Origin: Pseudoxanthomonas sp. PXM02
GTDB lineage: Bacteria; Pseudomonadota; Gammaproteobacteria; Xanthomonadales; Xanthomonadaceae
DNA: 64,000 nt
Reading direction: 5' to 3'
Assembly (NCBI RefSeq): GCF_014851805.1
Contig: NZ_JACVAK010000001.1
Location: 1,178,001 to 1,242,000, forward strand
The number at the start of each line of letters is the position of its first letter. The first letter of the stretch is position 1. Under the pieces are notes generated by a model. That model did no database searches, was not told the DNA's origin, and worked only from the letters and a program-made list of their open reading frames with translations. The translations under genes were made by a program, and so were the position numbers. Of this stretch, positions 1-64,000 are shown in pieces.

Positions 1-138
1 CAGCAACTGCTCGGCCCACGGCAACGCGAGTTCGGCGTGCCGACGTGGCGCGACCTCGAAACGCTCGCGCACCTCGCCATCGACGTAGATGGCGATGGAA
101 CAGGCCTCGGTGGCGGTTTCGAAGGCGAGCAGCTTCAT
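1..138 (-). CDS. tsaB: tRNA threonylcarbamoyladenosine biosynthesis protein TsaB (5' part, cut by window edge)
   Basis: Only the first 46 codons are present; the rest lies left of the window. The translation opens MKLLAFETATEACSIAI and continues with a stretch ending in HAELALPWAEQLL, the pattern of TsaB/YeaZ proteins of the ASKHA fold. TsaB has no catalytic activity of its own; with TsaD, TsaE and TsaC it makes the t6A37 modification of ANN-decoding tRNAs in the cytoplasm. The ATG at 138 is the only sensible start because the conserved N-terminal beta strand begins there. It is separated by 53 bp from the stop of the helicase gene behind it on the same strand. Confidence 0.85.
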   Translation of the reverse strand, partial: MKLLAFETATEACSIAIYVDGEVRERFEVAPRRHAELALPWAEQLL

Positions 139-191
139 GGGGTGGGCAGGTGCAGGGAGGGGGCTAGCTTAAACGGTGTGGTGGCAGGCGA

Positions 192-2243
192 TCAGAAACG
201 GGCATCGGCGAACCAGTCGTCAGCGTCCTTGGCTCTTGCCGGCGGTGCGGCGACCTCTTCGACCTCAGCGCCGAAGAAGCGCTGCACATCCTGTACGCGT
301 TGCGTGCGCCGGAACGGCGGGAGCGAATCGAGAAACACGCGCCCGTAAGGCTTGCCGGTCAGGCGCGGGTCGCACAGCACCAGCACACCGCGATCGGTCT
401 CGCTGCGGATCAGCCGGCCGACGGCCTGCTTCAGCGCGATCACCGCCTGCGGCAGCTGCTCGTCGCGGAACGGATTGCCGCCCGCGCGACGCACCGCTTC
501 CAGCCGCGCCTCGAAGACCGGATCGTCAGGCGCGGCGAACGGCAGCTTGTCCACCACGACCACGCTCAACGCGTCACCAACCACGTCGACGCCTTCGCGG
601 AAACTCGCAGCGCCCAGCAGCACGCCGTTGCCGGATTCGCGGAACCGCTGCAGCAGCGTGCCGCGCGGCGCCTCGCCCTGCACGAACAGCGGCCATGGCC
701 CGCCGCGCAGCGCTTCCGCCGCTTCACGCAGCGCGCGATGCGAAGCGAACAGCAGGAAGGCGCGTCCCTGCGATGCTTCCAGCACGGGCCGCAGTGTCGC
801 GATCAGTTCCGCGCCGTAGCCGGGCGCATTCGGATCAGGCAGCCCGGTGGGCAGGTAGCACAGCGCCTGCTGCGGCCAGTCGAACGGACTGGGTTGCAGC
901 AGCGTGGGCGGATCCTCCAGACCCAACCGCACGGCGAGATGGTCGAAGCGCCCACCGACCGCGAGCGTGGCCGAGGTGAACACCCACGCTGCACGCGACT
1001 GCTCGCGGTGCTGGCGCAGCGGACCGGACACATCGAGTGGCGTGCGCTGGCAGCGGAACGCGCGCGGCGTCAGTTCGTACCAGAGGACGTCGCTGGCATC
1101 GTCGGCAGACTGTGAAGAGGCATCGTCGTCAAACGCTCCTGCCGCCGGCGCTGCATACCAGCGCGACAGCCGTGTGCCGAACTCCTTCGCCCTGGCAGCG
1201 CACGCCTCCAACCCCAGCGAGGCCTCGACCAGTGGCGCGAGGGCGGCCGAGAGGTCATCCAGCGCGTGGGCGAGCGTGTCGAAACCAGCGGTGACCTCCG
1301 GCTTCGCCAGCAGCCGCTCGCGCGTGCCACGCGCCGGCAGGCCTTCCATCGCCGCGCGCAGTTCGCGCAACGCCTGCTCCAGCGCGCGCACGGGCGGCTG
1401 CAAGGCCGACAGTGCGCCGGCTGCATCCTTCGATTCGGTCAGGCAATCGCGTGCCAGTTCCTGCAGCGGGCGCATGCCGAAGCCTTCGCCGAAGAAATTG
1501 GCGGCCAGTTCGGGCAGCTGGTGCGCCTCGTCGATGACGAACGCCTGCGCGCCGGGCAGGATCTCGCCGAACCCTTCCTGCTTCAGCGCCAGGTCCGCGA
1601 GCAACAGATGGTGGTTGACCACCACGATGTCCGCCGCCTGTGCGCGCTGGCGCGCCTGCACCACGAAACAGTCGTCCCAGAACGGGCACTCGCTGCCCAG
1701 GCAGTTGTCGATCGTCGACGTGACCAGCGGCAGCAATGGCGAGTCGTCCGGCAGCGCCGCCAGTTCGGCCATGTCGCCGAACTTCGTGCGCCCGCCCCAC
1801 GCGACGATGCGCTGGAACTGGTCCACCTGCTCGCGGCTGGTGAAGGTGGTGCGCAGCGCTTGCGGATCGCCCTTGGCCTGGTTCAGGCGGTAGCGGCACA
1901 GATAGTTGCTGCGCCCTTTCAGCAACGCCGACTTCAGTCCGGCCACGCCGAGCGCGTCGCGCACGCGCGGCAGGTCACGGTGGTACAGCTGGTCCTGCAA
2001 CGCACGCGTGCCGGTGGACACGATGGTTTTAAGCCCGGACAGCAGCGCGGGCACCAAGTAAGCGAAGGTCTTGCCGGTACCCGTGCCGGCCTCGGCGAGC
2101 AGCACGTCGCGCGCGTCGAAGGCGTCGGCGATCGCCGCGGTCAGACGCTGCTGGGCGTCGCGGGGCGCAAAGGCATCAAGGCGTTCCGCCAGTGCACCAC
2201 CCTCGCTGAGGGCGTCGCGGCTGGCCTGGGCGAGCTGGGACAT
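192..2243 (-). CDS. yoaA: ATP-dependent DNA helicase, YoaA/DinG (XPD-like) family
   Basis: The product has 683 residues. It is a superfamily 2 iron-sulfur helicase. A Walker A motif (EAGTGTGKT) lies at residues 51-59 and a DEAH box at about 238-241. Four cysteines at 116, 181, 186 and 192 fit the 4Fe-4S cluster of XPD/DinG/YoaA enzymes. Family members unwind DNA 5' to 3'; E. coli YoaA acts in DNA damage tolerance with the polymerase III chi subunit. I start at the ATG at 2243 (MSQLAQASRDAL) because the 15 upstream residues read like untranslated DNA. YoaA is preferred over DinG from the overall motif spacing, but that choice is not certain. It shares the strand and direction of tsaB downstream. 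Confidence 0.85.
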   Translation of the reverse strand: MSQLAQASRDALSEGGALAERLDAFAPRDAQQRLTAAIADAFDARDVLLAEAGTGTGKTFAYLVPALLSGLKTIVSTGTRALQDQLYHRDLPRVRDALGVAGLKSALLKGRSNYLCRYRLNQAKGDPQALRTTFTSREQVDQFQRIVAWGGRTKFGDMAELAALPDDSPLLPLVTSTIDNCLGSECPFWDDCFVVQARQRAQAADIVVVNHHLLLADLALKQEGFGEILPGAQAFVIDEAHQLPELAANFFGEGFGMRPLQELARDCLTESKDAAGALSALQPPVRALEQALRELRAAMEGLPARGTRERLLAKPEVTAGFDTLAHALDDLSAALAPLVEASLGLEACAARAKEFGTRLSRWYAAPAAGAFDDDASSQSADDASDVLWYELTPRAFRCQRTPLDVSGPLRQHREQSRAAWVFTSATLAVGGRFDHLAVRLGLEDPPTLLQPSPFDWPQQALCYLPTGLPDPNAPGYGAELIATLRPVLEASQGRAFLLFASHRALREAAEALRGGPWPLFVQGEAPRGTLLQRFRESGNGVLLGAASFREGVDVVGDALSVVVVDKLPFAAPDDPVFEARLEAVRRAGGNPFRDEQLPQAVIALKQAVGRLIRSETDRGVLVLCDPRLTGKPYGRVFLDSLPPFRRTQRVQDVQRFFGAEVEEVAAPPARAKDADDWFADARF

Positions 2244-2307
2244 CGGGAAAACGGAAGGCGGCGTACAACGGCAAGGGTACCGCGTCACGGCGGACGCGGC
2301 ATGCGCC

Positions 2308-2898
2308 TCACATGCGCTGGATCACCGGCACCGTGCAGGCATCGCGCTTGCTTTCCGCCTCGGCGATGGCGGCCTGCGCGGTCGCGGCACGCGCGGCGTG
2401 CTGCGCGGCGTCTTCCGGCGTATGGCGTGCCGGCAGCGACGGCTGCACCGCCAACTCGTGCTGGCGCACCTGGCGCACGGTCTCCCAATGCTGGCGGCAC
2501 AGCGGCCCCACCTGCGAACCCAGCTGGAAGGCACGCTGCGCCAGCGTATCGGCACGCGCGTAGTCGGCCTGCAGCAGCGCGACTTCGGCACGCTCCTGCA
2601 GCACGGCGGGATCTTCCGGCACCAGCAGCAGCGCCTGGTTCAAAGCATCCGCGGCCGCCGCGAAGTTGCGCGATGCACGCGCCTGCTGCGCGGTCTCCCT
2701 CAGGTCCTCGACCTGCGGATCGCGCAGCGGCTGCACGGCAAGTTCGCGATCGTCATCACCGGATGCCGCGTGGATCGCGGCAACGCGCTGCTCCGGCGTC
2801 ACCGGGTCGTGCGCGACAGGGGCCTCGGGCACGGGCGCAGAGACGCAACCGGCCAGCAGGATCACGAGAAACAGGGGAAAGGCGGACTTCATCATCAT
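2308..2898 (-). CDS. Putative outer-membrane lipoprotein, helical repeat protein
   Basis: The product has 196 residues. It begins with a signal peptide ending in the lipobox LLAGC, so it should be lipidated at the cysteine near residue 18 and anchored in an envelope membrane. The rest is alanine-, glutamine- and arginine-rich and predicted helical, with a pattern like one or two TPR units (about 60-130), but no repeat is clear enough to name a family. Its start overlaps the stop of the PBP1b gene in an ATGA arrangement, so the two are translationally coupled. By position it could help PBP1b, as LpoB does in E. coli, but no LpoB similarity is visible and this is only inference. Confidence 0.7.
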   Translation of the reverse strand: MMMKSAFPLFLVILLAGCVSAPVPEAPVAHDPVTPEQRVAAIHAASGDDDRELAVQPLRDPQVEDLRETAQQARASRNFAAAADALNQALLLVPEDPAVLQERAEVALLQADYARADTLAQRAFQLGSQVGPLCRQHWETVRQVRQHELAVQPSLPARHTPEDAAQHAARAATAQAAIAEAESKRDACTVPVIQRM

Positions 2899-5309
2899 GG
2901 CTGTTGCGGCGGGGGAGTTTCCTGCGGCGGCGGTGCGGCCTCTTCCTTGCGGTCAAGGCCGAACCAGCTGCGCCAACCGCCGCCTTCCGATTCTTCGCCT
3001 TCGATTGGCGGTTGCTCGACCACGCAGGGCGCATACGCCGGTGCGAAGCCGGTCACGAACGGCAACTGGCGCGCTTCGGGGCAACTGGCGTCGGTGCTGT
3101 TGGCGCCGACCACCCACTGCCAGTCCAGGCCCTTGCCCGACACCTTCAGCGGCGCGCTCGGCAACCGTGCGAACAGGCCCGACCACACGCGCATCGCACC
3201 GGTACCGCCGTACAGGCCGGTCTGTTCGTTCTGGTCGTTACCCATCCACACCACCGCCAGGTGATCGCCGGTGTAGCCGGCGTACCAGCTGTCGCGGCTG
3301 TCGTTGCTGGTGCCGGTCTTGCCTGCGGACTGCAGCCGGCCCAGGCCGTCGCCGATCAACTGGCGCCCGGTGCCGTTGGATACGACCTGCTGCAACGCCA
3401 CCGTGATCAGGTTGGCGGCGATGGAATCGCCTTCCTGTGCCGGTGCCGGCGTCTTGTCGTAGCGCTTGAGCAGCTTGCCCTCGGGATCGAGCACGCCACG
3501 CACCGCGTGCAGCGGCTGGATCTCGCCGCCGGAAGCAAGGAACTGGTACAGCTGCGCCATCGCGTACGGGCTCTGGTCCGTGGAGCCCAGGATCAACGCC
3601 GGGTTCGGTTCGGCCTGGATGCCGGCCAGCACGCGGATCAGCTGGGCCAGCCGATCCGGTTCGACCTTCATGCCCACCCGCACGGTGGCCTGGTTGTAGG
3701 ACCGCGCCAGCGCATCGACCAGGCGCACGGTGCCATGGCTGCGGCGGTCGGCGTTGGCCGGTGTCCAGCGCCGGTTCTTGCCGAGCTGCACGGTCACCGG
3801 CGAATCATCGACCCAAGACGCCAGCGAGTACTGGTCCGGCTGCGCCAGCGCCAGCAGGTAGACGAACGGCTTGAGCAGCGAGCCGACCGGGCGCTGCGCT
3901 TCCACCGCCCGGTTGAAGCCGACTTCGGACACGTTGCGGCTGCCGACCACGGCCAGCACGTCGCCGTCATGCACATCGGTCACCACCATGCCGGCTTGCA
4001 GCGGCGGACGGCGCTTGTTCTCCAGCGCCTTGATCGTGCGCGTCACCGACGCTTCCGCGTAGGCCTGTGCCGACGGCGACATGCCGGTGAGCACGGTCAG
4101 GCCGGCGCCCTGCAGTGCGCTCTCGGGGTAGTCGCGCGCCAGCTGGCGGCGTACCAGATCCACGTAGGCGGGGAAACGGTTGGCGGCGGCCATGCCCGGC
4201 GTCTTGGTCACGCCCAGCGGTGCGGCGCGTGCGCGCTTGTACTCGGCGTCGTCGATCAGGCCGGTTTCGTGCAGCTTGGAGAGTACGTAATCGCGACGCT
4301 CGGTGGCGCGCTCGGGATTCCGCCTCGGGTTGTACCAGGAAGGGCCCTTCACCAGGCCAATCAGCAATGCAACCTGTTCCGTGGTCAAGCTGTCCAGGTC
4401 ACGGCCGAACCAGAACTCTGCACCCGACGCGACACCGTGGATCGCCTGGCTGCCACGCTGGCCCAGGTCCACCTGGTTGAAGTAAGCCTCCAGGATGGTG
4501 CGCTTGTCGTAACGCGCTTCCAGGATCAGCGCATACAGGATCTCATTGAACTTGCGCGTCGGCGTCTGTTCCTTGCCGATGCCGAGCAGACCGCTGCGTG
4601 CGAGCTGCTGGGTCAGCGTACTGGCGCCCTGTTTGGTGTCGCCGCCCGAGCGCACCAGCAGCCAGGCCGCGCGCGCCATGCCCGACAGGTCGATGCCATG
4701 GTGGTCCTTGAAATCGCGGTCCTCGACCGCCTGCAGGCCGGTGACGAGCAGTTCCGGCACTTCCTCCAGCCGCACCAGCCGGCGCTCTTCCTGCTTCTGT
4801 CCGTACAGCGTGGCGATGCGCGCCGGATCCAGCCGCGCCGCCTTGAGGTTCTGCTTGCGCCCCAGGTCGCGCACCACCGCGATCCGCCCATCGGACAGGC
4901 TGACCTGCAGCCTGCGCGGCGCAACGCGTCCATCAACATCGATGTAGCCGCGGCTGGAAATGGTGAAGCGTCCGCCCTCGCGTGTGTAGGTGCCGGGACG
5001 CTCACCGGCGCCGTCATCGCGGTACGCCGCCGCGTCCAGTTCGGTCTTCAGCGTCTGCGCATCCATCGCCAGGCCCGGTGCGACCTGCAGTGGTCGCGCG
5101 TAGACGCGGGTGGGGATCTGCCAGCGCAGTTCGCCGAAACGCTCGGTGACCTGATGGTTCAGGTACAGCGTGTACGGAATCATGAATCCCAGGCCCAAGC
5201 CCACCGCGGCCAGGCCCCACGTCAGCAGGCGCTGCCGCCAGCCGGGACCCTCGCCGTCATCGATATCGTCTTCGTCCAGCGCTTCGTCGTCGTAGTCGTT
5301 GCGGGCCAC
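2895..5309 (-). CDS. mrcB: Bifunctional class A penicillin-binding protein 1B
   Basis: The product polymerises lipid II into glycan strands and cross-links the peptides in the periplasm. With the GTG start at 5309 it has 804 residues: an acidic cytoplasmic tail, one membrane segment (about 31-50), a UB2H-like region, a GT51 glycosyltransferase and a transpeptidase. Visible motifs are the EDRDF glutamate (E196), GASTLTQQLAR (228-238), the active serine in SLLK (S477), SYN (537-539) and KTG (664-666). An in-frame ATG at 5381 would add 24 residues that look untranslated; neither start has a good ribosome site, so the start is uncertain. It is coupled to the lipoprotein gene downstream and divergent from the glycosyltransferase gene. 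Confidence 0.9.
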   Translation of the reverse strand: MARNDYDDEALDEDDIDDGEGPGWRQRLLTWGLAAVGLGLGFMIPYTLYLNHQVTERFGELRWQIPTRVYARPLQVAPGLAMDAQTLKTELDAAAYRDDGAGERPGTYTREGGRFTISSRGYIDVDGRVAPRRLQVSLSDGRIAVVRDLGRKQNLKAARLDPARIATLYGQKQEERRLVRLEEVPELLVTGLQAVEDRDFKDHHGIDLSGMARAAWLLVRSGGDTKQGASTLTQQLARSGLLGIGKEQTPTRKFNEILYALILEARYDKRTILEAYFNQVDLGQRGSQAIHGVASGAEFWFGRDLDSLTTEQVALLIGLVKGPSWYNPRRNPERATERRDYVLSKLHETGLIDDAEYKRARAAPLGVTKTPGMAAANRFPAYVDLVRRQLARDYPESALQGAGLTVLTGMSPSAQAYAEASVTRTIKALENKRRPPLQAGMVVTDVHDGDVLAVVGSRNVSEVGFNRAVEAQRPVGSLLKPFVYLLALAQPDQYSLASWVDDSPVTVQLGKNRRWTPANADRRSHGTVRLVDALARSYNQATVRVGMKVEPDRLAQLIRVLAGIQAEPNPALILGSTDQSPYAMAQLYQFLASGGEIQPLHAVRGVLDPEGKLLKRYDKTPAPAQEGDSIAANLITVALQQVVSNGTGRQLIGDGLGRLQSAGKTGTSNDSRDSWYAGYTGDHLAVVWMGNDQNEQTGLYGGTGAMRVWSGLFARLPSAPLKVSGKGLDWQWVVGANSTDASCPEARQLPFVTGFAPAYAPCVVEQPPIEGEESEGGGWRSWFGLDRKEEAAPPPQETPPPQQP

Positions 5310-5399
5310 AGGGGATGCGACAATGGGAATTCGGGCGAGTCTAGCGCAGTCCTCCAGGGATGGCCGGCCGCCGGAATCCATCGATTCAGACTGAGACCC

Positions 5400-6698
5400 G
5401 TGCCGCCCCTGCTCCGCTACCAGCTAGACAACGCGTTGTCCCGCCTGCATCGCGCCAGGGTCCTGCTGCACGCCAGGGGATGGAAGGCGCTTCTCTCCCG
5501 CGCCACGGCCGTTGCCCCCGCTGCAACCATCCCGCCGTCAGCCGTCGCGCACGCCAACATGCCCGACGTGCCGCGAACGGATCAGCCCATGTCCGTGCTG
5601 TGGGTGGACGAACAACTGCCCGAGCCTTCGCGCGATTCGGGTTCGCTGAGGATGTTCAATCTGCTGCGCCTGCTCGTGGCGATGGGCCACCGCGTCGACG
5701 TGCTGCCGCTGTCCCGCAACACCAGTACGACGGGACAACAACGCCTGCAGGACATCGGCGTGCGCTGCGCAGACATCGGCACACAGCGGCCCGAAGCGTG
5801 GTTCGCACGCGAGGGCACGCGCTACGACGCCGTCATCGTCAGCCGCTACCACCTGGCATGGTCGTGGTTCCCGTTGCTGCGTCGTGTCCATCCGCGCGCA
5901 CTGAAGATCGTCGACACCGTCGATCTCCATCACGTCAGGGAACAAGGCGAGGCGGGCCTGCGCGACCATGCAGGATTGCGGTCTGCCGCAGAGGCGACGC
6001 GCCGCCACGAATTGCGCGCCATCCGAGACGCGGACGTCGCCTGGGTGGTGAGCGAGGCGGAGCGCGATCTGCTGCACGACATCGCACCGGGAGCGCGCGT
6101 CGAAGTCATTTCGAACGTCCATCTGCTGCCGGCGGCGACCCATCGCAGGCCGCCCGGCGCAAGGCTTGTATTCGTGGGCGGTGCGCAGCACCCGCCCAAC
6201 CTCGATGGGGTCCGCTGGCTACTGGCCGACATCCTGCCGCTGATCCTGCATCGCCGGCCTGACTGCGAACTGCATCTGGTCGGGCGCGGTCTGGACGCGG
6301 CGGCGCACGGCCTCACCGTGCCGCCCAGTGTCGTCTTCCATGGTCAGCTGGACGATGTAAGCGCGCTCTTCGAGACATGCCGCGTTGGCCTTGCGCCTCT
6401 CAGGTTCGGCGCAGGCGTGAAAGGGAAGGTCAACCATTACATGGCCTTCGGCGTCCCTACCGTCGCCACGCCGAGCGCCGTCGATGGCATGCATCTGCAG
6501 CATGGCCGGGACGTGCTGGTGGCAGGCGATGCCAGCGGATTCGCGGACGCGGTGCAACGGCTGCTGGACGATGAGACGCTGTGGGCCTTGCTGTCGCAGC
6601 ACGGCCGCGAGAATGTGCGGCGCCATTTCTCGATCGAGTCCGCCATCCCCGGGATCCAGGCCACGCTCGCCCTTCGCCGACCCGATCGCGCCGCCTGA
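5400..6698 (+). CDS. Glycosyltransferase, GT4-like
   Basis: The last 370 residues form a GT-B glycosyltransferase. An N-terminal Rossmann half starts at MSVLWVDEQLPEPSRDSGS. The C-terminal nucleotide-sugar half has GGAQHPPNLDGVRWLL, LVGRG and the family-4 stretch PLRFGAGVKGKVNHYMAFGVP. The donor and acceptor cannot be read from sequence; a role in surface polysaccharide or protein glycan synthesis is inferred. I chose the GTG at 5400 because the extra 63 residues (LRYQLDNALSRLHRARVLL and on) are coding-like and resemble linkers seen in related enzymes. ATG codons at 5559 and 5589 are alternatives. The gene overlaps the next glycosyltransferase by one base (TGATG). Confidence 0.75.
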   Translation: MPPLLRYQLDNALSRLHRARVLLHARGWKALLSRATAVAPAATIPPSAVAHANMPDVPRTDQPMSVLWVDEQLPEPSRDSGSLRMFNLLRLLVAMGHRVDVLPLSRNTSTTGQQRLQDIGVRCADIGTQRPEAWFAREGTRYDAVIVSRYHLAWSWFPLLRRVHPRALKIVDTVDLHHVREQGEAGLRDHAGLRSAAEATRRHELRAIRDADVAWVVSEAERDLLHDIAPGARVEVISNVHLLPAATHRRPPGARLVFVGGAQHPPNLDGVRWLLADILPLILHRRPDCELHLVGRGLDAAAHGLTVPPSVVFHGQLDDVSALFETCRVGLAPLRFGAGVKGKVNHYMAFGVPTVATPSAVDGMHLQHGRDVLVAGDASGFADAVQRLLDDETLWALLSQHGRENVRRHFSIESAIPGIQATLALRRPDRAA

Positions 6699-7990
6699 TG
6701 CACATCCTGCTGATCGCCTACGAGTTTCCACCCAGCCCGTCGCCACAATCGTTGCGCTGGGTCTACCTGGCGCGATACCTGTCCGAGCACGGTCATCGCC
6801 TGAGCGTGCTCACGATCGACCTGGGCGGCGTGTCGGTGGGACTTCCGGCGCTGCCCGACGCTATCGAGGTGAACCGGACGTTCGCGGGACCGGTCCGCGG
6901 CTGCCTGGCGGCACTCCGCGAACGGCGTCATCGTCGCGCGCGCCCTGCGACGACCGCCCCTACGGATGACGCGCGGATCGCACCCGCGGACGCACCCAGC
7001 CGGCAGGGCTGGAAGCAGGCGGTGTCGGACCTGCTGCAGGGCGCCGCGGCGAAGATCGTGTTCCCCGATGTCCGCGGCGAGTGGTTGCCGTGGGCGCAGC
7101 GCCGGCTCGACCGGATGCTCGACACGGATCCGCCGGATCTGGTCATCAGCTCGCACGAGCCGGCGACCTCGCTGCAACTCGGGCTGCGCGCGAAGCGACG
7201 TGGACTGCCCTGGATCGCCGATCTGGGCGACCCCGTGCTGGCGCCCTACACGCCACCTCGATGGCAGAAACGCGCATTGCACCTCGAGCGTGATGTCGCG
7301 GATGCCGCAGACCACATCCTGGTCACGACACCGGCCGCTGCCGCCCTGCTCGCAGAGCGCCATGGTCGGCACGCGAACGTCACCGTGGTGACCCAGGGCC
7401 ATGCCGGCGATCGTCCTGTTTCCACGGGCGACTCACCCTTCGGTGCCCATCGTCTGGAACTGCTGTACACCGGCAGCTTCTACAGCTTCCGCCGGCCGGA
7501 GGCGCTGCTGGAAGCACTTCGCGATCTCCCGGAAGCGCGGCTCAACATCGCCTCCATCAGCCTGCCCGACAGCGTGGTCCAGTTCGCCCGCGAGCGCCCG
7601 GACCAGGTGCGCGTGCTGGGCTTCCTGCCGCACGCGCAGGCGCTCGACCTGCAGCGGCAGGCGGATCTGCTGGTCAACATCGGGAACGCGGATCCCAGCC
7701 AGGTGCCGGGCAAGATCTACGAGTACCTGGGCGCCTGCCGCCCGATCCTCCATCTCGGCAACCCGGACGATGCAATCGCCCGGTTCGTGGCCGATCTCCG
7801 TCGTGGCTGGTCGACCGAGAACCGCAGCGGGCCGATCGCCGACCGCCTGCGCGACTTGATCGCGGACAAGGCTGCCGGCCGCTTCGCCGAGGGCCTGGAT
7901 CTCGGCATCGCGTCGGTGGCGCCCTGGCACTGGCGTGCGTCCGCCGCGAAGGTCGACGCGCTGGCGCGATCGCTGGTCCCGGGACGCTAG
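6698..7990 (+). CDS. Glycosyltransferase (GT-B fold)
   Basis: The product has 430 residues. It begins MHILLIAYEFPPSPSPQSLR, the first strand and loop of GT4-type enzymes, and has SSHEPATSLQLGLRAKRRG in the acceptor half and LLYTGSFYSFRRPEALLEAL opening the donor half. The PGKIYEYLGACRPILHLG segment near residue 340 is the donor-binding signature with its conserved glutamate. Its ATG overlaps the stop of the preceding glycosyltransferase by one base, so the pair is one transcript and probably one glycan pathway. No polymerase, flippase or export gene is nearby, so the product sugar cannot be stated. The gene converges with the membrane protein gene behind it, overlapping by 4 bp. Confidence 0.8.
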   Translation: MHILLIAYEFPPSPSPQSLRWVYLARYLSEHGHRLSVLTIDLGGVSVGLPALPDAIEVNRTFAGPVRGCLAALRERRHRRARPATTAPTDDARIAPADAPSRQGWKQAVSDLLQGAAAKIVFPDVRGEWLPWAQRRLDRMLDTDPPDLVISSHEPATSLQLGLRAKRRGLPWIADLGDPVLAPYTPPRWQKRALHLERDVADAADHILVTTPAAAALLAERHGRHANVTVVTQGHAGDRPVSTGDSPFGAHRLELLYTGSFYSFRRPEALLEALRDLPEARLNIASISLPDSVVQFARERPDQVRVLGFLPHAQALDLQRQADLLVNIGNADPSQVPGKIYEYLGACRPILHLGNPDDAIARFVADLRRGWSTENRSGPIADRLRDLIADKAAGRFAEGLDLGIASVAPWHWRASAAKVDALARSLVPGR

Positions 7991-9579
7991 GGGCTTCGAC
8001 CCGCCGTCGCGGACTGCACACGCTGTTCGAACTCGGCAAACCCACCCGCCTGCACATCCAGTGCACGCGCCTGGTCGAGCGCTTCCGTGGCGAACGCCAG
8101 GTCGCCTGCTCCCAGCCGCTCCGTTCCGACCGCGATCCATTTCTCCGCCAGCTGCCGTCGCGTATCCGGCAGGGCGGGATCGCGCGGCTGCAGGGTCTGC
8201 CATGCCTCCCGGCACGCCTGTGCGCGACGGACGCGGTTGGCCCGCAGTTCTTCTTCATAGCAGGCCCGCACGGACGGCAGCAGGCGCGTCGCGGCCTGCT
8301 TCACCGCGGCGCTGTCGGGCGAGAGCGCCTGCGCGGCGCGCAGCGTGTCGTACGCGCTTTCACCGGGCGGTGTCAGCCAATGGCCCTGCGCTTCGGCCTG
8401 GGCCATGCGTGCAAGCAGCGCCTTGACGCGCCGTTCGCGCTCGCGCGCGGTGAGCGAAGGCCCCGCATTCTGGCGCTGACGCACCTCGCGCGCACGCGCC
8501 ACGGCCTGTTCCGCCTGTCCTACGCGCGGCGACCGCGGTGCCAGCGAGCGAGCGAACTCCAGTTGGCGTTGCGCCCGCGCGAAATCGAAATCGCCCGCGT
8601 CGCGTTCCGCCTGTCGCGCATGGGCGATGCCGACCTGTTCGAGGCCCTGCTGCGCGGCGCCGTCGCCGGGCACGGCCGCCAGCACCGCCTCGTACGCGGA
8701 TCGCGCCGCATCCAGCCGACCGCGTGCCAGATCGCGTGCACCCGTGCGGCGCCGAGCATCCACCGCGGCGACCAGTGCGGCTTCCGCCTGCGGCAGATCG
8801 ACATGCCCGGCATCGAAGGTGCGCGCCGCCGCGATCCTGCGCGCGGCTTCGCCAAGCTCATCACGACGCAATTCGACGCCCGCCTCCTGCAACAGGTCGG
8901 ACAAGGCGTCCTCCCTGCCCTCGAGCGCTTCGATGCGGGTTGGCTGCAGGGCCAGCACGCGCTGGTACAGCGGCAGGGCCGCGCTTTCGTCGCCCCACAG
9001 ATGCTCGTCGGCCTGCGCGCGTGCGGCCGCCGCCAACAAACCATCTACCCCGGCATGCTCGACCTCGCGTGCACGCAATCGCGCTGCCAACGCCTCTGCC
9101 TGCGGCCGCGGCACCTGCAGATCGCGCGCCAGGGCCAACTGGGCGCGAGCTTCATCGAAGCTGTTCTGCCGCAGGGCGGTCTCCGCCGAGCGCAACGCCG
9201 CCTGCCCAACCCGGCGCAGGCCATCGGAAGCTTCGACACGATCGGTATCCAGCGCCTGTGCCGCTTCGTAGAGCTGGCGCGCGCCGCTGCCATCGTCGGC
9301 ATCCAGGCGCCCGGCACGCAGCGCCTGGTCCGCCTGGTCGAGCAGTACCTGGACGCGGGTCTGCGGCCACAGCAAGTCGGCCAGGGGTTGGCGCAGGACG
9401 ATGACGAGCAGGACAAAGACGATGGCAACGGCCACGACCCAACGCAGGTAACGGCGCTCGCGCCATGCGGAACCCGCACTGCGGTGCCGGTCGGCGGCGG
9501 GCGCGGCGGCGCGCGTCCAGTCGATGCGCGGCTCGATGCGTCGGCCCCGTCCGGCCTCAGGGTGGTCTTCGCGGGTCAC
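7987..9579 (-). CDS. Single-pass membrane protein with long helical repeat domain
   Basis: The product has 530 residues from the GTG at 9579. An arginine-rich cytoplasmic N-terminus is followed by one strong membrane segment at about 46-63 (VVAVAIVFVLLVIVL). The remaining roughly 460 residues are alanine- and arginine-rich helices with a TPR-like periodicity (repeated AxxAYEAxLxxxPG and LDxARxL patterns). This domain should be periplasmic. No enzymatic motif is visible and I do not recognise a named family. The start lies 17 bp after the relA stop, so it is probably co-transcribed with relA. The longer open frame upstream is the shadow of relA and was not used. Confidence 0.7.
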   Translation of the reverse strand: MTREDHPEAGRGRRIEPRIDWTRAAAPAADRHRSAGSAWRERRYLRWVVAVAIVFVLLVIVLRQPLADLLWPQTRVQVLLDQADQALRAGRLDADDGSGARQLYEAAQALDTDRVEASDGLRRVGQAALRSAETALRQNSFDEARAQLALARDLQVPRPQAEALAARLRAREVEHAGVDGLLAAAARAQADEHLWGDESAALPLYQRVLALQPTRIEALEGREDALSDLLQEAGVELRRDELGEAARRIAAARTFDAGHVDLPQAEAALVAAVDARRRTGARDLARGRLDAARSAYEAVLAAVPGDGAAQQGLEQVGIAHARQAERDAGDFDFARAQRQLEFARSLAPRSPRVGQAEQAVARAREVRQRQNAGPSLTARERERRVKALLARMAQAEAQGHWLTPPGESAYDTLRAAQALSPDSAAVKQAATRLLPSVRACYEEELRANRVRRAQACREAWQTLQPRDPALPDTRRQLAEKWIAVGTERLGAGDLAFATEALDQARALDVQAGGFAEFEQRVQSATAGRSP

Positions 9580-9596
9580 GCCCGCAGCATAACCAG

Positions 9597-11753
9597 TCAG
9601 CCTGAACGTCGTGCGTCTTCCACCCCGGGCAACGCGTCGAGCTTGCCCAGCAGCGTCGACAGCTGGCCGAAGTCGGCGACCTTCAGGCGCAGGCGCAGAT
9701 GCACGCGACCGCTGGCGCGGTTGCTCTGGCTGTTGATGTCCAGCACGTTGGCTTCTTCCTGGGCGATCAACGTGGTGATGTCCTTGAGCAGCCATTTGCG
9801 GTCGAGCGCGGTGACCTGCACGTCGACCTCGTAACCCCCGCCGGCCTGGCCCCATTCCACCGGCAGCACGCGCTGCGGGCTGGTGGCGGCCAATCGCGCG
9901 AACGCCGCGCAGTCGGTGCGGTGCACGGTGACGCCACGCACGCGCGTCAGGTAGCCGGCGATCGGTTCGCCCGGCACCGGCTGGCAACACTTGGCGAGCT
10001 GCACCAGCAGGTTGCCCACGCCCTGCACGGTGAACTTGGACTTGCCCGGCTTGGCGACCTTGCGCGGCGGCCGCAGCACCGGCAGCGATGGTGTTTCCGG
10101 CTCGGCCGCCGCGCGTTGCTCTTCGTGCAGCGCGCGCCCGACCTGGTGCGGGCCCACGTCGCCCAGCGCCACCTGGATGTAGAGCTCGTCGACGCTGTCG
10201 GCATGGAATTTCTTCGCCGCGCCCGACAGGTCGGCGTGATGCAGCCCCAACCGCTTCAGCTCCTTCTCCAGCAGCTCGCGGCCGGCCTGCAGGTTGCGCG
10301 CGCGGTCCAGCTTGTGGAACCACGCCCGCACCTTGTCGCGCGAGCGTCCGCTGGCCAGGAAGCCGTTGGCCTGCAGCAGCCAGTCGCGACGCGGTTCGGG
10401 CTCCTTCGACGTCAGTATCTCGACCCGGTCGCCGCTGCGCAGCACATGGTTCAGCGGCACGATCCGGCCGTTGACCTTCGCGCCGCGCGTGCGATGCCCG
10501 ACCATGGTGTGCACGTGGTAGGCGAAATCGAGCACGGTGCCTCCCTGCGGCAGGTCGACCACTTCGCCCTTCGGCGTCAGCGCGTAGACCCGGTCCTCGA
10601 CCAGTTCGGCATCCAGTTCACCGGCCAGCGCGCCTTCGCCACCGGCACCCTCCGCGGCGCCGTCCAGCAGCCGGCGCATCCAGGCGATCTTGCGGTCGAA
10701 CGCGTCGCCGCCGCCCTTGCCTTCCTTGTACTTCCAGTGCGCGGCCACGCCCAGTTCGGCCTGCGCATGCATTTCGTGCGTACGGATCTGCACTTCCAGC
10801 GTGCGGCCTTCCGGACCGACCACGGCGGTGTGGAGCGAGCGGTAGTCGTTGGCCTTGGGCCGCGCGATGTAGTCGTCAAACTCGCTGGGAATCGGCACCC
10901 ACAGCGCATGCACGATGCCCAGCGCGGCGTAGCATGCGGCCACGTCGTCCACCGCGATGCGGACCGCACGCAGGTCGTACAGCTCGTCGAAGCCGACCTG
11001 CTTGCGCTGCATCTTCCGCCAGATGCTGTAGATGTGCTTCGGTCGCCCGCTGACCTCCGCCGCGATCCCGTGTTCGGCAAGCGCCGCGCGCAACGCATCG
11101 GTGACCGCGCCGATGTAGCGCTCGCGCCCCAACCGCTTCTCGTCCAGCTGCGTGGCGATCTGCTTGTAGACCTGCGGCTGCAGGTAGCGGAACGCCAGGT
11201 CTTCCAGTTCCCACTTCAACTGCCAGATGCCCAGCCGGTTCGCCAGCGGGGCATGGATATCGCGCGTGAGCCGCGCCAGCGCCTGGCGCTCGGCGTCGGG
11301 TAACGCCCCCGCGGCGCGCATGCGGGCAAGCTGGCGCGCCAGCAGGATGGTCACCACGCGCAGGTCGCGCACGATCGCCAGCAGCAGGCGGCGCAGGCCC
11401 TCCGTGTTCACGCCACGCGTCTGCTCGGCGTGCAGCGCCCAGACCTGGGCGGCGGCCACCTGCCCTTCCAGCAAATCGGCCAGTCCAGGGACCTGCTTGC
11501 CGACGGCGCCGGCGAACGCCGGCTGCAGCGCTGGCAATCCGTGCAGCACGGCCGCAAGAATGACGTCGCCATCCGCCCCGAGTGTCGCCAGCGTATCCAG
11601 CGTGTCGGCCAGCACATCGATGGCATCGGGCATGCCGTCGTGTACCGGGACCGGTGTCGCCGCGTCGGCAAGCACGCGACGCAACGGCGCGGGCAGCGCC
11701 AGCAGGGCGGGCCGTTGCAGCAGCGTGGCGATGTCGTGGACGGGGGGAACCAT
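9597..11753 (-). CDS. relA: GTP pyrophosphokinase RelA, (p)ppGpp synthetase I
   Basis: The product has 718 residues. It transfers pyrophosphate from ATP to GDP/GTP on stalled ribosomes to start the stringent response. Domains in order are an N-terminal HD-like region, the synthetase, TGS and C-terminal regulatory/ACT domains. The synthetase shows GRPKHIYSIWRKM (236-248) and EFDD (291-294), the EXDD form found in monofunctional RelA rather than the RXKD of SpoT. The hydrolase signature HDxxED is degenerate (HGLP at 71-74), so the protein should lack hydrolase activity, as in E. coli RelA. The TGS region starts near VEDRVYALTPKGEVVDLP. The ATG at 11753 gives a normal family length. Confidence 0.93.
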   Translation of the reverse strand: MVPPVHDIATLLQRPALLALPAPLRRVLADAATPVPVHDGMPDAIDVLADTLDTLATLGADGDVILAAVLHGLPALQPAFAGAVGKQVPGLADLLEGQVAAAQVWALHAEQTRGVNTEGLRRLLLAIVRDLRVVTILLARQLARMRAAGALPDAERQALARLTRDIHAPLANRLGIWQLKWELEDLAFRYLQPQVYKQIATQLDEKRLGRERYIGAVTDALRAALAEHGIAAEVSGRPKHIYSIWRKMQRKQVGFDELYDLRAVRIAVDDVAACYAALGIVHALWVPIPSEFDDYIARPKANDYRSLHTAVVGPEGRTLEVQIRTHEMHAQAELGVAAHWKYKEGKGGGDAFDRKIAWMRRLLDGAAEGAGGEGALAGELDAELVEDRVYALTPKGEVVDLPQGGTVLDFAYHVHTMVGHRTRGAKVNGRIVPLNHVLRSGDRVEILTSKEPEPRRDWLLQANGFLASGRSRDKVRAWFHKLDRARNLQAGRELLEKELKRLGLHHADLSGAAKKFHADSVDELYIQVALGDVGPHQVGRALHEEQRAAAEPETPSLPVLRPPRKVAKPGKSKFTVQGVGNLLVQLAKCCQPVPGEPIAGYLTRVRGVTVHRTDCAAFARLAATSPQRVLPVEWGQAGGGYEVDVQVTALDRKWLLKDITTLIAQEEANVLDINSQSNRASGRVHLRLRLKVADFGQLSTLLGKLDALPGVEDARRSG

Positions 11754-11824
11754 GGCCGTGGGGATGGGCGACCAAGCGTCGCCGGAATGACTACACTACC
11801 GGCCAGCCGACCGAAGGGACAACC

Positions 11825-12331
11825 ATGAAGATGAGCCGCTTGTTTCTATCCATCGCACTGGCGGTCGCATCCACCTGCACCTTCGCCCAGGAACGCACGC
11901 TCGAGCCGCTGCGCGATGCGATGAGCGAAAGCGAATTCAAGGCCGCCGGCCTGGACAAGCTGAGCCCCGCCGAACTCGCCGCACTTGATGCGTGGCTACA
12001 ACAGCGCGTCGGCCAGCAGACCGCACAGGCGGTGGAGCAGGCCAAGCAAGAGGGCCGCAAGGAGGTCGAACAGGAGACCCGCGGGTTCTTCGACTTCGGT
12101 ACCGCCGAACCCATTGCCAGCACCATCGTCGGCGAGTTCAACGGCTTCGCCAAGGGTCGCCAGTACACGCTCGCCAACGGCCAAGTGTGGGAACAGGTCG
12201 AAGCCGTTTCCCTCGCTGGCGTGCGCCGCACGGATCCCGCAGTGAAGATCACGCCGTCGCGCTTCGGCAACAAGTGGTTCATGAAGATCGACGGCTACAA
12301 CACCGCCGCTCCCGTCCGCCGCATCAAGTAA
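11825..12331 (+). CDS. Secreted protein of unknown function (first of a tandem pair)
   Basis: The product has 168 residues. A signal peptide runs to about residue 22 (SIALAVASTCTFA-QE). The mature part has a helical first half (KAAGLDKLSPAELAALDAWL), a charged linker, then a beta-rich second half containing ASTIVGEFNGFAKGRQYTLANGQVWEQVE. It is clearly related to the next gene: the LD.LS...LA.L motif, the IAST.VGE...G......TLANGQ.W motif and the C-terminal R(R)I are shared. The family is unknown to me; a periplasmic location is likely. The ATG at 11825 fits the signal peptide. The next gene starts 20 bp after the stop. Confidence 0.75.
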   Translation: MKMSRLFLSIALAVASTCTFAQERTLEPLRDAMSESEFKAAGLDKLSPAELAALDAWLQQRVGQQTAQAVEQAKQEGRKEVEQETRGFFDFGTAEPIASTIVGEFNGFAKGRQYTLANGQVWEQVEAVSLAGVRRTDPAVKITPSRFGNKWFMKIDGYNTAAPVRRIK

Positions 12332-12351
12332 TGCCCTTCCCGAGGATGACC

Positions 12352-12831
12352 ATGCGCCTGAAGACCCGCCTTCTGCTGCTCGCCCTGCTGTCGGCGAGCG
12401 CCCTCCCCCTTAACGCCGCCGACTACGTGGCAATCGAAAAACGGCTGTCCGCCGAACAGATGAAAGCCACTGGCCTGGACCAACTGAGCAGCGGGCAGTT
12501 GGCCCTGCTCAACAGCCTGCTCAACGAAGACCAGCAGGCGGTCGTCAAGGCTACGCGCGAAGACAGCGCCACCAGGGTGCGTGGCGCTTCTTTCGCAGGT
12601 GACGGCGTCAACGCCATCGCCAGCACACTGGTGGGCGAACTGCGTGGCTGGTCGCGCGGCACCGAAATCACCCTTGCCAACGGCCAGCGCTGGCGCGTTA
12701 CAGAAGGCGAATACACTTCGCTGAAGCGGATCTCCAATGCCAACGTGGTGATCACGCCCGGCTTGGTGGGCGCCTGGTACTTGAGCGTTGAAGGCCATAT
12801 ACCCAAACCCAAGGTCACCCGCATCGACTGA
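12352..12831 (+). CDS. Secreted protein of unknown function (second of a tandem pair)
   Basis: The product has 159 residues with a signal peptide to about residue 22 (LLLLALLSASALPLNAA). It is a paralogue of the gene before it: KATGLDQLSSGQLALLNSLL and AIASTLVGELRGWSRG followed by TLANGQRWRVTE match the same positions. ATG codons at 12331 and 12346 are also in frame; 12352 is preferred because GAGG at 12342-12345 gives a 6-bp spacing. The pair probably arose by tandem duplication and is co-transcribed. Function is unknown. It converges with hrpA, 9 bp away. Confidence 0.75.
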   Translation: MRLKTRLLLLALLSASALPLNAADYVAIEKRLSAEQMKATGLDQLSSGQLALLNSLLNEDQQAVVKATREDSATRVRGASFAGDGVNAIASTLVGELRGWSRGTEITLANGQRWRVTEGEYTSLKRISNANVVITPGLVGAWYLSVEGHIPKPKVTRID

Positions 12832-12840
12832 CGGCGTGTC

Positions 12841-15800
12841 TCATCCACGCAGCGCCTGCAGGCGCTGCGCGAGTTTCTTCGGCGAAATGCCGCTCTTCGC
12901 GCCCAATTCCTGCGCGAACACCGACACCCGCAGCTCCTCCAGGTCCCAGCGCAGCGCCTGCCAGTCGGGCGTGTGCGCGACGCCATCCTCGTTCGCCTGC
13001 ACGATCGCATCGGCAAACGGCTTGAGTTCCAGCATGCGCGCCTGGTCCTTGGCGGGATCGCGCTTGGCGCGTTCGGCGCGCAAGGTCATCGCCTTCAGGT
13101 AACGCGGCAGTTGCGCCAGCGCGTCGGCCGGCGTGTCTCGCAGGAAGCCCGGATGCACCAGCGCCGCCAGTTGCGCGCGCAGGTCGTCGAGGTTGCCGCG
13201 CGCCCAGCCCATCAGCGGCGCATCCAGTTGCGGCTTCAGTTCCGCCACGCCAGACAGGATCGCCTCGGCCAGCTTCAGCCGCTCCATCGCCTCGCCGAAC
13301 AGCCGCTTGCCGGCGTCGTCGCGCCGCTGTTCGAATGCGGCACGGTCGCGGATCGCGCCCAGTCCGTCGGCCAGCACCGCATTCATTGCCGCATCGACGA
13401 TGTCGCCGCGCAGCCGTTCCTGCGATTCGATGGCCGCATACAGCAGCCCGGTCTTCGGCGACACCGGCAGCTGCTTGCGCGCCTGCTTCACCTTGTCGGC
13501 CAGCGCGATCTCCAGCAGGCGGCGCACGCCACCCGGATGCGCGGCGGCGGCTTCCGCACGGTCAGCGAACACTTGCAGCGCCACCGTCTCGCCCTCATCG
13601 CGCAGCGCGGGATACGCGGGTACGCCGGCTTCGCCGGGCACCTCGCGCGGAATCGCCTGTGCAGGGAAGTCGCGCAATCCGGTGGCCGCCATCTCGCGGC
13701 CCGCGCGCGCGGCGAACGCCTGTCCCGCCTTCGTGCCGAAACGTGCACGCAGTTCGTCGAGGTCGCGCGACTCGGCCAGCACCTTGCCTTCGCCGCCGCG
13801 CGGGTCCTCGCGCAGGCGCAGGTTCATGCGCAGGTGCGGCTCCAGTGCGGCTTCGTCGAAATCGAGCGCGCTCACCGCCACGCCGGTCGCGCGCGACAGG
13901 AAGCGCGCCAGTTCGCCGCGGATATCGTCGGCGGTCGGCTTGGCGAAGGCCTCGAAGAACGCGCGGCCGTAATCCGGCGCCGGCACGTAGTTGCGCCGCA
14001 TCGCCTTGGGCAGGCTGCGGATCAGGCCGGCCGCCTTGTCGGCGACGAAGCCCGGCGCCAGCCACGACAGGCGCGTGGCGTCGAGCGCATTGAGCAGGTG
14101 CAGCGGTACTTCCAGCGTCACACCGTCATCGACGGATCCCGGCTCGAACTTGTAATGCAGCGGCAGTCGCGCATCGCCCAGCGCGAAGTACTTCGGGTAA
14201 CGGTCCTCCTCGCTGCCCTCGCCCGGCAGCAGGTCGGCCAGCGACCAGTGCAGCGCGCGGCGCTTGTCGGCCGGCAAGGCTTTCCACCAGCTATCCAGTC
14301 CAGCCGCGGAATGGATATCCGCCGGCACGCGGTCGAGGTACCAGCGCGCCTGCCAGTCCTCGTCTGCGACCAGGCCGGCGCGGCGCAGCTTGGCTTCTTC
14401 TTCGCGCGCCTGTTCCAGCGCCTTCAGGTTGTCGGCGACGAACGACGCGCGCGTGTTGATCTCGCCGGTCACCAGCCCCTGCCGCACGAACAGATCATGC
14501 GCTTCCGCGGGTGCGATGCGACCGTAGTGCACCGGCTTCTTCGGCGCCAGCACCAGGCCGAACAGGCTGATCTGCTCCGACGCCAGCACCTGGCCCTGCG
14601 CGCGCGACCAGTGCGGGTCGAAGTGCTTGCGAAGCAGCAGATGCGACAGCTCGGCGATCACCCAGTCCGGCTCGATCGCGGCCAGCGTCATGCCCCACAC
14701 CTTCTGCGTATCCAGCAGGTTGGCCGCCAGCAGCCATGGCGGCGGACGCTTGGACAGCGGCGAGCCGGGGAACGGCAGGAAACGGCGCTGGCGCGGCGCC
14801 TGGAAATCGCTCTTGTCGGTGCGGTGGCCGATCTGCGTCGGCAGGCCGGCTACCAGCGCGCGGTGCAACGTCTGGTAAGCCGCGGCGCGCGCGCGCTCGC
14901 TGAAGCCACCGGCGGTCGGCGACTGTTCCTTCTGCGCACTGACGGCGACCGGCGCCAGCGTGGCGTCGGTCTTGCCCTCGCGCGCCAGACGCGCGGCGCG
15001 ATGCAATTGACCGCGCGTCGCCTTGACCGCCGCCGCGTCATCGCGCGCCACCGGCGGTGCGCTGCTGCCGGCCAGCAGTGGCGCCAGCGAGGCTTCGCTG
15101 GCTTCTTCCTTCCAACCCAGTTCCTCGCACAGCAGACGCAACTGGCGGTGCAGTTCGCGCCATTCGCGCATGCGCAGGAAACCGAGGAAATGACGGCCGC
15201 ACCAGTCGCGCAGTTTCGATTGAGTGAAGTCCTCGTGGGCCTGCCGATAGGCATCCCACAGACGCAGCACGCCAACAAACTCGGAGCGGCCGTCGGCGAA
15301 CTGCGCATGCGCCGTATCGGCCGCGCCGCGCGCGTCGGCCGGACGCTCGCGCGGATCCTGGATGCCGAGGAACGACGCGATCACCAGCATCGGCCGCAGG
15401 CATCCCGCGGCCTGTGCGGCCACCAGCATGCGCGCCAGCTTCACGTCGACCGGCAGACGTGCCATCTGCTTGCCGATCGCGGTCATGCGCCGCTCGTTGT
15501 CGACCGCGCCGAGTTCAGCCAGCTGCTGCCAGCCGTCGGCGACGGCACGCTCGTCCGGCGGCTCGAGGAACGGGAAGTCCTCGATGCGGCCCAGGCCCAG
15601 CTGCAGCATGCGCAGGATCACCCCGGCCAAGCTGGAACGGCGGATCTCGGGATCGGTGAACTCGGCGCGCGCCTGGAAATCGGCTTCCGCATACAGTCGA
15701 TAGCAGATGCCCTCGGCGATGCGCCCGCAACGGCCCTTGCGCTGGTTCGCGCTGGCCTGCGAAATCGGTTCGATGTGCAGGCGGTCGAGCTTGTTGCGCG

Positions 15801-16947
15801 GGCTGTAGCGCTTGACGCGCGCGAAGCCGGGATCGACCACGTAGCGGATGCGGGGCACCGTCAGCGAGGTCTCGGCGACGTTGGTGGCCAGCACGATGCG
15901 TCGGTTGGCTCCGGGGTTGAACACCCGGTCCTGGTCCTGGTTGGACAGGCGCGCATACAGCGGCAGCACGTCGGTGTTGCGGTACTTGCGGCGCTCCAGC
16001 GACTGGTGCGCATCGCGGATCTCGCGCTCGCCGGGCAGGAAGACCAGCACGTCGCCGCGCGCGTCCAGCCGGGTGATCTCGTCCACCGCTGCCACGATGC
16101 CGTCATTGACCGTGCGTTCGCCTTCCTGCTCGCCCTCGCCTTCAAGCGCGCGATAGCGCACCTCCACCGGATAGGTGCGGCCTTCCACGCTGATCACCGG
16201 CGCATCGTCGAAGTGCTTCGCGAAGCGTTCGGTGTCGATGGTCGCCGAGGTGACGATGACCTTCAGGTCGCGGCGCTTGCGCAGCAACTGCTTCAGGTAG
16301 CCGAGCAGGAAGTCGATGTTGAGGCTGCGCTCGTGCGCCTCGTCGACGATGATCGTGTCGTACGCCGACAGCCAGCGATCGCTGGCGATCTCCGCCAGCA
16401 GGATGCCGTCGGTCATGAACTTGATGTGGGTGTCCTCGCCCACCTGGTCGGTGAAGCGCACCTGGAAGCCGACGCCGCGGCCGAGTTCGGTCTTCAATTC
16501 CTCGGCCACGCGGCGCGCCACCGCCCGCGCGGCGATGCGGCGCGGCTGCGTACACCCGATCATGCCGGCCACGCCGCGGCCGGCCGCCAGGCATAGCTTG
16601 GGCAACTGCGTGGTCTTGCCGGAACCGGTCTCGCCGGCAATCACCACCACCTGATGGTTGCGGATCAGTTCGATGATGCGGTCGCCTTCGCGGGCAATGG
16701 GCAGCGCCTCGTCCAGCGTCACTTCCGGCACCGTCGATAGGCGACGCTCGCGCATGGCGATCGACGCGTTCAATGCCTGTTCGAACGCCTGCCGCACACC
16801 CGCGTCGGCGGGCTTGCCCTGCCACCGCGACAACAGCCCATGCAGGCGGCCGCGATCGCGGCTCAGCGCACGGTCGAGCGACCGTCGCCCCTGGTCGAGG
16901 GCGGCGCGGTCGGGAGGCGTCGGGGACGGGTCACGAGGGGTATTCAT
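12841..16947 (-). CDS. hrpA: ATP-dependent RNA helicase HrpA
   Basis: The product has 1368 residues, the size of bacterial HrpA. It is a DEAH-box RNA helicase with Walker A GETGSGKTT at 105-113 and DEAH at 202-205. Further helicase motifs follow (TSATIDTERFAKHF; QRKGRCGR), then the ratchet/OB region and the long C-terminal extension specific to HrpA. In E. coli HrpA acts on mRNA processing and rescues collided ribosomes. The ATG at 16947 opens MNTPRDPSPT. It is divergent from dps with an 89-bp gap containing both promoters. Confidence 0.92.
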   Translation of the reverse strand: MNTPRDPSPTPPDRAALDQGRRSLDRALSRDRGRLHGLLSRWQGKPADAGVRQAFEQALNASIAMRERRLSTVPEVTLDEALPIAREGDRIIELIRNHQVVVIAGETGSGKTTQLPKLCLAAGRGVAGMIGCTQPRRIAARAVARRVAEELKTELGRGVGFQVRFTDQVGEDTHIKFMTDGILLAEIASDRWLSAYDTIIVDEAHERSLNIDFLLGYLKQLLRKRRDLKVIVTSATIDTERFAKHFDDAPVISVEGRTYPVEVRYRALEGEGEQEGERTVNDGIVAAVDEITRLDARGDVLVFLPGEREIRDAHQSLERRKYRNTDVLPLYARLSNQDQDRVFNPGANRRIVLATNVAETSLTVPRIRYVVDPGFARVKRYSPRNKLDRLHIEPISQASANQRKGRCGRIAEGICYRLYAEADFQARAEFTDPEIRRSSLAGVILRMLQLGLGRIEDFPFLEPPDERAVADGWQQLAELGAVDNERRMTAIGKQMARLPVDVKLARMLVAAQAAGCLRPMLVIASFLGIQDPRERPADARGAADTAHAQFADGRSEFVGVLRLWDAYRQAHEDFTQSKLRDWCGRHFLGFLRMREWRELHRQLRLLCEELGWKEEASEASLAPLLAGSSAPPVARDDAAAVKATRGQLHRAARLAREGKTDATLAPVAVSAQKEQSPTAGGFSERARAAAYQTLHRALVAGLPTQIGHRTDKSDFQAPRQRRFLPFPGSPLSKRPPPWLLAANLLDTQKVWGMTLAAIEPDWVIAELSHLLLRKHFDPHWSRAQGQVLASEQISLFGLVLAPKKPVHYGRIAPAEAHDLFVRQGLVTGEINTRASFVADNLKALEQAREEEAKLRRAGLVADEDWQARWYLDRVPADIHSAAGLDSWWKALPADKRRALHWSLADLLPGEGSEEDRYPKYFALGDARLPLHYKFEPGSVDDGVTLEVPLHLLNALDATRLSWLAPGFVADKAAGLIRSLPKAMRRNYVPAPDYGRAFFEAFAKPTADDIRGELARFLSRATGVAVSALDFDEAALEPHLRMNLRLREDPRGGEGKVLAESRDLDELRARFGTKAGQAFAARAGREMAATGLRDFPAQAIPREVPGEAGVPAYPALRDEGETVALQVFADRAEAAAAHPGGVRRLLEIALADKVKQARKQLPVSPKTGLLYAAIESQERLRGDIVDAAMNAVLADGLGAIRDRAAFEQRRDDAGKRLFGEAMERLKLAEAILSGVAELKPQLDAPLMGWARGNLDDLRAQLAALVHPGFLRDTPADALAQLPRYLKAMTLRAERAKRDPAKDQARMLELKPFADAIVQANEDGVAHTPDWQALRWDLEELRVSVFAQELGAKSGISPKKLAQRLQALRG

Positions 16948-17036
16948 TTTTCAGCAAGCGGTTGAAACTTTTTGCTCACGCCACATGTTCTAGTGTGCCT
17001 ATTGTGCCGCCTCAACCCACCCTCAGGAGAATCCGC

Positions 17037-17597
17037 ATGGCCAAGCCGAAGACCAAGCCCGCGAAAACGAAGACCAAGGCCGCGCCTGTCGCCGCGCCGC
17101 TCGCCTCGGCTCCGTCGGCGCCGAACATCGATATCGGGATCAGCGGCGGCGAACGCAAGAAGATCGCCGACGGCCTGTCGCGCTTCCTGGCCGACAGCTA
17201 CACGCTCTACCTGAAGACCCACAACTTCCACTGGAACATCACCGGCGCGATGTTCAATTCGCTGCACACGATGTTCGAGACCCAGTACACCGAGCAGTGG
17301 ACCGCGCTGGACGAGATCGCCGAGCGCATCCGCGCGCTGGGCTTCAACGCACCGGGGTCGTACCGCGAGTTCGTCAGCCTGACCTCGATCCCGGAAGAGC
17401 CGGGCCTGAGCGACAGCGCCGACTGGCGCGAAATGGTCCGCCAGCTGGTGGTTGGTAACGAGGCGGTCTGCCGTACGGCACGCAAGGTGCTGGACATCGC
17501 CGACGATGCCGACGATGCCCCGACCGAGGACCTGCTGACCCAGCGCCTGCAGACCCACGAAAAGTACGCCTGGATGCTGCGCTCGCTGCTGCAGTAA
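17037..17597 (+). CDS. dps: Dps-family ferritin-like DNA-protection protein
   Basis: The product has 186 residues. A lysine- and alanine-rich N-terminal tail (MAKPKTKPAKTKTKAA) fits non-specific DNA binding. The four-helix ferroxidase core has THNFHWNI and LDEIAERIRALG, which carry the His and Asp/Glu iron ligands shared between subunits. Family members form dodecamers that store iron, consume hydrogen peroxide and condense DNA. An excellent ribosome site (AGGAG at 17025-17029) sits 7 bp before the ATG. A possible promoter has TTGAAA at 16962-16967 and a weak ATGTTC 17 bp later. It is a single gene closed by a terminator. Confidence 0.9.
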   Translation: MAKPKTKPAKTKTKAAPVAAPLASAPSAPNIDIGISGGERKKIADGLSRFLADSYTLYLKTHNFHWNITGAMFNSLHTMFETQYTEQWTALDEIAERIRALGFNAPGSYREFVSLTSIPEEPGLSDSADWREMVRQLVVGNEAVCRTARKVLDIADDADDAPTEDLLTQRLQTHEKYAWMLRSLLQ

Positions 17598-17616
17598 GCG
17601 CCCCCCGGCGACACTC

Positions 17617-17648
17617 GAACGCCCGGCCCCTGGCCGGGCGTTCTGTTT
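17617..17648 (+). terminator. Rho-independent terminator after dps
   Basis: A perfect 12-bp inverted repeat (GAACGCCCGGCC / GGCCGGGCGTTC) with a 3-nt loop is followed by TGTTT. It lies 19 bp after the dps stop. The U-tract is short, but the stem is very stable. Confidence 0.75.
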
Positions 17649-17729
17649 CCGGGCCGGCGCGGATTTTCCCGACCCGCCTGCACGCCTGTCGCCGACAGGA
17701 CGGCCGGACGGGCGGGTTATCCTGTGCAC

Positions 17730-19526
<1,797 letters not shown>

Positions 19527-19629
19527 AGTTCCCAGGGTGCGATCGTGGGCATCAGCCGGCATTCAATCCGCGGCTGTTAGGTTGCTTTACAGGTCCGTCG
19601 TCCGGCGGGCCGCGCTTCCGGGACTCCCC

Positions 19630-20088
19630 ATGAAGACCCTGCCCGTCGCCCTGCTGGCCCTGATCACCATCGCACCTGCGTGGGCGCAGTCCAACGCCGA
19701 AGCGCTGGACCTCAGCCTGCCCCAGTCGGCGACCTACGCCAAGGATCCGCCGGGCACCTGGTACGGCGACACGCAGCCGGCCCGGCCCAAGAAGGACGCC
19801 GCGTCCGCTGCCCCCGTCGATCCCTGCGTCTACTACGGCGATGACGATGGCGACGGCGTGTCGGGCAGCTTCACCACCGGCATCGGCTACAGCAAGGGCC
19901 ACGGCCGCAGCACCTACAACGGTGTCAACCTCAACTTGTGCAAGACCACGTACAACGACGAAGGCAAGCCGCGTACGTTCAACTTCAACATCAACATCGA
20001 CCAGTACGACGGCCCCGGCGGATATTACGGTGGCCCGTATGGCGGCTACCCCGGCGGCCCGGTGATGCGCGGCGCGCCGCGCTGGTGA
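19630..20088 (+). CDS. Small secreted protein, unknown function
   Basis: The product has 152 residues. A signal peptide ends at AWA-QS near residue 20. The mature protein is rich in Gly, Tyr and Asp, with an acidic DDDGDG stretch near residue 75 that could bind calcium, and a low-complexity Gly/Pro/Tyr tail. No family is recognised. The start follows from the signal peptide. It converges with the MFS gene, 5 bp away. Confidence 0.65.
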   Translation: MKTLPVALLALITIAPAWAQSNAEALDLSLPQSATYAKDPPGTWYGDTQPARPKKDAASAAPVDPCVYYGDDDGDGVSGSFTTGIGYSKGHGRSTYNGVNLNLCKTTYNDEGKPRTFNFNINIDQYDGPGGYYGGPYGGYPGGPVMRGAPRW

Positions 20089-20093
20089 GCTGA

Positions 20094-21245
20094 TCAGTCG
20101 CGCGTGGCGACGCGCGCGACCAGGGACACGGCCACCAGCAGCACGACCAGAAGTCCGAGCGCCGCCGCCAGCGAGGTGCCCTTCGCGATGAAGCCCAGCG
20201 CCGCCGGCCCCAACAGCACCCCTGCATAGCCCATCGTGGTGACCGCCGCGACCGCCAGATGCGTGGGCATGCCACGCTGACGCCCCGCCGCCGAGAACAT
20301 CACCGGCACCACGTTCGCCGCGCCCGCGCCCACCAGGGCGAAGCCCGCCAGCCCGGCCAGCGGCGACGGCACGAAGATCGCCAGCGCAAACCCGGACGCC
20401 GCGACCAGCGCGCCGCACACGACGACACGGAACGCACCCAGCGCCTGCACGATGCGATCGCCGGTCAGGCGCCCGATCGTCATCGTCACCGCGAACGCGA
20501 CGTAGCCGAAGCCGGCGGTCGCCGGATCGGCGTTGCGCATCGATGTGAGGAAGACGGCGCTCCAGTCCAGGACCGCGCCTTCGGACAGAAACATCGCAAA
20601 GCACACGGCGCCGATCAGCAGCACGCGTCCGCGTGGCAGCACGAACGCCGGGTGGTCCCCGTCGCCGCCCTCGACCAGCAGTCCGCGGCGTGATGCCGCC
20701 AGCAGCAGCGCGGCGACGATCGCCATGCCGCCAATCGCCAGCAGCGGCGACGCACCCAGCGTCAACGCCCCCGCCACGCCGCCCGCACCGGCGATGCCGC
20801 CGACGCTGTACATGCCATGGAAGCCGGACATCATGGCGCGGCCGCTGTCGCGCTCGACGATCACCGCCTGCACGTTCATCACGACGTCGAGCACCCCCAT
20901 GCTGGCGCCGAACACGGCCAGCACCAGCGCGAGGACAGGAATGCTGGGCGCGAGCATCAGTGCCGGCATGCACAGGCAGATCATCGCGCCCGCCGCCAGG
21001 ATCATGCGACGGCAACCGAAGCGCGCGGCCAACCCGCCTGCAAGCGGCATCATCAGCACCGAGCCCACGCCCAGGCACAGCAGCATCAGGCCCAATTGGC
21101 CGTCGTCCAGCGCGAGCTTGCGTTTGGCGAACGGGATCAGCGGCGCCCAGGCCGAGATGGCGAAGCCGCCGATGAAGAACGCGATGCGGGTGGCGATGCG
21201 TTCGCGCGCGCCAAGGACCGGCGGCGCCGCGTCCAGCGTTGCCAT
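20094..21245 (-). CDS. Major facilitator superfamily transporter
   Basis: The product has 383 residues with about 12 membrane segments, beginning RIATRIAFFIGGFAISAWAPLIPFAKRKL. The loop GGLAARFGCRRMIL matches the MFS motif between helices 2 and 3. The style resembles the FucP/YbjJ branch, often linked to sugars. The ATG at 21245 is 5 bp after the beta-glucosidase stop on the same strand, so the two form an operon. Import of a glucoside or its product is the likely role, but this is inferred from context. The longer open frame upstream overlaps the glucosidase and was rejected. Confidence 0.8.
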   Translation of the reverse strand: MATLDAAPPVLGARERIATRIAFFIGGFAISAWAPLIPFAKRKLALDDGQLGLMLLCLGVGSVLMMPLAGGLAARFGCRRMILAAGAMICLCMPALMLAPSIPVLALVLAVFGASMGVLDVVMNVQAVIVERDSGRAMMSGFHGMYSVGGIAGAGGVAGALTLGASPLLAIGGMAIVAALLLAASRRGLLVEGGDGDHPAFVLPRGRVLLIGAVCFAMFLSEGAVLDWSAVFLTSMRNADPATAGFGYVAFAVTMTIGRLTGDRIVQALGAFRVVVCGALVAASGFALAIFVPSPLAGLAGFALVGAGAANVVPVMFSAAGRQRGMPTHLAVAAVTTMGYAGVLLGPAALGFIAKGTSLAAALGLLVVLLVAVSLVARVATRD

Positions 21246-21250
21246 GCGAC

Positions 21251-23431
21251 TCAGGGCGCCAGCAGTTCGAACGGCACCGCGTCGCCGACCGCGCTGGACG
21301 GTGCGACCCACAGGTCGAACAGGCCGGTCTCGGCGACAGGACGGTTGTCGACGCCATGGAACTCGAAATCAGCACGCGCCAGCGTGAACTCGACGTACTG
21401 CGATTCGCCGGCAGCGAGCGCGATCTTGCGGAAGCGCTTCAGTTCGCGCACCGGACGCACGCGGCTGGCGGTACGATCGCGCAGGTACAGCTGCACGACT
21501 TCCTCGCCATCGCGCGTGCCGCTGTTGGTGATGCGCGTGCGGATGGTCAACGTGTCGTTCCAGCCCAGCGTCTGCGTATTCAATTGCGGCACGCCGTAGT
21601 CGAAGCGCGTGTACGTCAGGCCGTGGCCGAACGGGTACAGCGCGGCGTGGGTGACCTCGCGCCAGCGCGTCTGGAAGTAACGCGGCGTGCCCGGCACGTT
21701 GGGACGGCCGGTGGCGGGATGGTTGTAGAAGTACGGCTGCTGGCCGGCATCCTGCGGGAAGCTCACCGGCAGGCGCGCGGACGGGTTGTAGTCGCCGAAC
21801 ACGACGTCGGCGATGGCCGGGCCGGTCTGCGTGCCGAGGAACCAGCCCACCAGGATCGCCTGCGCCTCGCGCACCGCGCCGTCCAGCGCGAGCGCGCGAC
21901 CGTTGCGCAACACCACGACGACCGGCGTGCCGCTGGCGGCGACCGCCTCGGCCAGCGCCTGCTGCGCAGCGGGCAGCACGATCTGCGTACGCGACTGCGC
22001 TTCGCCGGAGAATTCGTGCGGTTCGCCTACCGCCAGCAGCACGACATCGGCCTCGCGTGCGGCCGCAACGGCGGCATCGATGCCACCTTCGATCGCGTCC
22101 TCGATGCCGCTGCCAGGCACGACGACCAGCGCGGTCGGATCGGCCAGCGCGGCGCGCACGCCGGTCTCCATGTCCACCATGCGCGAGGCGTCGCCGAAGA
22201 TGTTCCAGCAGCCACCCAGGTTGGCGGTGTCCTGCGCGAACGGTCCGATCAGCGCGATGCGCTGGCCGGCTTTCTTCAACGGCAACACGTCGCCTTCGTT
22301 CTTCAGCAGCACGATGGAGCGGCGCGCGCAGTCACGCGCCAGCGCATCGTGCGCGGCGATGTGCGACTGGTCGGCTTCGCGTTCGGCATCGAGGCAACGG
22401 TAGGGATCGTCGAACAGGCCGACCGCAGCCTTGACGTACAGCACGCGGCGCACGGCCTCGTCGACTTCGTCCATGCTCAGTCGGCCTTCGGCGACCAGCG
22501 TGGCAACGTGGCCGGCGTAGATGCCGCTCTGGAGGCTCATGTCGAGGCCGGCAGAGAGCGCTTTCTGTGCTGCGTCAGCTTCGTCGCTGGCATAGCCGTG
22601 CGCGATCAGTTCCAGGTCGGAGGTGTAGTCGGAGACGACGAAGCCTTCGAACTTCCACTCACCGCGCAGGATGTCGGTCAGCAGTTCGCGGTTGGCCGAG
22701 GCCGGCACGCCATTGATGTCGTTGAACGAGCTCATCAGCGTCAGCGCGCCGGCGTCGATGGCCGCCTTGAAGGGTGGCAGGTGCACATCGCGCAGCGTCT
22801 GCGGCGCCATGTCCACGAAGTTGTAGTCCAGGCCCGCGGAGATCGCGCCATAGGCGGCGAAGTGCTTCGGCGTGGTCAGCAGCGAATCGGCGGCGGTCAG
22901 GTCATCGCCCTGGAAGCCGCGCACGCGGGCGGCGGCGAATTCGCAGGAGAGGTGCACGTCTTCGCCGGAAGTCTCGGCCACCCGGCCCCAACGCTGGTCG
23001 CGTGCGATGTCGACCATCGGCGCGAACGTCCAATGGATGCCGGCGGCGGTGGCTTCCTTCGCCGTCGCGCGCGCAGTGCGCTCTGCCAGGTCGGGTTCGA
23101 AGCTGGCCGCTTCCCCCAGCGGGATCGGGAACACCGTGCGCATGCCATGGATGACGTCGGCACCGAGCAGCAGCGGAATGCCCAGACGGCTTTCCTCCAC
23201 GGCAATGCGCTGCGCCTCGCGGCCTTCGGCGGCACCCACGCCATTGAACAGCGCACCGACGCGGCCGCTGCGGATCTGCTCGCGTACCTGCTCGGCATCG
23301 CGCGCGAAGGTCTCCGGATTGACCTCGAAGGCGAACGGCCGCAGTGCGTCGGCGAAGGCGCCGAGCTGGCCGATCTTTTCCTCCAGCGTCATCTCGGCGA
23401 TCAGGCCCTCGATCCTTCGCTGATGCGGCAT
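21251..23431 (-). CDS. Beta-glucosidase, glycoside hydrolase family 3
   Basis: The product has 726 residues. The N-terminal (beta/alpha)8 domain contains GADVIHGMRTVFPIPLGEAAS and the nucleophile in FVVSDYTSD (D268). The C-terminal alpha/beta sandwich (from about 375) and fibronectin-III-like domain (from about 600) complete the BglX layout. It should release glucose, or a similar sugar, from the non-reducing end of beta-glucosides. E. coli BglX has a signal peptide, but none is visible here (it opens MPHQRRIEGLIAEMTLEEKI), so a cytoplasmic enzyme fed by the downstream MFS transporter is likely. A LacI-type operator 46 bp upstream suggests sugar-responsive repression. Confidence 0.9.
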   Translation of the reverse strand: MPHQRRIEGLIAEMTLEEKIGQLGAFADALRPFAFEVNPETFARDAEQVREQIRSGRVGALFNGVGAAEGREAQRIAVEESRLGIPLLLGADVIHGMRTVFPIPLGEAASFEPDLAERTARATAKEATAAGIHWTFAPMVDIARDQRWGRVAETSGEDVHLSCEFAAARVRGFQGDDLTAADSLLTTPKHFAAYGAISAGLDYNFVDMAPQTLRDVHLPPFKAAIDAGALTLMSSFNDINGVPASANRELLTDILRGEWKFEGFVVSDYTSDLELIAHGYASDEADAAQKALSAGLDMSLQSGIYAGHVATLVAEGRLSMDEVDEAVRRVLYVKAAVGLFDDPYRCLDAEREADQSHIAAHDALARDCARRSIVLLKNEGDVLPLKKAGQRIALIGPFAQDTANLGGCWNIFGDASRMVDMETGVRAALADPTALVVVPGSGIEDAIEGGIDAAVAAAREADVVLLAVGEPHEFSGEAQSRTQIVLPAAQQALAEAVAASGTPVVVVLRNGRALALDGAVREAQAILVGWFLGTQTGPAIADVVFGDYNPSARLPVSFPQDAGQQPYFYNHPATGRPNVPGTPRYFQTRWREVTHAALYPFGHGLTYTRFDYGVPQLNTQTLGWNDTLTIRTRITNSGTRDGEEVVQLYLRDRTASRVRPVRELKRFRKIALAAGESQYVEFTLARADFEFHGVDNRPVAETGLFDLWVAPSSAVGDAVPFELLAP

Positions 23432-23476
23432 GTAAGCGGTCCTCCCGGGAACGCGGGTGTTACGGGGGAGCCATTA

Positions 23477-23490
23477 TGAAAACGTTTACA
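23477..23490. promoter_or_regulatory. LacI/GalR-type operator upstream of beta-glucosidase
   Basis: TGAAAACGTTTACA is a near-perfect palindrome with the central CG typical of LacI/GalR-family operators (12 of 14 positions symmetric). It lies 46 bp upstream of the beta-glucosidase ATG and 71 bp from the end of prlC. Its regulator is not in the window. Confidence 0.65.
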
Positions 23491-23561
23491 GTCAGGGTCA
23501 AACCCGTCACCACGACGCCCCAGGCGCCGACCGGAAGCTGCGCGAGGGACGGTTTAGGGCC

Positions 23562-25589
23562 TCAGCCGGCCATGCCGGCGTGCCGCAGCAGCGCGTCGAT
23601 CCTTGGTGCCCGGCCCCGGAACGCACGGAAATTCTCCGCCGCGCTGCGGCTGCCGCCGCGGGCCAGCACCTCGTGGCGGAAGCGGGCGCCGGTTTCAGCC
23701 ACCTGCGCCGGGGCCTCCTCGAACGCCGCGTACGCATCGGCGCTGAGCACCTCGGCCCATTTGTAACTGTAGTACCCCGCCCCGTAGCCGCCGGCGAAGA
23801 TGTGGCTGAACTGGTGCGGGAAGCGGTTGAACGCCGGCGGGATGTTCACCGCCACCTCATCGCGCACGCGATCCAGCAGCGCCAACACGCTGTCGCCCGC
23901 CGCGTCGAAACTGCTGTGCAACTGCATGTCGAACAGGCCGAACTCGAGCTGGCGCACGGTGATCATGCCGCTCTGGTAATTCTTCGCCGCGACCATCCTG
24001 TCGAACAGCGCACGCGGCAACGGTTCGCCGGTATCCACGTGCGCGGTCATCGCTTGCACGCGCTCCCACTCCCAGCAGAAGTTCTCCATGAACTGGCTGG
24101 GCAACTCGACGGCGTCCCACTCGACGCCATTGATGCCTGCCACGCCGAGCTCGCCGATCCGGGTCAGCAACTGGTGCAGGCCATGGCCCATCTCGTGGAA
24201 CAGCGTGGTGACGTCGTTATGGCTGAAGGTCGCCGGCTTGCCGTCCTGGCCCTTGCCGAAGTTGCAGACCAGATACACCAGCGGCGTCTGCGTGCCACGC
24301 GCAGTGTCGCGCCGGTTGCGGCAGTCGTCCATCCAGGCCCCGCCGCGCTTGCCTTCGCGCGCATACAGGTCCAGATAGAACTGTCCGACCAGGGTGCCGT
24401 CGCCATCGACCAGGCGATAGAAACGCACATCCGGATGCCACGTCGGCGCAGCATCCTGCTCCACGCGCAAACCGTAAAGGTCGCCGATCACGCCGAACAG
24501 GCCGCCGAGCACCGCCGGCTCGGTGAAGTACTGCTTCACCTCCTGCGCGGAGAAGCTGTAACGCGCCTGCTTGAGCTTTTCGCTTACGTAGGACAGATCC
24601 CAGGCCTCGACCGTGTCCAGGCCAAGTTCGCCGCGTGCGAAGGTTTCCAGCTCCGCGCGGTCACGCTGCGCATGCGGCTTGGCGCGCGCGGCGAGGTCAC
24701 GGAGAAAGTGCAGGACTTCATCGGGCGTGTCGGCCATCTTGGTCGCCAGGGAATACTCGGCGTAGCTGGCGAAGCCCAGCAGCGCGGCGAGTTCGGCGCG
24801 CAGCGCGAGAATGCGATCGATCAGCGCAGAGTTGTCGAGTTCCTCGTTGCCGCCCAGTTCCGAGGCGCGCACTGCGTTGGCGTGGTACAGCGTCTCGCGC
24901 AGCGCGCGGTCATCCGCATACGCCTGCACCGGCAGATAGCACGGCATCTGCAGGGTGAACTTCCAGCCCGGCTCGTCGTCGGCCTTCGCCGCCGCACGCG
25001 CAGCGGAGACGACGTCCGGCGGCAGGCCGCCGAGGTGCTGCTTGTCCTTGATCCAGAACTCGTACTCGTCGGTGGCGTCCAGCACGTTCTGCGAGAACTT
25101 CGCCGACAGCCCGGAAAGCTCTTCCTTCACCGCAGCGAAGCGTGCCTTCTGTTCGTCCGGCAACTCGGCGCCGCCCAGGCGGAAATCGCGCAGGGCGTTG
25201 TCCAGCACCTTGCGACGCGCTTCGTCGTACTGCGCCGCTTCCGGTGCGTCGGCGAGTGCGCGGTACTGCCGGTACAGCGCCAAGTTCTGGCCGAGCGCGG
25301 CCCAGAAGCGCGTCACCTTCGGCAGCTGCGCGTTGTAGGCCGCGCGCAGCACCGGCGTGTTCACCACCGCTTCCAGATGGGTCACTTGGTTCCAGGCACG
25401 CGCAAGCCGCTCGGTGGCGTCATCGAGAGGTACGACGAACGTCTCCCAGCTGACGGGCACCACACCCTCGGCCGCTCTTGCCGCTGCCTCAGCTTCGGTC
25501 AGCAACTGATCGATCGCGGGCGCGATGTGCTCGGGACGGATCGCATCGAAGCGCGGCAGACCGGAGAAATCGAGCAAGGGGTTGGTCAT
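23562..25589 (-). CDS. prlC: Oligopeptidase A, M3 metallopeptidase
   Basis: The product has 675 residues. It is a cytoplasmic zinc peptidase that degrades short peptides, including cleaved signal peptides. The zinc motif HEMGH is at residues 465-469, followed by the glutamate-bearing helix typical of M3 enzymes. The N-terminus MTNPLLDFSGLPRFDAIRPE matches OpdA/PrlC, and the length matches (about 680). The related dipeptidyl carboxypeptidase Dcp is a less likely alternative. It is monocistronic, divergent from the GNAT gene across 250 bp. Confidence 0.9.
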   Translation of the reverse strand: MTNPLLDFSGLPRFDAIRPEHIAPAIDQLLTEAEAAARAAEGVVPVSWETFVVPLDDATERLARAWNQVTHLEAVVNTPVLRAAYNAQLPKVTRFWAALGQNLALYRQYRALADAPEAAQYDEARRKVLDNALRDFRLGGAELPDEQKARFAAVKEELSGLSAKFSQNVLDATDEYEFWIKDKQHLGGLPPDVVSAARAAAKADDEPGWKFTLQMPCYLPVQAYADDRALRETLYHANAVRASELGGNEELDNSALIDRILALRAELAALLGFASYAEYSLATKMADTPDEVLHFLRDLAARAKPHAQRDRAELETFARGELGLDTVEAWDLSYVSEKLKQARYSFSAQEVKQYFTEPAVLGGLFGVIGDLYGLRVEQDAAPTWHPDVRFYRLVDGDGTLVGQFYLDLYAREGKRGGAWMDDCRNRRDTARGTQTPLVYLVCNFGKGQDGKPATFSHNDVTTLFHEMGHGLHQLLTRIGELGVAGINGVEWDAVELPSQFMENFCWEWERVQAMTAHVDTGEPLPRALFDRMVAAKNYQSGMITVRQLEFGLFDMQLHSSFDAAGDSVLALLDRVRDEVAVNIPPAFNRFPHQFSHIFAGGYGAGYYSYKWAEVLSADAYAAFEEAPAQVAETGARFRHEVLARGGSRSAAENFRAFRGRAPRIDALLRHAGMAG

Positions 25590-25839
25590 GGGAACACCTG
25601 AAGGGGACGTTGTTCGTGCGGGCCACGGGCACGCGGGGATGGCGGCATGCGCGAGCGCTGGATCGGCAGAAACATGGGGGCGCCGGGAACACCCGCAAAG
25701 GCCGCCCGCCCATTTTACTGGCGCAACCTACCGGGGGCGACCGAGCACCGGGCAAGCCGCAGGCGAAGCCCGCCCCGGCATGCGCCGGATATGGCGTATA
25801 ACCGGCTTCCAGTATTCCGCCTTCAGGCAATGAGGCGCC

Positions 25840-26448
25840 ATGGACATCTCACGCGCAACGCTATCCGACCTGAACCAGGCCGTGGACCGGCTGACCCACG
25901 CCTTCGCCCACGATCCCATCACGGGCTTCCTGCTGCAGGACGGTCCCACGTATCCGGGACGCCTGGCGCAATTCTTCGCACTGCTGATGCGGGCGCGCCT
26001 CGCGCTCGGGATGCCCGTGCTGGTGGCGCGCGACGGCGAAACGGTCCACGGCATCGTGATGGGCAACATCCCCTCGCCTCCCGCATGGCCCGCCGACATT
26101 GCCCAGGAGTGGGAGAACTTCGAGAAGGCCGTCCCCGGCATGGTCGATCGGCTGGCGATCTACGAAGGGCTCGCGGCGCAGTTCGCGCCCGCCGCGCCGC
26201 ACTACTATCTCGGCGTCATCGGCGTCGATCCTGCCCTGCATGGCCAAGGCATCGGCCTGCGCCTGATTTCATCGTTCTGCGCCCTGTCCGAAGCCGATGG
26301 TCTCTCCCATGGCGTGTACCTGGAGACCGGAGAGCCGTCGAACGTGCGGTTCTACGAACGCGCAGGCTTCGTCGAAGCCGGGCGCGGGACGATGGGAGAC
26401 GCGACGCTGTGGTGCATGTACTTGGCCCATGGCCGAACTGACGTCTGA
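25840..26448 (+). CDS. GNAT family N-acetyltransferase
   Basis: The product has 202 residues. The acetyl-CoA-binding region reads LGVIGVDPALHGQGIGLRLI (about 128-147), with the QGIG loop, followed by YLETGEPSNVRFYERAGF, the C-terminal GNAT motif. The substrate is unknown. The 250-bp gap before it has a TATAAC near 25798 that could be its -10 box; nothing else is evident there. An unrecognised gene follows 24 bp later. Confidence 0.85.
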   Translation: MDISRATLSDLNQAVDRLTHAFAHDPITGFLLQDGPTYPGRLAQFFALLMRARLALGMPVLVARDGETVHGIVMGNIPSPPAWPADIAQEWENFEKAVPGMVDRLAIYEGLAAQFAPAAPHYYLGVIGVDPALHGQGIGLRLISSFCALSEADGLSHGVYLETGEPSNVRFYERAGFVEAGRGTMGDATLWCMYLAHGRTDV

Positions 26449-26472
26449 AGCGTGCAACGAGCGAGTAAACGC

Positions 26473-26946
26473 ATGCGTCCGACACTCCCGCTGTCCACAT
26501 GGATAATCGCCGTCGACCTGGATGCCACGCGATCGATCAGGCGCCAGGGCGGACATCCTGCCGAGGAGTGCCTTTGCGCGGATTGCATGACCTGGAAGCG
26601 CGTAGCTGCCAAGGCGCTTCCATCCGGACTCGACGAGCAACTGAAGAGGCTCGGCATCGAAAAGGACAAGCCGACGGATCTTTACGTGTACGGCCGGCAC
26701 GAAGGCAGACTGGACTTCCGCGTCATGTTCCATGTCGTCGGTAAGATCCTGTCCGGCGCTTCACCTTGGCTGCAGGGCTCCGATGAAGGTCGGATGCACA
26801 ACTACCATGTCGTGCAATCCGAGCCCACCTGGGTCGGCCTCAGGGTATCCAAGGCGTGGGACTCGTTCGAGTACGCACCCCACGTGGAGAAGGACGTGCA
26901 GAGCGATGTCGTGTGTATCGATTTCCGCCTTCAGGTGCTTGTTTAG
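26473..26946 (+). CDS. Hypothetical protein
   Basis: The product has 157 residues from the ATG at 26473; a GTG at 26452 would add seven residues. It has a CLCADC segment near residue 32 and a conserved-looking core (DLYVYGRHEGRLDFRVMFHVVGKI). No membrane segment or signal peptide is visible. I do not recognise the family. It is the last chromosomal gene before the prophage and precedes the tRNA-Lys terminator, which points the other way. Confidence 0.6.
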   Translation: MRPTLPLSTWIIAVDLDATRSIRRQGGHPAEECLCADCMTWKRVAAKALPSGLDEQLKRLGIEKDKPTDLYVYGRHEGRLDFRVMFHVVGKILSGASPWLQGSDEGRMHNYHVVQSEPTWVGLRVSKAWDSFEYAPHVEKDVQSDVVCIDFRLQVLV

Positions 26947-26973
26947 ACAGTCGAGCGGCGCGATGGCTGAAGC

Positions 26974-27000
26974 AAAAAGGCCGACTGCGAAAGTCGGCCT
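26974..27000 (-). terminator. Rho-independent terminator of the tRNA-Lys gene
   Basis: Read on the minus strand, AGGCCGACT and AGTCGGCCT form a 9-bp stem around a 5-nt loop, followed by TTTT. It lies 17 bp beyond the 3' end of the tRNA-Lys fragment and belongs to the original host tRNA transcription unit. Confidence 0.8.
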
Positions 27001-27017
27001 AGATGAATGATCCGTAG

Positions 27018-27065
27018 TGGTGGGCCGTGAAGGATTCGAACCTTCGACCAAAAGATTAAAAGTCA
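27018..27065 (-). other. Prophage attachment site: 3' part of tRNA-Lys(UUU)
   Basis: On the minus strand this reads as the 3' half of a tRNA: anticodon loop CTTTTAA (anticodon UUU at 27060-27058), variable loop, a perfect T-arm (GAAGG TTCGAAT CCTTC), acceptor strand ACGGCCC, discriminator A and CCA. The 5' half is absent. Beyond 27065 the sequence fits no anticodon-stem partner, D-arm or acceptor strand. This is the signature left when a phage integrates at a tRNA 3' end: the intact gene is rebuilt at the other junction, here expected to the right of base 64,000 next to the integrase. The att core is at least these 48 bp. Confidence 0.85.
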
Positions 27066-27288
27066 CCTAAATTTAGCCGGCACAACAAGCACTTAGGACC
27101 GCGAGTTTTACCGGTTTGAGCCTGTGAAACGCGCGACACACCGTGCACGGGCCACCCAATTTACCGATCCCAAAGGGGGTCGAGTGGCTGTGCGCCGCCC
27201 TGAATGGTGCACAACAACTCGAGCCTTTTTGACAGATCGTCCACCGGCGAATTTTTACGGTCACCGCACCTCATAGCGAGCGTGACGT

Positions 27289-27582
27289 GTGGCTGGGTAC
27301 CGACCTCTTCCCCCGGATTTTTCGTGGCGTGACGATGGTGATCGATACACGCTGTGCATAGGCAAAGAGCCGATTGCGCAGGTGGCGCCCCGCCGCATGG
27401 GGTGGGTCGTAAGCATCCTGTTCTCGGCGCACGGGGAGGCCGCGTTCCGCGTCTCCGTCCAGTCCCTCGATCACGGGAGGGGCTGGGTGACGCGGTGGGC
27501 TTGGCAGCGCCTTGAGGCCCTCACCAAGTTCTATGGCGCCAAACTCGCTCGCGCTCCGCACTCCTCGCGGACCGCGTCTTAG
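27289..27582 (+). CDS. Hypothetical prophage protein
   Basis: The product has 97 residues from a GTG. It is basic and tryptophan-rich (PDFSWRDDGDRYTLCIGKEPIAQV; VTRWAWQRLEALTKFYG) and soluble. No family is recognised. A possible promoter upstream has TTGACA at 27229-27234 and a poor -10 (TTTTTA) at 27252-27257. It is the first gene inside the attachment site. Confidence 0.55.
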   Translation: MAGYRPLPPDFSWRDDGDRYTLCIGKEPIAQVAPRRMGWVVSILFSAHGEAAFRVSVQSLDHGRGWVTRWAWQRLEALTKFYGAKLARAPHSSRTAS

Positions 27583-27593
27583 CCGGAGCCAAC

Positions 27594-27824
27594 ATGGTTG
27601 AGAAGCGGCTCATCTGGGACTTACAAGCATGGGACGCCTTCAAGCTGGAGGTGCGTAGACTCCACGCCCATGGCATCCGCGGTGACGCTCTTTGGAAGCG
27701 CGTGGAGCAGGCATTCGTTCCGCTCTATGCCTCCGCCGATCCGAAAGATCATGCGCAGGTGTACGAGGATGCCATGCGATACCTGGTCGCCTGCGGGTAC
27801 CTCCCCCCGTCTATGGCCCCGTAG
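27594..27824 (+). CDS. Hypothetical prophage protein
   Basis: The product has 76 residues from ATG, 11 bp after the previous gene. It is a small, soluble, mostly helical protein (LIWDLQAWDAFKLEVRRLHAHGI) with no recognised motif. It is probably co-transcribed with its neighbour. Confidence 0.5.
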   Translation: MVEKRLIWDLQAWDAFKLEVRRLHAHGIRGDALWKRVEQAFVPLYASADPKDHAQVYEDAMRYLVACGYLPPSMAP

Positions 27825-27866
27825 GCCATCACGCTATGAAGACCCCCCGCATCCGATAGTTGGCCC

Positions 27867-28295
27867 ATGCTCACCGTCGACCAGGTCACCATCCGCCTGA
27901 ACGAAGCCGAGGCCGCCATCCGGGACGGCCAAATTGGCAGCAACCCTCATGAATTCATCGAGACGCTCTGGGCTCAAGTGCTCGAAGAGTGTCCTCCGGA
28001 GGCTCGCATTGGCGCGTATCAGCGGCTTTTGGGGCTGAGTGAACTGCTCGGTATCCGGCACACCAGCGTGCCCGAAGAAAGGCTGGCCGGACCGCAGTGG
28101 GACATGTTCTTGGCTGCCTTGGAAGAGCTGCCCGACGCCAGGGAAGACGAGCTGATCTTCTGGCGTGCGATCGACCACGCCAAAGCGCCTTTATTCGATG
28201 GGGTGACCGAGGAAGATGGCGCGATCATCGAGACCGCTGTACAGGCGGAGCTGAACCGCCGCGGCCTGGCTACGCCGGGCGACTTCGAACCCTAG
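27867..28295 (+). CDS. Hypothetical prophage protein
   Basis: The product has 142 residues. It is acidic, helical and soluble, with no membrane segment and no motif I recognise (TIRLNEAEAAIRDGQIGSNPHEFIETLW near the start). It follows the previous gene by 42 bp on the same strand. Its end overlaps the end of the convergent minus-strand gene by 4 bp. Confidence 0.55.
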   Translation: MLTVDQVTIRLNEAEAAIRDGQIGSNPHEFIETLWAQVLEECPPEARIGAYQRLLGLSELLGIRHTSVPEERLAGPQWDMFLAALEELPDAREDELIFWRAIDHAKAPLFDGVTEEDGAIIETAVQAELNRRGLATPGDFEP

Positions 28296-28579
28296 GCAGG
28301 CGGCTTACCGGAGTTCTCGAGGAGCCACCGAATGACATCTTCGGGGCTATCGCCATCTTGCAACCGCCGGTAGACCTTCGCTCGCTCCTTCCGCGTCAGC
28401 TGGCGCCCCAGCAGTTGGCCCAACTGCACCACGCGCAACGCTGGCCGAATACGATGGATCACAAAGCTGACGTCGTCCTCCGATGTGATCCCGCGTTTTC
28501 GGAGGAAGGCAATAAGGTCCCGCTCCAACGGGGTAAGCTTTCCGAGGGTTAGCTCGCTGTCGTCTTCTAGGTCGTTCAT
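28292..28579 (-). CDS. Hypothetical prophage protein
   Basis: The product has 95 residues. It is charged and helical, with LTPLERDLIAFLRKRGITSEDDV and RKERAKVYRRLQDGDSPEDVIRWLLEN, which could be DNA- or protein-binding helices, but no clear helix-turn-helix is visible. It is divergent from the SRAP gene (46 bp) and convergent with the gene on its other side. Confidence 0.5.
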   Translation of the reverse strand: MNDLEDDSELTLGKLTPLERDLIAFLRKRGITSEDDVSFVIHRIRPALRVVQLGQLLGRQLTRKERAKVYRRLQDGDSPEDVIRWLLENSGKPPA

Positions 28580-28625
28580 TCGTCGCAGGATAGCCCGTCC
28601 TCGTTTACGCCGTGAGACACGTCAT

Positions 28626-29567
28626 ATGTGCTACTCCGCCCAGATCAAGTCCGACTACAACAAGTTCCTGCGCCACAACGGCCCGGTGATGGATCTGAAG
28701 GCGTTCGCGGCCCTGTGGCTGCGAGAGAACGGGTTGGAGCGGGAGAAAGTGCCCAAGGGCGTGATCGATACGGTCGGCCCGCTGCTACCGCCCGAGGTGC
28801 GTGCCGCGTTCGACGACCGCTTCGCCGCTGACGAGGCCGAGTGGCAGGCGGCAATCTTCAAGCAGGCCAAGCGCAAGGCCGACAATGAGCGGAAGCTGCA
28901 GACCAAGGTCACGAAGGCCGCCAGCGAGCACGTCCGCATCGCCGGCAACAAGATCGAGCAGCTGAAGGGCTGGATTGCGGATCTGCACCGCACTGAACTC
29001 AAGGCCCGCGACTGGCAGTTCTTTCCGCAGTGGTGGGTGCCGGTGATCGTGCGCGAGGGTGATGACTACGTGGTGCGTCCGATGCGCTACCAGCTGCGCC
29101 AGCCCGGCATGCCGGCGTCGAGCGATTTCACGCGCAAGGGCGAGATGAGCGGGACCTACAACGCGCGCCGCGACAATCTCGAGCGCTTCTGGCGCCACCA
29201 GTTCGGCTACACGCACGGCCTGATGGTGATCGACGAGTTTTGGGAGAACGTCGACAAGCCAGGCGGGGGCAGCCAGCGCATCAAGTTCCGCCCCAAGGCT
29301 GGCGAACCGATGCTGGTCGCCTGCCTCTGGGCGAACTGGACTGACCCGGAGGGCATTGAGCCCGACATGCCCTGCTTCGCCGCGATCACTGACGAGCCGG
29401 AGCCGGAGGTCGCCGCAGCTGGCCACGACCGTACCATCATCAACATCAAGCCCGAGCACGTCGAAGCTTGGTTGAGCCCGGACCCTGCTAACTTGCAGGC
29501 GCTCTACGACATCTTCGACGACAAGCAGCACCCCTACTACGAACACCAGATCGCGCAGGCCGCATAA
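28626..29567 (+). CDS. SRAP (SOS response-associated peptidase; YedK/HMCES-like) protein
   Basis: The product has 313 residues beginning MCYSAQ, which places the catalytic Cys at position 2 after Met removal. Other family marks are TYNARRDNLERFW (compare INARxET), MVIDEFWENV (active glutamate region), EPMLVACLW, and HDRTIINIKPEHVEAWL with the conserved His. YedK/HMCES proteins form a stable DNA-protein crosslink with abasic sites in single-stranded DNA. This version is longer than YedK (about 222) because of a charged, lysine-rich helical insertion near residues 55-120. The ATG at 28626 is fixed by the need for Cys2. The next gene starts 2 bp after the stop. A role in shielding phage DNA is inference. 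Confidence 0.85.
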   Translation: MCYSAQIKSDYNKFLRHNGPVMDLKAFAALWLRENGLEREKVPKGVIDTVGPLLPPEVRAAFDDRFAADEAEWQAAIFKQAKRKADNERKLQTKVTKAASEHVRIAGNKIEQLKGWIADLHRTELKARDWQFFPQWWVPVIVREGDDYVVRPMRYQLRQPGMPASSDFTRKGEMSGTYNARRDNLERFWRHQFGYTHGLMVIDEFWENVDKPGGGSQRIKFRPKAGEPMLVACLWANWTDPEGIEPDMPCFAAITDEPEPEVAAAGHDRTIINIKPEHVEAWLSPDPANLQALYDIFDDKQHPYYEHQIAQAA

Positions 29568-29569
29568 CG

Positions 29570-30154
29570 ATGAGCAACGAAAAACCCACGGACGATCCGC
29601 AAGCGTTCATGGATGCCGAGGAGGTGGACACCAATCCGGGCGGTGATCGACCGGCCGAGCTACTGGGTATCTGCTTCGGCGACCTCGTCCCCAGCCTACC
29701 GTGCGTGCTCGTCGGCCTGCAGGTGCGCCTAGTGGCCACGGATGGGACCGTGCGCGAGGGCGAGCGCGACCCGATCATGATCCACTACTCTGTTCTCGCC
29801 GATCTCCGGGACAACCTCCCGCGGCTGCTGGAGCACATGAAAGCGGAAGGATCCAACGTCGATCGCATGGACCCGCCGAGGTCACGCTTGCCAGCTTGGA
29901 ACGAGGGACCCCGCTTCAAAGGCCCGATGGACATGCGCGCCTTTTGCACGGGCTTCGGCTTCTTCGAGGATACGTTGCCAGCCCAGGGCGCCGCGATGGC
30001 GTACATCGAACTGCGCGACGAGGCGAGGCAGGAGACAACCGGGGGGCGGTACATAATCCCGCACCGCGCTCTGCTCCAGCTGCAAGAGGTTCTGCCAAAG
30101 GTGCTGCGGAAGATGGAACAGAAAGGCCACGCTGAACGAGCGCGCGTCCACTGA
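29570..30154 (+). CDS. Hypothetical prophage protein
   Basis: The product has 194 residues and starts 2 bp after the SRAP stop, so it is in the same operon. It is acidic at the N-terminus, with IHYSVLADLRDNLPRLLEHM and IIPHRALLQLQEVLPKVLRKM as two similar helical segments, possibly an internal repeat. No family is recognised. Linkage to SRAP suggests a shared accessory role but nothing more specific. Confidence 0.6.
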   Translation: MSNEKPTDDPQAFMDAEEVDTNPGGDRPAELLGICFGDLVPSLPCVLVGLQVRLVATDGTVREGERDPIMIHYSVLADLRDNLPRLLEHMKAEGSNVDRMDPPRSRLPAWNEGPRFKGPMDMRAFCTGFGFFEDTLPAQGAAMAYIELRDEARQETTGGRYIIPHRALLQLQEVLPKVLRKMEQKGHAERARVH

Positions 30155-30187
30155 CCCGCATCATGGCAGCCGGACGCTCTAGCTTTC

Positions 30188-30538
30188 TCAGCGCCGTCCC
30201 TTGCGCGCTGGCCTGCGCTTGACCTCGATCACGGGGTAAGGCTGACCGAACGCATCGAGCAATGGCGCTGTGCGCTTCGCGGCCTCGGCCGCCAGAACCT
30301 TGTTGCGCACCTCGCCCATCGCCTGCTCGCCCCACTTGGCCATCCATGCGTCCGCATAGCGGCGTGCGCCTTCGGCAGAGGCCACCACGCGGGAGTTCTG
30401 GAAACCGTCTATGTAGGCGCGAGTGACCACCCGCACGCCCTCGCCGTCGTCGACGTCGTAGTGGACGAGTGGGTAACCGAGATACACCAGCGAGGTACGC
30501 CGATCTCGCGTCACCCATGCCGGCACCTGGTCATCCAC
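30188..30538 (-). CDS. Hypothetical prophage protein
   Basis: The product has 116 residues from the GTG at 30538, four bases after the stop of the gene upstream. The longer in-frame extension overlaps that gene and is Arg/Ser-rich noise, so it was left out. The protein is soluble and basic at its end (VIEVKRRPARKGRR), with YLGYPLVHYDVDDGEGVRVVTR near the start. No family is recognised. It converges with the gene at 29570-30154. Confidence 0.55.
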   Translation of the reverse strand: MDDQVPAWVTRDRRTSLVYLGYPLVHYDVDDGEGVRVVTRAYIDGFQNSRVVASAEGARRYADAWMAKWGEQAMGEVRNKVLAAEAAKRTAPLLDAFGQPYPVIEVKRRPARKGRR

Positions 30539-30542
30539 TGCG

Positions 30543-30812
30543 CTACTCGTCTTCCTTCGTGATGAACGGCGGCGATGAGAGCGTGCGCTGTGCGGCGAAC
30601 AGGTCATCCGGACTCAGGCCCCGCAGCACATACGTGGCGTTGGCCAGCGACTCGAACGCTGCCGGCTTCGTGCCTTCCTTCCAGCCGAACCACCGCTCGT
30701 AACGGTGCACCTGGCCATCCTCGCCGACCTTCTCGATCACGGACGGCAGATCCCGCATGTACTCCCGCCGGTCGTGGAACGGCCCGCCGACAAACGTCAC
30801 CACTCGATCCAT
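30543..30812 (-). CDS. Hypothetical prophage protein
   Basis: The product has 89 residues. MDRVVTFVGGPFHDRREYM and HRYERWFGWKEGTKPAAFESLA are typical of small conserved phage proteins of unknown role in which a short GG(P)xHDxR-type strand opens the protein. It is soluble. It is the first gene of a two-gene leftward unit, upstream of the gene ending at 30188. Confidence 0.6.
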   Translation of the reverse strand: MDRVVTFVGGPFHDRREYMRDLPSVIEKVGEDGQVHRYERWFGWKEGTKPAAFESLANATYVLRGLSPDDLFAAQRTLSSPPFITKEDE

Positions 30813-30920
30813 GTCCCCCCTCCTCGGGCTGGTCTGCAGCGCCTGCAGTCGCCGGCGCCGGTTTCGCTGGCCAGCACCAACGAGATCAAGCGGAGGGCAG
30901 CCACCCTGCCTTTATATCGA

Positions 30921-31244
30921 ATTTTTAGGATGCCCATCGGGACGAGGTAATAAAGGTAATCAGAGAATTTTCAAAGCGTTTTAACCGTATACATCAATGA
31001 CTTATGACCGTATTTCAAAGGTAACAAAAGGGTAATTTCTGGGTTACCAGATTACCTTTTCAGGAAGTAACCTCTTTCCGAAATCCGGCCCTTACGAATC
31101 AATGACATAACCTCCGATTACCTTTCGGGTTACCCCGGATTACCCTGGCAGGTAACATACACTTGTCCTTTCCATTCAATTACTTACCTCCCGTCAAGGG
31201 CGGCAGGTTACCGATTACCTCTTTCCGATGGGCATCCTAAAAAT
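30921..31244. repeat. AT-rich element with 20-bp perfect terminal inverted repeats and 13 GGTAA/TTACC motifs
   Basis: ATTTTTAGGATGCCCATCGG at 30921-30940 recurs as its exact reverse complement at 31225-31244; with a few mismatches the match extends about 12 bp further inward (to GAGGTAAT). Between them GGTAA occurs at 30946, 30955, 31020, 31031 and 31151, and TTACC at 31044, 31052, 31118, 31130, 31140, 31184, 31208 and 31215, mostly as GGTAAYC or its complement. Chance would give about one. The stretch is AT-rich against high-GC surroundings and has no credible gene. It could be a MITE-like insertion, a cluster of protein-binding sites, or a packaging or partition element. Confidence 0.8.
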
Positions 31245-31414
31245 CCGGGCACTGCCCACTGCCCGCAGATCGCGCCCTGAGTGTTCCGTGACGCCCCGCC
31301 TCTGCGCGGGGTTCCGCAGGGTTGTCCGATTGCCTGCGCGGGCCGTGTGCGCCCGTTCTGGCGGCCGGCGGCGGTGGGCGCGGGCTGCGGAAAAAAGGGG
31401 CCATGAAGACCGCA

Positions 31415-31433
31415 GGCGTGGCGGGGCGACGAC
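31415..31433 (+). other. Candidate cos site (left virion end), P2/186-like
   Basis: GGCGTGGCGGGGCGACGAC closely matches the 19-nt cohesive ends of P2 (GGCGAGGCGGGGAAAGCAC) and 186 (GGCGTGGCGGGGAAAGCAT), quoted from memory. The next bases (TGCGCGC) also match P2 at the same spacing. Strand and order agree with P2: cosL, then Q and P leftward, then O rightward. The gap 30813-31509 has no gene; besides this site it holds the inverted-repeat element. Confidence 0.75.
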
Positions 31434-31509
31434 TGCGCGCGCCGGGGGTCAACCGACGTGAAACTGAACGAAGTGTTAAGATTCCCCCAGCCACTAGGAG
31501 GGGGCGTCG

Positions 31510-33243
31510 ATGAGCTGTGGGCTTGGCATCTGCACCGAGGCGCTGCGCTCCGATGGAGCACGTCTATTCGGCTTCGCTGAGTATTTGGCGGCGCTGGCGC
31601 TGATCGTGGTCTTGTGGACCATAGTTGAGCCCCGCTACCGCCTCAGACTTGAGGTGGCGAAGATCGATATTCGTCGCGCGGCGTTCTATGTGATCGCCGC
31701 AGTAGGAGTGCTCACCCTCATCACCGACCTATGGCGCGCGCAAGGGTGGCCCGTCATTCGCGGGTCGTTGATTTCACCCGCTCTCTGGCAGGCACTGATG
31801 GCCGGAGCCTTGTTGTTCACGTTCTTTGCCTGGATGGCAGTCGCCTTCCTATGGCCGCCGCGATTCAGCCGGTTCAACGCGAGGCGGTTCGTATCCGTTG
31901 CAGACGGAATAGTTCGCAAGGGCAGCCCCGACGAGCTCGTGCAACTAGCGGAGGCGCTTGGCCCCTCGGCTGAGCGCATCGTAAGTGCTGCTGCACAAGA
32001 CCTCCTCCCCCAGCCTGGCGACAAAGATATAGCCCTCAATGCACGCCGGCTGTTGCATACGCTCGAAGATCCTCAATTCTGCGCCGCAGTTGTTAAATCG
32101 GCGCCCGTCACGCTGTACGCAATTTTCGGCGCGGCTTCGGCGCATCCGCAAGCGGCGAGAGCAATGTCGGTTTTCTCTCACAACGTTCTAAGTGCTGCCA
32201 TTTCAGTGGAGGGCTCGTTTCTTCATCGAGAGAACTCCGACCTCTACGCTGGATTCGCATCGCGCGGCCAGCAAATCACACGGCGCGTGTTCGGTGACTG
32301 CGATCTGCTTGACCGGATGGACGGCGTGTTCGTCGACTTCTACTCATATCAATGGCGCCCCTCGGAGCTGCGGGCATACCTACGGGCAGCAACGGTGGTG
32401 CTCAAGAATTACGCCTCACGGGATAGGCCTACACATTCCATCACGGTGAATCAGATATTCAGCGCTGTAGGGCGTGCCACTTCTACCGTCAGGCTTTTGA
32501 ACGGAAGTGACGACGGACAGAGCCCTCATGCCGAATCAGCACGGGCAATTCTGGAGTTCATCGAACAGGTTGCTGACGCACTGGGCAAAGGCGGAATACC
32601 CGTCGCGGACTGGAACAGAGTTGACGACCATGACAACCCGATAAACCGGCTCGCAGAGATTTCGTGCAAGTTGATTTTTGCTGCGTCTTCGGTAACCGAG
32701 CCAATGCAGACTAGTTGGTCGATACAGCACAACCTAGTCTGGTCAGGCGTCTTCAATGCTCATCTCCGTCACGGTAATGCGGTGATGGCTGAAGTACACG
32801 CTCGCGTCGCCCGAATGATATGGATCCAGATTCGCAAACTCGAATACTTCCCGAACTACGTCGGCACCATGCTATTGGGCTCGTGCCTGAACATCATCGG
32901 TGTCGCTGGGAACGCCCGACGGGCGAGCGTATTCAGTACTAGAAGTGAGCGCGCACTATTCTGGCTCACGCGACGTTGGGTAGTCGCGCACTTTGACTGT
33001 CTGTATCGCTATCACCCTGACATGGCCGTCGCTGGCTTCAATCCAACGCTTTCCTATCGGCCGCGATCAAAGTGCCTGCGCAAAATGTACGAACCCCATG
33101 CTGGACGGCCTAAACCAGAATACGACACGCTCGACGTTGAAGCCTGCACGGCACGGACGTCGAAGAAGAACTACTCCGACTTCCCAAAGAAGTGGGGTAA
33201 CCGCAAGCGGCAACTCTCGACCATATTCCCGACCGCACTTTAG
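31510..33243 (+). CDS. Membrane-anchored protein of unknown function next to cos (candidate defence or exclusion gene)
   Basis: The product has 577 residues. Three membrane segments lie at about 23-42, 55-74 and 89-113, followed by some 460 residues that should be cytoplasmic. No nuclease, NTPase, TIR or other motif is recognisable. A strong ribosome site (AGGAGG at 31496-31501) precedes the ATG. Base use is visibly less GC-rich than in the phage structural genes, which suggests separate acquisition. It sits between cos and portal Q. P2-like phages carry variable cargo near cos (tin and old of P2 flank cosR), so a superinfection-exclusion or anti-phage role is a reasonable guess only. It converges with Q. 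Confidence 0.65.
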   Translation: MSCGLGICTEALRSDGARLFGFAEYLAALALIVVLWTIVEPRYRLRLEVAKIDIRRAAFYVIAAVGVLTLITDLWRAQGWPVIRGSLISPALWQALMAGALLFTFFAWMAVAFLWPPRFSRFNARRFVSVADGIVRKGSPDELVQLAEALGPSAERIVSAAAQDLLPQPGDKDIALNARRLLHTLEDPQFCAAVVKSAPVTLYAIFGAASAHPQAARAMSVFSHNVLSAAISVEGSFLHRENSDLYAGFASRGQQITRRVFGDCDLLDRMDGVFVDFYSYQWRPSELRAYLRAATVVLKNYASRDRPTHSITVNQIFSAVGRATSTVRLLNGSDDGQSPHAESARAILEFIEQVADALGKGGIPVADWNRVDDHDNPINRLAEISCKLIFAASSVTEPMQTSWSIQHNLVWSGVFNAHLRHGNAVMAEVHARVARMIWIQIRKLEYFPNYVGTMLLGSCLNIIGVAGNARRASVFSTRSERALFWLTRRWVVAHFDCLYRYHPDMAVAGFNPTLSYRPRSKCLRKMYEPHAGRPKPEYDTLDVEACTARTSKKNYSDFPKKWGNRKRQLSTIFPTAL

Positions 33244-33258
33244 GAATAGTTGTTCGAG

Positions 33259-34239
33259 CTAATCGACCTGAGTAAACCGGATCACCTCCGATCCCACCCA
33301 CTCGTTGACGCGCAGCAGGCGGCGCTGGATCGCCGCCAGCTCGTTGGCTTCCCACACGCCCGACGCGTCGCCGATGTTGCCGAAGCCCCCGGCGTTCTGC
33401 GGCACGATGCCCAGCAGCTGCGGCGGAATGCGGAGCGACGCCAGCACATCGTCGCGTGTCACGCCCTTGATCCCGGTGAACTCGTCACGCGCTGCCACCT
33501 CGCTGACCGGGATCAGCTGCAGTCCGTCTTTCTTCCCGTTGGGCGAGTGCAGGAACAGGTTGCGGAAATTACCCGGCCCGCGAGCGCCTTTCAACGCCTC
33601 GCGCAACGCGGTCACGTCGCCGTCGTCCACCTGCGGATCGCTCAGATACAGGATGAACCCGGCGTGCGATCCATTGGTGTAATACTTGCGCCGGAACAGC
33701 GTGGCCGATTCATTGAGCAGCGCCGACTGCAGCGCCGCCAACCATTCCGGCAGACCGTAAATCTCCTGATCGACGTCGGCCTCTCGCAGCTGGAACACCG
33801 TACCGCGCTCGAACTCGTGCTCACTCTTCCAGCCGTGCACCTGGTAGAACATGCCCGGCTCGACACCGCGCCGCATGTACTTTGCCAGCAGCGGCGCCAG
33901 CTTCATGGCGTTGCCCAGCATGCTGTTGCGCCGCTCCAGGTACGCCATGCCGAAGTAAACCCAGTCGGTTGCGAACTGCTCGAAGGCCTCCGCACTCAGC
34001 AGACGATGCGGAATGAAGCTGCGCGCCAGCATGTTGACCTTGAACCGCAGACCTGACTGCAGGTAGACGTTGGCGCGCGTGGTCTTCGACAATCCGTCCA
34101 GCGACACCGGCGGTTCGTACCACCGGCCGTTATGCCAGCACTCCACGTAATCGAAGATGCCGCGCGAATCCAGCACAGGCGTCGGGTCGCCGAAGGTGAA
34201 AGCCTGTACGCCCTTCGGCGCAGCTACGGTGTCGCTCAT
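33259..34239 (-). CDS. Q: Phage portal protein, P2 gpQ family
   Basis: The product has 326 residues. It forms the portal ring through which DNA enters the head and to which the tail joins. Recognisable P2 Q features include the N-terminal AFTFGDPTPVLDSRGIFDYVECW, YLERRNSMLGNAMKLAPLLAKYMRRG, and LRIPPQLLGIVPQNAGGFG near the end. The ATG at 34239 overlaps the stop of terminase P in ATGA, as expected for a coupled P-Q unit read leftward. Length is close to P2 Q (344). Confidence 0.93.
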   Translation of the reverse strand: MSDTVAAPKGVQAFTFGDPTPVLDSRGIFDYVECWHNGRWYEPPVSLDGLSKTTRANVYLQSGLRFKVNMLARSFIPHRLLSAEAFEQFATDWVYFGMAYLERRNSMLGNAMKLAPLLAKYMRRGVEPGMFYQVHGWKSEHEFERGTVFQLREADVDQEIYGLPEWLAALQSALLNESATLFRRKYYTNGSHAGFILYLSDPQVDDGDVTALREALKGARGPGNFRNLFLHSPNGKKDGLQLIPVSEVAARDEFTGIKGVTRDDVLASLRIPPQLLGIVPQNAGGFGNIGDASGVWEANELAAIQRRLLRVNEWVGSEVIRFTQVD

Positions 34240-36038
34240 GAGATCTCCAAGGTGCTGCCGCGCTTCTGGGCGTGCGGCCCTTCCAGCGGCTCGTTGTGCA
34301 ATGCGTGGAACAGCGCCCACGCGAGGTCGGCGTGCCCGGTCTCTTCCGACCGGTCGGCCTTGTATGTGATCTGCCGCTGACTCGGCGTCATGGTCTTCTT
34401 GATCGCCATGATCGACTGCGTGAGATCCGTCCAGCCGGCGTCGTATTCCAGCCGGCCATTGGAGATCACGTCGTAAGCCTTCAACACCAGCCGCGACTTG
34501 ACCTCCGGCGAGTAACTGAACGTCACAAGGTTGGGGAAAAACGTCTTGACGATCTGCGCCACGCCCGTGCCCATGCCGGTGGTGTCGATGCCGATATACG
34601 TCACCCAATACCGCTCGGTGATTCCCTTGATAAATTTCGCCTGCGACGCGAAGTCACCGCCCTTGAACTTGTGGCGCTCCAGCACGCGGAACTTACCGCC
34701 TGGCACCTGCGGCGGCGCCAACACGACAAGGCCGGCGCTGTCGCCGTTCTCGGCGGGGTCATAGCCGATCCACACGGGAAAATCGCCGTACGGCCGACGC
34801 GCGAACGGCTTATAGACGTTCCCCCAGTCCACCCAACTGTCCACGTGGCACGACTGCAGCAGCGAGAGCGGGAACACGCTGGCGCTGTCGTCGACGAACT
34901 CGCACATGAGCAGATTGGCGAACGCGTCCGGCGAGTACTCCTCCCGCAGCTCGTTGATATCGAACAGGTCACAGCCACGGCGCGCCGCGTCCATGATCGT
35001 GACGATCTGGCGCCACACGCGGTCCTCGCACGCACGCCCCTGACCGAGCGCGTCGTGCGAAACGTCGATCTTGATCCGCTGGTCTGCCGGCTTGCCGCGG
35101 TTCCGGCGCTCCCCCGTCCAGAAGGAATACGCTTGGTGGGCCATGCTCGACGGCGTGCTGAAATAGGTCTTGCGCCACTTTTTGTGCATCGCCATGCCGC
35201 TGGCGACCTTGTTCAGCTCGTCAAAGCCATACGTCCAAAAGAACTCATCGAAATAGAAATTTCCGTGATAGCCCTGCGCCGTGCGCGCATTGGTACCGAG
35301 AAAGAACAGCTCGGCGCCGTTGGGCAGCAGGATGGTCTCGCTGCCGCTCAACTCGCGGTCCAGCACTTCGCGCACGAATGCCTGCATGTAGCCCCGGAAC
35401 AGGAACGCCTGCGCCTTCGAGGCACTGAGGAAGATCTGATTGCGCCCGGTCTTGAGCGCATCCATGAAGGCCTCGCGGGCGAAGTAGAACGTGGCGCCGA
35501 TCTGGCGCGATTTCAGGATGACGCGCGTGCGCAGGTTGCTGGCGCGATACCAATCCCGCTGATAGTCAAAGCAGCCCTCGATAAAAGCCGACTCCAGCCG
35601 CTCGATCTCTTCCTCGGTGAACTCGTTTCGCTTCTGCTTTTTCTTAGGCGCGGCGTTGCGGTTGGCCACGGCCGGGTTCAGGTCAGCCTCGTTGCCGCCG
35701 CCCTGGTAGCGCTGGATGCGCGCCTGTCGCTCCAACTGCCGGTGCAGCAGGTCGATTTCCTTGTAATCGGCGCCTGACTTCTGATCCTTCATGATCAGCG
35801 TGACGAGACGCGCATGCAGCGCGCCGCCGATGCGTTCGACGTGATCAGCGCGGTCCCACTCGTCACGGGACTTCCAGCTGTGTATTGTCTTTTCGTTCTC
35901 CCCGGTGGCCTCGGCGATCTCGCAGACACGCCATCCCATCCAATACAGGTACTTAGCCTGTTGGCGGGCATCGATAGGGAGCTGGGCAAGTGCGCTATTC
36001 ACCTCGATAGCGTGACCGCCACACACCTTGTTCAACAC
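34236..36038 (-). CDS. P: Terminase large (ATPase) subunit, P2 gpP family
   Basis: The product has up to 600 residues. It powers DNA packaging and contributes to cos cutting. The N-terminus has a helix-turn-helix segment (AKYLYWMGWRVCEIAEATGENEKTIHSWKSR). The ATPase region carries the Walker A-like LKSRQIGATFYFA and Walker B-like NFYFDEFFW. Acidic residues in IGYDPAENGDSAG and IGIDTTGMGTG fit the RNase H-type nuclease. The first codon at 36038 is GTG; another GTG at 36002 (VNSALAQLP) is as likely. It is divergent from scaffold gene O; the 120-bp gap holds both promoters. Confidence 0.93.
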   Translation of the reverse strand: MLNKVCGGHAIEVNSALAQLPIDARQQAKYLYWMGWRVCEIAEATGENEKTIHSWKSRDEWDRADHVERIGGALHARLVTLIMKDQKSGADYKEIDLLHRQLERQARIQRYQGGGNEADLNPAVANRNAAPKKKQKRNEFTEEEIERLESAFIEGCFDYQRDWYRASNLRTRVILKSRQIGATFYFAREAFMDALKTGRNQIFLSASKAQAFLFRGYMQAFVREVLDRELSGSETILLPNGAELFFLGTNARTAQGYHGNFYFDEFFWTYGFDELNKVASGMAMHKKWRKTYFSTPSSMAHQAYSFWTGERRNRGKPADQRIKIDVSHDALGQGRACEDRVWRQIVTIMDAARRGCDLFDINELREEYSPDAFANLLMCEFVDDSASVFPLSLLQSCHVDSWVDWGNVYKPFARRPYGDFPVWIGYDPAENGDSAGLVVLAPPQVPGGKFRVLERHKFKGGDFASQAKFIKGITERYWVTYIGIDTTGMGTGVAQIVKTFFPNLVTFSYSPEVKSRLVLKAYDVISNGRLEYDAGWTDLTQSIMAIKKTMTPSQRQITYKADRSEETGHADLAWALFHALHNEPLEGPHAQKRGSTLEIS

Positions 36039-36158
36039 AAATCGCCCGCGTAAGCGTGCGGTTTACATGCTGCCTTCATTGCCGGGGCATTTCGCGCTGC
36101 CGACCATGGCTCATCACGTCGATTTGACGATGCAGCCACCCGCCGAGCAGAGGAAAGC

Positions 36159-37046
36159 ATGTCCGGTCAAACCAAGAAATTCCGCTCCAAGTTCTTCCGC
36201 ATTGCCGTGGAAGGTGACGCCACCGATGGTCGCGTGATCGAACGGCAGTGGCTGCTGGATGCTGCGGCCACCTACAGCCAGACCACCTATGCGGCTCGCA
36301 TCTGGATGGAACACTTCCGCAGCATGCTGCCGGATAGCCCGTTCCGCGCCTATGGCGACGTGACCGCGCTCAAGACCGAAGAGGTCGAGATCGACGGCAA
36401 GAAGAAGCTGGCGCTGTTCGCGCAGATCGAGCCGACCGACGACCTGGTGAAGATCGTCAACGTGCAGAAACAGAAGCTGTACACCAGCATGGAGATCTCC
36501 CCGAAGTTCGCCAACACCGGCAAGGCGTACCTGACGGGCCTCGGCATTACCGACTCGCCGGCCAGCCTGGGCACCGAGCGTCTGGCGTTCTCCGCGCAGC
36601 ATCCGGAGGCCAAGCTGTTCGGCGAGCGCAAGCAACACGCCGACAACCTGTTCAGTGCTGCCGGCGAGGTGGAGATGGCTTTCGAGGAAGTCATCACCGA
36701 GCCGACCGCCACCGACAAGCTGTTCAACGTGCTTTCCACGCTCGCCGAGCGCCTGACGGGCGCGGCCACGAAGGTCGAACCGAAGCCCGACGCCCCGCCG
36801 GCCGCCACGCAGGATTTCAGCGCGATTGCCACCGCGCTGGCAGGCATCGGCGACCACCTCAAGACGCAGGGCGAAAGCTTCGCCCAGCTGCAGCGTGAAA
36901 GCGCCGAGCAGAACGCCACCGTCAAGAAGCTGCAGACCGATTTCGCGGACCTGTACTCGCGACTGGACAACACGCCCAACGGCGCGCAGCCCGTGCGGCC
37001 GCCCGCCAATGGCACGAAGGGCACCAGCGCCGTCACCGACTGCTGA
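36159..37046 (+). CDS. O: Capsid scaffolding protein with serine protease domain, P2 gpO family
   Basis: The product has 295 residues. It scaffolds procapsid assembly and cleaves capsid proteins and itself. The likely catalytic triad is D20, H52 and S110 (EGD, WMEHFR, YTSMEI), close to D19, H48 and S107 in P2 gpO. The C-terminal part is an Ala/Gln-rich coiled coil that acts as scaffold. The ATG at 36159 follows GAGGAAAG. It is the first gene of the rightward capsid block. Confidence 0.93.
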   Translation: MSGQTKKFRSKFFRIAVEGDATDGRVIERQWLLDAAATYSQTTYAARIWMEHFRSMLPDSPFRAYGDVTALKTEEVEIDGKKKLALFAQIEPTDDLVKIVNVQKQKLYTSMEISPKFANTGKAYLTGLGITDSPASLGTERLAFSAQHPEAKLFGERKQHADNLFSAAGEVEMAFEEVITEPTATDKLFNVLSTLAERLTGAATKVEPKPDAPPAATQDFSAIATALAGIGDHLKTQGESFAQLQRESAEQNATVKKLQTDFADLYSRLDNTPNGAQPVRPPANGTKGTSAVTDC

Positions 37047-37103
37047 TCGCACCACACCACGCAACGTCACCGCCCTTTCAGTTTCCCCGGAGATCACAAC
37101 GCC

Positions 37104-38120
37104 ATGCGTAACAACACCCGCCTGCTGTACACCGCCTTTCTGGCGCAGGTTGCTCAGCTCAATCAGGTCGGCGACGCCACCCTGTCCTTCAACGTGGATC
37201 CGGCCGTGCAGCAGACGCTGGAACAGCGCACGCAGGAATCCAGCGAGTTCCTGTCCCGTATCAACATGATCGGCGTGGAGGAACTGAAGGGCGAAAAGGT
37301 CGGTATCGGCGTCAGCGGCACCATCGCCAGCCGCACCGACACCACCGGAGCCGGCGTGCGCACGCCGCGCGACGTGGGCCAGCTGGATGCCAACGACTAC
37401 GAGTGCAAGCAGACCGATTTCGATACCGCCATCCGCTACTCGCAGCTCGACGCCTGGGCACACCGTCCGGAGTTCCAGACGCTGCTGCGCGATGCCATCG
37501 TGCGTCGTCAGGCGCTGGACCGCCTGCTGATCGGCTTCAACGGCGTCAGCGCCGCTGCGACGACCAACCGCGCCACCAATCCGCTGCTGCAGGACGTGAA
37601 CATCGGTTGGCTGCAGCAGTACCGTGCACATGCGCCGCAGCGCGTGATGGACGAAGGCCAGACCGCTGGCAAGGTGGTGATCGGCTCCGGCGGTACCGCC
37701 GACTACAAGAACCTCGACGCGCTCGTGTACGACGCCGTGAGCACGCTGATCGACCCGTGGCACCGCCGCGACCCCGGCCTGGTCGTCGTGGTCGGCCGGA
37801 ACCTGCTGCACGACAAGTATTTCCCGCTGGTCAACGACAACCAGACCCCGACCGAGAAGCTGGCCACGGACGTGATCCTGTCGCAGCGCCGCATCGGCGG
37901 CCTGCAGGCGGCGGAGGTGCCCTACTGCCCGGACGATGCGCTGTTCATCACCACGCTGGACAACCTGTCGCTGTACTGGCAGCGCGGTGGCCGCCGTCGC
38001 TACCTCAAGGAAGAGCCGGAGAAGAACCGGGTGGCCAACTACGAGCAGTCCAACGATGCCTACGTGATCGAGGACTACGGTCGCGGCTGCCTGGTCGAGA
38101 AGATCGAGATCGCGGAGTAA
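37104..38120 (+). CDS. N: Major capsid protein, P2 gpN family
   Basis: The product has 338 residues. Characteristic stretches are MRNNTRLLYTAFLAQVAQLN, DVNIGWLQQYR, NLDALVYDAV and VVVGRNLLHDKYFPLVN. Members are HK97-fold capsid subunits processed at the N-terminus by gpO. A ribosome site (GGAG at about 37089) precedes the ATG. Length is close to P2 N (357). Confidence 0.95.
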   Translation: MRNNTRLLYTAFLAQVAQLNQVGDATLSFNVDPAVQQTLEQRTQESSEFLSRINMIGVEELKGEKVGIGVSGTIASRTDTTGAGVRTPRDVGQLDANDYECKQTDFDTAIRYSQLDAWAHRPEFQTLLRDAIVRRQALDRLLIGFNGVSAAATTNRATNPLLQDVNIGWLQQYRAHAPQRVMDEGQTAGKVVIGSGGTADYKNLDALVYDAVSTLIDPWHRRDPGLVVVVGRNLLHDKYFPLVNDNQTPTEKLATDVILSQRRIGGLQAAEVPYCPDDALFITTLDNLSLYWQRGGRRRYLKEEPEKNRVANYEQSNDAYVIEDYGRGCLVEKIEIAE

Positions 38121-38126
38121 ACCGCC

Positions 38127-38918
38127 ATGGCACAGAGTCCCGCCAAGCGCCACCTGACCCGCGTTCTCGCGGCACAGGAGGCAAGCAAGGCCGCCAACGG
38201 CGCGCTCCGCGCCGGTGGCACGGTCTTCGAGCAGCACATGATGCTGCTGCAGGAACACCGGCTGCGTCTGAAACAGATCCAGTCGGCCGAGGCCAAGGCG
38301 ACGTACAAGGCCGGTGCGCTGCATGAGTTCTCCGACTACCTCGACGGCGTTCTCAAAGCGGACGCAGGCGGCGACGATGAGGTGGTCACCACGGTGATGC
38401 TGTGGGCCATCGACGCGGGCCTGTATGCCGCAGCGTTGGGCGTTGCCGAGTACGTGCTGCGGCACAAGCTGGCCATGCCGGACCGATTCAGCCGCACCAC
38501 GGGCTGCGTCATCGCCGAGGAGATCGCCGAGGCGGCGCTGGCAGCTCATGCCACCGGCAAGACCTTCGAGGCCGGCGTGCTGGGAATGGCGCTGCGCATG
38601 ACGGCCGATCAGGACATGCCGGACGAAGTGCGCGCCAAGCTTCACCTGGCCATGGGCCGCGACGTGCTTCGCAGCTGCACCGACGAAGCGCCCGCCAGCA
38701 TCTTCGAGCTGGAGGAATGCGTGGCAAGCCTGAAACGCGCCATCGAGCTGCACGGCAGCTGCGGTGGCAAGAAGGATCTGGAGCGTGCCGAACGCCTCCT
38801 GAAGAAACAGACCGCCGCTGCAGACACCGCAGCAGCCAAGTCCGACAACCCCGAAGGTGACGCCAAGGCCGACAGCGCCGACGCCGCCAAGGGTGCGTCC
38901 GACAACGCAGGCGGCTAA
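38127..38918 (+). CDS. M: Terminase small (endonuclease) subunit, P2 gpM family
   Basis: The product has 263 residues and begins 6 bp after N. It contains SPAKRHLTRVLAAQEA and HRLRLKQIQSAEAKATYKAGALHEFSDYLDG, typical of P2 gpM, which recognises and cuts cos together with gpP. The C-terminus is a low-complexity Ala/Lys/Asp tail. A 98-bp gap with a large hairpin follows. Confidence 0.92.
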   Translation: MAQSPAKRHLTRVLAAQEASKAANGALRAGGTVFEQHMMLLQEHRLRLKQIQSAEAKATYKAGALHEFSDYLDGVLKADAGGDDEVVTTVMLWAIDAGLYAAALGVAEYVLRHKLAMPDRFSRTTGCVIAEEIAEAALAAHATGKTFEAGVLGMALRMTADQDMPDEVRAKLHLAMGRDVLRSCTDEAPASIFELEECVASLKRAIELHGSCGGKKDLERAERLLKKQTAAADTAAAKSDNPEGDAKADSADAAKGASDNAGG

Positions 38919-38945
38919 CCGAGCGTCCCCGCGACCCCGCCGGCT

Positions 38946-38990
38946 CGGGGCTGATCCGTAACGTCTCTCTCCCGTTGCGGTGAAGCCCCG
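38946..38990 (+). other. Large imperfect hairpin between M and L
   Basis: CGGGGCT (38946-38952) pairs with AGCCCCG (38984-38990). Inside it, CCGTAACG pairs with CGTTGCGG with one G-U pair. No U-tract follows. It could be an RNA processing or stability element that separates the capsid/terminase message from the head-completion and lysis genes. Confidence 0.45.
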
Positions 38991-39016
38991 ACCACCGGCG
39001 AACTTATCGAGTGCAC

Positions 39017-39481
39017 ATGAGCGGTCTGGTCTACAACGGAACCCCGCAAGCCGCTGCAGCGATTACCTCGGGTGCGTTCTGGCCCGAGGTCAATCCTGAC
39101 GACGTGCGCAAGTCGCATCGGCTGGACGGTTCCATTTCCGCCGAGCGTCTGCGGGCTTCGATCATCGCGGCCGTGATGATGGTCAACGATGACTTGGCCG
39201 AGTGGCGCATGCAGCGCGAAGCCGAAGGCCGCGCCGCGCTGGCCGACGTGCCCGCCGATGAGGTTGGCGGCAAGTCGCGCCTGGTCAACCTGTACCTGCG
39301 CGCCGTAGGCTGCTGTGCGGCCGCCGAGCTGACCGAGCGTTATCGATCCTTCGACGCCAACGACAGCGCCGCCCAGCGTGCTGACGATCTGACGCCATCG
39401 ATCGATGAGCTGCGCCGCGATCAGCGATGGGCGATCCGCGACCTGAAAGGCATCCGTCGCGTCACGGTGGAGCTGATCTAG
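39017..39481 (+). CDS. L: Head completion protein, P2 gpL family
   Basis: The product has 154 residues from the ATG at 39017. ALADVPADEVGGKSRLVNLYLRAVGCCAAAELTERYRSFD and the end WAIRDLKGIRRVTVELI are typical of gpL, which stabilises filled heads. A GTG two codons upstream was not chosen. The stop shares one base with the GTG of gene X. Confidence 0.9.
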   Translation: MSGLVYNGTPQAAAAITSGAFWPEVNPDDVRKSHRLDGSISAERLRASIIAAVMMVNDDLAEWRMQREAEGRAALADVPADEVGGKSRLVNLYLRAVGCCAAAELTERYRSFDANDSAAQRADDLTPSIDELRRDQRWAIRDLKGIRRVTVELI

Positions 39482-39693
39482 TGCGCGTGCACGCACGTCA
39501 GGGCGATACGCTCGATCAGATCTGTTACCGCCACCTCGGCGCCACTGCAGGCGTGGTGGAACAGACGCTGGAACTCAACCCCGGACTGGCCAAGCTCGGC
39601 ACCGTGTTGCCACACGGAACCGCCGTGCAGCTCCCCACCCTCAACACCGCCCAGCTGCCCGCCAAGCGTGCGCTGGTCCAGCTATGGGACTGA
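39481..39693 (+). CDS. X: Tail protein X (LysM-like), P2 gpX family
   Basis: The product has 70 residues from GTG 39481, overlapping the L stop by one base. HARQGDTLDQICYRHLGATAGVVEQTLELNPGLA is a LysM-like fold, followed by the conserved GTAVQLP. The length matches P2 X (67). It is a minor tail component. Confidence 0.9.
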   Translation: MRVHARQGDTLDQICYRHLGATAGVVEQTLELNPGLAKLGTVLPHGTAVQLPTLNTAQLPAKRALVQLWD

Positions 39694-39697
39694 CCTA

Positions 39698-40051
39698 GTG
39701 GCCGAACCGACCTCCCCCACCCTCGCCATGCTGGCCACCGGCCTGGGCCTCGCCGCGCTGGTGCCTGGCATCGATGGTGACGCACTGATCGGCGCCTTCG
39801 CCGGAGGCACGCTGTTCGTCGTCTCCACGCCTTCGATGCCGCTGTGGCAGCGCGTGATCTATTTCCTGATCAGTGCGATTGCCGGCTACATGGCCACGCC
39901 GGATCTGCTGGCGTGGATCCCCTTCAAATCGTCCGGGCTGGCGGCGTTCTTCGCGTCGGCCGTCATCGTGTCGGTGACGCTGGCCGTGATCGAGAAAGGC
40001 AAGAAGCTCGATTTCAGCTGGTTGCGCCGTGGAGGCCCGCCCAGTGCCTGA
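39698..40051 (+). CDS. Putative holin-like membrane protein
   Basis: The product has 117 residues from GTG 39698. Three to four membrane segments cover most of residues 10-105 (MLATGLGLAALVPG, LIGAFAGGTLFVV, VIYFLISAIAGYMA, AAFFASAVIVSVTLAVI), with a basic tail. Its place between X and the endolysin, where P2 has holin Y, supports a holin or antiholin role. The overlap with the next membrane protein is 8 bp. Sequence alone does not decide which of the two makes the hole. Confidence 0.7.
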   Translation: MAEPTSPTLAMLATGLGLAALVPGIDGDALIGAFAGGTLFVVSTPSMPLWQRVIYFLISAIAGYMATPDLLAWIPFKSSGLAAFFASAVIVSVTLAVIEKGKKLDFSWLRRGGPPSA

Positions 40052-40319
40052 CCTGATCACCCTGCTGACCCTCGCCGCCAACGCCGCCGTGTGCGCCCGG
40101 CTGGTGACCTACCGCCGCATGCCCGGCACGCGTTACCGCATGGGCGTCAGCCTGTGCGCCTGGCTGTTGATCGCCTGCACAGGCGGGCAAGCCCTGCAGA
40201 TCCTGCTGATCGGCGCGCGAGCGCATCCGAACCTCTGGCAGCTCGGCGTCCTGCTGGTGCTGGCCATCCTGTCATTCCGTGCACGCGGCAACGTGGCGCG
40301 CATCCTGAAGGTGGACTGA
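40044..40319 (+). CDS. Putative 3-TM holin-family protein
   Basis: The product has 91 residues from GTG 40044. Three membrane segments are seen: LITLLTLAANAAVCARLV, MGVSLCAWLLIACTGGQALQILL and LWQLGVLLVLAILSF. It looks like the Phage_holin_3_7 group. It overlaps the first holin-like gene by 8 bp and the endolysin by 1 bp, so all three are translationally linked. It and its neighbour may be a holin/antiholin pair. Confidence 0.75.
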   Translation: MPDLITLLTLAANAAVCARLVTYRRMPGTRYRMGVSLCAWLLIACTGGQALQILLIGARAHPNLWQLGVLLVLAILSFRARGNVARILKVD

Positions 40320-40951
40320 TGGTCACCCCGCAACTCCTGTCACAGATCATGCAGTGCCCGCTCGCACGCGCCGAGCGTTGGAATGAAGCACTCAGCGCGG
40401 CCATGCGCGAGTTCGGGATCAACACCAAACGTCGCGCCGCGCACTTCTACGCGCAGACCGGCCACGAAAGCCTGAGCCTGTCCAAGATCGAGGAAGGCCT
40501 GAGCTATTCGCACGCGCGCCTCATGGAGGTGTGGGGTCACCGCATCACGCTCGCCGACGCACCTAAGTACGTGCGCAACCCGCAGGCACTGGCGAACCTG
40601 GTCTATGCCGGGCGCGGCGGCAACGGCAACGTGGCCAGCGGCGACGGCTGGCGCTATCGCGGGCGCGGCCCGATCCAATGCACGCTCAAGGATCAGTACG
40701 CCGCTATCGGCGCCATGCTGGGCCTGCCGCTGGTGCAGCAGCCGGATCTGCTGTTCGACATCGCTACCGGCGCCCGTGCAGCGGCTGCCTACTGGAAGCT
40801 CAACAACCTCAACCTGCTGGCCGACGCCAACGACACCGTGGGCCTGTCCAAGCGGATCAACCTGGGCAACGCGAAGGCCAAGCGTCCCGCCGAAGGCCAA
40901 GCCGACCGCATCACGCGCACCAATCGCGCCCTCGCCCTGCTGGGAGCCTGA
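40319..40951 (+). CDS. Endolysin, glycoside hydrolase family 19 (chitinase class I-like)
   Basis: The product has 210 residues. HFYAQTGHESLSLSKIEEGLSYS holds the catalytic glutamate of GH19 lysins, and WRYRGRGPIQCTLKDQYAAIG is the second family motif. It cleaves the glycan of peptidoglycan. There is no signal peptide, so it relies on the holin. P2 K is a different fold, so this is a module exchange common among phages of this type. The ATG at 40319 overlaps the holin stop by one base. Confidence 0.92.
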   Translation: MVTPQLLSQIMQCPLARAERWNEALSAAMREFGINTKRRAAHFYAQTGHESLSLSKIEEGLSYSHARLMEVWGHRITLADAPKYVRNPQALANLVYAGRGGNGNVASGDGWRYRGRGPIQCTLKDQYAAIGAMLGLPLVQQPDLLFDIATGARAAAAYWKLNNLNLLADANDTVGLSKRINLGNAKAKRPAEGQADRITRTNRALALLGA

Positions 40952-40954
40952 TCC

Positions 40955-41482
40955 ATGCCCTCGCCCCGCGCCATCGTCACCCTGCTGATCCTGCTGGTCA
41001 TCGCTGCCCTGATTGGTGGCGGGGTCTGGCAGCAGAGCCGCATCGACGCCGCCAAGAACGCAACGCGCAGCGCGGAGAACCGCCTGCGCGCCGTGGAGGG
41101 CGAACGGGACACGGCACGCGAGGAAACGCGCCTGGCGCGCGAGAACGTGCGTGTGGTGACGAAGTACGTGGACCGCGTGGAGACCGTCTACGTGGCCGGC
41201 AAGACCATCACCAAGGAGATCCCGGTTTATGTCACCCCGGAAGCTGACGCCGCTTGCACTGTTCCTCTTGGCTTCGTGCGCATCCATGACGCCGCCGCCG
41301 CCAACACCCCCCCGGAACCCGCCCCCGGAGATCCTGATGCGCCCGCCGCCGGCATTGCGCTCTCTGCCGTCGCCGAAACCGTCGCCGACAATTACACGCA
41401 GTACCACGCGCTCGGCGAGCAGTTGATCGGCCTGCAGGACTACGTGCGCACCTCGTGCCCGGCGGCACAGGCCAGCCCGTGA
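40955..41482 (+). CDS. Rz-like inner-membrane spanin subunit
   Basis: The product has 175 residues. A membrane anchor (about 6-24, AIVTLLILLVIAALIGGGVW) is followed by a coiled coil (RSAENRLRAVEGERDTAREE and on), which fits an i-spanin that spans the periplasm and fuses membranes with Rz1. The Rz1 gene lies inside it in the +1 frame. The stop overlaps the GTG of R by 4 bp. Confidence 0.8.
   Translation: MPSPRAIVTLLILLVIAALIGGGVWQQSRIDAAKNATRSAENRLRAVEGERDTAREETRLARENVRVVTKYVDRVETVYVAGKTITKEIPVYVTPEADAACTVPLGFVRIHDAAAANTPPEPAPGDPDAPAAGIALSAVAETVADNYTQYHALGEQLIGLQDYVRTSCPAAQASP
41229..41426 (+). CDS. Rz1-like outer-membrane spanin lipoprotein, nested in Rz
   Basis: The product has 65 residues in a different frame, wholly inside the Rz gene. 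A short signal peptide ends in the lipobox LLASC, followed by a proline-rich stretch (PPPPTPPRNPPP) typical of Rz1 o-spanins. The ATG is at 41229. The nested Rz/Rz1 arrangement is as in lambda and many other phages. Confidence 0.8.
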   Translation: MSPRKLTPLALFLLASCASMTPPPPTPPRNPPPEILMRPPPALRSLPSPKPSPTITRSTTRSASS

Positions 41483-41979
41483 ACAAGCCGCAGTCCCTGC
41501 GCGACTTCCTGACGGGCGCGATCCGCGAGCTGCAGGAAAGTCCGGACCGCCTGCTGGTGTTCATCACCGGCGGCAGCCTGGCGTCCACGTTGGCGCCGGG
41601 CCGGTCCTTCGAGTACCGCTATACCCTCAAGCTGGTCATCACCGATTTCGGGCTGCATCCGGACGCGGTGATGGTGCCGCTGCTGGACTGGCTGCGCATC
41701 CACCAGCCCGAGCTGCTGGCCAACCCCGCCCTGCGCGATCAGGTTCGCTTCGAGGCCGAAGTGCTGGCCAACGACAAGGTGGATCTGGAGCTGACACTGC
41801 CGCTCACTGAGCGCGTGGGCGTGCATAAGCAGGAAGACGGCACGGTGCATGTCGAGCATTACCCGGAGCCGGAGATCCCTGGCGACTACCCACCGCGGCA
41901 TTGGCAGCTGTATCTGCGCCCCGGCGAGATCCTGATCGCCGAATGGGACGCGCCGGCCACCTGGCCCGTGGATGGATGA
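41479..41979 (+). CDS. R: Tail completion protein, P2 gpR family
   Basis: The product has 166 residues from GTG 41479, overlapping the Rz stop by 4 bp. The N-terminus MNKPQSLRDFLTGAI and the segment YTLKLVITDFGLHPDAVMVPLLDWLR are typical of gpR, which joins or completes tails. It overlaps S by 8 bp. Confidence 0.9.
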   Translation: MNKPQSLRDFLTGAIRELQESPDRLLVFITGGSLASTLAPGRSFEYRYTLKLVITDFGLHPDAVMVPLLDWLRIHQPELLANPALRDQVRFEAEVLANDKVDLELTLPLTERVGVHKQEDGTVHVEHYPEPEIPGDYPPRHWQLYLRPGEILIAEWDAPATWPVDG

Positions 41980-42427
41980 CCTGCAGCAGCTGGAGGACTG
42001 GCTGGAGCCGCTGCTGGCGCAGATGGCGCCGGCCGCTCGCTCCGCGCTCGCCCGCCGCATCGGCAACGCGCTGCGCAAGCACGAAAGCGAGCGCATCCGC
42101 CGGCAGACCGAGCCTGATGGCCAGCCCTTCGCGCCACGTAAGCCGCAGCGGCTGCGTGCACGTGCCGGTCAGATCAAACGCGGCGTGATGTTCAAAAAGC
42201 TGCGGCAGGCGCGGCACCTCAAGATCAGCGCCAATCCCAACGAGGTGACCGTGGGTTTCCTCGGCCGCGTGTCACACATCGCGCGCATTCACCAAGAGGG
42301 CCGCATGGATCGCGTGCGTCCCGAAGGTCCGCGCGTGCGGTATGAGCGCCGTCGGCTGCTGGGTTTCTCCCCCGAAAACCGCGAACTGGTGCGCAACCTG
42401 CTGCTGGATCACTTCGGGTCCGTGTAG
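41972..42427 (+). CDS. S: Tail completion/terminator protein, P2 gpS family
   Basis: The product has 151 residues. LEDWLEPLLAQMAPAARSALARRIGNALR and RRQTEPDGQPFAPRK are characteristic of the phage virion morphogenesis (gpS) family, which caps the tail tube. It overlaps R by 8 bp. The 83-bp gap after it holds hairpins and the repeated GCGCGCGCAAG motif. Confidence 0.9.
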   Translation: MDDLQQLEDWLEPLLAQMAPAARSALARRIGNALRKHESERIRRQTEPDGQPFAPRKPQRLRARAGQIKRGVMFKKLRQARHLKISANPNEVTVGFLGRVSHIARIHQEGRMDRVRPEGPRVRYERRRLLGFSPENRELVRNLLLDHFGSV

Positions 42428-42465
42428 CCGAACGCGTAACACGCCATGTGCGTGTTCGCCCTTAC

Positions 42466-42476
42466 GCGCGCGCAAG
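42466..42476 (+). promoter_or_regulatory. Repeated intergenic motif before the J-I-H block
   Basis: GCGCGCGCAAG followed by ACC and CGGGAA lies between S and J, next to nested hairpins (CGCGTAA/TTACGCG and CACGC/GCGTG). The same 11-mer with the same followers precedes V (47314-47324), also after a hairpin. It may belong to late promoters or mark module joints. Confidence 0.4.
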
Positions 42477-42510
42477 ACCCTAACGGGAACCTCCTGCTTC
42501 CCGGCGCGCC

Positions 42511-43401
42511 ATGTCCACCTTCACCGCAGTCGATCTCTCGCGCCTCCCGGCACCGGCCGTGGTCGAGCCGCTTGACTTCGAGTCCATCTTCGGCGGCATG
42601 CTGGCCGAGCTGCGCGCGCTTGATCCGCAGTTCGATGCACTGACCGAATCAGACCCCGCCTACAAGATCCTGCAGGTGGTCGCCTATCGCGAACTCAACC
42701 TGCGCCAGCGCGTCAACGACGCCGCGCGCGGCGTGATGCTCGCCTATGCCACCGGGTCGGACCTGGACCAGCTCGGCGCGCTGTTCGGTGTGGAGCGCTA
42801 CCAGCTCACCGAAGGCGACCCGGACAACAGCATCCCGCCGACCTACGAGACGGACGCGGACTTTCGTCGCCGCATCCAGCTGGCGCCTGAGGGTTTCAGC
42901 GTTGCCGGCCCCGAGGGCGCGTATATCTTCCATGCGCTCAACGCCGATGCGGACGTGCTGGACGCCAGTGCGACTAGCCCCACGCCGGGCGAGGTGGTGG
43001 TCACCGTGCTGGCGCGCACCGGCACGGGCGCCCCGTCGCCGGAGCTGATCGCCGACGTGGCCGCTGCCCTGGCATCGGACAACGTGCGCCCGATGACCGA
43101 TCACGTCACCGTGCAGGGCGCGGAGATCGTCAACTTCGCCGTGGTGGCGCGCGTGTACACCTACGCCGGTCCGGACTCGGCGCTGGTGCTGGCCGAATCG
43201 CTGCAGCGGCTTGAGCGGTACATCGAAGAATCGCACCGACTCGGCCGTGACGTGCCTCTGTCGGGCATCTACTCCGTGCTGCACACCGAGGGCGTGCAGC
43301 GCGTGGAGATCGATCTGCCCGCCGCTGACGTGGCGATTAGCCGCACGCAGGCCTCCCACTGCACGTCCGTCACCGTTACGCATGGCGGCGTCGATGAGTA
43401 G
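42511..43401 (+). CDS. J: Baseplate assembly protein J
   Basis: The product has 296 residues. VVEPLDFESIFGGMLAEL, YKILQVVAYRELNLRQRVNDAARGVMLAYATGSDLDQLGA and FRRRIQLAPEGFSVAGPEGAYIFHAL are hallmarks of P2 gpJ baseplate wedge proteins. It overlaps I by 8 bp. In P2 this gene follows W, not S. Confidence 0.93.
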   Translation: MSTFTAVDLSRLPAPAVVEPLDFESIFGGMLAELRALDPQFDALTESDPAYKILQVVAYRELNLRQRVNDAARGVMLAYATGSDLDQLGALFGVERYQLTEGDPDNSIPPTYETDADFRRRIQLAPEGFSVAGPEGAYIFHALNADADVLDASATSPTPGEVVVTVLARTGTGAPSPELIADVAAALASDNVRPMTDHVTVQGAEIVNFAVVARVYTYAGPDSALVLAESLQRLERYIEESHRLGRDVPLSGIYSVLHTEGVQRVEIDLPAADVAISRTQASHCTSVTVTHGGVDE

Positions 43402-43942
43402 CCTGCTGCCGCCGAACGCCAGCAAGGCAGAGCGCGCTCTGGAAAGCGCGACCGCGCGCATCGGCGCCGTGCCTGTGCCCATCACGGACCAATGGGACCC
43501 GGACAAGATCGCGCTCGGGCTCTTGCCTTGGCTGGCCTGGGCGCTGTCGATCGATGCCTGGCGCAGCAGCTGGCCGGAACACATCAAGCGCGCTCGCGTG
43601 CGCAATGCCATCGAGATCCAGCGCGCCAAGGGAACCGCCAACAGCGTTCGGCAGGTGGTCGCCGCATTCGGCGGCAACGTGCAGTTGCGCGAGTGGTGGC
43701 AGAAGTCACCGCCCGGCCCACCGCACACCTTCGAGATGGTGCTGAACCTCTCCGGCGAAGGCGGCGAGACCGCCTCCGCGCAGTTCGTTGACGACGTGAT
43801 CGCGGAGGTGGAGCGCACCAAGCCCGTCCGCTCGCACTACACCTTCACCCAAGGCGTGCAGAGCGTCGGGGGCATCGGCATCTGCGCGCGTTCGCGTGTG
43901 GCGTCGTATCGCCGCCTGACGCTGCAGGCCGTGAACCCATAG
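43394..43942 (+). CDS. I: Tail protein I
   Basis: The product has 182 residues. SLLPPNASKAERALESATARI, DKIALGLLPWLAWALSIDAW and EIQRAKGTANSVRQVVAAFG are typical of gpI, a baseplate protein that links to the tail fibre. The ATG at 43394 overlaps J by 8 bp. Tail fibre H starts 8 bp after its stop. Confidence 0.93.
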   Translation: MSSLLPPNASKAERALESATARIGAVPVPITDQWDPDKIALGLLPWLAWALSIDAWRSSWPEHIKRARVRNAIEIQRAKGTANSVRQVVAAFGGNVQLREWWQKSPPGPPHTFEMVLNLSGEGGETASAQFVDDVIAEVERTKPVRSHYTFTQGVQSVGGIGICARSRVASYRRLTLQAVNP

Positions 43943-43950
43943 GAGCCGCA

Positions 43951-46614
43951 GTGTCCGCCCTTCCGTTCTACCTGACCCCCGCCGGCCGCGCGAAGCTCGT
44001 CAACGCGCAGAACACCGGCACCAACGGCTTCGAGATCACGCACGTCGGCGTAAGTTCGTCCGGCACCGGTGTCGCTGGTGGCGCCCTCGTGGGCGAGATC
44101 AAGCGCCTGACCACCTTCGCAGGCGAAGCCGTGGCAGACGACACGATCCACATCACCATCCGCGACGATAGCGATAGCGTGTACCCGCTCCGGGCGTTCG
44201 CACTGTACGCCGACGACGGCACGCTGATCGGTGGCTATTGGCAGGCCGGCGTGATCATGGAGAAGTCCGCGCAGGCCATGCTGCTGCTGTCCACGGATAT
44301 CCAGTTCCTCGATCTGAACATCACCAACGTGACTTTTGGGGACAGCAACTGGCTGAACCCACCGGCCACAACCGAACGGATGGGTGTGTTGGAGCTGGCG
44401 ACCAATGGAGAAACGGACGCGGGCACCGACGCGCAGCGGGGTGTCACCCCGGCCGGTCTCAAGTACGCGTTGGATACCCGATTCGGTGCAGGTGCACCGA
44501 CCGCCTTCGTCAAGACGCTGCTCAACCTGGCATCGGCTGCTCTCTTCCGCACCGCGCTGGAGCTGGGCACCGCTGCCACGCGCAACATGGGCGCGGGCAA
44601 TGGTCTGGATGCGGACCTGCTGGACGGCCAGCAGGGCGCGTATTACAGGGACTACGCCAACCTCACCAACAAGCCGCCGACCTTTCCGCCGTCCGCGCAC
44701 GGGCACGCCTGGGGCGATCTGAGCGGCGTTCCTGCCTTCGCCTCCCGGTGGCCCACGTACGCAGAGGTCACCGACAAGCCAGCCAGCTACCCGCCTTCTG
44801 CGCACACGCATGCCGCCGGTGATATCACTTCGGGCACATTCGCCGACGCCCGAATTCCGGCGCTGGCGATCAGCAAGACCACCGGCCTGCAGACGGCGCT
44901 GGACGGCAAGTCGCCCGTGGCCCATACGCACGATTGGGCTGCCATCGACAACAAGCCCGGCACCTATCCCCCGTCTGCACACTCGCACGCCATCGCCGAG
45001 ATCGTGGGTCTGATCGCCGCACTGGCCGCGAAGGCTGACGCCGCACACACGCACGCCGCTGGTGATATCACCTCGGGCACGCTCGCTGCTGAGCGCATCC
45101 CCGCGCTTCCGATCAGCTTGATCACCAACCTGCAGACGATTCTGGATGCGGTGGTGCGCAAGGATGCGAACCAGAACACCATTCCCGCCAGCATGACCGA
45201 TTGGCGCCTAGCGGCTGGTACCGCCGAAGGCAACGACATTCTGCAGCTGCGCCTGCAGTCCGGCGGTGCGTTCAGCACGGCGCGCGGCGCCATCCTCGAA
45301 CTCAACGGCGCCAATGCTGCGAGCAACGGCGGCGGCTGGCGACTGCTGGGCGCGGCGGGTAGCCAATCCGTGATCTCCGGCGGCGCCGGCTCCACGGTGA
45401 CCTTCCAGACCGCCACGTACAACTTCACCAGTGCACTGCAGGTCAACAGCTTCCCCGTCTGGCACGCCGGCACCTTCACGCCGACCAACATCCCCACGCA
45501 GACCGGCGATCTGCTGGTAAGCAAGGCAAGCTCCATCATCGGCATTGGTGTGAGTGGCGGCCGCAACGGTGGTATGTGCAACTTCGCCAACGATGGTATT
45601 GGCGACGTTGGCCTGTTCAGTGAGTACGCTGACGGCCGCCTGCGCATGCGTCCGAACGGCCGGTTGAGCGCCACCGGCGAACTGTCAGTATCGATCACGG
45701 GCGCCACATGGAACGGCAACGCCATGTGGCACGCCGGCAATTTCGATCCCGCTTCCAAGGCGAACAGCGCGCACACCCATGCGGCCGGAGACGTGACCAG
45801 TGGCACGTTTGCAGCCGCACGTATCTCTGTGGCCAGCGTCACGCAGCACCAGTCGGCGCTTTCCATCGGCTGGACGCAGGTGTTCGACGCCGGCACGCTG
45901 GGTGAATGGCGCACCATCTCGCCGTCCACGAAGATCAGCGTCAACGGCTCTTTCGCGGATGCTGCCGGCACAAACCCCGAGTACAAAGCCGGCAATAGCA
46001 GCTTCGACTGCAACGACATGCCGGTGGGCACTCGGGCGCTGGTGTCTCAGGTGGGCAACCTCAACCTGCCCCCGGCGGTCGCGGGTGTTTCGTTCTGGTA
46101 CGTGGAATGCCGCAACAGCTACACCGGCGCCACCACGCGACAGCAAACCGCATGGGCCTACAACGGCAGCGCAGCAGAGCTGTGCACGCGTCACCTGCAG
46201 GGCGGCACCTGGTCGGCGTGGGCGCGCAGCTGGTCATCCGCCAACTTCGATCCGAACTCGAAAGCGCCCGTCAACAATCCAGTGTTCACGGGCGTCGTGA
46301 CGGCGCCGGTATTCGACCAAGGGTCTGCCCGCCGACTCAAGAAGGACATTGAGGATCTGCACCCCGATGATGCGCTGGCCGACATCATGGCGGTGGCCTT
46401 CAAGACGTACGCGCTGCGCAGCGACGGCAGCCTGCAGCGGGGCGTGATCGCCGATGATCTGCTGGATGGCCCGCTGGGATTCGCTGTGCGGCTCAATGAG
46501 CATGGACAGCCTGAGGCGGTCAACTATCAGGTGTTGTTCGTGACCGCGTGCGCTGCCCTGCAGTGCCTGACCGAGCGCGTCGCTGTGCTGGAGAAGCGGT
46601 CACGACATGGCTAA
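43951..46614 (+). CDS. H: Tail fibre protein H with C-terminal peptidase S74 chaperone domain
   Basis: The product has 887 residues from GTG 43951. The N-terminus (LPFYLTPAGRAKLVNAQNTG) is the conserved P2 H attachment region. The shaft contains repeats of the type YPPSAHTHAAGDITSGTFA(D/A)ARI at about residues 285, 370 and 610. The last 95 residues form an S74 intramolecular chaperone: SARRLKKDI gives the self-cleaving serine (S792) and lysine (K797 or K798), and the end VTACAALQCLTERVAVLEKR is the coiled coil. Such fibres trimerise, cut off the chaperone and bind the host receptor. It overlaps the next gene by 8 bp. Confidence 0.92.
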   Translation: MSALPFYLTPAGRAKLVNAQNTGTNGFEITHVGVSSSGTGVAGGALVGEIKRLTTFAGEAVADDTIHITIRDDSDSVYPLRAFALYADDGTLIGGYWQAGVIMEKSAQAMLLLSTDIQFLDLNITNVTFGDSNWLNPPATTERMGVLELATNGETDAGTDAQRGVTPAGLKYALDTRFGAGAPTAFVKTLLNLASAALFRTALELGTAATRNMGAGNGLDADLLDGQQGAYYRDYANLTNKPPTFPPSAHGHAWGDLSGVPAFASRWPTYAEVTDKPASYPPSAHTHAAGDITSGTFADARIPALAISKTTGLQTALDGKSPVAHTHDWAAIDNKPGTYPPSAHSHAIAEIVGLIAALAAKADAAHTHAAGDITSGTLAAERIPALPISLITNLQTILDAVVRKDANQNTIPASMTDWRLAAGTAEGNDILQLRLQSGGAFSTARGAILELNGANAASNGGGWRLLGAAGSQSVISGGAGSTVTFQTATYNFTSALQVNSFPVWHAGTFTPTNIPTQTGDLLVSKASSIIGIGVSGGRNGGMCNFANDGIGDVGLFSEYADGRLRMRPNGRLSATGELSVSITGATWNGNAMWHAGNFDPASKANSAHTHAAGDVTSGTFAAARISVASVTQHQSALSIGWTQVFDAGTLGEWRTISPSTKISVNGSFADAAGTNPEYKAGNSSFDCNDMPVGTRALVSQVGNLNLPPAVAGVSFWYVECRNSYTGATTRQQTAWAYNGSAAELCTRHLQGGTWSAWARSWSSANFDPNSKAPVNNPVFTGVVTAPVFDQGSARRLKKDIEDLHPDDALADIMAVAFKTYALRSDGSLQRGVIADDLLDGPLGFAVRLNEHGQPEAVNYQVLFVTACAALQCLTERVAVLEKRSRHG

Positions 46615-47263
46615 GAACATCCGCAGCGGCGGCGTTGACTTTGACGATCTGTTCGACCCCGACGTGATGGGGGACGGCCCCTCGGCAACGTTCCTGAAAT
46701 CTGGCGGCGTGCCGCTCAAGTACGCCGCACTGAGCTACGGCACGAAGCGTGCGGACGTGGGCTACAGGGACAGTGCCGACGTTGACGTATCGAACCTGTG
46801 GGCCGCGAAGGGCACGGCCCTGTACTCGTTGCCCATCAACGGCCAGCGCTACCGCGTGAGCAATATCGTGCCGCCTGGACAACAGGGCAGCGCGGCGTGC
46901 CGCTTTCGCCTGACGGACACCGGCGAATATCGAGTGATCCGCACGCGCACGCACGGCGCGGCGCTCCCAGATATTGTCGGCACATTCGTGCCGGCCGGAA
47001 GCGTGGCCGCCGACTTCCGCGTCCGCTACACCCTCACGCACACCGGAGGCAGTGTCGTCGGACAGGCCGCGAACACGGCCCCGGTCTTCAGCGCCATCGG
47101 CGCGACGACAGACGTGACGGTTTCCGTGGGACCTTCGGGGCCTTCTAGCGGAACGCGCAACTCCTTCGATACGATCCTGATCGAGATCCAGCGCATCGCA
47201 ACAGGCGCCCTCGTTTCGTCAACGACGATCTACTTCGAGACTGAGACGGACGGCTCTGCGTAG
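46607..47263 (+). CDS. Hypothetical tail-associated protein
   Basis: The product has 218 residues. The N-terminus MAKNIRSGGVDFDDLFDPDVMGDGP and the following Gly-rich strands resemble small virion proteins found after tail fibres; the rest is beta-rich (YRVIRTRTHGAALPDIVGTFV, SVVGQAANTAPVFSAIGATTDV). It occupies the place of P2 gpG but shows no similarity to fibre-assembly chaperones. An adhesin or fibre-tip role is possible. It overlaps H by 8 bp. Confidence 0.6.
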   Translation: MAKNIRSGGVDFDDLFDPDVMGDGPSATFLKSGGVPLKYAALSYGTKRADVGYRDSADVDVSNLWAAKGTALYSLPINGQRYRVSNIVPPGQQGSAACRFRLTDTGEYRVIRTRTHGAALPDIVGTFVPAGSVAADFRVRYTLTHTGGSVVGQAANTAPVFSAIGATTDVTVSVGPSGPSSGTRNSFDTILIEIQRIATGALVSSTTIYFETETDGSA

Positions 47264-47313
47264 TCGAGCCGTGTAGCCGCCGCGCATACAGACGGCGGCG
47301 CGTGTCCGGCCTC

Positions 47314-47324
47314 GCGCGCGCAAG
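47314..47324 (+). promoter_or_regulatory. Repeated intergenic motif before the V-W block
   Basis: This is the second copy of GCGCGCGCAAG, followed by CACCATGCGGGAATG, where the last ATG is the V start. The upstream hairpin GCCGCCG/CGGCGGC lies in the same gap (47264-47336). Compare 42466-42476. Confidence 0.4.
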
Positions 47325-47336
47325 CACCATGCGGGA

Positions 47337-47909
47337 ATGGAAAGCGCCCGCGATATCCCGCGTCAGTCACTGAATCAGATCCGCCTTGGCACCGTCGCCG
47401 AGGTGGATCTGGCGCGTGCGCTGTGCCGCGTGTCCACGGGCGAGATCGTCACCGATTTCATTCCGTGGCTGGTGCCGCGTGCCGGTGCCGTCATCGAGTG
47501 GTCCGCACCGAGCGCGGGCGAGCAGGTGATGGTGCTGGCACCGGGCGGCGACGTGAACAGCGCGGTGGCCGTGCGCGGCATCTACTCCAACCAGCACCCT
47601 GCCCCGGCGCACGGCGAAGCGCTGCACCTGGTCAAGTATCCGGACGGCGCGCTGATCCAGTACGACCACGCCAGCCATGCGTTGACCGCAACGCTGCCCG
47701 GCGGCGGCACGGCGGAGATCACCGCCGATGGCGGCGTGACGATCAATGGCCCGCTGACCGTCAACGGTGACACGCAGATAAATGGCGACACCGGCGTCAG
47801 CAAGACGCTGACGGCGCAGACCGACGTGATCGGCGGCGGCAAGAGCCTCAAGAATCACAGACACACCGGCGTGCAGACCGGCGGTGGCGTGTCGGGACCG
47901 CCGCAGTGA
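47337..47909 (+). CDS. V: Baseplate assembly protein V (central spike)
   Basis: The product has 190 residues. An OB-fold (IRLGTVAEVDLARALCRVSTGEIVTDFIPWL) is followed by short beta-helix repeats (GGGTAEITADGGVTINGPLTVNGDTQINGDTGV) and the C-terminal NHRHTG, whose HxH is the iron-binding tip of P2 gpV. It punctures the outer membrane. It overlaps W by 4 bp. Confidence 0.93.
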   Translation: MESARDIPRQSLNQIRLGTVAEVDLARALCRVSTGEIVTDFIPWLVPRAGAVIEWSAPSAGEQVMVLAPGGDVNSAVAVRGIYSNQHPAPAHGEALHLVKYPDGALIQYDHASHALTATLPGGGTAEITADGGVTINGPLTVNGDTQINGDTGVSKTLTAQTDVIGGGKSLKNHRHTGVQTGGGVSGPPQ

Positions 47910-48265
47910 GGGGCGTAAGCGCCACCACGGGCCGCGCGATCGAAGGCGAGGCGCACCTGCGTCAGTCCATCGCCGACATTCTCACAACGCCACTGGGCAC
48001 GCGCGTGATGCGCCGCGATTACGGCTCGCTGTTGCCCGAACTGATCGACGCGCCGTTCAACGGCACCACCCGCGTGCAGCTCTACGGCGCCGTGGCCACC
48101 GCCCTGCTGCGCTGGGAGCCGCGAATCGTGCTTACCAGCGTGCAGATCTCGCCCGGCACGGAGCCGGGAACCTTCCTCGTTGACGTGCAAGGCCAGCGCA
48201 CCGACGTGCCGGCGTCCAATGAGTACACGCGCCTGCAGATCCCTCTCAACTTCCGCACCAACTGA
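47906..48265 (+). CDS. W: Baseplate assembly protein W (gp25-like)
   Basis: The product has 119 residues from GTG 47906. [25 protein letters not shown] and [29 protein letters not shown] are signatures of the gpW/gp25 family of baseplate proteins. It overlaps V by 4 bp. Confidence 0.93.
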
Positions 48266-48284
48266 CCCGCCCCGGAGAATCACC

Positions 48285-49454
48285 ATGTCCGACCAGTACC
48301 ACCACGGCGTTCGCGTCATCGAGATCAACGAGGGCGTGCGTCCCATCCGCACCGTGTCCACGGCCATCGTTGGCCTGGTCGCCACTGCCACCGATGCGGT
48401 CGCCGCCGCCTTCCCGCTCAACAAGCCCGTGTTGCTGACCAATGTGCGCGCCGCCATCGCCAACGCAGGCGTACAGGGCACGCTGGCCAAGAGCCTGCAG
48501 GCCATTGCCGATCAGGCCGACCCCGTTGTGGTGGTCGTACGCGTGGAGGCCGGCGCCACCGATTCGGACACCACCACGAATGTGATCGGCGCCAGCGACG
48601 CAGGTGCCTACACCGGCATGCAGGCGCTGCTGGCCGCACAGGCGCAGCTGGGCGTCACCCCGCGCATCCTGGGCGCGCCGGGCCTCGACACGCAGCCGGT
48701 GGCGGCCGCCCTCGCCGTGGTCGCGCAGAAGCTGCGCGCGATGGCCTACGTGAGCGCCGGTGCCGCTTCCACGAAGGAAGACGCGGCGGAGTACCGCGAA
48801 GAGTTCGCCGCGCGCGAACTCATGGTGATCTGGCCGGACTTCGTGGCGTGGGATACCACCACCAGCACCAGCGTGCCCGCCTTCGCCGTAGCCCGCGCGC
48901 TCGGCCTGCGCGCAAAGATCGACGCCGAGCAGGGTTGGCACAAGACGCTCTCCAACGTGGCGGTGAACGGCGTCACCGGTCTGAGCCGGGATGTTTTCTT
49001 CGACCTGCAGAACCCGGCTACCGATGCGGGCTACCTCAACGCCGCCGACGTGACCACGCTGATCAACTTCACCGGCTACCGTTTCTGGGGTTCGCGCACC
49101 TGCTCGGATGAACCGCTGTTCGCCTTCGAGTCGGCCGTGCGCACCGCGCAGGTACTGCAGGACACCATCGCCGAGGGCGTGGCCTGGGCCATCGACAAGC
49201 CCATGCACCCCACCCTCGTGCGCGACATCGTGGAATCGATCAACGCCAAGCTGCGCGAAATGATCGCCTCGGGCTACCTGATCGGCGGCTCTGCCTGGTA
49301 CGACGAAACGCAGAACACCGAGGCAACGCTGTCGGGCGGAAAGCTCTACATCGACTACGACTACACGCCGGTGCCGCCGCTGGAGGACCTGACCCTGCGT
49401 CAGCGCATCACCAGTCGTTACCTCGCCACCTTCGCCGCTGCGGTGACGGGCTAA
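48285..49454 (+). CDS. FI: Tail sheath protein FI
   Basis: The product has 389 residues from the ATG at 48285, with GGAG at 48274-48277. [46 protein letters not shown] and [16 protein letters not shown] are characteristic of P2 FI contractile sheath proteins. Length matches P2 FI (396). A longer open frame upstream is a shadow of W. Confidence 0.95.
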
Positions 49455-49495
49455 CCCCCGTCGCCTCGCCCTTCGCCCTTTCTGGAGACTGATCC

Positions 49496-50008
49496 ATGTC
49501 CCTGCCCCGCAAGCTCAAAAATCTCAACCTGTTCGGCGATGGCGAAAGCTTCCTCGGCCAAGTCGTCTCGGTGAAGCTTCCAACCCTGACCCGCATCATG
49601 GAGGCCTACCGCGGTGGCGGCATGAACGGCCCCGTGAAGATCGATCAGGGTCAGGACGCGCTGGAGATCGAGTCCACCTTCGGTGGCTTCATGCGCCCCA
49701 TCGTGCGCCAGTACGCCACCACCCGGCACGACGCCGTGCAGCTGCGTTTCGTCGGCGCCTACCAGCGCGACGACACGGCGGCGGTGGACGCCGTGGAGAT
49801 CGTCGTGCGCGGTCGGCACGAAGAGATCGACATGGGCGAAGGCAAGCCCGGCGAAGACACCGAGTTCAAGGTCAAGACCGCGTGCAGCTACTACAAGCTC
49901 ACGGTCAACGGTCGCACCGAGATCGAGATCGACCTGGTGAACATGATCGAGATCGTCAACGGCGTGGACCGCCTCGCTGCACAGCGCCGAGCCATCGGCG
50001 TTGCCTGA
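49496..50008 (+). CDS. FII: Major tail tube protein FII
   Basis: The product has 170 residues (P2 FII: 172). LPRKLKNLNLFGDGESFLGQVVSVKLPTLTRI and the end NGRTEIEIDLVNMIEIVNGVDRLAAQR are typical. It polymerises into the inner tube. A strong hairpin follows the stop. Confidence 0.95.
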   Translation: MSLPRKLKNLNLFGDGESFLGQVVSVKLPTLTRIMEAYRGGGMNGPVKIDQGQDALEIESTFGGFMRPIVRQYATTRHDAVQLRFVGAYQRDDTAAVDAVEIVVRGRHEEIDMGEGKPGEDTEFKVKTACSYYKLTVNGRTEIEIDLVNMIEIVNGVDRLAAQRRAIGVA

Positions 50009-50016
50009 TCCTCACC

Positions 50017-50045
50017 GGCCCGGCGCAAGCCGGGCCTCTTCCCTT
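50017..50045 (+). terminator. Strong hairpin after FII (terminator or attenuator)
   Basis: GGCCCGGC/GCCGGGCC with a GCAA tetraloop is followed by TCTTCCCTT. It would lower transcription into E and T after the abundant sheath and tube genes. Confidence 0.5.
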
Positions 50046-50063
50046 CCCTGAGAGAGAGACGTT

Positions 50064-50423
50064 ATGTCCAAAGAGAACGAAGCCCCGGCGCTGGCCGCCA
50101 CCGCATTGGCTGCCACCGCTGCCGCCACGCGCAAGCCCGTCCTGCGCAGCGTGACGCTGCAGGAGCCGATCCAGCGCGGCGAGCAGACCATCGCCCGCGT
50201 GGACGTACGCAAGCCGCGTGCCGGCGAACTGATGGGCGTGCAGCTGGCCATGCTGGTGGCCATGGACGTGGGCGCACTGACCACCGTGCTGCCGCGCGTC
50301 ACGCTGCCCACGCTGCTGCCGCACGAAGTGGCCAACCTCGATCCGGCCGATCTGCTCGCGCTGGGCATGGAGGTGTCGGGTTTTTTCGTGACGCAGGCGG
50401 ATCTGGCATCCCTGCCCGCGTAG
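50064..50423 (+). CDS. E: Tail assembly chaperone gpE
   Basis: The product has 119 residues. SVTLQEPIQRGEQTIARVDVRKPRAGELMGVQLA and the DLLALGMEVSGFF helix match the phage tail-assembly chaperone (gpE) family. The N-terminal Ala/Thr extension is longer than in P2. A T TTT TTC slippery site lies at 50381-50387, near the end, for -1 frameshifting into E'. Confidence 0.9.
   Translation: MSKENEAPALAATALAATAAATRKPVLRSVTLQEPIQRGEQTIARVDVRKPRAGELMGVQLAMLVAMDVGALTTVLPRVTLPTLLPHEVANLDPADLLALGMEVSGFFVTQADLASLPA
50381..50387 (+). other. Programmed -1 frameshift slippery site of E/E'
   Basis: In the E frame the codons read GGT TTT TTC, giving the heptamer T TTT TTC. After a -1 shift the frame continues with no stop through 50387-50545 into E', giving a 160-residue E+E' fusion. 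P2 makes gpE+E' the same way. Confidence 0.8.
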
Positions 50424-50431
50424 AGGACGCG

Positions 50432-50545
50432 ATGGCGGACGTCGCGGCCATCTTCCATTGGCCGCCCACCGTCATGGCTGACTGGAGCGTGGAAGAACTC
50501 ATGCAGTGGCGCGAGCGCGCCCGTTTACGGAGTGGAGCGGAGTAG
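50432..50545 (+). CDS. E' extension (P2 gpE' family), read by frameshift from E
   Basis: This small frame encodes 37 residues from its own ATG (MADVAAIFHWPPTVMADWSV and on, ending RERARLRSGAE), the FHWPP...SVEELMQWRERA pattern of the GpE' family. It lies in the -1 frame relative to E. It is expected mainly as the C-terminal part of the E+E' fusion that helps tape-measure assembly, rather than as a free protein. Confidence 0.8.
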   Translation: MADVAAIFHWPPTVMADWSVEELMQWRERARLRSGAE

Positions 50546-50560
50546 TGGTAATGTGCGCGC

Positions 50561-50686
50561 ATGGTCATCGTCCTCTCCCTGGTGTTCGCGCTGCTGATCG
50601 GCGCCGCCTCGTTTCTCGCACTGGCGCCGGTGTATCGGCGCATCGGCGATGCCGTGCACGGCACGCAGGACCGCGACGCGCCGTAA
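50561..50686 (+). CDS. Possible small membrane protein
   Basis: This is a 41-codon frame. The membrane segment VIVLSLVFALLIGAASFLALAPVY covers residues 2-25, followed by a polar tail. It lies between E' and T, 21 bp before T. There is no clear ribosome site. It may be a real minor phage protein or chance. Confidence 0.4.
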   Translation: MVIVLSLVFALLIGAASFLALAPVYRRIGDAVHGTQDRDAP

Positions 50687-50707
50687 CCGCGCACGGAGCC
50701 GGCTGAT

Positions 50708-53700
50708 ATGGCCGGCGATAACCTCAAGCTCTCGGTGCTGCTGGCGGCTGTCGATAAGGCCACCGGCCCCTTCCGTCGCATCATGGCCGGCAGCAAGGGC
50801 GTTTCCGCTGCCATCCTCAAGTCCCAGACCGCGCTGCGCCAGCTCAACGAGCAGCAGCGCGGGATGGACAGTTTCCGTCGTCTGGAGACGCAGGCCTCGC
50901 AGACCTCGCAGCAGCTGCAGGCGCAGCGCCGCGTGCTGGCCGAACTCACGGCGCAGTACAACCAGCTCGACGCGCCCACGAAAAGGCAGACGCGCGAGCT
51001 GAAACAGCAGGCCGCCGAAGTCGGCCGCCTGGTCGCCATCGAGCAGCGGCAGAACACGCAGCTGGCGGGCCAGCGTCAGGCGCTCGCCGCCGCCGGAATC
51101 GAGGGCAGCCGCTTTGCCGTGCACCAGCGCCGCCTGTCCGGCGATATCGATCAGGCCAACCGCAAGCTGAAAGATCAGCACGCCCAGCTCACACGCCTCA
51201 AGCGCGCCAGCGAGCAGGCGCAGAAGATCCACCGCGCCGGCATGACCGCATCGCTGCACGGCGCCGGCATGCTGTTCGCTGGCCAGCGTGCCCTGCGCGC
51301 TGAAATGCTGCCGCTGGCCACCGCCATGGACTTCGAGTCCGCCATGGCCGACGTGCGCAAGGTCGTGGACTTCGACACGCCGGAGCAGTTCGCGGCGATG
51401 GGGCGCGACGTGCAGGATCTTTCCCGCCGCCTGCCGATGCTGCCGACAGAGATCGCCAAGATCGTGGCGGCCGCCGGACAGGCGAGCATCGCGCGCAACG
51501 AGCTGCTGCTGTTCACCGAGGACGCGGTGAAGATGGGCGTGGCGTTCGACACCACGGCCGAGGATGCCGGCCAGACGATGGCCACGTGGCGCACGGCGTT
51601 CCGCATGGGCCAGCGCGACGTTGTACAGCTGGCGGACCGGATCAACTACCTGGGCAACACCGGCCCGGCCAGCGTGCAGAAGATCTCCGACGTGGTGAAC
51701 CGGATCGGCGCGCTGGGCGAAGTCGCCGGCCTGCAGTCTGGCCCGCTGGCGGCGATGGCGGCCACGGTTGCCGGCATGGGCATCCAGTCGGAAGTCTCGG
51801 CCACGGGCATCAAGAACATGCTGCTCACGCTGGCGTCGGGATCGGCTGCCACGAAGCGCCAGCGCGCTGCCATGAAGGCCATCGGCGTTGACGCGGTGGA
51901 CATGTCCAAGCGCATGCAGGATGACGCTGGCGGCGCGATCATGTTCGTGCTGGAGAAGCTGCGGCAGCTGCCGAAGTTCCAGCAGGCCGCGACGATGACG
52001 ACGCTGTTTGGGCGCGAGTCCATCGGCGCCATCGCACCGCTGCTGACCAACCTCGAACTGCTGGCCACCAACTTCGACAAGGTGACCGACGCGCAGAAGT
52101 ACGCCGGCAGCATGGAGGCCGAGTACGCCTCCCGCGTGTCCACCTCCGCCAACACGCTGCAGCTGCTGAAGAACACCACCATGGTGCTGGCCCAGTCCAT
52201 CGGCGCCACGCTGATTCCCGACTTCAAGGTGTTTGCCGAGCGCACCGGCGCGGTGGTCGGCCGCATCGTGGAGTGGATCCGCGCCAACCCCGAGCTGGTG
52301 CGCGGAATCGCGCGCGTGGTGGTCGGCGGCACTGCCCTGGCCACGCTGCTGGGGGGCCTGCTCATGACGGGCGGTTTCGCGGCGATGGCGTTCTCGCAGA
52401 TCCACCGCGCCGTTGCGATCCTGAGCGGCGGTAAGGGTCTCGGCGCACTGCTGCAGTCTGGTGGCCAGCTTGCCGGCCGCGTACTGCCGTGGATCTTCAA
52501 CGGTGCGCGCATGCTGCTGCCGATCCTGGGCGGTATCAGTGCGCCGGTGCTGGCCATCGGCGCGGCCGTGGCCGTCGTCGCTGCGCTGGTGTGGCGCTAC
52601 TGGCAGCCGATCAAGGCCTTCATGCTCGGTGTATGGCAGGGGCTTACCGAGGCCGCCGGTCCGGTGCTGGAAGAGATCCGCACCGCGCTCGCGCCGCTGG
52701 CGCCGGTCTGGAACCTGATCAGCGACGCCGCCGGCAAGCTGTGGGGCGTGCTGCGCGAGCTGTTCACGCCGTTTCAGGCCACCAACGAGCAGCTGGCCAG
52801 CGCCACTGGCCACGGCCGCAGCTTCGGCCGCGTGCTGGGCGCCGTGTTGACGCTACAGGTACGGCTGGCCGTCAAGGCGCTGGGATGGCTGGTCACGGGC
52901 TTCCTGACGGTGCACCGCGTCGTTTCGCGCGTTCTGGGCGGCATCGTCAGCTACGTGCGCGGCTTCGGCGCGCTGCTGTCCGGCGTGTTCTCCGGCGACC
53001 TGGGCAAGGTCCGCGCTGGCGTGCAGGCCATGTGGTCGGGCGTCAATGCCGTCATGGCGGGCTGGCCGGCGCGCCTGCAGACCGCTGGCGGCCGTCTCGT
53101 GCGCTCCATGGCGCTCGGCATCGCCCAGCGTGCCGGCGCCGTCCTGAGCGCTGCGCGTGCGCTGTGGGGCCAGCTGCAGGCCTACCTCGGGGGCGCGTGG
53201 TCAGCGCTGGCGGGACTGTTCACCGCCGATCCTGGCCGCGTGCGCGCTGGACTGCAGGCCATGTGGTCTGCCGCCAACGCCGTGCTGACCGGCTGGCCGG
53301 CGCGGCTCCTGCAGGTGGGCGTGCAGCTGGTGGCCGCCATCGGCCGAGGCATCGCCCAGCGCACCGATGGCGTGCTGCTCTCGCTGGCCTCGCTGTGGCT
53401 GCGCATGCGCGCGATGGTGCGCGATGCGTGGCTGGCGATCACCGGGTTGTTTGCAGGCGACGGCGGCCGCGTGCGTGCCGGCCTGCAGGCCATGTGGACG
53501 TCGATCAACAGCGTGCTGGCCGGCTGGCCGGCGAAGATGATGCAAGCCGGCGTCAACCTGGTCACCGGCCTGATCACCGGGATCAGGTCGATGCTCGGCA
53601 AGGCGAACGATGCGGTGGCCAGCGTCGGCACTGGCGTGATCACGCGCTTCAAGTCGCTGCTCGGCATCCGCAGTCCGTCGCGCGTATTCACGCAGCTGGG

Positions 53701-54037
53701 CGGCTTCACCATGCAGGGCTTCGCCAACGGCCTGCTGCGCGCACAAGGCGGCCCACTGAGCGCGATGCAGGGCATGGGCGAGCGCCTGCAGCGCATCGGG
53801 GCCGGCGTGGCCATGAGCGCCGCTGTGGCGTCCCCGGCGATGGCCATCGACAACCGGCCGCCGGTCATCGCAGCCCCGCGCGCCGCGCCGGCAGCGGCCG
53901 GCGACAGCTTCACCATCAACATCTATCCCCGCTCCGGTGTCGATGCGCAGGAGATCGCGGTGATGGTGCGTGCCGAGATTGAACGCTGCCAGCGCGACAA
54001 GCACGCGCGCGATCGATCCCGGCTCACTGACGACTAA
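50708..54037 (+). CDS. T: Tail tape measure protein T
   Basis: The product has 1109 residues. The N-terminal 200 residues are coiled coil (QTALRQLNEQQRGMDSF and on), followed by the TP901-type tape measure core (LATAMDFESAMADVRKVVDF; AEIAKIVAAAGQASIA-like segment near 255), hydrophobic helices at about 530-640, and three tandem repeats of about 77 residues (768-1000). The length sets tail length and the hydrophobic part enters the host membrane. It is larger than P2 T (815). Confidence 0.93.
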   Translation: MAGDNLKLSVLLAAVDKATGPFRRIMAGSKGVSAAILKSQTALRQLNEQQRGMDSFRRLETQASQTSQQLQAQRRVLAELTAQYNQLDAPTKRQTRELKQQAAEVGRLVAIEQRQNTQLAGQRQALAAAGIEGSRFAVHQRRLSGDIDQANRKLKDQHAQLTRLKRASEQAQKIHRAGMTASLHGAGMLFAGQRALRAEMLPLATAMDFESAMADVRKVVDFDTPEQFAAMGRDVQDLSRRLPMLPTEIAKIVAAAGQASIARNELLLFTEDAVKMGVAFDTTAEDAGQTMATWRTAFRMGQRDVVQLADRINYLGNTGPASVQKISDVVNRIGALGEVAGLQSGPLAAMAATVAGMGIQSEVSATGIKNMLLTLASGSAATKRQRAAMKAIGVDAVDMSKRMQDDAGGAIMFVLEKLRQLPKFQQAATMTTLFGRESIGAIAPLLTNLELLATNFDKVTDAQKYAGSMEAEYASRVSTSANTLQLLKNTTMVLAQSIGATLIPDFKVFAERTGAVVGRIVEWIRANPELVRGIARVVVGGTALATLLGGLLMTGGFAAMAFSQIHRAVAILSGGKGLGALLQSGGQLAGRVLPWIFNGARMLLPILGGISAPVLAIGAAVAVVAALVWRYWQPIKAFMLGVWQGLTEAAGPVLEEIRTALAPLAPVWNLISDAAGKLWGVLRELFTPFQATNEQLASATGHGRSFGRVLGAVLTLQVRLAVKALGWLVTGFLTVHRVVSRVLGGIVSYVRGFGALLSGVFSGDLGKVRAGVQAMWSGVNAVMAGWPARLQTAGGRLVRSMALGIAQRAGAVLSAARALWGQLQAYLGGAWSALAGLFTADPGRVRAGLQAMWSAANAVLTGWPARLLQVGVQLVAAIGRGIAQRTDGVLLSLASLWLRMRAMVRDAWLAITGLFAGDGGRVRAGLQAMWTSINSVLAGWPAKMMQAGVNLVTGLITGIRSMLGKANDAVASVGTGVITRFKSLLGIRSPSRVFTQLGGFTMQGFANGLLRAQGGPLSAMQGMGERLQRIGAGVAMSAAVASPAMAIDNRPPVIAAPRAAPAAAGDSFTINIYPRSGVDAQEIAVMVRAEIERCQRDKHARDRSRLTDD

Positions 54038-54051
54038 CGAGGTTTTCCCCC

Positions 54052-54456
54052 GTGCTAATGGCTCTCGGCACCTTCGTGTTCTCCCTGCGCGAACTCGCGC
54101 CGCAGACGGTGGAGCGCAGCGCCACCTGGCGTCACGCATCCAGCGAGCGCGTCGGCGCGCGGCCGGCGCGCCAGTACCTCGGGCCGGGAGAGGAAACCAT
54201 CGACCTGTCCGGCGTCGTGGCGCCGGAGCTGACCGGTCGCGTCGCCTCGCTGGAGACGCTGGAGAAGATGGCCAGCGAAGGGCGGCCGCTGGCGCTGGTG
54301 GACGGCTCGGGCAAGGTGCGCGGCGCGTTCGTCATCGTGTCCACGCGCACCACCAGCACGCTGCTGTTTCAGGACGGCACGCCGCGCCGCATCGAGTTCG
54401 TGCTGTCGCTCTCGCGCGTGGATGACGTGGCCAAGGCGTCCGGTGCTAGTGCATGA
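54052..54456 (+). CDS. U: Tail protein U
   Basis: The product has 134 residues from GTG 54052; an ATG at 54058 is possible. The GTG is chosen because MLMALGTFVFSLRELAP aligns with the start of P2 U and GAGG lies 10 bp before it. SATWRHASSERVGARPARQYLGPGEETIDLSGVV is the family core. It overlaps D by 4 bp. Confidence 0.9.
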   Translation: MLMALGTFVFSLRELAPQTVERSATWRHASSERVGARPARQYLGPGEETIDLSGVVAPELTGRVASLETLEKMASEGRPLALVDGSGKVRGAFVIVSTRTTSTLLFQDGTPRRIEFVLSLSRVDDVAKASGASA

Positions 54457-55481
54457 GCAATGAGGCGCTGTACGCGATCCCAGCATGGAAGGTCGTGCTG
54501 GACGGGAAGGATCTGACCGAGCGGTTCCGCCCTCGCCTGCTGGATCTGACGCTGACCGAATGCCGCGGTGGCGAGGCCGATCAGCTGGAGCTGCGGATTC
54601 ACGACCACGACGGCGCAGTGGCGATGCCGCGCAAGGGCGTGCTGCTGCAGGTGTCGCTGGGCTGGCAGGACTCCGGCCTGATCGACAAAGGCACCTTCAA
54701 GGTGGATGAGGTCGAGCATAGCGGCACGCCCGACGTGATCACCGTGCGCGCCCGCAGCGCGGATCTGACGCAGCAGATGCGCACGCGCCGTGATCGCAGC
54801 TGGCACGCCACGACGCTGGGCAAGGTGGTGCGCAACATTGCCGGCGAGCATGGCCTGCAGCCGCGCATCGCGGCCCCGCTGGACAGCATCGCCATCGCGC
54901 ATCTGGATCAGACCGAAGAGAGCGATGCCAACCTGCTCACGCGCCTGGCCAAGCGTTACGACGCAGTGGCCACCGTCAAGGCCGGCGCGCTGCTGTTCGC
55001 GCCCATCGGATCGGGCAAGACCGCAACGGGCAAGCCGCTGCCCGGCGCGTCGATCACGCGGGACATGGGCGATCAGCACCGTTACATGGCCGCCGACCGC
55101 GACGTGTATACCGGCGTTCGCGCGTACTGGCACGACAAGGGCGCTGCGCAACGGAAGTCGGTGGTGGTGGGCCAGAGTGGCAACGCAAAGCGCCTGCGCG
55201 AGTCCTACGCCAACGAGGCAGAGGCGCGCGAGCAGGCGACGGCCGAATGGAACCGCATCCGGCGCGGCGGCGCAAAGTTCTCGATCACGCTCGCGCTGGG
55301 ACGCGCGGATCTGTATCCCGAGCAGCGCATTGACGTTGCCGGCTTCAAGGAAGGCATCGACGGGGAATGGCTGGCGTCCCGCGTCGTGCACACCGTCACC
55401 GGCAGCGCCGGGTTCACCACCGCGCTCGATCTGGAAACAGTCGGGAGCGAATCTTCCACTACCGAAGGAAACACCACATGA
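54453..55481 (+). CDS. D: Late control protein D (tail hub)
   Basis: The product has 342 residues. VVLDGKDLTERFRPRLLDLTLTECRGGEADQLELRIHDHDG and the end EWLASRVVHTVTGSAGFTTALDLE are typical of P2 gpD, the baseplate hub above the spike. It overlaps U and the next small gene by 4 bp each. It is the last recognised structural gene. Confidence 0.93.
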   Translation: MSNEALYAIPAWKVVLDGKDLTERFRPRLLDLTLTECRGGEADQLELRIHDHDGAVAMPRKGVLLQVSLGWQDSGLIDKGTFKVDEVEHSGTPDVITVRARSADLTQQMRTRRDRSWHATTLGKVVRNIAGEHGLQPRIAAPLDSIAIAHLDQTEESDANLLTRLAKRYDAVATVKAGALLFAPIGSGKTATGKPLPGASITRDMGDQHRYMAADRDVYTGVRAYWHDKGAAQRKSVVVGQSGNAKRLRESYANEAEAREQATAEWNRIRRGGAKFSITLALGRADLYPEQRIDVAGFKEGIDGEWLASRVVHTVTGSAGFTTALDLETVGSESSTTEGNTT

Positions 55482-55612
55482 AGACCCTGATCGTCATCGT
55501 CGTCATCGGCGTGGCGCTGTACTATTTCGTGCGCAAGCGCCAGAAGGCGAAGGCAGATCCCGCACCGCCTCAAGGTCCCGGCGGGCGCGAGCCGATCGAC
55601 ACGACCAAGTAA
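55478..55612 (+). CDS. Small membrane protein after D
   Basis: The product has 44 residues. The membrane segment LIVIVVIGVALYYFV (4-18) is followed by a basic and proline-rich tail (RKRQKAKADPAPPQGPGG). Its ATG overlaps the D stop by 4 bp, so it is probably translated. The role is unknown. A terminator follows. Confidence 0.6.
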   Translation: MKTLIVIVVIGVALYYFVRKRQKAKADPAPPQGPGGREPIDTTK

Positions 55613-55618
55613 AAGAAA

Positions 55619-55645
55619 AGGCCGCCGTAAGGCGGCCTATTTCTA
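55619..55645. terminator. Bidirectional terminator between late genes and the leftward immunity block
   Basis: AGGCCGCC/GGCGGCCT with a GTAA loop is followed on the plus strand by ATTTCTAT and on the minus strand by TTTTCTTTT. It lies between the convergent stops at 55612 and 55663. Confidence 0.8.
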
Positions 55646-55662
55646 TCCGGAGCGCGGTGCGA

Positions 55663-56331
55663 TCAGCGTACGGAACACTCATCGAGCTGCGGCGATCCGA
55701 TCAATAGGCCGCCACCTTCGCACACCACGGTGATCTGCGAGCCTTTGGTCAGGCCAGCAGCGACTGCCGGCTCAATGCCGCGAGCGTGGATAGTCGAGAA
55801 CTCATTGGGCGTTGCAATCTCAACGTAAACCGAGTCCGTAATGTCTTTGTTGATCCCTGCGACCGTACCGGTCACCGCCAACTGGCGGCCTTTGTATTTG
55901 TCGTCCGCCGATACTTCATTGGCGTCATAGGCAGCAAACAGGTCGGCAGCAGTGACTTCCATCGCTACCGGCTTGAGGTCGAGCGCGGCGCTGGATTGCG
56001 GCGCTTCCTGCTGCGTGCTGGCCGCTTCCGCGCGTTCCTTGTAGTCCTGATAAGCGTCACCACTGACGGCCGCAGCTCCGAGCACCGCAAGCCCGACGAA
56101 GTACACGATGGGCGAGACGATGATCGACGCCAGCAGAGGAATCAACCCAGCCACCGTCTTGCCGCGAGCCATCACCACGATGGCGAGAATGAAGGCGACC
56201 AGGTTCAGCGGCCAGCCCACGAACAGACCGGCACCCGGCAGCGGGATCAGGAACAGCACCCACGCGATAACGAGGCAGATCCACGTGCCTTTCACCGGTG
56301 CGCTGCGGGTTGGTGCGACTGTTGCATTCAT
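55663..56331 (-). CDS. Membrane protein with C-terminal tRNA_anti-like OB-fold
   Basis: The product has 222 residues. The first 95 hold two to three membrane segments (TWICLVIAWVLFLIPLPGAGLFVGW; LVAFILAIVVMA; GLIPLLASIIVSPIVYFVGLAVLG). The last 110 (LFAAYDANEVSADDKYKGRQLAVTG and on) look like the OB-fold domain called tRNA_anti-like, found in bacterial membrane proteins of unknown role. It is the most distal gene of the leftward repressor block, so it could be expressed in lysogens. Superinfection exclusion is possible but unproven. Confidence 0.7.
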   Translation of the reverse strand: MNATVAPTRSAPVKGTWICLVIAWVLFLIPLPGAGLFVGWPLNLVAFILAIVVMARGKTVAGLIPLLASIIVSPIVYFVGLAVLGAAAVSGDAYQDYKERAEAASTQQEAPQSSAALDLKPVAMEVTAADLFAAYDANEVSADDKYKGRQLAVTGTVAGINKDITDSVYVEIATPNEFSTIHARGIEPAVAAGLTKGSQITVVCEGGGLLIGSPQLDECSVR

Positions 56332-56348
56332 CAGATTTCCCCTTGTGA

Positions 56349-56861
56349 TTATTGAAACGACCGAAACTGCGCCGGAGGAAACAAGCTCCGGAACAGTGCC
56401 CCCGCGCCGAACTCAGTAAGCGGCTTTCGCATATCCAGCTCGGCGTCGATTTTTGCCAGCACGCTCTCCAGCTCCCCGATGGCTTTGCGGTGACGGCGCA
56501 TCCACGCCCCCATGTTGATCTGCACCACGCCCCACGCAGAAACGACGCTGCTGCCCGCCATCATCAGCGCAGCAATCAGTCGCTCGGTGTCAGTTAGACC
56601 CTCAGGCATGCCCACTGCAGCGGGTATGTTCCACCACAACCACACGATGAGGGCGCCGGTGACTAGCCGAGGCGCGAAAGCCAGCTTTGTACGGAACGCG
56701 ATGGCTTTGGTGACAACGCGGCGCAGGTGAGCCACCTGATCGCTACTGATTTCGCAGAGGGGGTGCGGCTGTCCGCCCACGTTCAACACGAGCGTGTTGG
56801 CGTGGACGCTGCCTTGGATTACCTGACCAATGTTCTCGGCCGTGATGTCGCGTGGACGCAT
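56349..56861 (-). CDS. Hypothetical two-TM protein of the lysogenic block
   Basis: The product has 170 residues from the ATG at 56861; AAGGA sits 6 bp upstream, which favours it over the ATG at 56867. The N-terminal MRPRDITAENIGQVIQGSVHANTLVLNVGG is a short beta region. Two membrane segments follow (LVTGALIVWLWWNIPAAVGM; LIAALMMAGSSVVSAWGVV). It lies 17 bp upstream of the OB-fold membrane gene and 55 bp downstream of the repressor, probably in one transcript. Confidence 0.6.
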   Translation of the reverse strand: MRPRDITAENIGQVIQGSVHANTLVLNVGGQPHPLCEISSDQVAHLRRVVTKAIAFRTKLAFAPRLVTGALIVWLWWNIPAAVGMPEGLTDTERLIAALMMAGSSVVSAWGVVQINMGAWMRRHRKAIGELESVLAKIDAELDMRKPLTEFGAGALFRSLFPPAQFRSFQ

Positions 56862-56916
56862 ATGCATTCCTTTGATCGATAGCCGATAACATCGGCCACC
56901 GTCACACTTCCTTGAT

Positions 56917-57351
56917 TCACTTTTTGCGTGCGCCGCGTCCACCACCGACGTTGATCGTCAGGTCTGGCTGGACAGGATTTCCCTGTATGACCTGCGCCTG
57001 TTCGCCGCCCTTGATGGTAATGCCGCGCTTTGAGGTCGGTGCCGACGTGTTTAGCTGCAGCAGGATTTCCAGAATCAGGTTGCGCACCTCAGGCTTCATG
57101 CGATGGAAGTGCGCCAGTAAAGCCGCGTCCTCTGCGGATGCGCTCGCTTGCGCGCTGCTTCGGCCTGTCAGGACAAACACTACATCCACGCCGAGATCGG
57201 CAGCGGCCGCGAGATACATGCCTCCCGGCACCTGGTCGCCGCTTTCGTAATTGAGCTGCGCTCGCTTGGACGAATCGCAGGCCTCTGCCATCGCCTGCTG
57301 CGTCAGACCCAACCGCTGGCGTTCCTCTTTAAGCCGCTTACCCAGTTCCAT
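56917..57351 (-). CDS. XRE-family phage repressor
   Basis: The product has 144 residues from the ATG at 57351, preceded by GGAGAGAGAC. The helix-turn-helix spans about residues 4-58 (LGKRLKEERQRLGLTQQAMAEACDSS). A middle part (ADLGVDVVFVLTGR) matches short prophage XRE regulators, and the tail is Gly/Lys-rich. There is no LexA-like peptidase domain, so induction is not by simple RecA-stimulated self-cleavage. It should bind the palindrome in front of its own gene and hold the early genes silent. An ATG at 57363 is an alternative start. Confidence 0.85.
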   Translation of the reverse strand: MELGKRLKEERQRLGLTQQAMAEACDSSKRAQLNYESGDQVPGGMYLAAAADLGVDVVFVLTGRSSAQASASAEDAALLAHFHRMKPEVRNLILEILLQLNTSAPTSKRGITIKGGEQAQVIQGNPVQPDLTINVGGGRGARKK

Positions 57352-57382
57352 GTCTCTCTCCATGAGGTGAACAAAACTGCGC

Positions 57383-57406
57383 TTGACAGGTGCATTATTA
57401 TGCACC
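57383..57406. promoter_or_regulatory. Genetic switch: TTGACA box and operator palindrome
   Basis: TTGACA (57383-57388) is followed directly by GGTGCATTATTATGCACC (57389-57406), a palindrome with perfect 7-bp arms. It lies between the divergent repressor and gp16-like genes. Two direct TTCACGC repeats lie at about 57412-57429. A TATTAT inside the palindrome could serve as a -10. A repressor bound here would block the early promoter. Confidence 0.7.
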
Positions 57407-57440
57407 AAGCTTTCACGCAAATTCACGCGATGACCCGCGC

Positions 57441-57707
57441 ATGTCTACTCGTAACGCTCGCCGTAAGCCTTCCCGCTCCCCCGCCCTGCGCACCGCCGAT
57501 CAAGCTAAGGAGTGGCTGCGCACCATCGGTCTCAGCGCCTCTCAGTTCGCGCGAGACAACCAGCTCAGTCTCGATGCGGTAAAGGACGTCCTCGGCGGCC
57601 GGAGTAAAGCCAACTTTGGCAGCCGCCATGACGCCGCCGTGGCGCTCGGGATGAAGCCTAACCCCCAAATCCCCACCGTGTCACGCCAAACCGCACGACG
57701 GGGTTAA
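57441..57707 (+). CDS. BcepMu gp16-like DNA-binding protein (candidate Cox/Cro-type regulator)
   Basis: The product has 88 residues from the ATG at 57441. AKEWLRTIGLSASQFARDNQLSLDAVKDVLGGRSKANFGSRH is a helix-turn-helix of the BcepMu gp16 group. As first gene of the early transcript it is the natural candidate for the lytic antagonist of the repressor or an excisionase-like factor. In-frame codons upstream (from 57390) overlap the operator and were not used. Ogr follows 4 bp later. Confidence 0.75.
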   Translation: MSTRNARRKPSRSPALRTADQAKEWLRTIGLSASQFARDNQLSLDAVKDVLGGRSKANFGSRHDAAVALGMKPNPQIPTVSRQTARRG

Positions 57708-57711
57708 GCCC

Positions 57712-58050
57712 ATGGCCATCGAAACGGTTGGCCGGCGCGCGATCTTTTCGTGTGCGGTGTGCACTTACGTGCTGGTCAAGCGCACCAGCTACCTCATGCA
57801 CCAGTTCCTGCGACATGACACCTACGTGTGCAGCAACCCGCTGTGCTCGGCGGCCTACACCGGTCACAGCGAACTGACCGCCATAGCCAGCCCGTCCGGC
57901 ATTCCGGACGCGCTGGGATGCGATCTCCCCGAAACCGAGCGCGCACGCCGCGCTCGTGACCAAGCCGTCGAGGACGCCCGCAACCAAGGCGCGCAGATGG
58001 CCATGGCACTCCCTCCCGCCGGCTCTGAGCCGGACGACGCAACCCTCTGA
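57712..58050 (+). CDS. ogr: Ogr/Delta-like zinc-finger late transcription activator
   Basis: The product has 112 residues. The zinc site is C14-x2-C17-x22-C40-x4-C45, exactly the spacing of P2 Ogr. Ogr/Delta proteins bind upstream of late promoters and recruit RNA polymerase alpha. A C-terminal tail of about 55 residues is extra compared with P2 Ogr (72). In P2 the gene follows D; here it is second in the early operon. Confidence 0.88.
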   Translation: MAIETVGRRAIFSCAVCTYVLVKRTSYLMHQFLRHDTYVCSNPLCSAAYTGHSELTAIASPSGIPDALGCDLPETERARRARDQAVEDARNQGAQMAMALPPAGSEPDDATL

Positions 58051-58057
58051 GGTTTCC

Positions 58058-58336
58058 ATGCAGACTCGTATCGCGTTCGCCGATCTCCCGCGAGATCAGC
58101 AGCTTTGTCTTGTCACAGCGGTGCGCTGCAACGGCCTGAGCCGTTGCGCGATAGGGTGGGTAGGCCGGCACTACCACGCCCACGAAGGCAGCAGCGTCCA
58201 CCTGATCCAGCCTATTGCAGGCCTGGCCCGACGCGGACTGCTGACCCTGTGCGATGGCGTCGGCGCGGCGCTGCCGACCGACGATGGCATTGCGGTGTTC
58301 AACGGCGTGGCTGCCGAACGTGCGGTGCACGCATGA
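58058..58336 (+). CDS. Hypothetical early protein
   Basis: The product has 92 residues from ATG 58058. It is small and soluble, with a winged-helix-like pattern (LIQPIAGLARRGLLTLCDGVGAALPTDDG) that could be a DNA-binding wing. No family is assigned. It overlaps the next gene by 4 bp. Confidence 0.55.
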   Translation: MQTRIAFADLPRDQQLCLVTAVRCNGLSRCAIGWVGRHYHAHEGSSVHLIQPIAGLARRGLLTLCDGVGAALPTDDGIAVFNGVAAERAVHA

Positions 58337-58590
58337 GCCGCGACCGCTATGAACACGGCGCCCGCATCGTCACGACGCGCGGCTGTGCCGCGATGTTCCG
58401 CAAGGGACAGGCCGGCACGGTGGAGGAGTCGGCACGCGATGGGAACTACCGCGTGCGCTTCGATGAGGGCGGCGCGTGGTGGCTCAACGAGCTGGAATTC
58501 AAGCGCATGCCCGACCGTCGTCGCAACGCCTCGCTGTTCGAGGCTGTGGCACTGGCATGGACACGTTTCTGGCGCGGAGGCCGCGCATGA
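58333..58590 (+). CDS. Hypothetical early protein, SH3/KOW-like
   Basis: The product has 85 residues. GARIVTTRGCAAMFRKGQAGTVEESARDGNYRVRFDEGG looks like a small SH3-type barrel such as a KOW motif; the C-terminus is basic. It overlaps both neighbours by 4 bp. The role is unknown. Confidence 0.55.
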   Translation: MSRDRYEHGARIVTTRGCAAMFRKGQAGTVEESARDGNYRVRFDEGGAWWLNELEFKRMPDRRRNASLFEAVALAWTRFWRGGRA

Positions 58591-58808
58591 AGCGCAACAC
58601 ACGAAGCCCCCAGCGCGACGGATGGTCATCGGCACAGGCGCCGCGCCTGGTCGCCGGGCACCAGCTGCCGGACGAGTCTGTGGCGCCATCCAAGCGCAAG
58701 AACGAAGCCGATGCCCTGCGCGCGGCCGTTGAGGCGCACATCGCCAGCGGCGGTCACCACGAGGTGATTGCCGCGCCGGTGGTGCCGCGCTTCGGGAGGC
58801 TCGCATGA
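58587..58808 (+). CDS. Hypothetical early protein
   Basis: The product has 73 residues. It is basic, polar and probably disordered at the start (MKRNTRSPQRDGWSSAQAPR), with one helix (KNEADALRAAVEAHIASG). ATGA overlaps with both neighbours support translation. No family is recognised. Confidence 0.5.
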   Translation: MKRNTRSPQRDGWSSAQAPRLVAGHQLPDESVAPSKRKNEADALRAAVEAHIASGGHHEVIAAPVVPRFGRLA

Positions 58809-58948
58809 AGCCCGTCCGCATCATCGCGTGGACCCTGCTGGGCGCCAGCTGCGCGTCCTCGCTTACCGGCAACACAACCGCCGCCGCCGTGTTCACCACG
58901 GGCGCGGCAATCATCTACGCCATGGCACTGCTGCGGAGTAAGCCGTGA
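58805..58948 (+). CDS. Small early membrane protein
   Basis: The product has 47 residues with two hydrophobic stretches (IIAWTLLGASCASSL and AAAVFTTGAAIIYAMALL). It overlaps the preceding gene by 4 bp (ATGA). It closes this run of coupled genes before the non-coding stretch. Confidence 0.5.
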   Translation: MKPVRIIAWTLLGASCASSLTGNTTAAAVFTTGAAIIYAMALLRSKP

Positions 58949-59031
58949 CGACACAGCATGTTGTGGGCGTTCACGCGTTTACCCACAAAATCCCCTTGAC
59001 AGGTGCGCCCGAGCGGAGCAACCATTCCCAC

Positions 59032-59117
59032 GTCGCCGCAAAATCGGCGACCGGGATTGGCGTCCCGACACCTGAGGCGCACCAGCGCCCATCGCACGAT
59101 GCAAGGCGCTTTTTTTT
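59032..59117 (+). ncRNA. Candidate structured small RNA (C4/CI-like antisense RNA)
   Basis: The gene-free stretch 58949-59277 holds this unit. TTGACA at 58996-59001 may start it, though no good -10 is seen. Three hairpins follow: GTCGCCG/CGGCGAC (59032-59051), CGGGA/TCCCG with loop TTGGCG (59052-59067), and a terminator AGCGCC-CATCG/CGATG-GGCGCT with eight T (59084-59117). Size (about 86 nt), compact folding and place upstream of replication genes resemble the P4 CI and P1 C4 RNAs. The TTGGCG loop is the exact complement of CGCCAA loops in two downstream leaders. Transcription is inferred, not shown. Confidence 0.55.
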
Positions 59118-59204
59118 CGCCCGGCATCGCACTGGGCACATGCCAGCCACTTCAATGGCGGGCGGTACGTGGGGGGCTTCGGCCCCGCCGGTCCTCAGGC
59201 CGGT

Positions 59205-59251
59205 ACGCCAACCCGTGCCGTCCGCCACCCCGATTGGCGTTGGGGCGGCGG
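59205..59251 (+). promoter_or_regulatory. Complementary ACGCCAA / TTGGCGT pair and hairpin
   Basis: ACGCCAA (59205-59211) can pair with TTGGCGT in the next hairpin loop (59234-59240) or in the small RNA (59057-59063). That hairpin is long: CCGCC-CCCC/GGGG-GGCGG at 59222-59251. This gives an A-B-C order (TTGGCGT, ACGCCAA, TTGGCGT) like seqA-seqB-seqC of phage P4. It lies just ahead of the small gene at 59278. Confidence 0.5.
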
Positions 59252-59277
59252 ATTCCACTTCACCTGAGGAATCCAGC

Positions 59278-59388
59278 ATGCACAACGACACCCAAGCCAC
59301 GCCCGGCAGCAGCCACGCGCGGCAGATCGTCATCACCCTTCCCCGCCATACCGACACCGTGCGCGCTGCGCGCGAAGGTGGTCGCTAA
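59278..59388 (+). CDS. Small early protein, hypothetical
   Basis: The product has 36 residues. A good ribosome site (TGAGGA at 59265-59270) precedes the ATG, and the stop overlaps the next ATG by one base. The product is basic at the end (VRAAREGGR). It may serve mainly to couple translation of the following gene. Confidence 0.5.
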   Translation: MHNDTQATPGSSHARQIVITLPRHTDTVRAAREGGR

Positions 59389-59666
59389 TGGCCGCTGCAA
59401 TCGAACTGCAGACCGTCGTCGCAGGCGTTCACCTGCGCGTCTCTCGCGTTGCCAAGGTGCCCCTATTCGCGTCCCTGCAGGACGCCACGCACACGTGCCT
59501 CACAGTCATGACCACCACGCCCGACGCGATCAAGCGCGGCGCCGGTGCGCGTGGCGAGCTGTTCATCGGCACCAATCTGTTCCTGCTGCAGCTCGGCGAG
59601 CCGGAGCGCCTGCTGGAGTGGCTGGAAACCGATCCGGTCACGGCAACCGAAGGGGCGCGCGCATGA
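59388..59666 (+). CDS. Hypothetical early protein
   Basis: The product has 92 residues, soluble, with a mixed alpha/beta pattern (VVAGVHLRVSRVAKVPLFASLQDATHTCLTVMTTTPDAIKRG; ELFIGTNLFLLQLGEPERLLEWL). No family is recognised. It overlaps the gene before by 1 bp and the gene after by 4 bp. Confidence 0.55.
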   Translation: MAAAIELQTVVAGVHLRVSRVAKVPLFASLQDATHTCLTVMTTTPDAIKRGAGARGELFIGTNLFLLQLGEPERLLEWLETDPVTATEGARA

Positions 59667-59911
59667 GCAACGTTCGTAAGCATCCGACCGCCGAGCGCGG
59701 CAGCGTAGACAACGCCCAGGTGATCAACGGGCAGGACTACGACCGCCTGTGGCGCGCACAGCAGGCGGTGACGCTGCTGGCCGCGCTCAACAACGACGCC
59801 GCCGCAGATCGCGGCATCTCCCACGACAGCACGGCCGCCGTCGCCGAGTACATCCGCGACGACATGCTGGACATTCTCACGCACTCCACGCCCGCCGGCG
59901 GGCAACCCTAA
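59663..59911 (+). CDS. Hypothetical early protein
   Basis: The product has 82 residues, helical and soluble (DYDRLWRAQQAVTLLAALNND; VAEYIRDDMLDILTH). This is typical of small phage genes next to replication genes. No function can be given. It overlaps the previous gene by 4 bp and is followed by the primase leader region. Confidence 0.55.
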   Translation: MSNVRKHPTAERGSVDNAQVINGQDYDRLWRAQQAVTLLAALNNDAAADRGISHDSTAAVAEYIRDDMLDILTHSTPAGGQP

Positions 59912-59921
59912 CAACACCCCG

Positions 59922-59956
59922 CAGGCCGACGCGGTGCGCCAACACCGCTCGGCCTG
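59922..59956 (+). promoter_or_regulatory. Leader hairpin with CGCCAA loop upstream of the primase
   Basis: CAGGCCGA-GCGGTG pairs with CACCGC-TCGGCCTG (14 bp with one bulge), leaving a 6-nt loop CGCCAA (59937-59942). It lies 23 bp ahead of the leader peptide ATG. The loop is the exact complement of the TTGGCG loop in the candidate small RNA. Confidence 0.65.
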
Positions 59957-59979
59957 AGTACCACTCAGGAGAGAGAGCC

Positions 59980-60015
59980 ATGCAACACCACGTGTCCATC
60001 AAGGCGGCAGGTTGA
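59980..60015 (+). CDS. Primase leader peptide
   Basis: This is an 11-residue frame (MQHHVSIKAAG) with a strong ribosome site (AGGAGAGAG, 59967-59975). It stops 7 bp before the primase ATG, which has no ribosome site of its own. Coupling by reinitiation is likely, as for icd and ant in phage P1. The ribosome site and first codons (GAGCC-ATG-CAACA) recur at gene 62826. Confidence 0.5.
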   Translation: MQHHVSIKAAG

Positions 60016-60022
60016 CCAGCAC

Positions 60023-62716
60023 ATGCAGGAAGATCTGCGCCAACAAGTAATCACACGGCTGGAGCGCGACTACGGCCTCAAGCTGCGCAACGGCACCGAA
60101 TACATGCGCGGCGGCAAGTGCCCGTCGTGCGGTAAAAAGGAGCTGTACTGCAATCACACGCACCCGTGGGTGGTGCGCTGCGGCCGGCAGGCAAAGTGTG
60201 GCCGCGAGATCCACGTCAAGGATCAGTATGACGATCTGTTCGACGACTGGAGCAAGCGCCACCCGGTCACCGACACCAACCCGCACGCGGCAGCCGAGGC
60301 CTACCTGCAGCATTCGCGTGGCTTCGATCTGGCCCGCGTGCGCGGTCTGTTCACGCAGGACAATTACTGGAACCCGACGCTGCAGCAAGGCAGCGCCACG
60401 GTGCGTTTCGTGCTGGAGCGCGGCGAGTGGTGGGAGCGACTGATCGACCGGCCGCACCGCTTCGGCAAGATGAAAGCGCGATTCAAGCCCGGCGCCAGCT
60501 TCGCAGGCGTGTGGTGGGCCGCGCCCGAAGTGACCGAGCGCCTGGCCGAGGTCAAAGAGCTGTGGATCGTGGAGGGCATTTTCGACTCGCTGGCGCACGT
60601 GCATCACGGCAATGACGCCGTGTCGGCCATGTCGTCCAATCAGTTCCCCGAGGCATCGCTGCGCAAGCTGGCCGAGCTGCGCAAAGGCAACCTGCCGACG
60701 CTGATCTGGGCGCCGGACAACGAGGTGACCGCACGCGACTACCTGCGCAAGCACGTGGCACGTGCGCGCGCCATGGGCTTCACCTGCAGGGCGGCGCTGA
60801 TCCCCCAGCGCAACGACCGCAAAGTGGACTGGAACGATCTGCACCTGCGCGCGCTATCGCAGGGCGACAAGGTCGATCAGGCAAAGCAGTGGGACGACGA
60901 CGTGGCGGAAGCCCGGTATCAGGGCGACCTGGTGCTGGCCAAGACCGCCAAGGACAAGGCGCTGCTGATCTTCAACCACGATGGCCGGCATGAGTTCCAT
61001 TTCGAGTACCGCGCCCGCCTGTGGTGGTTCGACTTCGACAGTGCGCGCTTCGAGAAGGTCAAAAAGGAATGGGTCAACGAAAAGGGCGAGGAGGATCTGG
61101 AGGAACACCTGCCCAAGTTGCAGGCCTCGGCATCGTCCGTGCGCGAGATCGCCAACTGTTACCCGGAAGCGCTGTATTTCCAGCGCAACGAGGTCACCGA
61201 CGAGTCCTGGTATTACTTCCGCGTTGACTTCCCGCATGAAGCCCCGAGCGTGCGCGGCACGTTCACCGCGTCACAGACGCTCAACGGTCCCGCCTTCCGC
61301 GACCGCCTGGCATCCTTCGCGCCCGGCGCCGTGTTCGACGGCACCGCATCCGAACTGATCCACGTGATGAAAGACCAGCTCTACAACATCAAGAAGGTCG
61401 ACGCCATCGACTTCGTGGGCTACAGCAAGGAACACCGCGCGTACCTGCTGGGCGACATGGCGGTGCGGGCCGGCGAGCTGGTGGTGGCCAACGAAGAGGA
61501 TTATTTTGAGTTCGACAAGCTGCGCCTAAAGACCACGCAGAAGTCCATCAGGCTGGAGATCCAGCGCGACTCAGACGGCTACCGCACCGATTGGCTGCCG
61601 TGGCTGTGGACGTGCTTTGGCACGCACGGCATGGTCGCCCTTACGTTTTGGTTCGGCTCGCTGTTCGCCGAGCAGATCCGCGCCGCACACAAGAGCTATC
61701 CGTTCCTCGAAGCCACGGGCGAGGCCGGCGCGGGCAAGACCACGCTGCTGACGTTCCTGTGGAAGCTGCTGGGCCGCAGCGATTACGAAGGCTTCGATCC
61801 GGCCAAGTCGTCCAAGGCGGGCCGTGCGCGCGCCATGGGCCAGATTTCGGGCATGCCGGTGGTGCTGCTGGAGGCCGACCGCAACGAGCCGGACAAGGCT
61901 CATTCCAAGACGTTCGAGTGGGACGAGCTGAAAGACTTTTTCGGCGGCGGCACGCTGGCCACGCGCGGCGTGCGCAACGGCGGCAATGACACGTATGAGC
62001 CGCCCTTTCGCGGCACTATCGTGATCAGCCAGAACGCCGCGGTGGACGCCAGCGAGGCGATCCTGACGCGTATCGTCAAGCTGCATTTCAAGCGGCCCGA
62101 GGTCACGACCGAGAGCCGCATTGCCGCCGACAACCTCAACGCGCTGCCGGTGGAGGCTCTAAGCCACTTCCTGATCAAGGCGATCAGCGCCGAGGGGAAG
62201 ATTCTGGAGCGGTTCGCCGACCGCGCCCGATTTTTCGAAGCGGCGCTGCGCGAGCGGAAAGAGATCCGCGTCGAGCGCGTGATCAAGAACCACGCGCAGA
62301 TGCTGGCGCTGTTCGACTGCCTGCGCCTGGTGCTGGAGATCCCCGAGGCCATGGTGAAGGCCACGCGCGACGCGCTGGTGCAGATGGCACTGGATCGTCA
62401 GACCGCGATCAACGCCGACAACCCGCTGGTGGTCGAGTTCTGGGAGGTCTACGAATACCTCGAAGCCATGAAGGCGGGCGGGCACGTGGTCAACCACTCG
62501 CGCGATGACAAGCGCATCTGCATCAACCTCAACGAGTTCTATGCCAAGGCCGCGTACCACTCGCAGCGGCTGCCCGATCTCAACGTGATTCGCGCCCTGC
62601 TGCGCAACTCGCGCCGGCACAAGTTCCTCGACGCCAATACGGCCGTGAACAGCTACATCAATGCCGGTTCGACCGACAAGCCATCCACCGTGAAGTGCTG
62701 GGTATTCCAAGCATGA
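60023..62716 (+). CDS. Phage DNA primase/helicase (zinc-finger, TOPRIM and P-loop domains)
   Basis: The product has 897 residues. The N-terminal zinc site is CPSCGKKELYCNHTHPWVVRC..KCG (about 33-59), as in CHC2-type primases. A TOPRIM-like domain follows (ELWIVEGIFDSLAHV and PTLIWAPDNE, about 180-240). The C-terminal half is a P-loop ATPase with GEAGAGKTT at 566-574 and PVVLLEADRNEPDK as a possible Walker B region. It should prime and unwind DNA at the phage origin. This differs from P2, which replicates by the rolling-circle initiator gpA. Translation probably depends on the leader peptide. Confidence 0.85.
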   Translation: MQEDLRQQVITRLERDYGLKLRNGTEYMRGGKCPSCGKKELYCNHTHPWVVRCGRQAKCGREIHVKDQYDDLFDDWSKRHPVTDTNPHAAAEAYLQHSRGFDLARVRGLFTQDNYWNPTLQQGSATVRFVLERGEWWERLIDRPHRFGKMKARFKPGASFAGVWWAAPEVTERLAEVKELWIVEGIFDSLAHVHHGNDAVSAMSSNQFPEASLRKLAELRKGNLPTLIWAPDNEVTARDYLRKHVARARAMGFTCRAALIPQRNDRKVDWNDLHLRALSQGDKVDQAKQWDDDVAEARYQGDLVLAKTAKDKALLIFNHDGRHEFHFEYRARLWWFDFDSARFEKVKKEWVNEKGEEDLEEHLPKLQASASSVREIANCYPEALYFQRNEVTDESWYYFRVDFPHEAPSVRGTFTASQTLNGPAFRDRLASFAPGAVFDGTASELIHVMKDQLYNIKKVDAIDFVGYSKEHRAYLLGDMAVRAGELVVANEEDYFEFDKLRLKTTQKSIRLEIQRDSDGYRTDWLPWLWTCFGTHGMVALTFWFGSLFAEQIRAAHKSYPFLEATGEAGAGKTTLLTFLWKLLGRSDYEGFDPAKSSKAGRARAMGQISGMPVVLLEADRNEPDKAHSKTFEWDELKDFFGGGTLATRGVRNGGNDTYEPPFRGTIVISQNAAVDASEAILTRIVKLHFKRPEVTTESRIAADNLNALPVEALSHFLIKAISAEGKILERFADRARFFEAALRERKEIRVERVIKNHAQMLALFDCLRLVLEIPEAMVKATRDALVQMALDRQTAINADNPLVVEFWEVYEYLEAMKAGGHVVNHSRDDKRICINLNEFYAKAAYHSQRLPDLNVIRALLRNSRRHKFLDANTAVNSYINAGSTDKPSTVKCWVFQA

Positions 62717-62769
62717 CCACGAACCCAAACCCTGCCGGCAGGTAGCCGGAAAAAGTGAGCCCGGCGGGC

Positions 62770-62783
62770 GGTGCGCCAACACC
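62770..62783 (+). promoter_or_regulatory. Second leader hairpin with CGCCAA loop
   Basis: GGTG-CGCCAA-CACC repeats the core of the primase leader hairpin, 42 bp before the ATG at 62826. The following CAGGAGA...GAGCC-ATG-CAACA also matches the primase leader. Both leaders could be bound by the same loop TTGGCG. Confidence 0.55.
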
Positions 62784-62825
62784 ACCCCGAGGGTTTCCCC
62801 AAACGAAGCTCAGGAGATGAGAGCC

Positions 62826-63257
62826 ATGCAACAGATGAGCGGGAATAGCCCCACAACAAGCGTTACACCTTCGCCGGGATCCACCACCGGACCCGGCGCG
62901 GACAGTACCACGGCGGCGGTTAACGGCGTGGATTTGGGTGTGCTGAACACCGAGTGCCACGCGGAGGTGCATATCCGCATCGAGCGCAGCCGCGTGGTGC
63001 TGACCGGCGTCCTGCAGATGGGCGGCCGGCATGAGCTGGTCAAGACGTGGGAGCGCCACGCCGGCAAGGGGGGCGGCTGGGTCACCCGCACGCCTGATTT
63101 CGTCCAGTGCGGCGAGGATCTGCTGGGGCGCGAGCTGGCCGAGTATCTGGACGGCCTGCGCTTCCCGTTCGAGGTGGCCAACCTGCTGCCTAGCCCGGCG
63201 ACGGCGGCCGGCGCTGCCGCGCGTGAAGCGGCGGCAAAGGAGCTGGCCAATGCTTAA
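62826..63257 (+). CDS. Hypothetical early protein
   Basis: The product has 143 residues from ATG 62826; an ATG at 62817 would fall in the ribosome site. The Ser/Thr/Pro/Gly-rich N-terminus (about 35 residues) is probably disordered. The core (LNTECHAEVHIRIERSRVVLTGVLQMGGRHELVKTWERH) is a small alpha/beta domain, and the end is Ala-rich helix. No family is assigned. It overlaps the next gene by 8 bp. Confidence 0.55.
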   Translation: MQQMSGNSPTTSVTPSPGSTTGPGADSTTAAVNGVDLGVLNTECHAEVHIRIERSRVVLTGVLQMGGRHELVKTWERHAGKGGGWVTRTPDFVQCGEDLLGRELAEYLDGLRFPFEVANLLPSPATAAGAAAREAAAKELANA

Positions 63258-63435
63258 GGTCATCGCCCTCATGTCGATCAGCCTCGCGCCCGCCGTAGGC
63301 GGCGCGCTCATGTACCACCTGGTCCGCACCCGCGCGAAGGCGCCGGGACGCGCCGCGCTGGCGGTCGGCCAGATTCCCCTGACGCGCCGCCCGCGCCGCG
63401 CCATGGCCGTTCGCCGGGAGGTGGCCCATGTCTGA
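63250..63435 (+). CDS. Small membrane protein, hypothetical
   Basis: The product has 61 residues. One membrane segment (VIALMSISLAPAVGGALMYHLV) is followed by a very basic tail (TRAKAPGR; RRPRRAMAVRRE). It overlaps both neighbours by 8 bp, which supports translation. Confidence 0.5.
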   Translation: MLKVIALMSISLAPAVGGALMYHLVRTRAKAPGRAALAVGQIPLTRRPRRAMAVRREVAHV

Positions 63436-64000
63436 CGCTTTCTGGCGCATGGAGCGCGAGCTGCGGGCCGCGCACGCCATCATCGAACTGGCCGTGGCCA
63501 CCATGAACCGCACGGATCTGCAGCTGCTGCAGACGCGCGTGCGTGATGCAGGGATCGAGGGTAACGGCGCACTGCGCTCCGATGAGCGCGGCTCGGCCAT
63601 CAGCGCGGCCGAAGGCTTGGCGGCTGATCGCCCCGTGTTGCCGCCGCATACCGCGCACGTGCTGGGCATGGTGGGCCAACTGATCACGCTCGGTCGCGCC
63701 GACCAGCTAGCCGTTGACGAGCTGAACCGCATCGCCACCCGCGTTCGCCGTTCCTCGACGCATTTCGGCATTGGTTTGATCGCCGAGGAGCGCGCGCGTC
63801 AGTGCGAGCAGGAAGGCTTTTCCGTCGCGGGCGATACCGCATATGGCGGCGAAGAGCTGGCCATGGCTGCGGCCTGCTACGCGCTGCCCCTCAAGGACAT
63901 GCGTCGCCGTGATGGCATGTGCTTCAACACCGCGCCGGAGGGCTGGCCGTTCGCAAAACGCTGGTGGAAGCCCGCGCCAGTGACCAGCGATGGGCAAGGC
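63428..64000 (+). CDS. Hypothetical phage protein (3' end beyond window)
   Basis: The frame is open to the window edge, 191 codons so far, starting ATG 63428. The segment LIAEERARQCEQEGFSVAGDTAYGGEELAMAAACYALP followed by WPFAKRWWKP is a motif common in phage proteins of unknown role (ERxRQxxxEGw...GELAxAAxxYA...WPw...WWKP). The N-terminal helical half is unassigned. It is the last gene in view. Confidence 0.65.
   Translation, partial: MSDAFWRMERELRAAHAIIELAVATMNRTDLQLLQTRVRDAGIEGNGALRSDERGSAISAAEGLAADRPVLPPHTAHVLGMVGQLITLGRADQLAVDELNRIATRVRRSSTHFGIGLIAEERARQCEQEGFSVAGDTAYGGEELAMAAACYALPLKDMRRRDGMCFNTAPEGWPFAKRWWKPAPVTSDGQG

Follow-up and report, generated by a model that had tools for sequence, protein, structure and literature searches.

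Two separate RNA features stand side by side in the early region of this prophage: a C4 antisense RNA module and a family of leader hairpins that, as comparison with related loci shows at the sequence level, are independent of C4 specificity. On balance we favour the reading that the hairpin loop of these leaders is an address for a phage-specific trans factor acting on early-gene translation. All positions refer to the window, the whole 64-kb stretch of DNA that was analyzed, and all features lie on its plus strand.

The segment 59019-59280 is, by its sequence, a C4 antisense RNA module. It comprises a c4-a1b1 element with the C4 targets a1 and b1 (59019-59071; Rfam RF03163, 46.9 bits, gathering 46.7), a predicted isrK-like small RNA with a GC hairpin and a T run at its 3' end (59032-59116; RF01394, 55.2 bits, gathering 50) and the predicted C4 antisense RNA (59151-59232; RF01695, 65.3 bits, gathering 45). 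Our own C4 covariance model R1, for which the window was one of eight source sequences, gave 91.3 bits at the same positions. These matches bear out the assignment of the small RNA to a C4-type antisense system in an earlier note on this DNA. The b1 hairpin CGGGA-TTGGCG-TCCCG (59052-59067, loop 59057-59062), read directly and by script, complements the b' segment of C4 over 7 bases. The remaining segments were read from the sequence, except for the script-detected b2: a1 (CCTGAGG, 59071-59077) is complementary to a' (CCTCAGG, 59193-59199), b' is TACGCCAAC (59204-59212, including ACGCCAA at 59205-59211), the b2 hairpin in CCCCGATTGGCGTTGGGG (59228-59245) carries the loop TTGGCG at 59234-59239, and a2 (CCTGAGG, 59263-59269) lies on the Shine-Dalgarno (SD) sequence of the following ORF, where it is complementary to a', as read in the window only. 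C4 would use a' and b' to pair with both flanks, a1b1 on the upstream side and a2b2 on the downstream side.

The ORF behind a2 (36 aa, 59278-59388, read from sequence) is the proposed C4 target. Its TAA overlaps the next ATG (TAATG) in a layout resembling isrK-orf45-anrP, and with a2 at its SD, C4 would control the position of gene 1 (92 aa, 59388-59666, from the ORF list), which had no PHROG match with E up to 0.01. Gene 2 (82 aa, 59663-59911, phrog_14861) is predicted to encode a small helical protein, the fold of which (mean pLDDT 76.8) matched no PDB entry at E up to 0.001. An 11-aa leader peptide read from the sequence (MQHHVSIKAAG, 59967-60015; SD AGGAG 59967-59971, ATG 59980), a DNA primase (897 aa, 60023-62716; phrog_1139 and a Toprim_2 domain match) and the D gene (143 aa, 62812-63257; SD AGGAG 62812-62816, ATG 62826; phrog_20416) follow. 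With our own model, C4 was found in 86 of the 100 sources listed (the window and 99 relatives), and 75 of those listed, near-duplicates kept, have both C4 and a detected leader. The 7-base complement of b' is present on both flanks, as b1 upstream and b2 downstream, in all 62 script-readable loci of these 75; in the other 13, with b' ending in CTAAC, the b1 and b2 matches were recognized by eye. Between phages, b' covaries with its two partners.

The two leader hairpins were read from the sequence ahead of the leader peptide and of the D gene. The P leader hairpin (59922-59956) has the loop CGCCAA (59937-59942), the inner stem GCGGTG/CACCGC and the outer stem CAGGCCGA/TCGGCCTG; the D leader hairpin (62764-62789) has the same loop (62774-62779) on the inner stem GGTG/CACC. 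Both are followed by CAGGAGA...GAGCCATGCAACA and are kept in relatives, before and after the primase, respectively. Direct reading and a script recovered every hairpin and loop of the earlier note at its position, and its view that the P and D hairpins are real, related and placed ahead of strong SDs in similar sequence holds. With stems of at least 4 pairs (G-U allowed), the 64 kb contain CGCCAA loops at three plus-strand sites (12148, 59937, 62774) and one minus-strand site, and TTGGCG loops at three (13049, 59057, 59234) and two, respectively; the further sites indicate that such loops also arise by chance. Three copies of the exact 14-mer GGTGCGCCAACACC are present in the 4.34-Mb genome, one in each leader and one at a site (L001) which we take to be a recO-like coding sequence. 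Judged from these sequences, two leader copies in matching places before start codons, kept in relatives, are beyond chance.

Members of the leader family consist of a G-C-closed hexaloop hairpin (often GCNNCAAC), followed by an SD and ATGCA, and are found in 1 to 5 copies ahead of early genes in P2-like phages carrying this primase. No Rfam match was obtained on the leaders in the window at 58900-64000 or in five Pseudomonas loci (E up to 1 for both), nor in twelve loci at the gathering score. A literature search, with most subscription journals outside its coverage, found no paper on the family, and the words antisense, sRNA, hairpin, stem-loop and leader are absent from the accessible part of the Smp131 paper (PMC3931495). 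Of the five flanking pairs, at least four were formed at 81 of the 96 distinct sites where GCNNCAAC precedes SD..ATGCA, compared to 79 of 920 elsewhere. In 77 such sites (alignment A4, one row of 78, containing N, omitted), 77.8% of the cells were paired as against 52.3% after shuffling, with a covariation score of 0.519 against 0.133 for shuffled and at most 0.143 for slid versions. Covariation of the leader stems is thus shown in the aligned sequences.

Two sets of loci were compared. The first was fetched by the primase in two draws, with 80 loci kept of more in each, and is therefore bound to this gene. The second came from two fetches by leader pattern (at least 120 stretches each, every contig with at least one pattern-fixed copy); 113 of its 115 loci of at least 9 kb, fetched by the pattern alone, carry this primase among the matches listed. 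Hairpins with other loops were matched additionally in the window and in L038, L052, L055, L074 and L082. Among 29 Pseudomonas loci taken as leaderless, 28 were rechecked; in 13 of them, an MQA gene is preceded by a hairpin whose loop differs (TTGCAG, TTGCAC, TTGGCC or TTGCGC, partly read from printed context).

In the first set, where loop counts retain only the 11 listed loops, a single loop was found in each of the 21 distinct Pseudomonas multi-copy phages, a result that none of 20000 shuffles with kinship retained reached. Loops were identical in 50 of 50 pairs within these phages versus 0.44 between phages, SD spacers in 0.92 versus 0.42, and 4-nt stems in 0.08 versus 0.09. Across all 34 distinct multi-copy phages of this set, stem identity was somewhat higher within phages (0.16) than between them (0.08). 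The second set, from which duplicates and loops outside the form C....A had been removed beforehand, gave a similar picture among the matches listed: of 86 distinct multi-leader loci, 80 carry a single loop and six mix loops, and identity within versus between phages was 188 of 201 pairs versus 0.514 for the loop, 176 of 201 versus 0.514 for the SD spacer and 13 of 201 (0.065) versus 0.062 for the stem. Between some close phages, loops also change in concert, as in L032 with CGGCAA in four copies and the related L041 with CAGCAA in three; in most Xanthomonas-type loci there is a single copy, the loop of which varies. Loop and SD spacer are thus, on the sequences compared, nearly always identical within a phage while the stems mostly differ. 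This constancy, together with the concerted change, suggests that a phage-specific factor reads the leader loop.

An unlikely but serious alternative is that leader and start region form a recombination linker at module borders, the copies being kept alike by recombination and the loop not being read at all. It agrees with the common start (such as MQxxQPQGGxA) that several leader-borne genes share on different bodies, and with SD spacers that are likewise homogeneous per phage. However, the stems, although situated between loop and SD, show no greater likeness inside a phage than across phages in the Pseudomonas sets, and they covary.

Reading of the leaders by a second antisense RNA, C4-like in targeting loop plus SD, is improbable, even though the C4 target b2-a2 has the same order of loop hairpin and SD, and both loop and SD spacer are phage-specific. 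Complements of a phage's own loop were in little or no excess over those of other loops on the plus strand (6-mers 361 vs 354, 8-mers 43 vs 40), and we attribute the excess on the minus strand (635 vs 572 and 67 vs 51) to leaders missed by the mask. Combined with an SD complement, the counts for both strands were 175 and 163. Complete Smp131 has no complementary 8-mer on the plus strand, and in complete Dobby there is a single one, at 13876, near which no SD complement of at least 8 lies. For 45 distinct Xanthomonas-type sequences, with loop offsets 0 to +2 covered, the best column pairing reached 0.889 of rows at offset +1 and 0.886 at +2; at offset 0, a T or G, full pairing was reached with several columns, as wobble readily allows. 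Altogether, the phages' own sequences showed no convincing excess of a complementary, covarying RNA partner of 6 to 8 nt, whether or not an SD complement was required, in a search space of mostly 12-kb stretches, with Dobby and Smp131 as the only complete genomes. Near-duplicate rows were kept in one count of this partner search, restricted to the 11 listed loops, and in the C4 and b' tallies.

Even less probable is that the hairpins function in single-stranded DNA, serving the neighbouring primase, for instance, as sites of priming or replication. The near-constant presence of this primase in the second set fits such a role, but the leaders are constantly tied to an SD and a start codon, and primase identity is indifferent to the loop in Xanthomonas-type pairs (0.979 for the same, 0.978 for different loops).

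The earlier note had proposed that expression of the primase and the D gene is set by pairing between the TTGGCG loop of the small RNA or C4 module and the CGCCAA loops of the leaders. Exact 6-nt complementarity exists in this prophage, L087 and L152, but b' holds the leader loop in just 4 of 75 loci (4 of 44 after removing duplicates, script-readable b' only), so the match seen here is unremarkable. The commonest script-readable b' of leader-bearing loci, TACGCCAAC (20 loci), occurs together with the leader loops CGCCAA, CTCGAA, CTGGAA, CTGTAA and CTGTCA, the loop CGCCAA occurs with five kinds of b', and 20 combinations are found among the 62 script-readable loci. The relatives, in which covarying loop pairs were sought, have loops that drift independently, the outcome set beforehand as refuting. 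Leaders also exist in loci without a C4 match: our own model gave none in 39 leader-bearing sources listed, mostly Pseudomonas and including the complete phages Dobby and Smp131. The matched loops joining module and leaders look like a coincidence of sequence, and control of the leaders by C4 is highly improbable. The wider idea of the earlier note, a joint setting of several early genes through their hairpin loops, gains support, with a reader other than the C4 module.

In the favoured reading, a trans-acting factor specific to the phage, for which a protein is likelier than an RNA, would recognize the leader loop as its address and act on the translation of several early genes. We infer the existence of this factor, translation as its target and the nature of its effect. 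No protein among the early proteins compared tracked the loop strictly; in Pseudomonas, the single protein with a nearest-neighbour accuracy of 1.00 was present in just 13 of 30 loci.

Genes 1 and 2 were considered as loop readers and rejected. In pairs with a primase identity of at least 97%, gene 1 identity was 0.899 for the same loop versus 0.668 for different loops, and gene 2 identity 0.896 versus 0.677. The D gene follows the loop less strongly (0.915 versus 0.801), as do the small genes after it, and nearly identical gene 2 copies occur with different loops (L009 with CTGTCA and L061 with CTGTAA; L124 with CTGGAA and L133 with CTCGAA), so linkage is the simpler reading.

The C4 system of P1/P7 (RF01695, RF03163) has the same order of a1b1, C4 and a2b2 with a2 at the SD, but the genes behind the module here, gene 1 and gene 2, are without assigned function. 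C4 is a known antisense-RNA switch; what appears unexplained, from the sequences, is the phage-by-phage loop signature of the leaders. The boxB/nut hairpins of lambdoid phages, read by N proteins, have loops that differ between related phages and are common to the copies within one. The leaders resemble them in both respects as short hairpins, whereas every leader copy is coupled with an SD and a start codon. In Salmonella Gifsy-1, isrK-orf45-anrP consists of an isrK RNA and a short ORF that runs into the start codon of the next gene, according to PMC4825925. This prophage shares the isrK-like RNA with terminator and the short overlapping ORF, but no AnrP/AntQ counterpart was identified in it.

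In C4's place, Smp131 and others carry sRNA-Xcc1 (RF02221), which differs from C4 in sequence and model and is listed without the C4 clan CL00128. PMC12444791 describes an sRNA that is borne on an integron and controlled by virulence regulators. C4-type two-part a'/b' pairing to both flanks was observed in 21 of 21 sRNA-Xcc1 loci, and we offer a C4-type reading of this RNA.

For the phages, these results correct the proposed link between C4 and the leaders. Tentatively, each phage may repeat a private address, made up of loop and SD spacer, ahead of 1 to 5 early genes and read it with its own trans factor, coordinating translation of the early regulon and perhaps preventing cross-talk between co-resident phages. 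If the loop is an address, the leaders would provide a natural variant set for finding a phage RNA reader, and prophages related to each other would have a way of remaining apart within one cell.

The window comes from a 4.34 Mb genome and carries prophage genes, whose layout we read against the Smp131 annotation. On this reading, P2-like tail genes occupy the left side, followed to the right by an HTH protein (56917-57426, minus strand) and, further rightward, by an Ogr/Delta-like protein and the primase, while the right side includes an ORF (64810-66012) which we take to be the integrase. Among the matches listed, the closest named primase relative is that of Pseudoxanthomonas wuyuanensis (locus L007, 89%), and a viral contig (L087) matches at 90%. 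Every coordinate given in an earlier note on this DNA was confirmed for the window sequence.

The region 59019-59280 is almost certainly a C4 module, with Rfam matches to c4-a1b1 (59019-59071), isrK (59032-59116) and C4 (59151-59232). The a' segment CCTCAGG (59193-59199) is the complement of CCTGAGG at both 59071-59077 and 59263-59269, the latter sitting at the Shine-Dalgarno sequence (SD) of an ORF of 36 aa; the stop codon of this ORF and the start codon of gene 1 share bases (TAATG). This arrangement matches isrK-orf45-anrP, for which PMC4825925 describes a short ORF coupled to the next gene. The small-RNA hairpin of the earlier note is thereby placed in a C4-type antisense module, as b1; its ACGCCAA falls within b', and its second TTGGCG loop is b2. 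By eye, TTGACA at 58997-59002, ahead of the a1b1 element, is a possible -35 box.

The other half of that proposal, pairing of the TTGGCG loops with CGCCAA loops in the leaders of early genes, was not borne out. In the first 12 leader-bearing loci scanned with Rfam, either C4 (8 loci, including two near-duplicates) or sRNA-Xcc1 (4 loci) was located 0.6 to 3 kb upstream of the primase. With R1, our model built from eight C4 sequences, a C4 hit was obtained for 86 of 100 sources among the matches listed (the window and 99 relatives taken by us as Xanthomonadales-type, many of them viral contigs), and 75 of these 86 had a detected leader. A script could read the b' segment in 62 of the 75, and each of these has a 7-base complement on either flank; in the other 13, b' ends in CTAAC and the complements match by eye in the sequences. 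Ten kinds of script-readable b' formed 20 combinations with the leader loops (26 if the unread class is one kind). Since b' contains the leader loop in only 4 of 75 sources (the window, L087, L152 and L075; 4/44 without duplicates) and R1 (E up to 0.01) gave no C4 match in another 39 sources (largely Pseudomonas, with the complete Dobby and Smp131 among them), the leader loop does not track C4, and we are nearly certain that the leaders are independent of it.

In L241 (Smp131), L019, L026, L077, L223, L017, L161, L164 and other related loci, the C4 position is occupied by sRNA-Xcc1 (RF02221, shown without a C4 clan). At 21 distinct loci with sRNA-Xcc1-type RNAs, both a' and b' were matched upstream and downstream, allowing matches up to 2 nt shorter; six kinds of a' and seven of b' occurred in several combinations, with a2 at the SD. 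On sequence grounds, sRNA-Xcc1 is an antisense RNA of C4 type that differs in sequence and whose complements covary on both flanks. Such pairing was not found described in the literature searched, including the consulted parts of PMC12444791 and PMC2996969.

The leaders form a real family. In Pseudoxanthomonas, Stenotrophomonas and phage Smp131, a hairpin, an SD and ATGCA are found both ahead of the leader peptide of the primase and ahead of the gene that follows, one loop being framed by stems such as GGTG/CACC or GGCG/CGCC. A survey of 279 SD-proximal hairpins, made with no loop criterion, returned CTGCAA (40), CGGCAA (25) and CGCCAA (16) as the commonest loops. When GCNNCAAC sites were picked by loop and SD..ATGCA alone, at least four of five flanking pairs were present in 81 of 96 distinct sites versus 79 of 920 elsewhere. 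For 77 such sites, selected with no requirement on the stem, pairing held in 77.8% of cells versus 52.3% after shuffling, and the covariation score was 0.519 versus 0.133 for shuffled and at most 0.143 for slid alignments; both-side changes occurred in 8 of 9 pairs, a count not above shuffles (132/500). The leaders had no Rfam match in the scanned stretches, and the G-C-closed C....A hexaloop leader was absent from those of Halomonas 4908, ESSI2_ev239 and phi3, which carry more distant primases.

Early codons of the primase likewise contain GCGCCAAC (window 60037-60044 and some relatives), which probably reflects codon usage. Leader hairpins with TTG-type loops (TTGCAG, TTGCAC, TTGGCC, TTGCGC) precede an MQA gene in a related lineage, at 13 of 28 Pseudomonas loci looked at; L028, L035, L043 and L062 have such loops. 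Several genes behind leaders, in L032, L034, L067, L072, L081 and L054, share a start like MQ(A/V)xQPQGGxA fused to bodies that differ, as though the leader and gene start formed a swap point.

Loop identity followed the phage. Among the matches listed, leaders with a listed loop were present in 119 of 163 sources fetched by primase, and all 37 with at least two leaders used one listed loop only. Within 21 distinct multi-copy Pseudomonas phages, the loop was identical in 50/50 pairs versus 0.44 between phages, 4-nt stems in 0.08 versus 0.09 and SD spacers in 0.92 versus 0.42; for all 34 distinct multi-copy phages of this set the values were 63/63 versus 0.30, 0.16 versus 0.08 and 0.81 versus 0.23. 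In a second set of at least 239 loci, fetched by two loop patterns and carrying one to five counted leader copies each (none in three), 80 of 86 distinct multi-leader loci had one loop and six were mixed, with loops shared in 188/201 pairs within versus 0.514 between, stems in 13/201 versus 0.062 and SD spacers in 176/201 versus 0.514. At corresponding positions, L032 (10777) and L041 (10461) differ in 1 of 24 bases, in the loop, and L053 (8956, CGGCAA) and L057 (9329, CTGCAA) have a common inner stem GGGGAG/CTCCCC.

Pairing and complement searches revealed no apparent RNA complementary to the leader loop; the minus-strand excess of the loop complement was modest, and we ascribe it to leaders missed by the mask. 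In Xanthomonas-type loci, divergence of genes 1 and 2 accompanies a difference in the loop; this is not seen for the primase and is weaker for the D gene and the genes after it. Outside the loop, column information peaked at 1.23, at offset -142 within gene 2, as against 1.22 and 1.40 for the loop columns; this is compatible with linkage. Gene 2 as the loop reader was rejected by exact comparison, nearly the same gene 2 occurring with different loops. No early protein in Pseudomonas was both outstanding and general.

The primase was present in 113 of 115 second-set loci of at least 9 kb (among the matches listed). Genes carried behind leaders encode, among others, a primase-like paralogue, a protein of a PHROG named DNA polymerase, a seemingly membrane-bound product (by eye) and unknowns. 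Downstream of the primase, behind a leader hairpin, a further protein resembles the C-terminal part of the primase in L032 (7762-8592, by phrog_1139) and, by eye, in L034 (7865-8686) and L070 (8048-8863).

Sharing of the loop within a phage, with differing stems, is predicted by a trans-acting reader and not by copying of the whole element. Of the explanations still open, the most likely is that the loop serves as an address.
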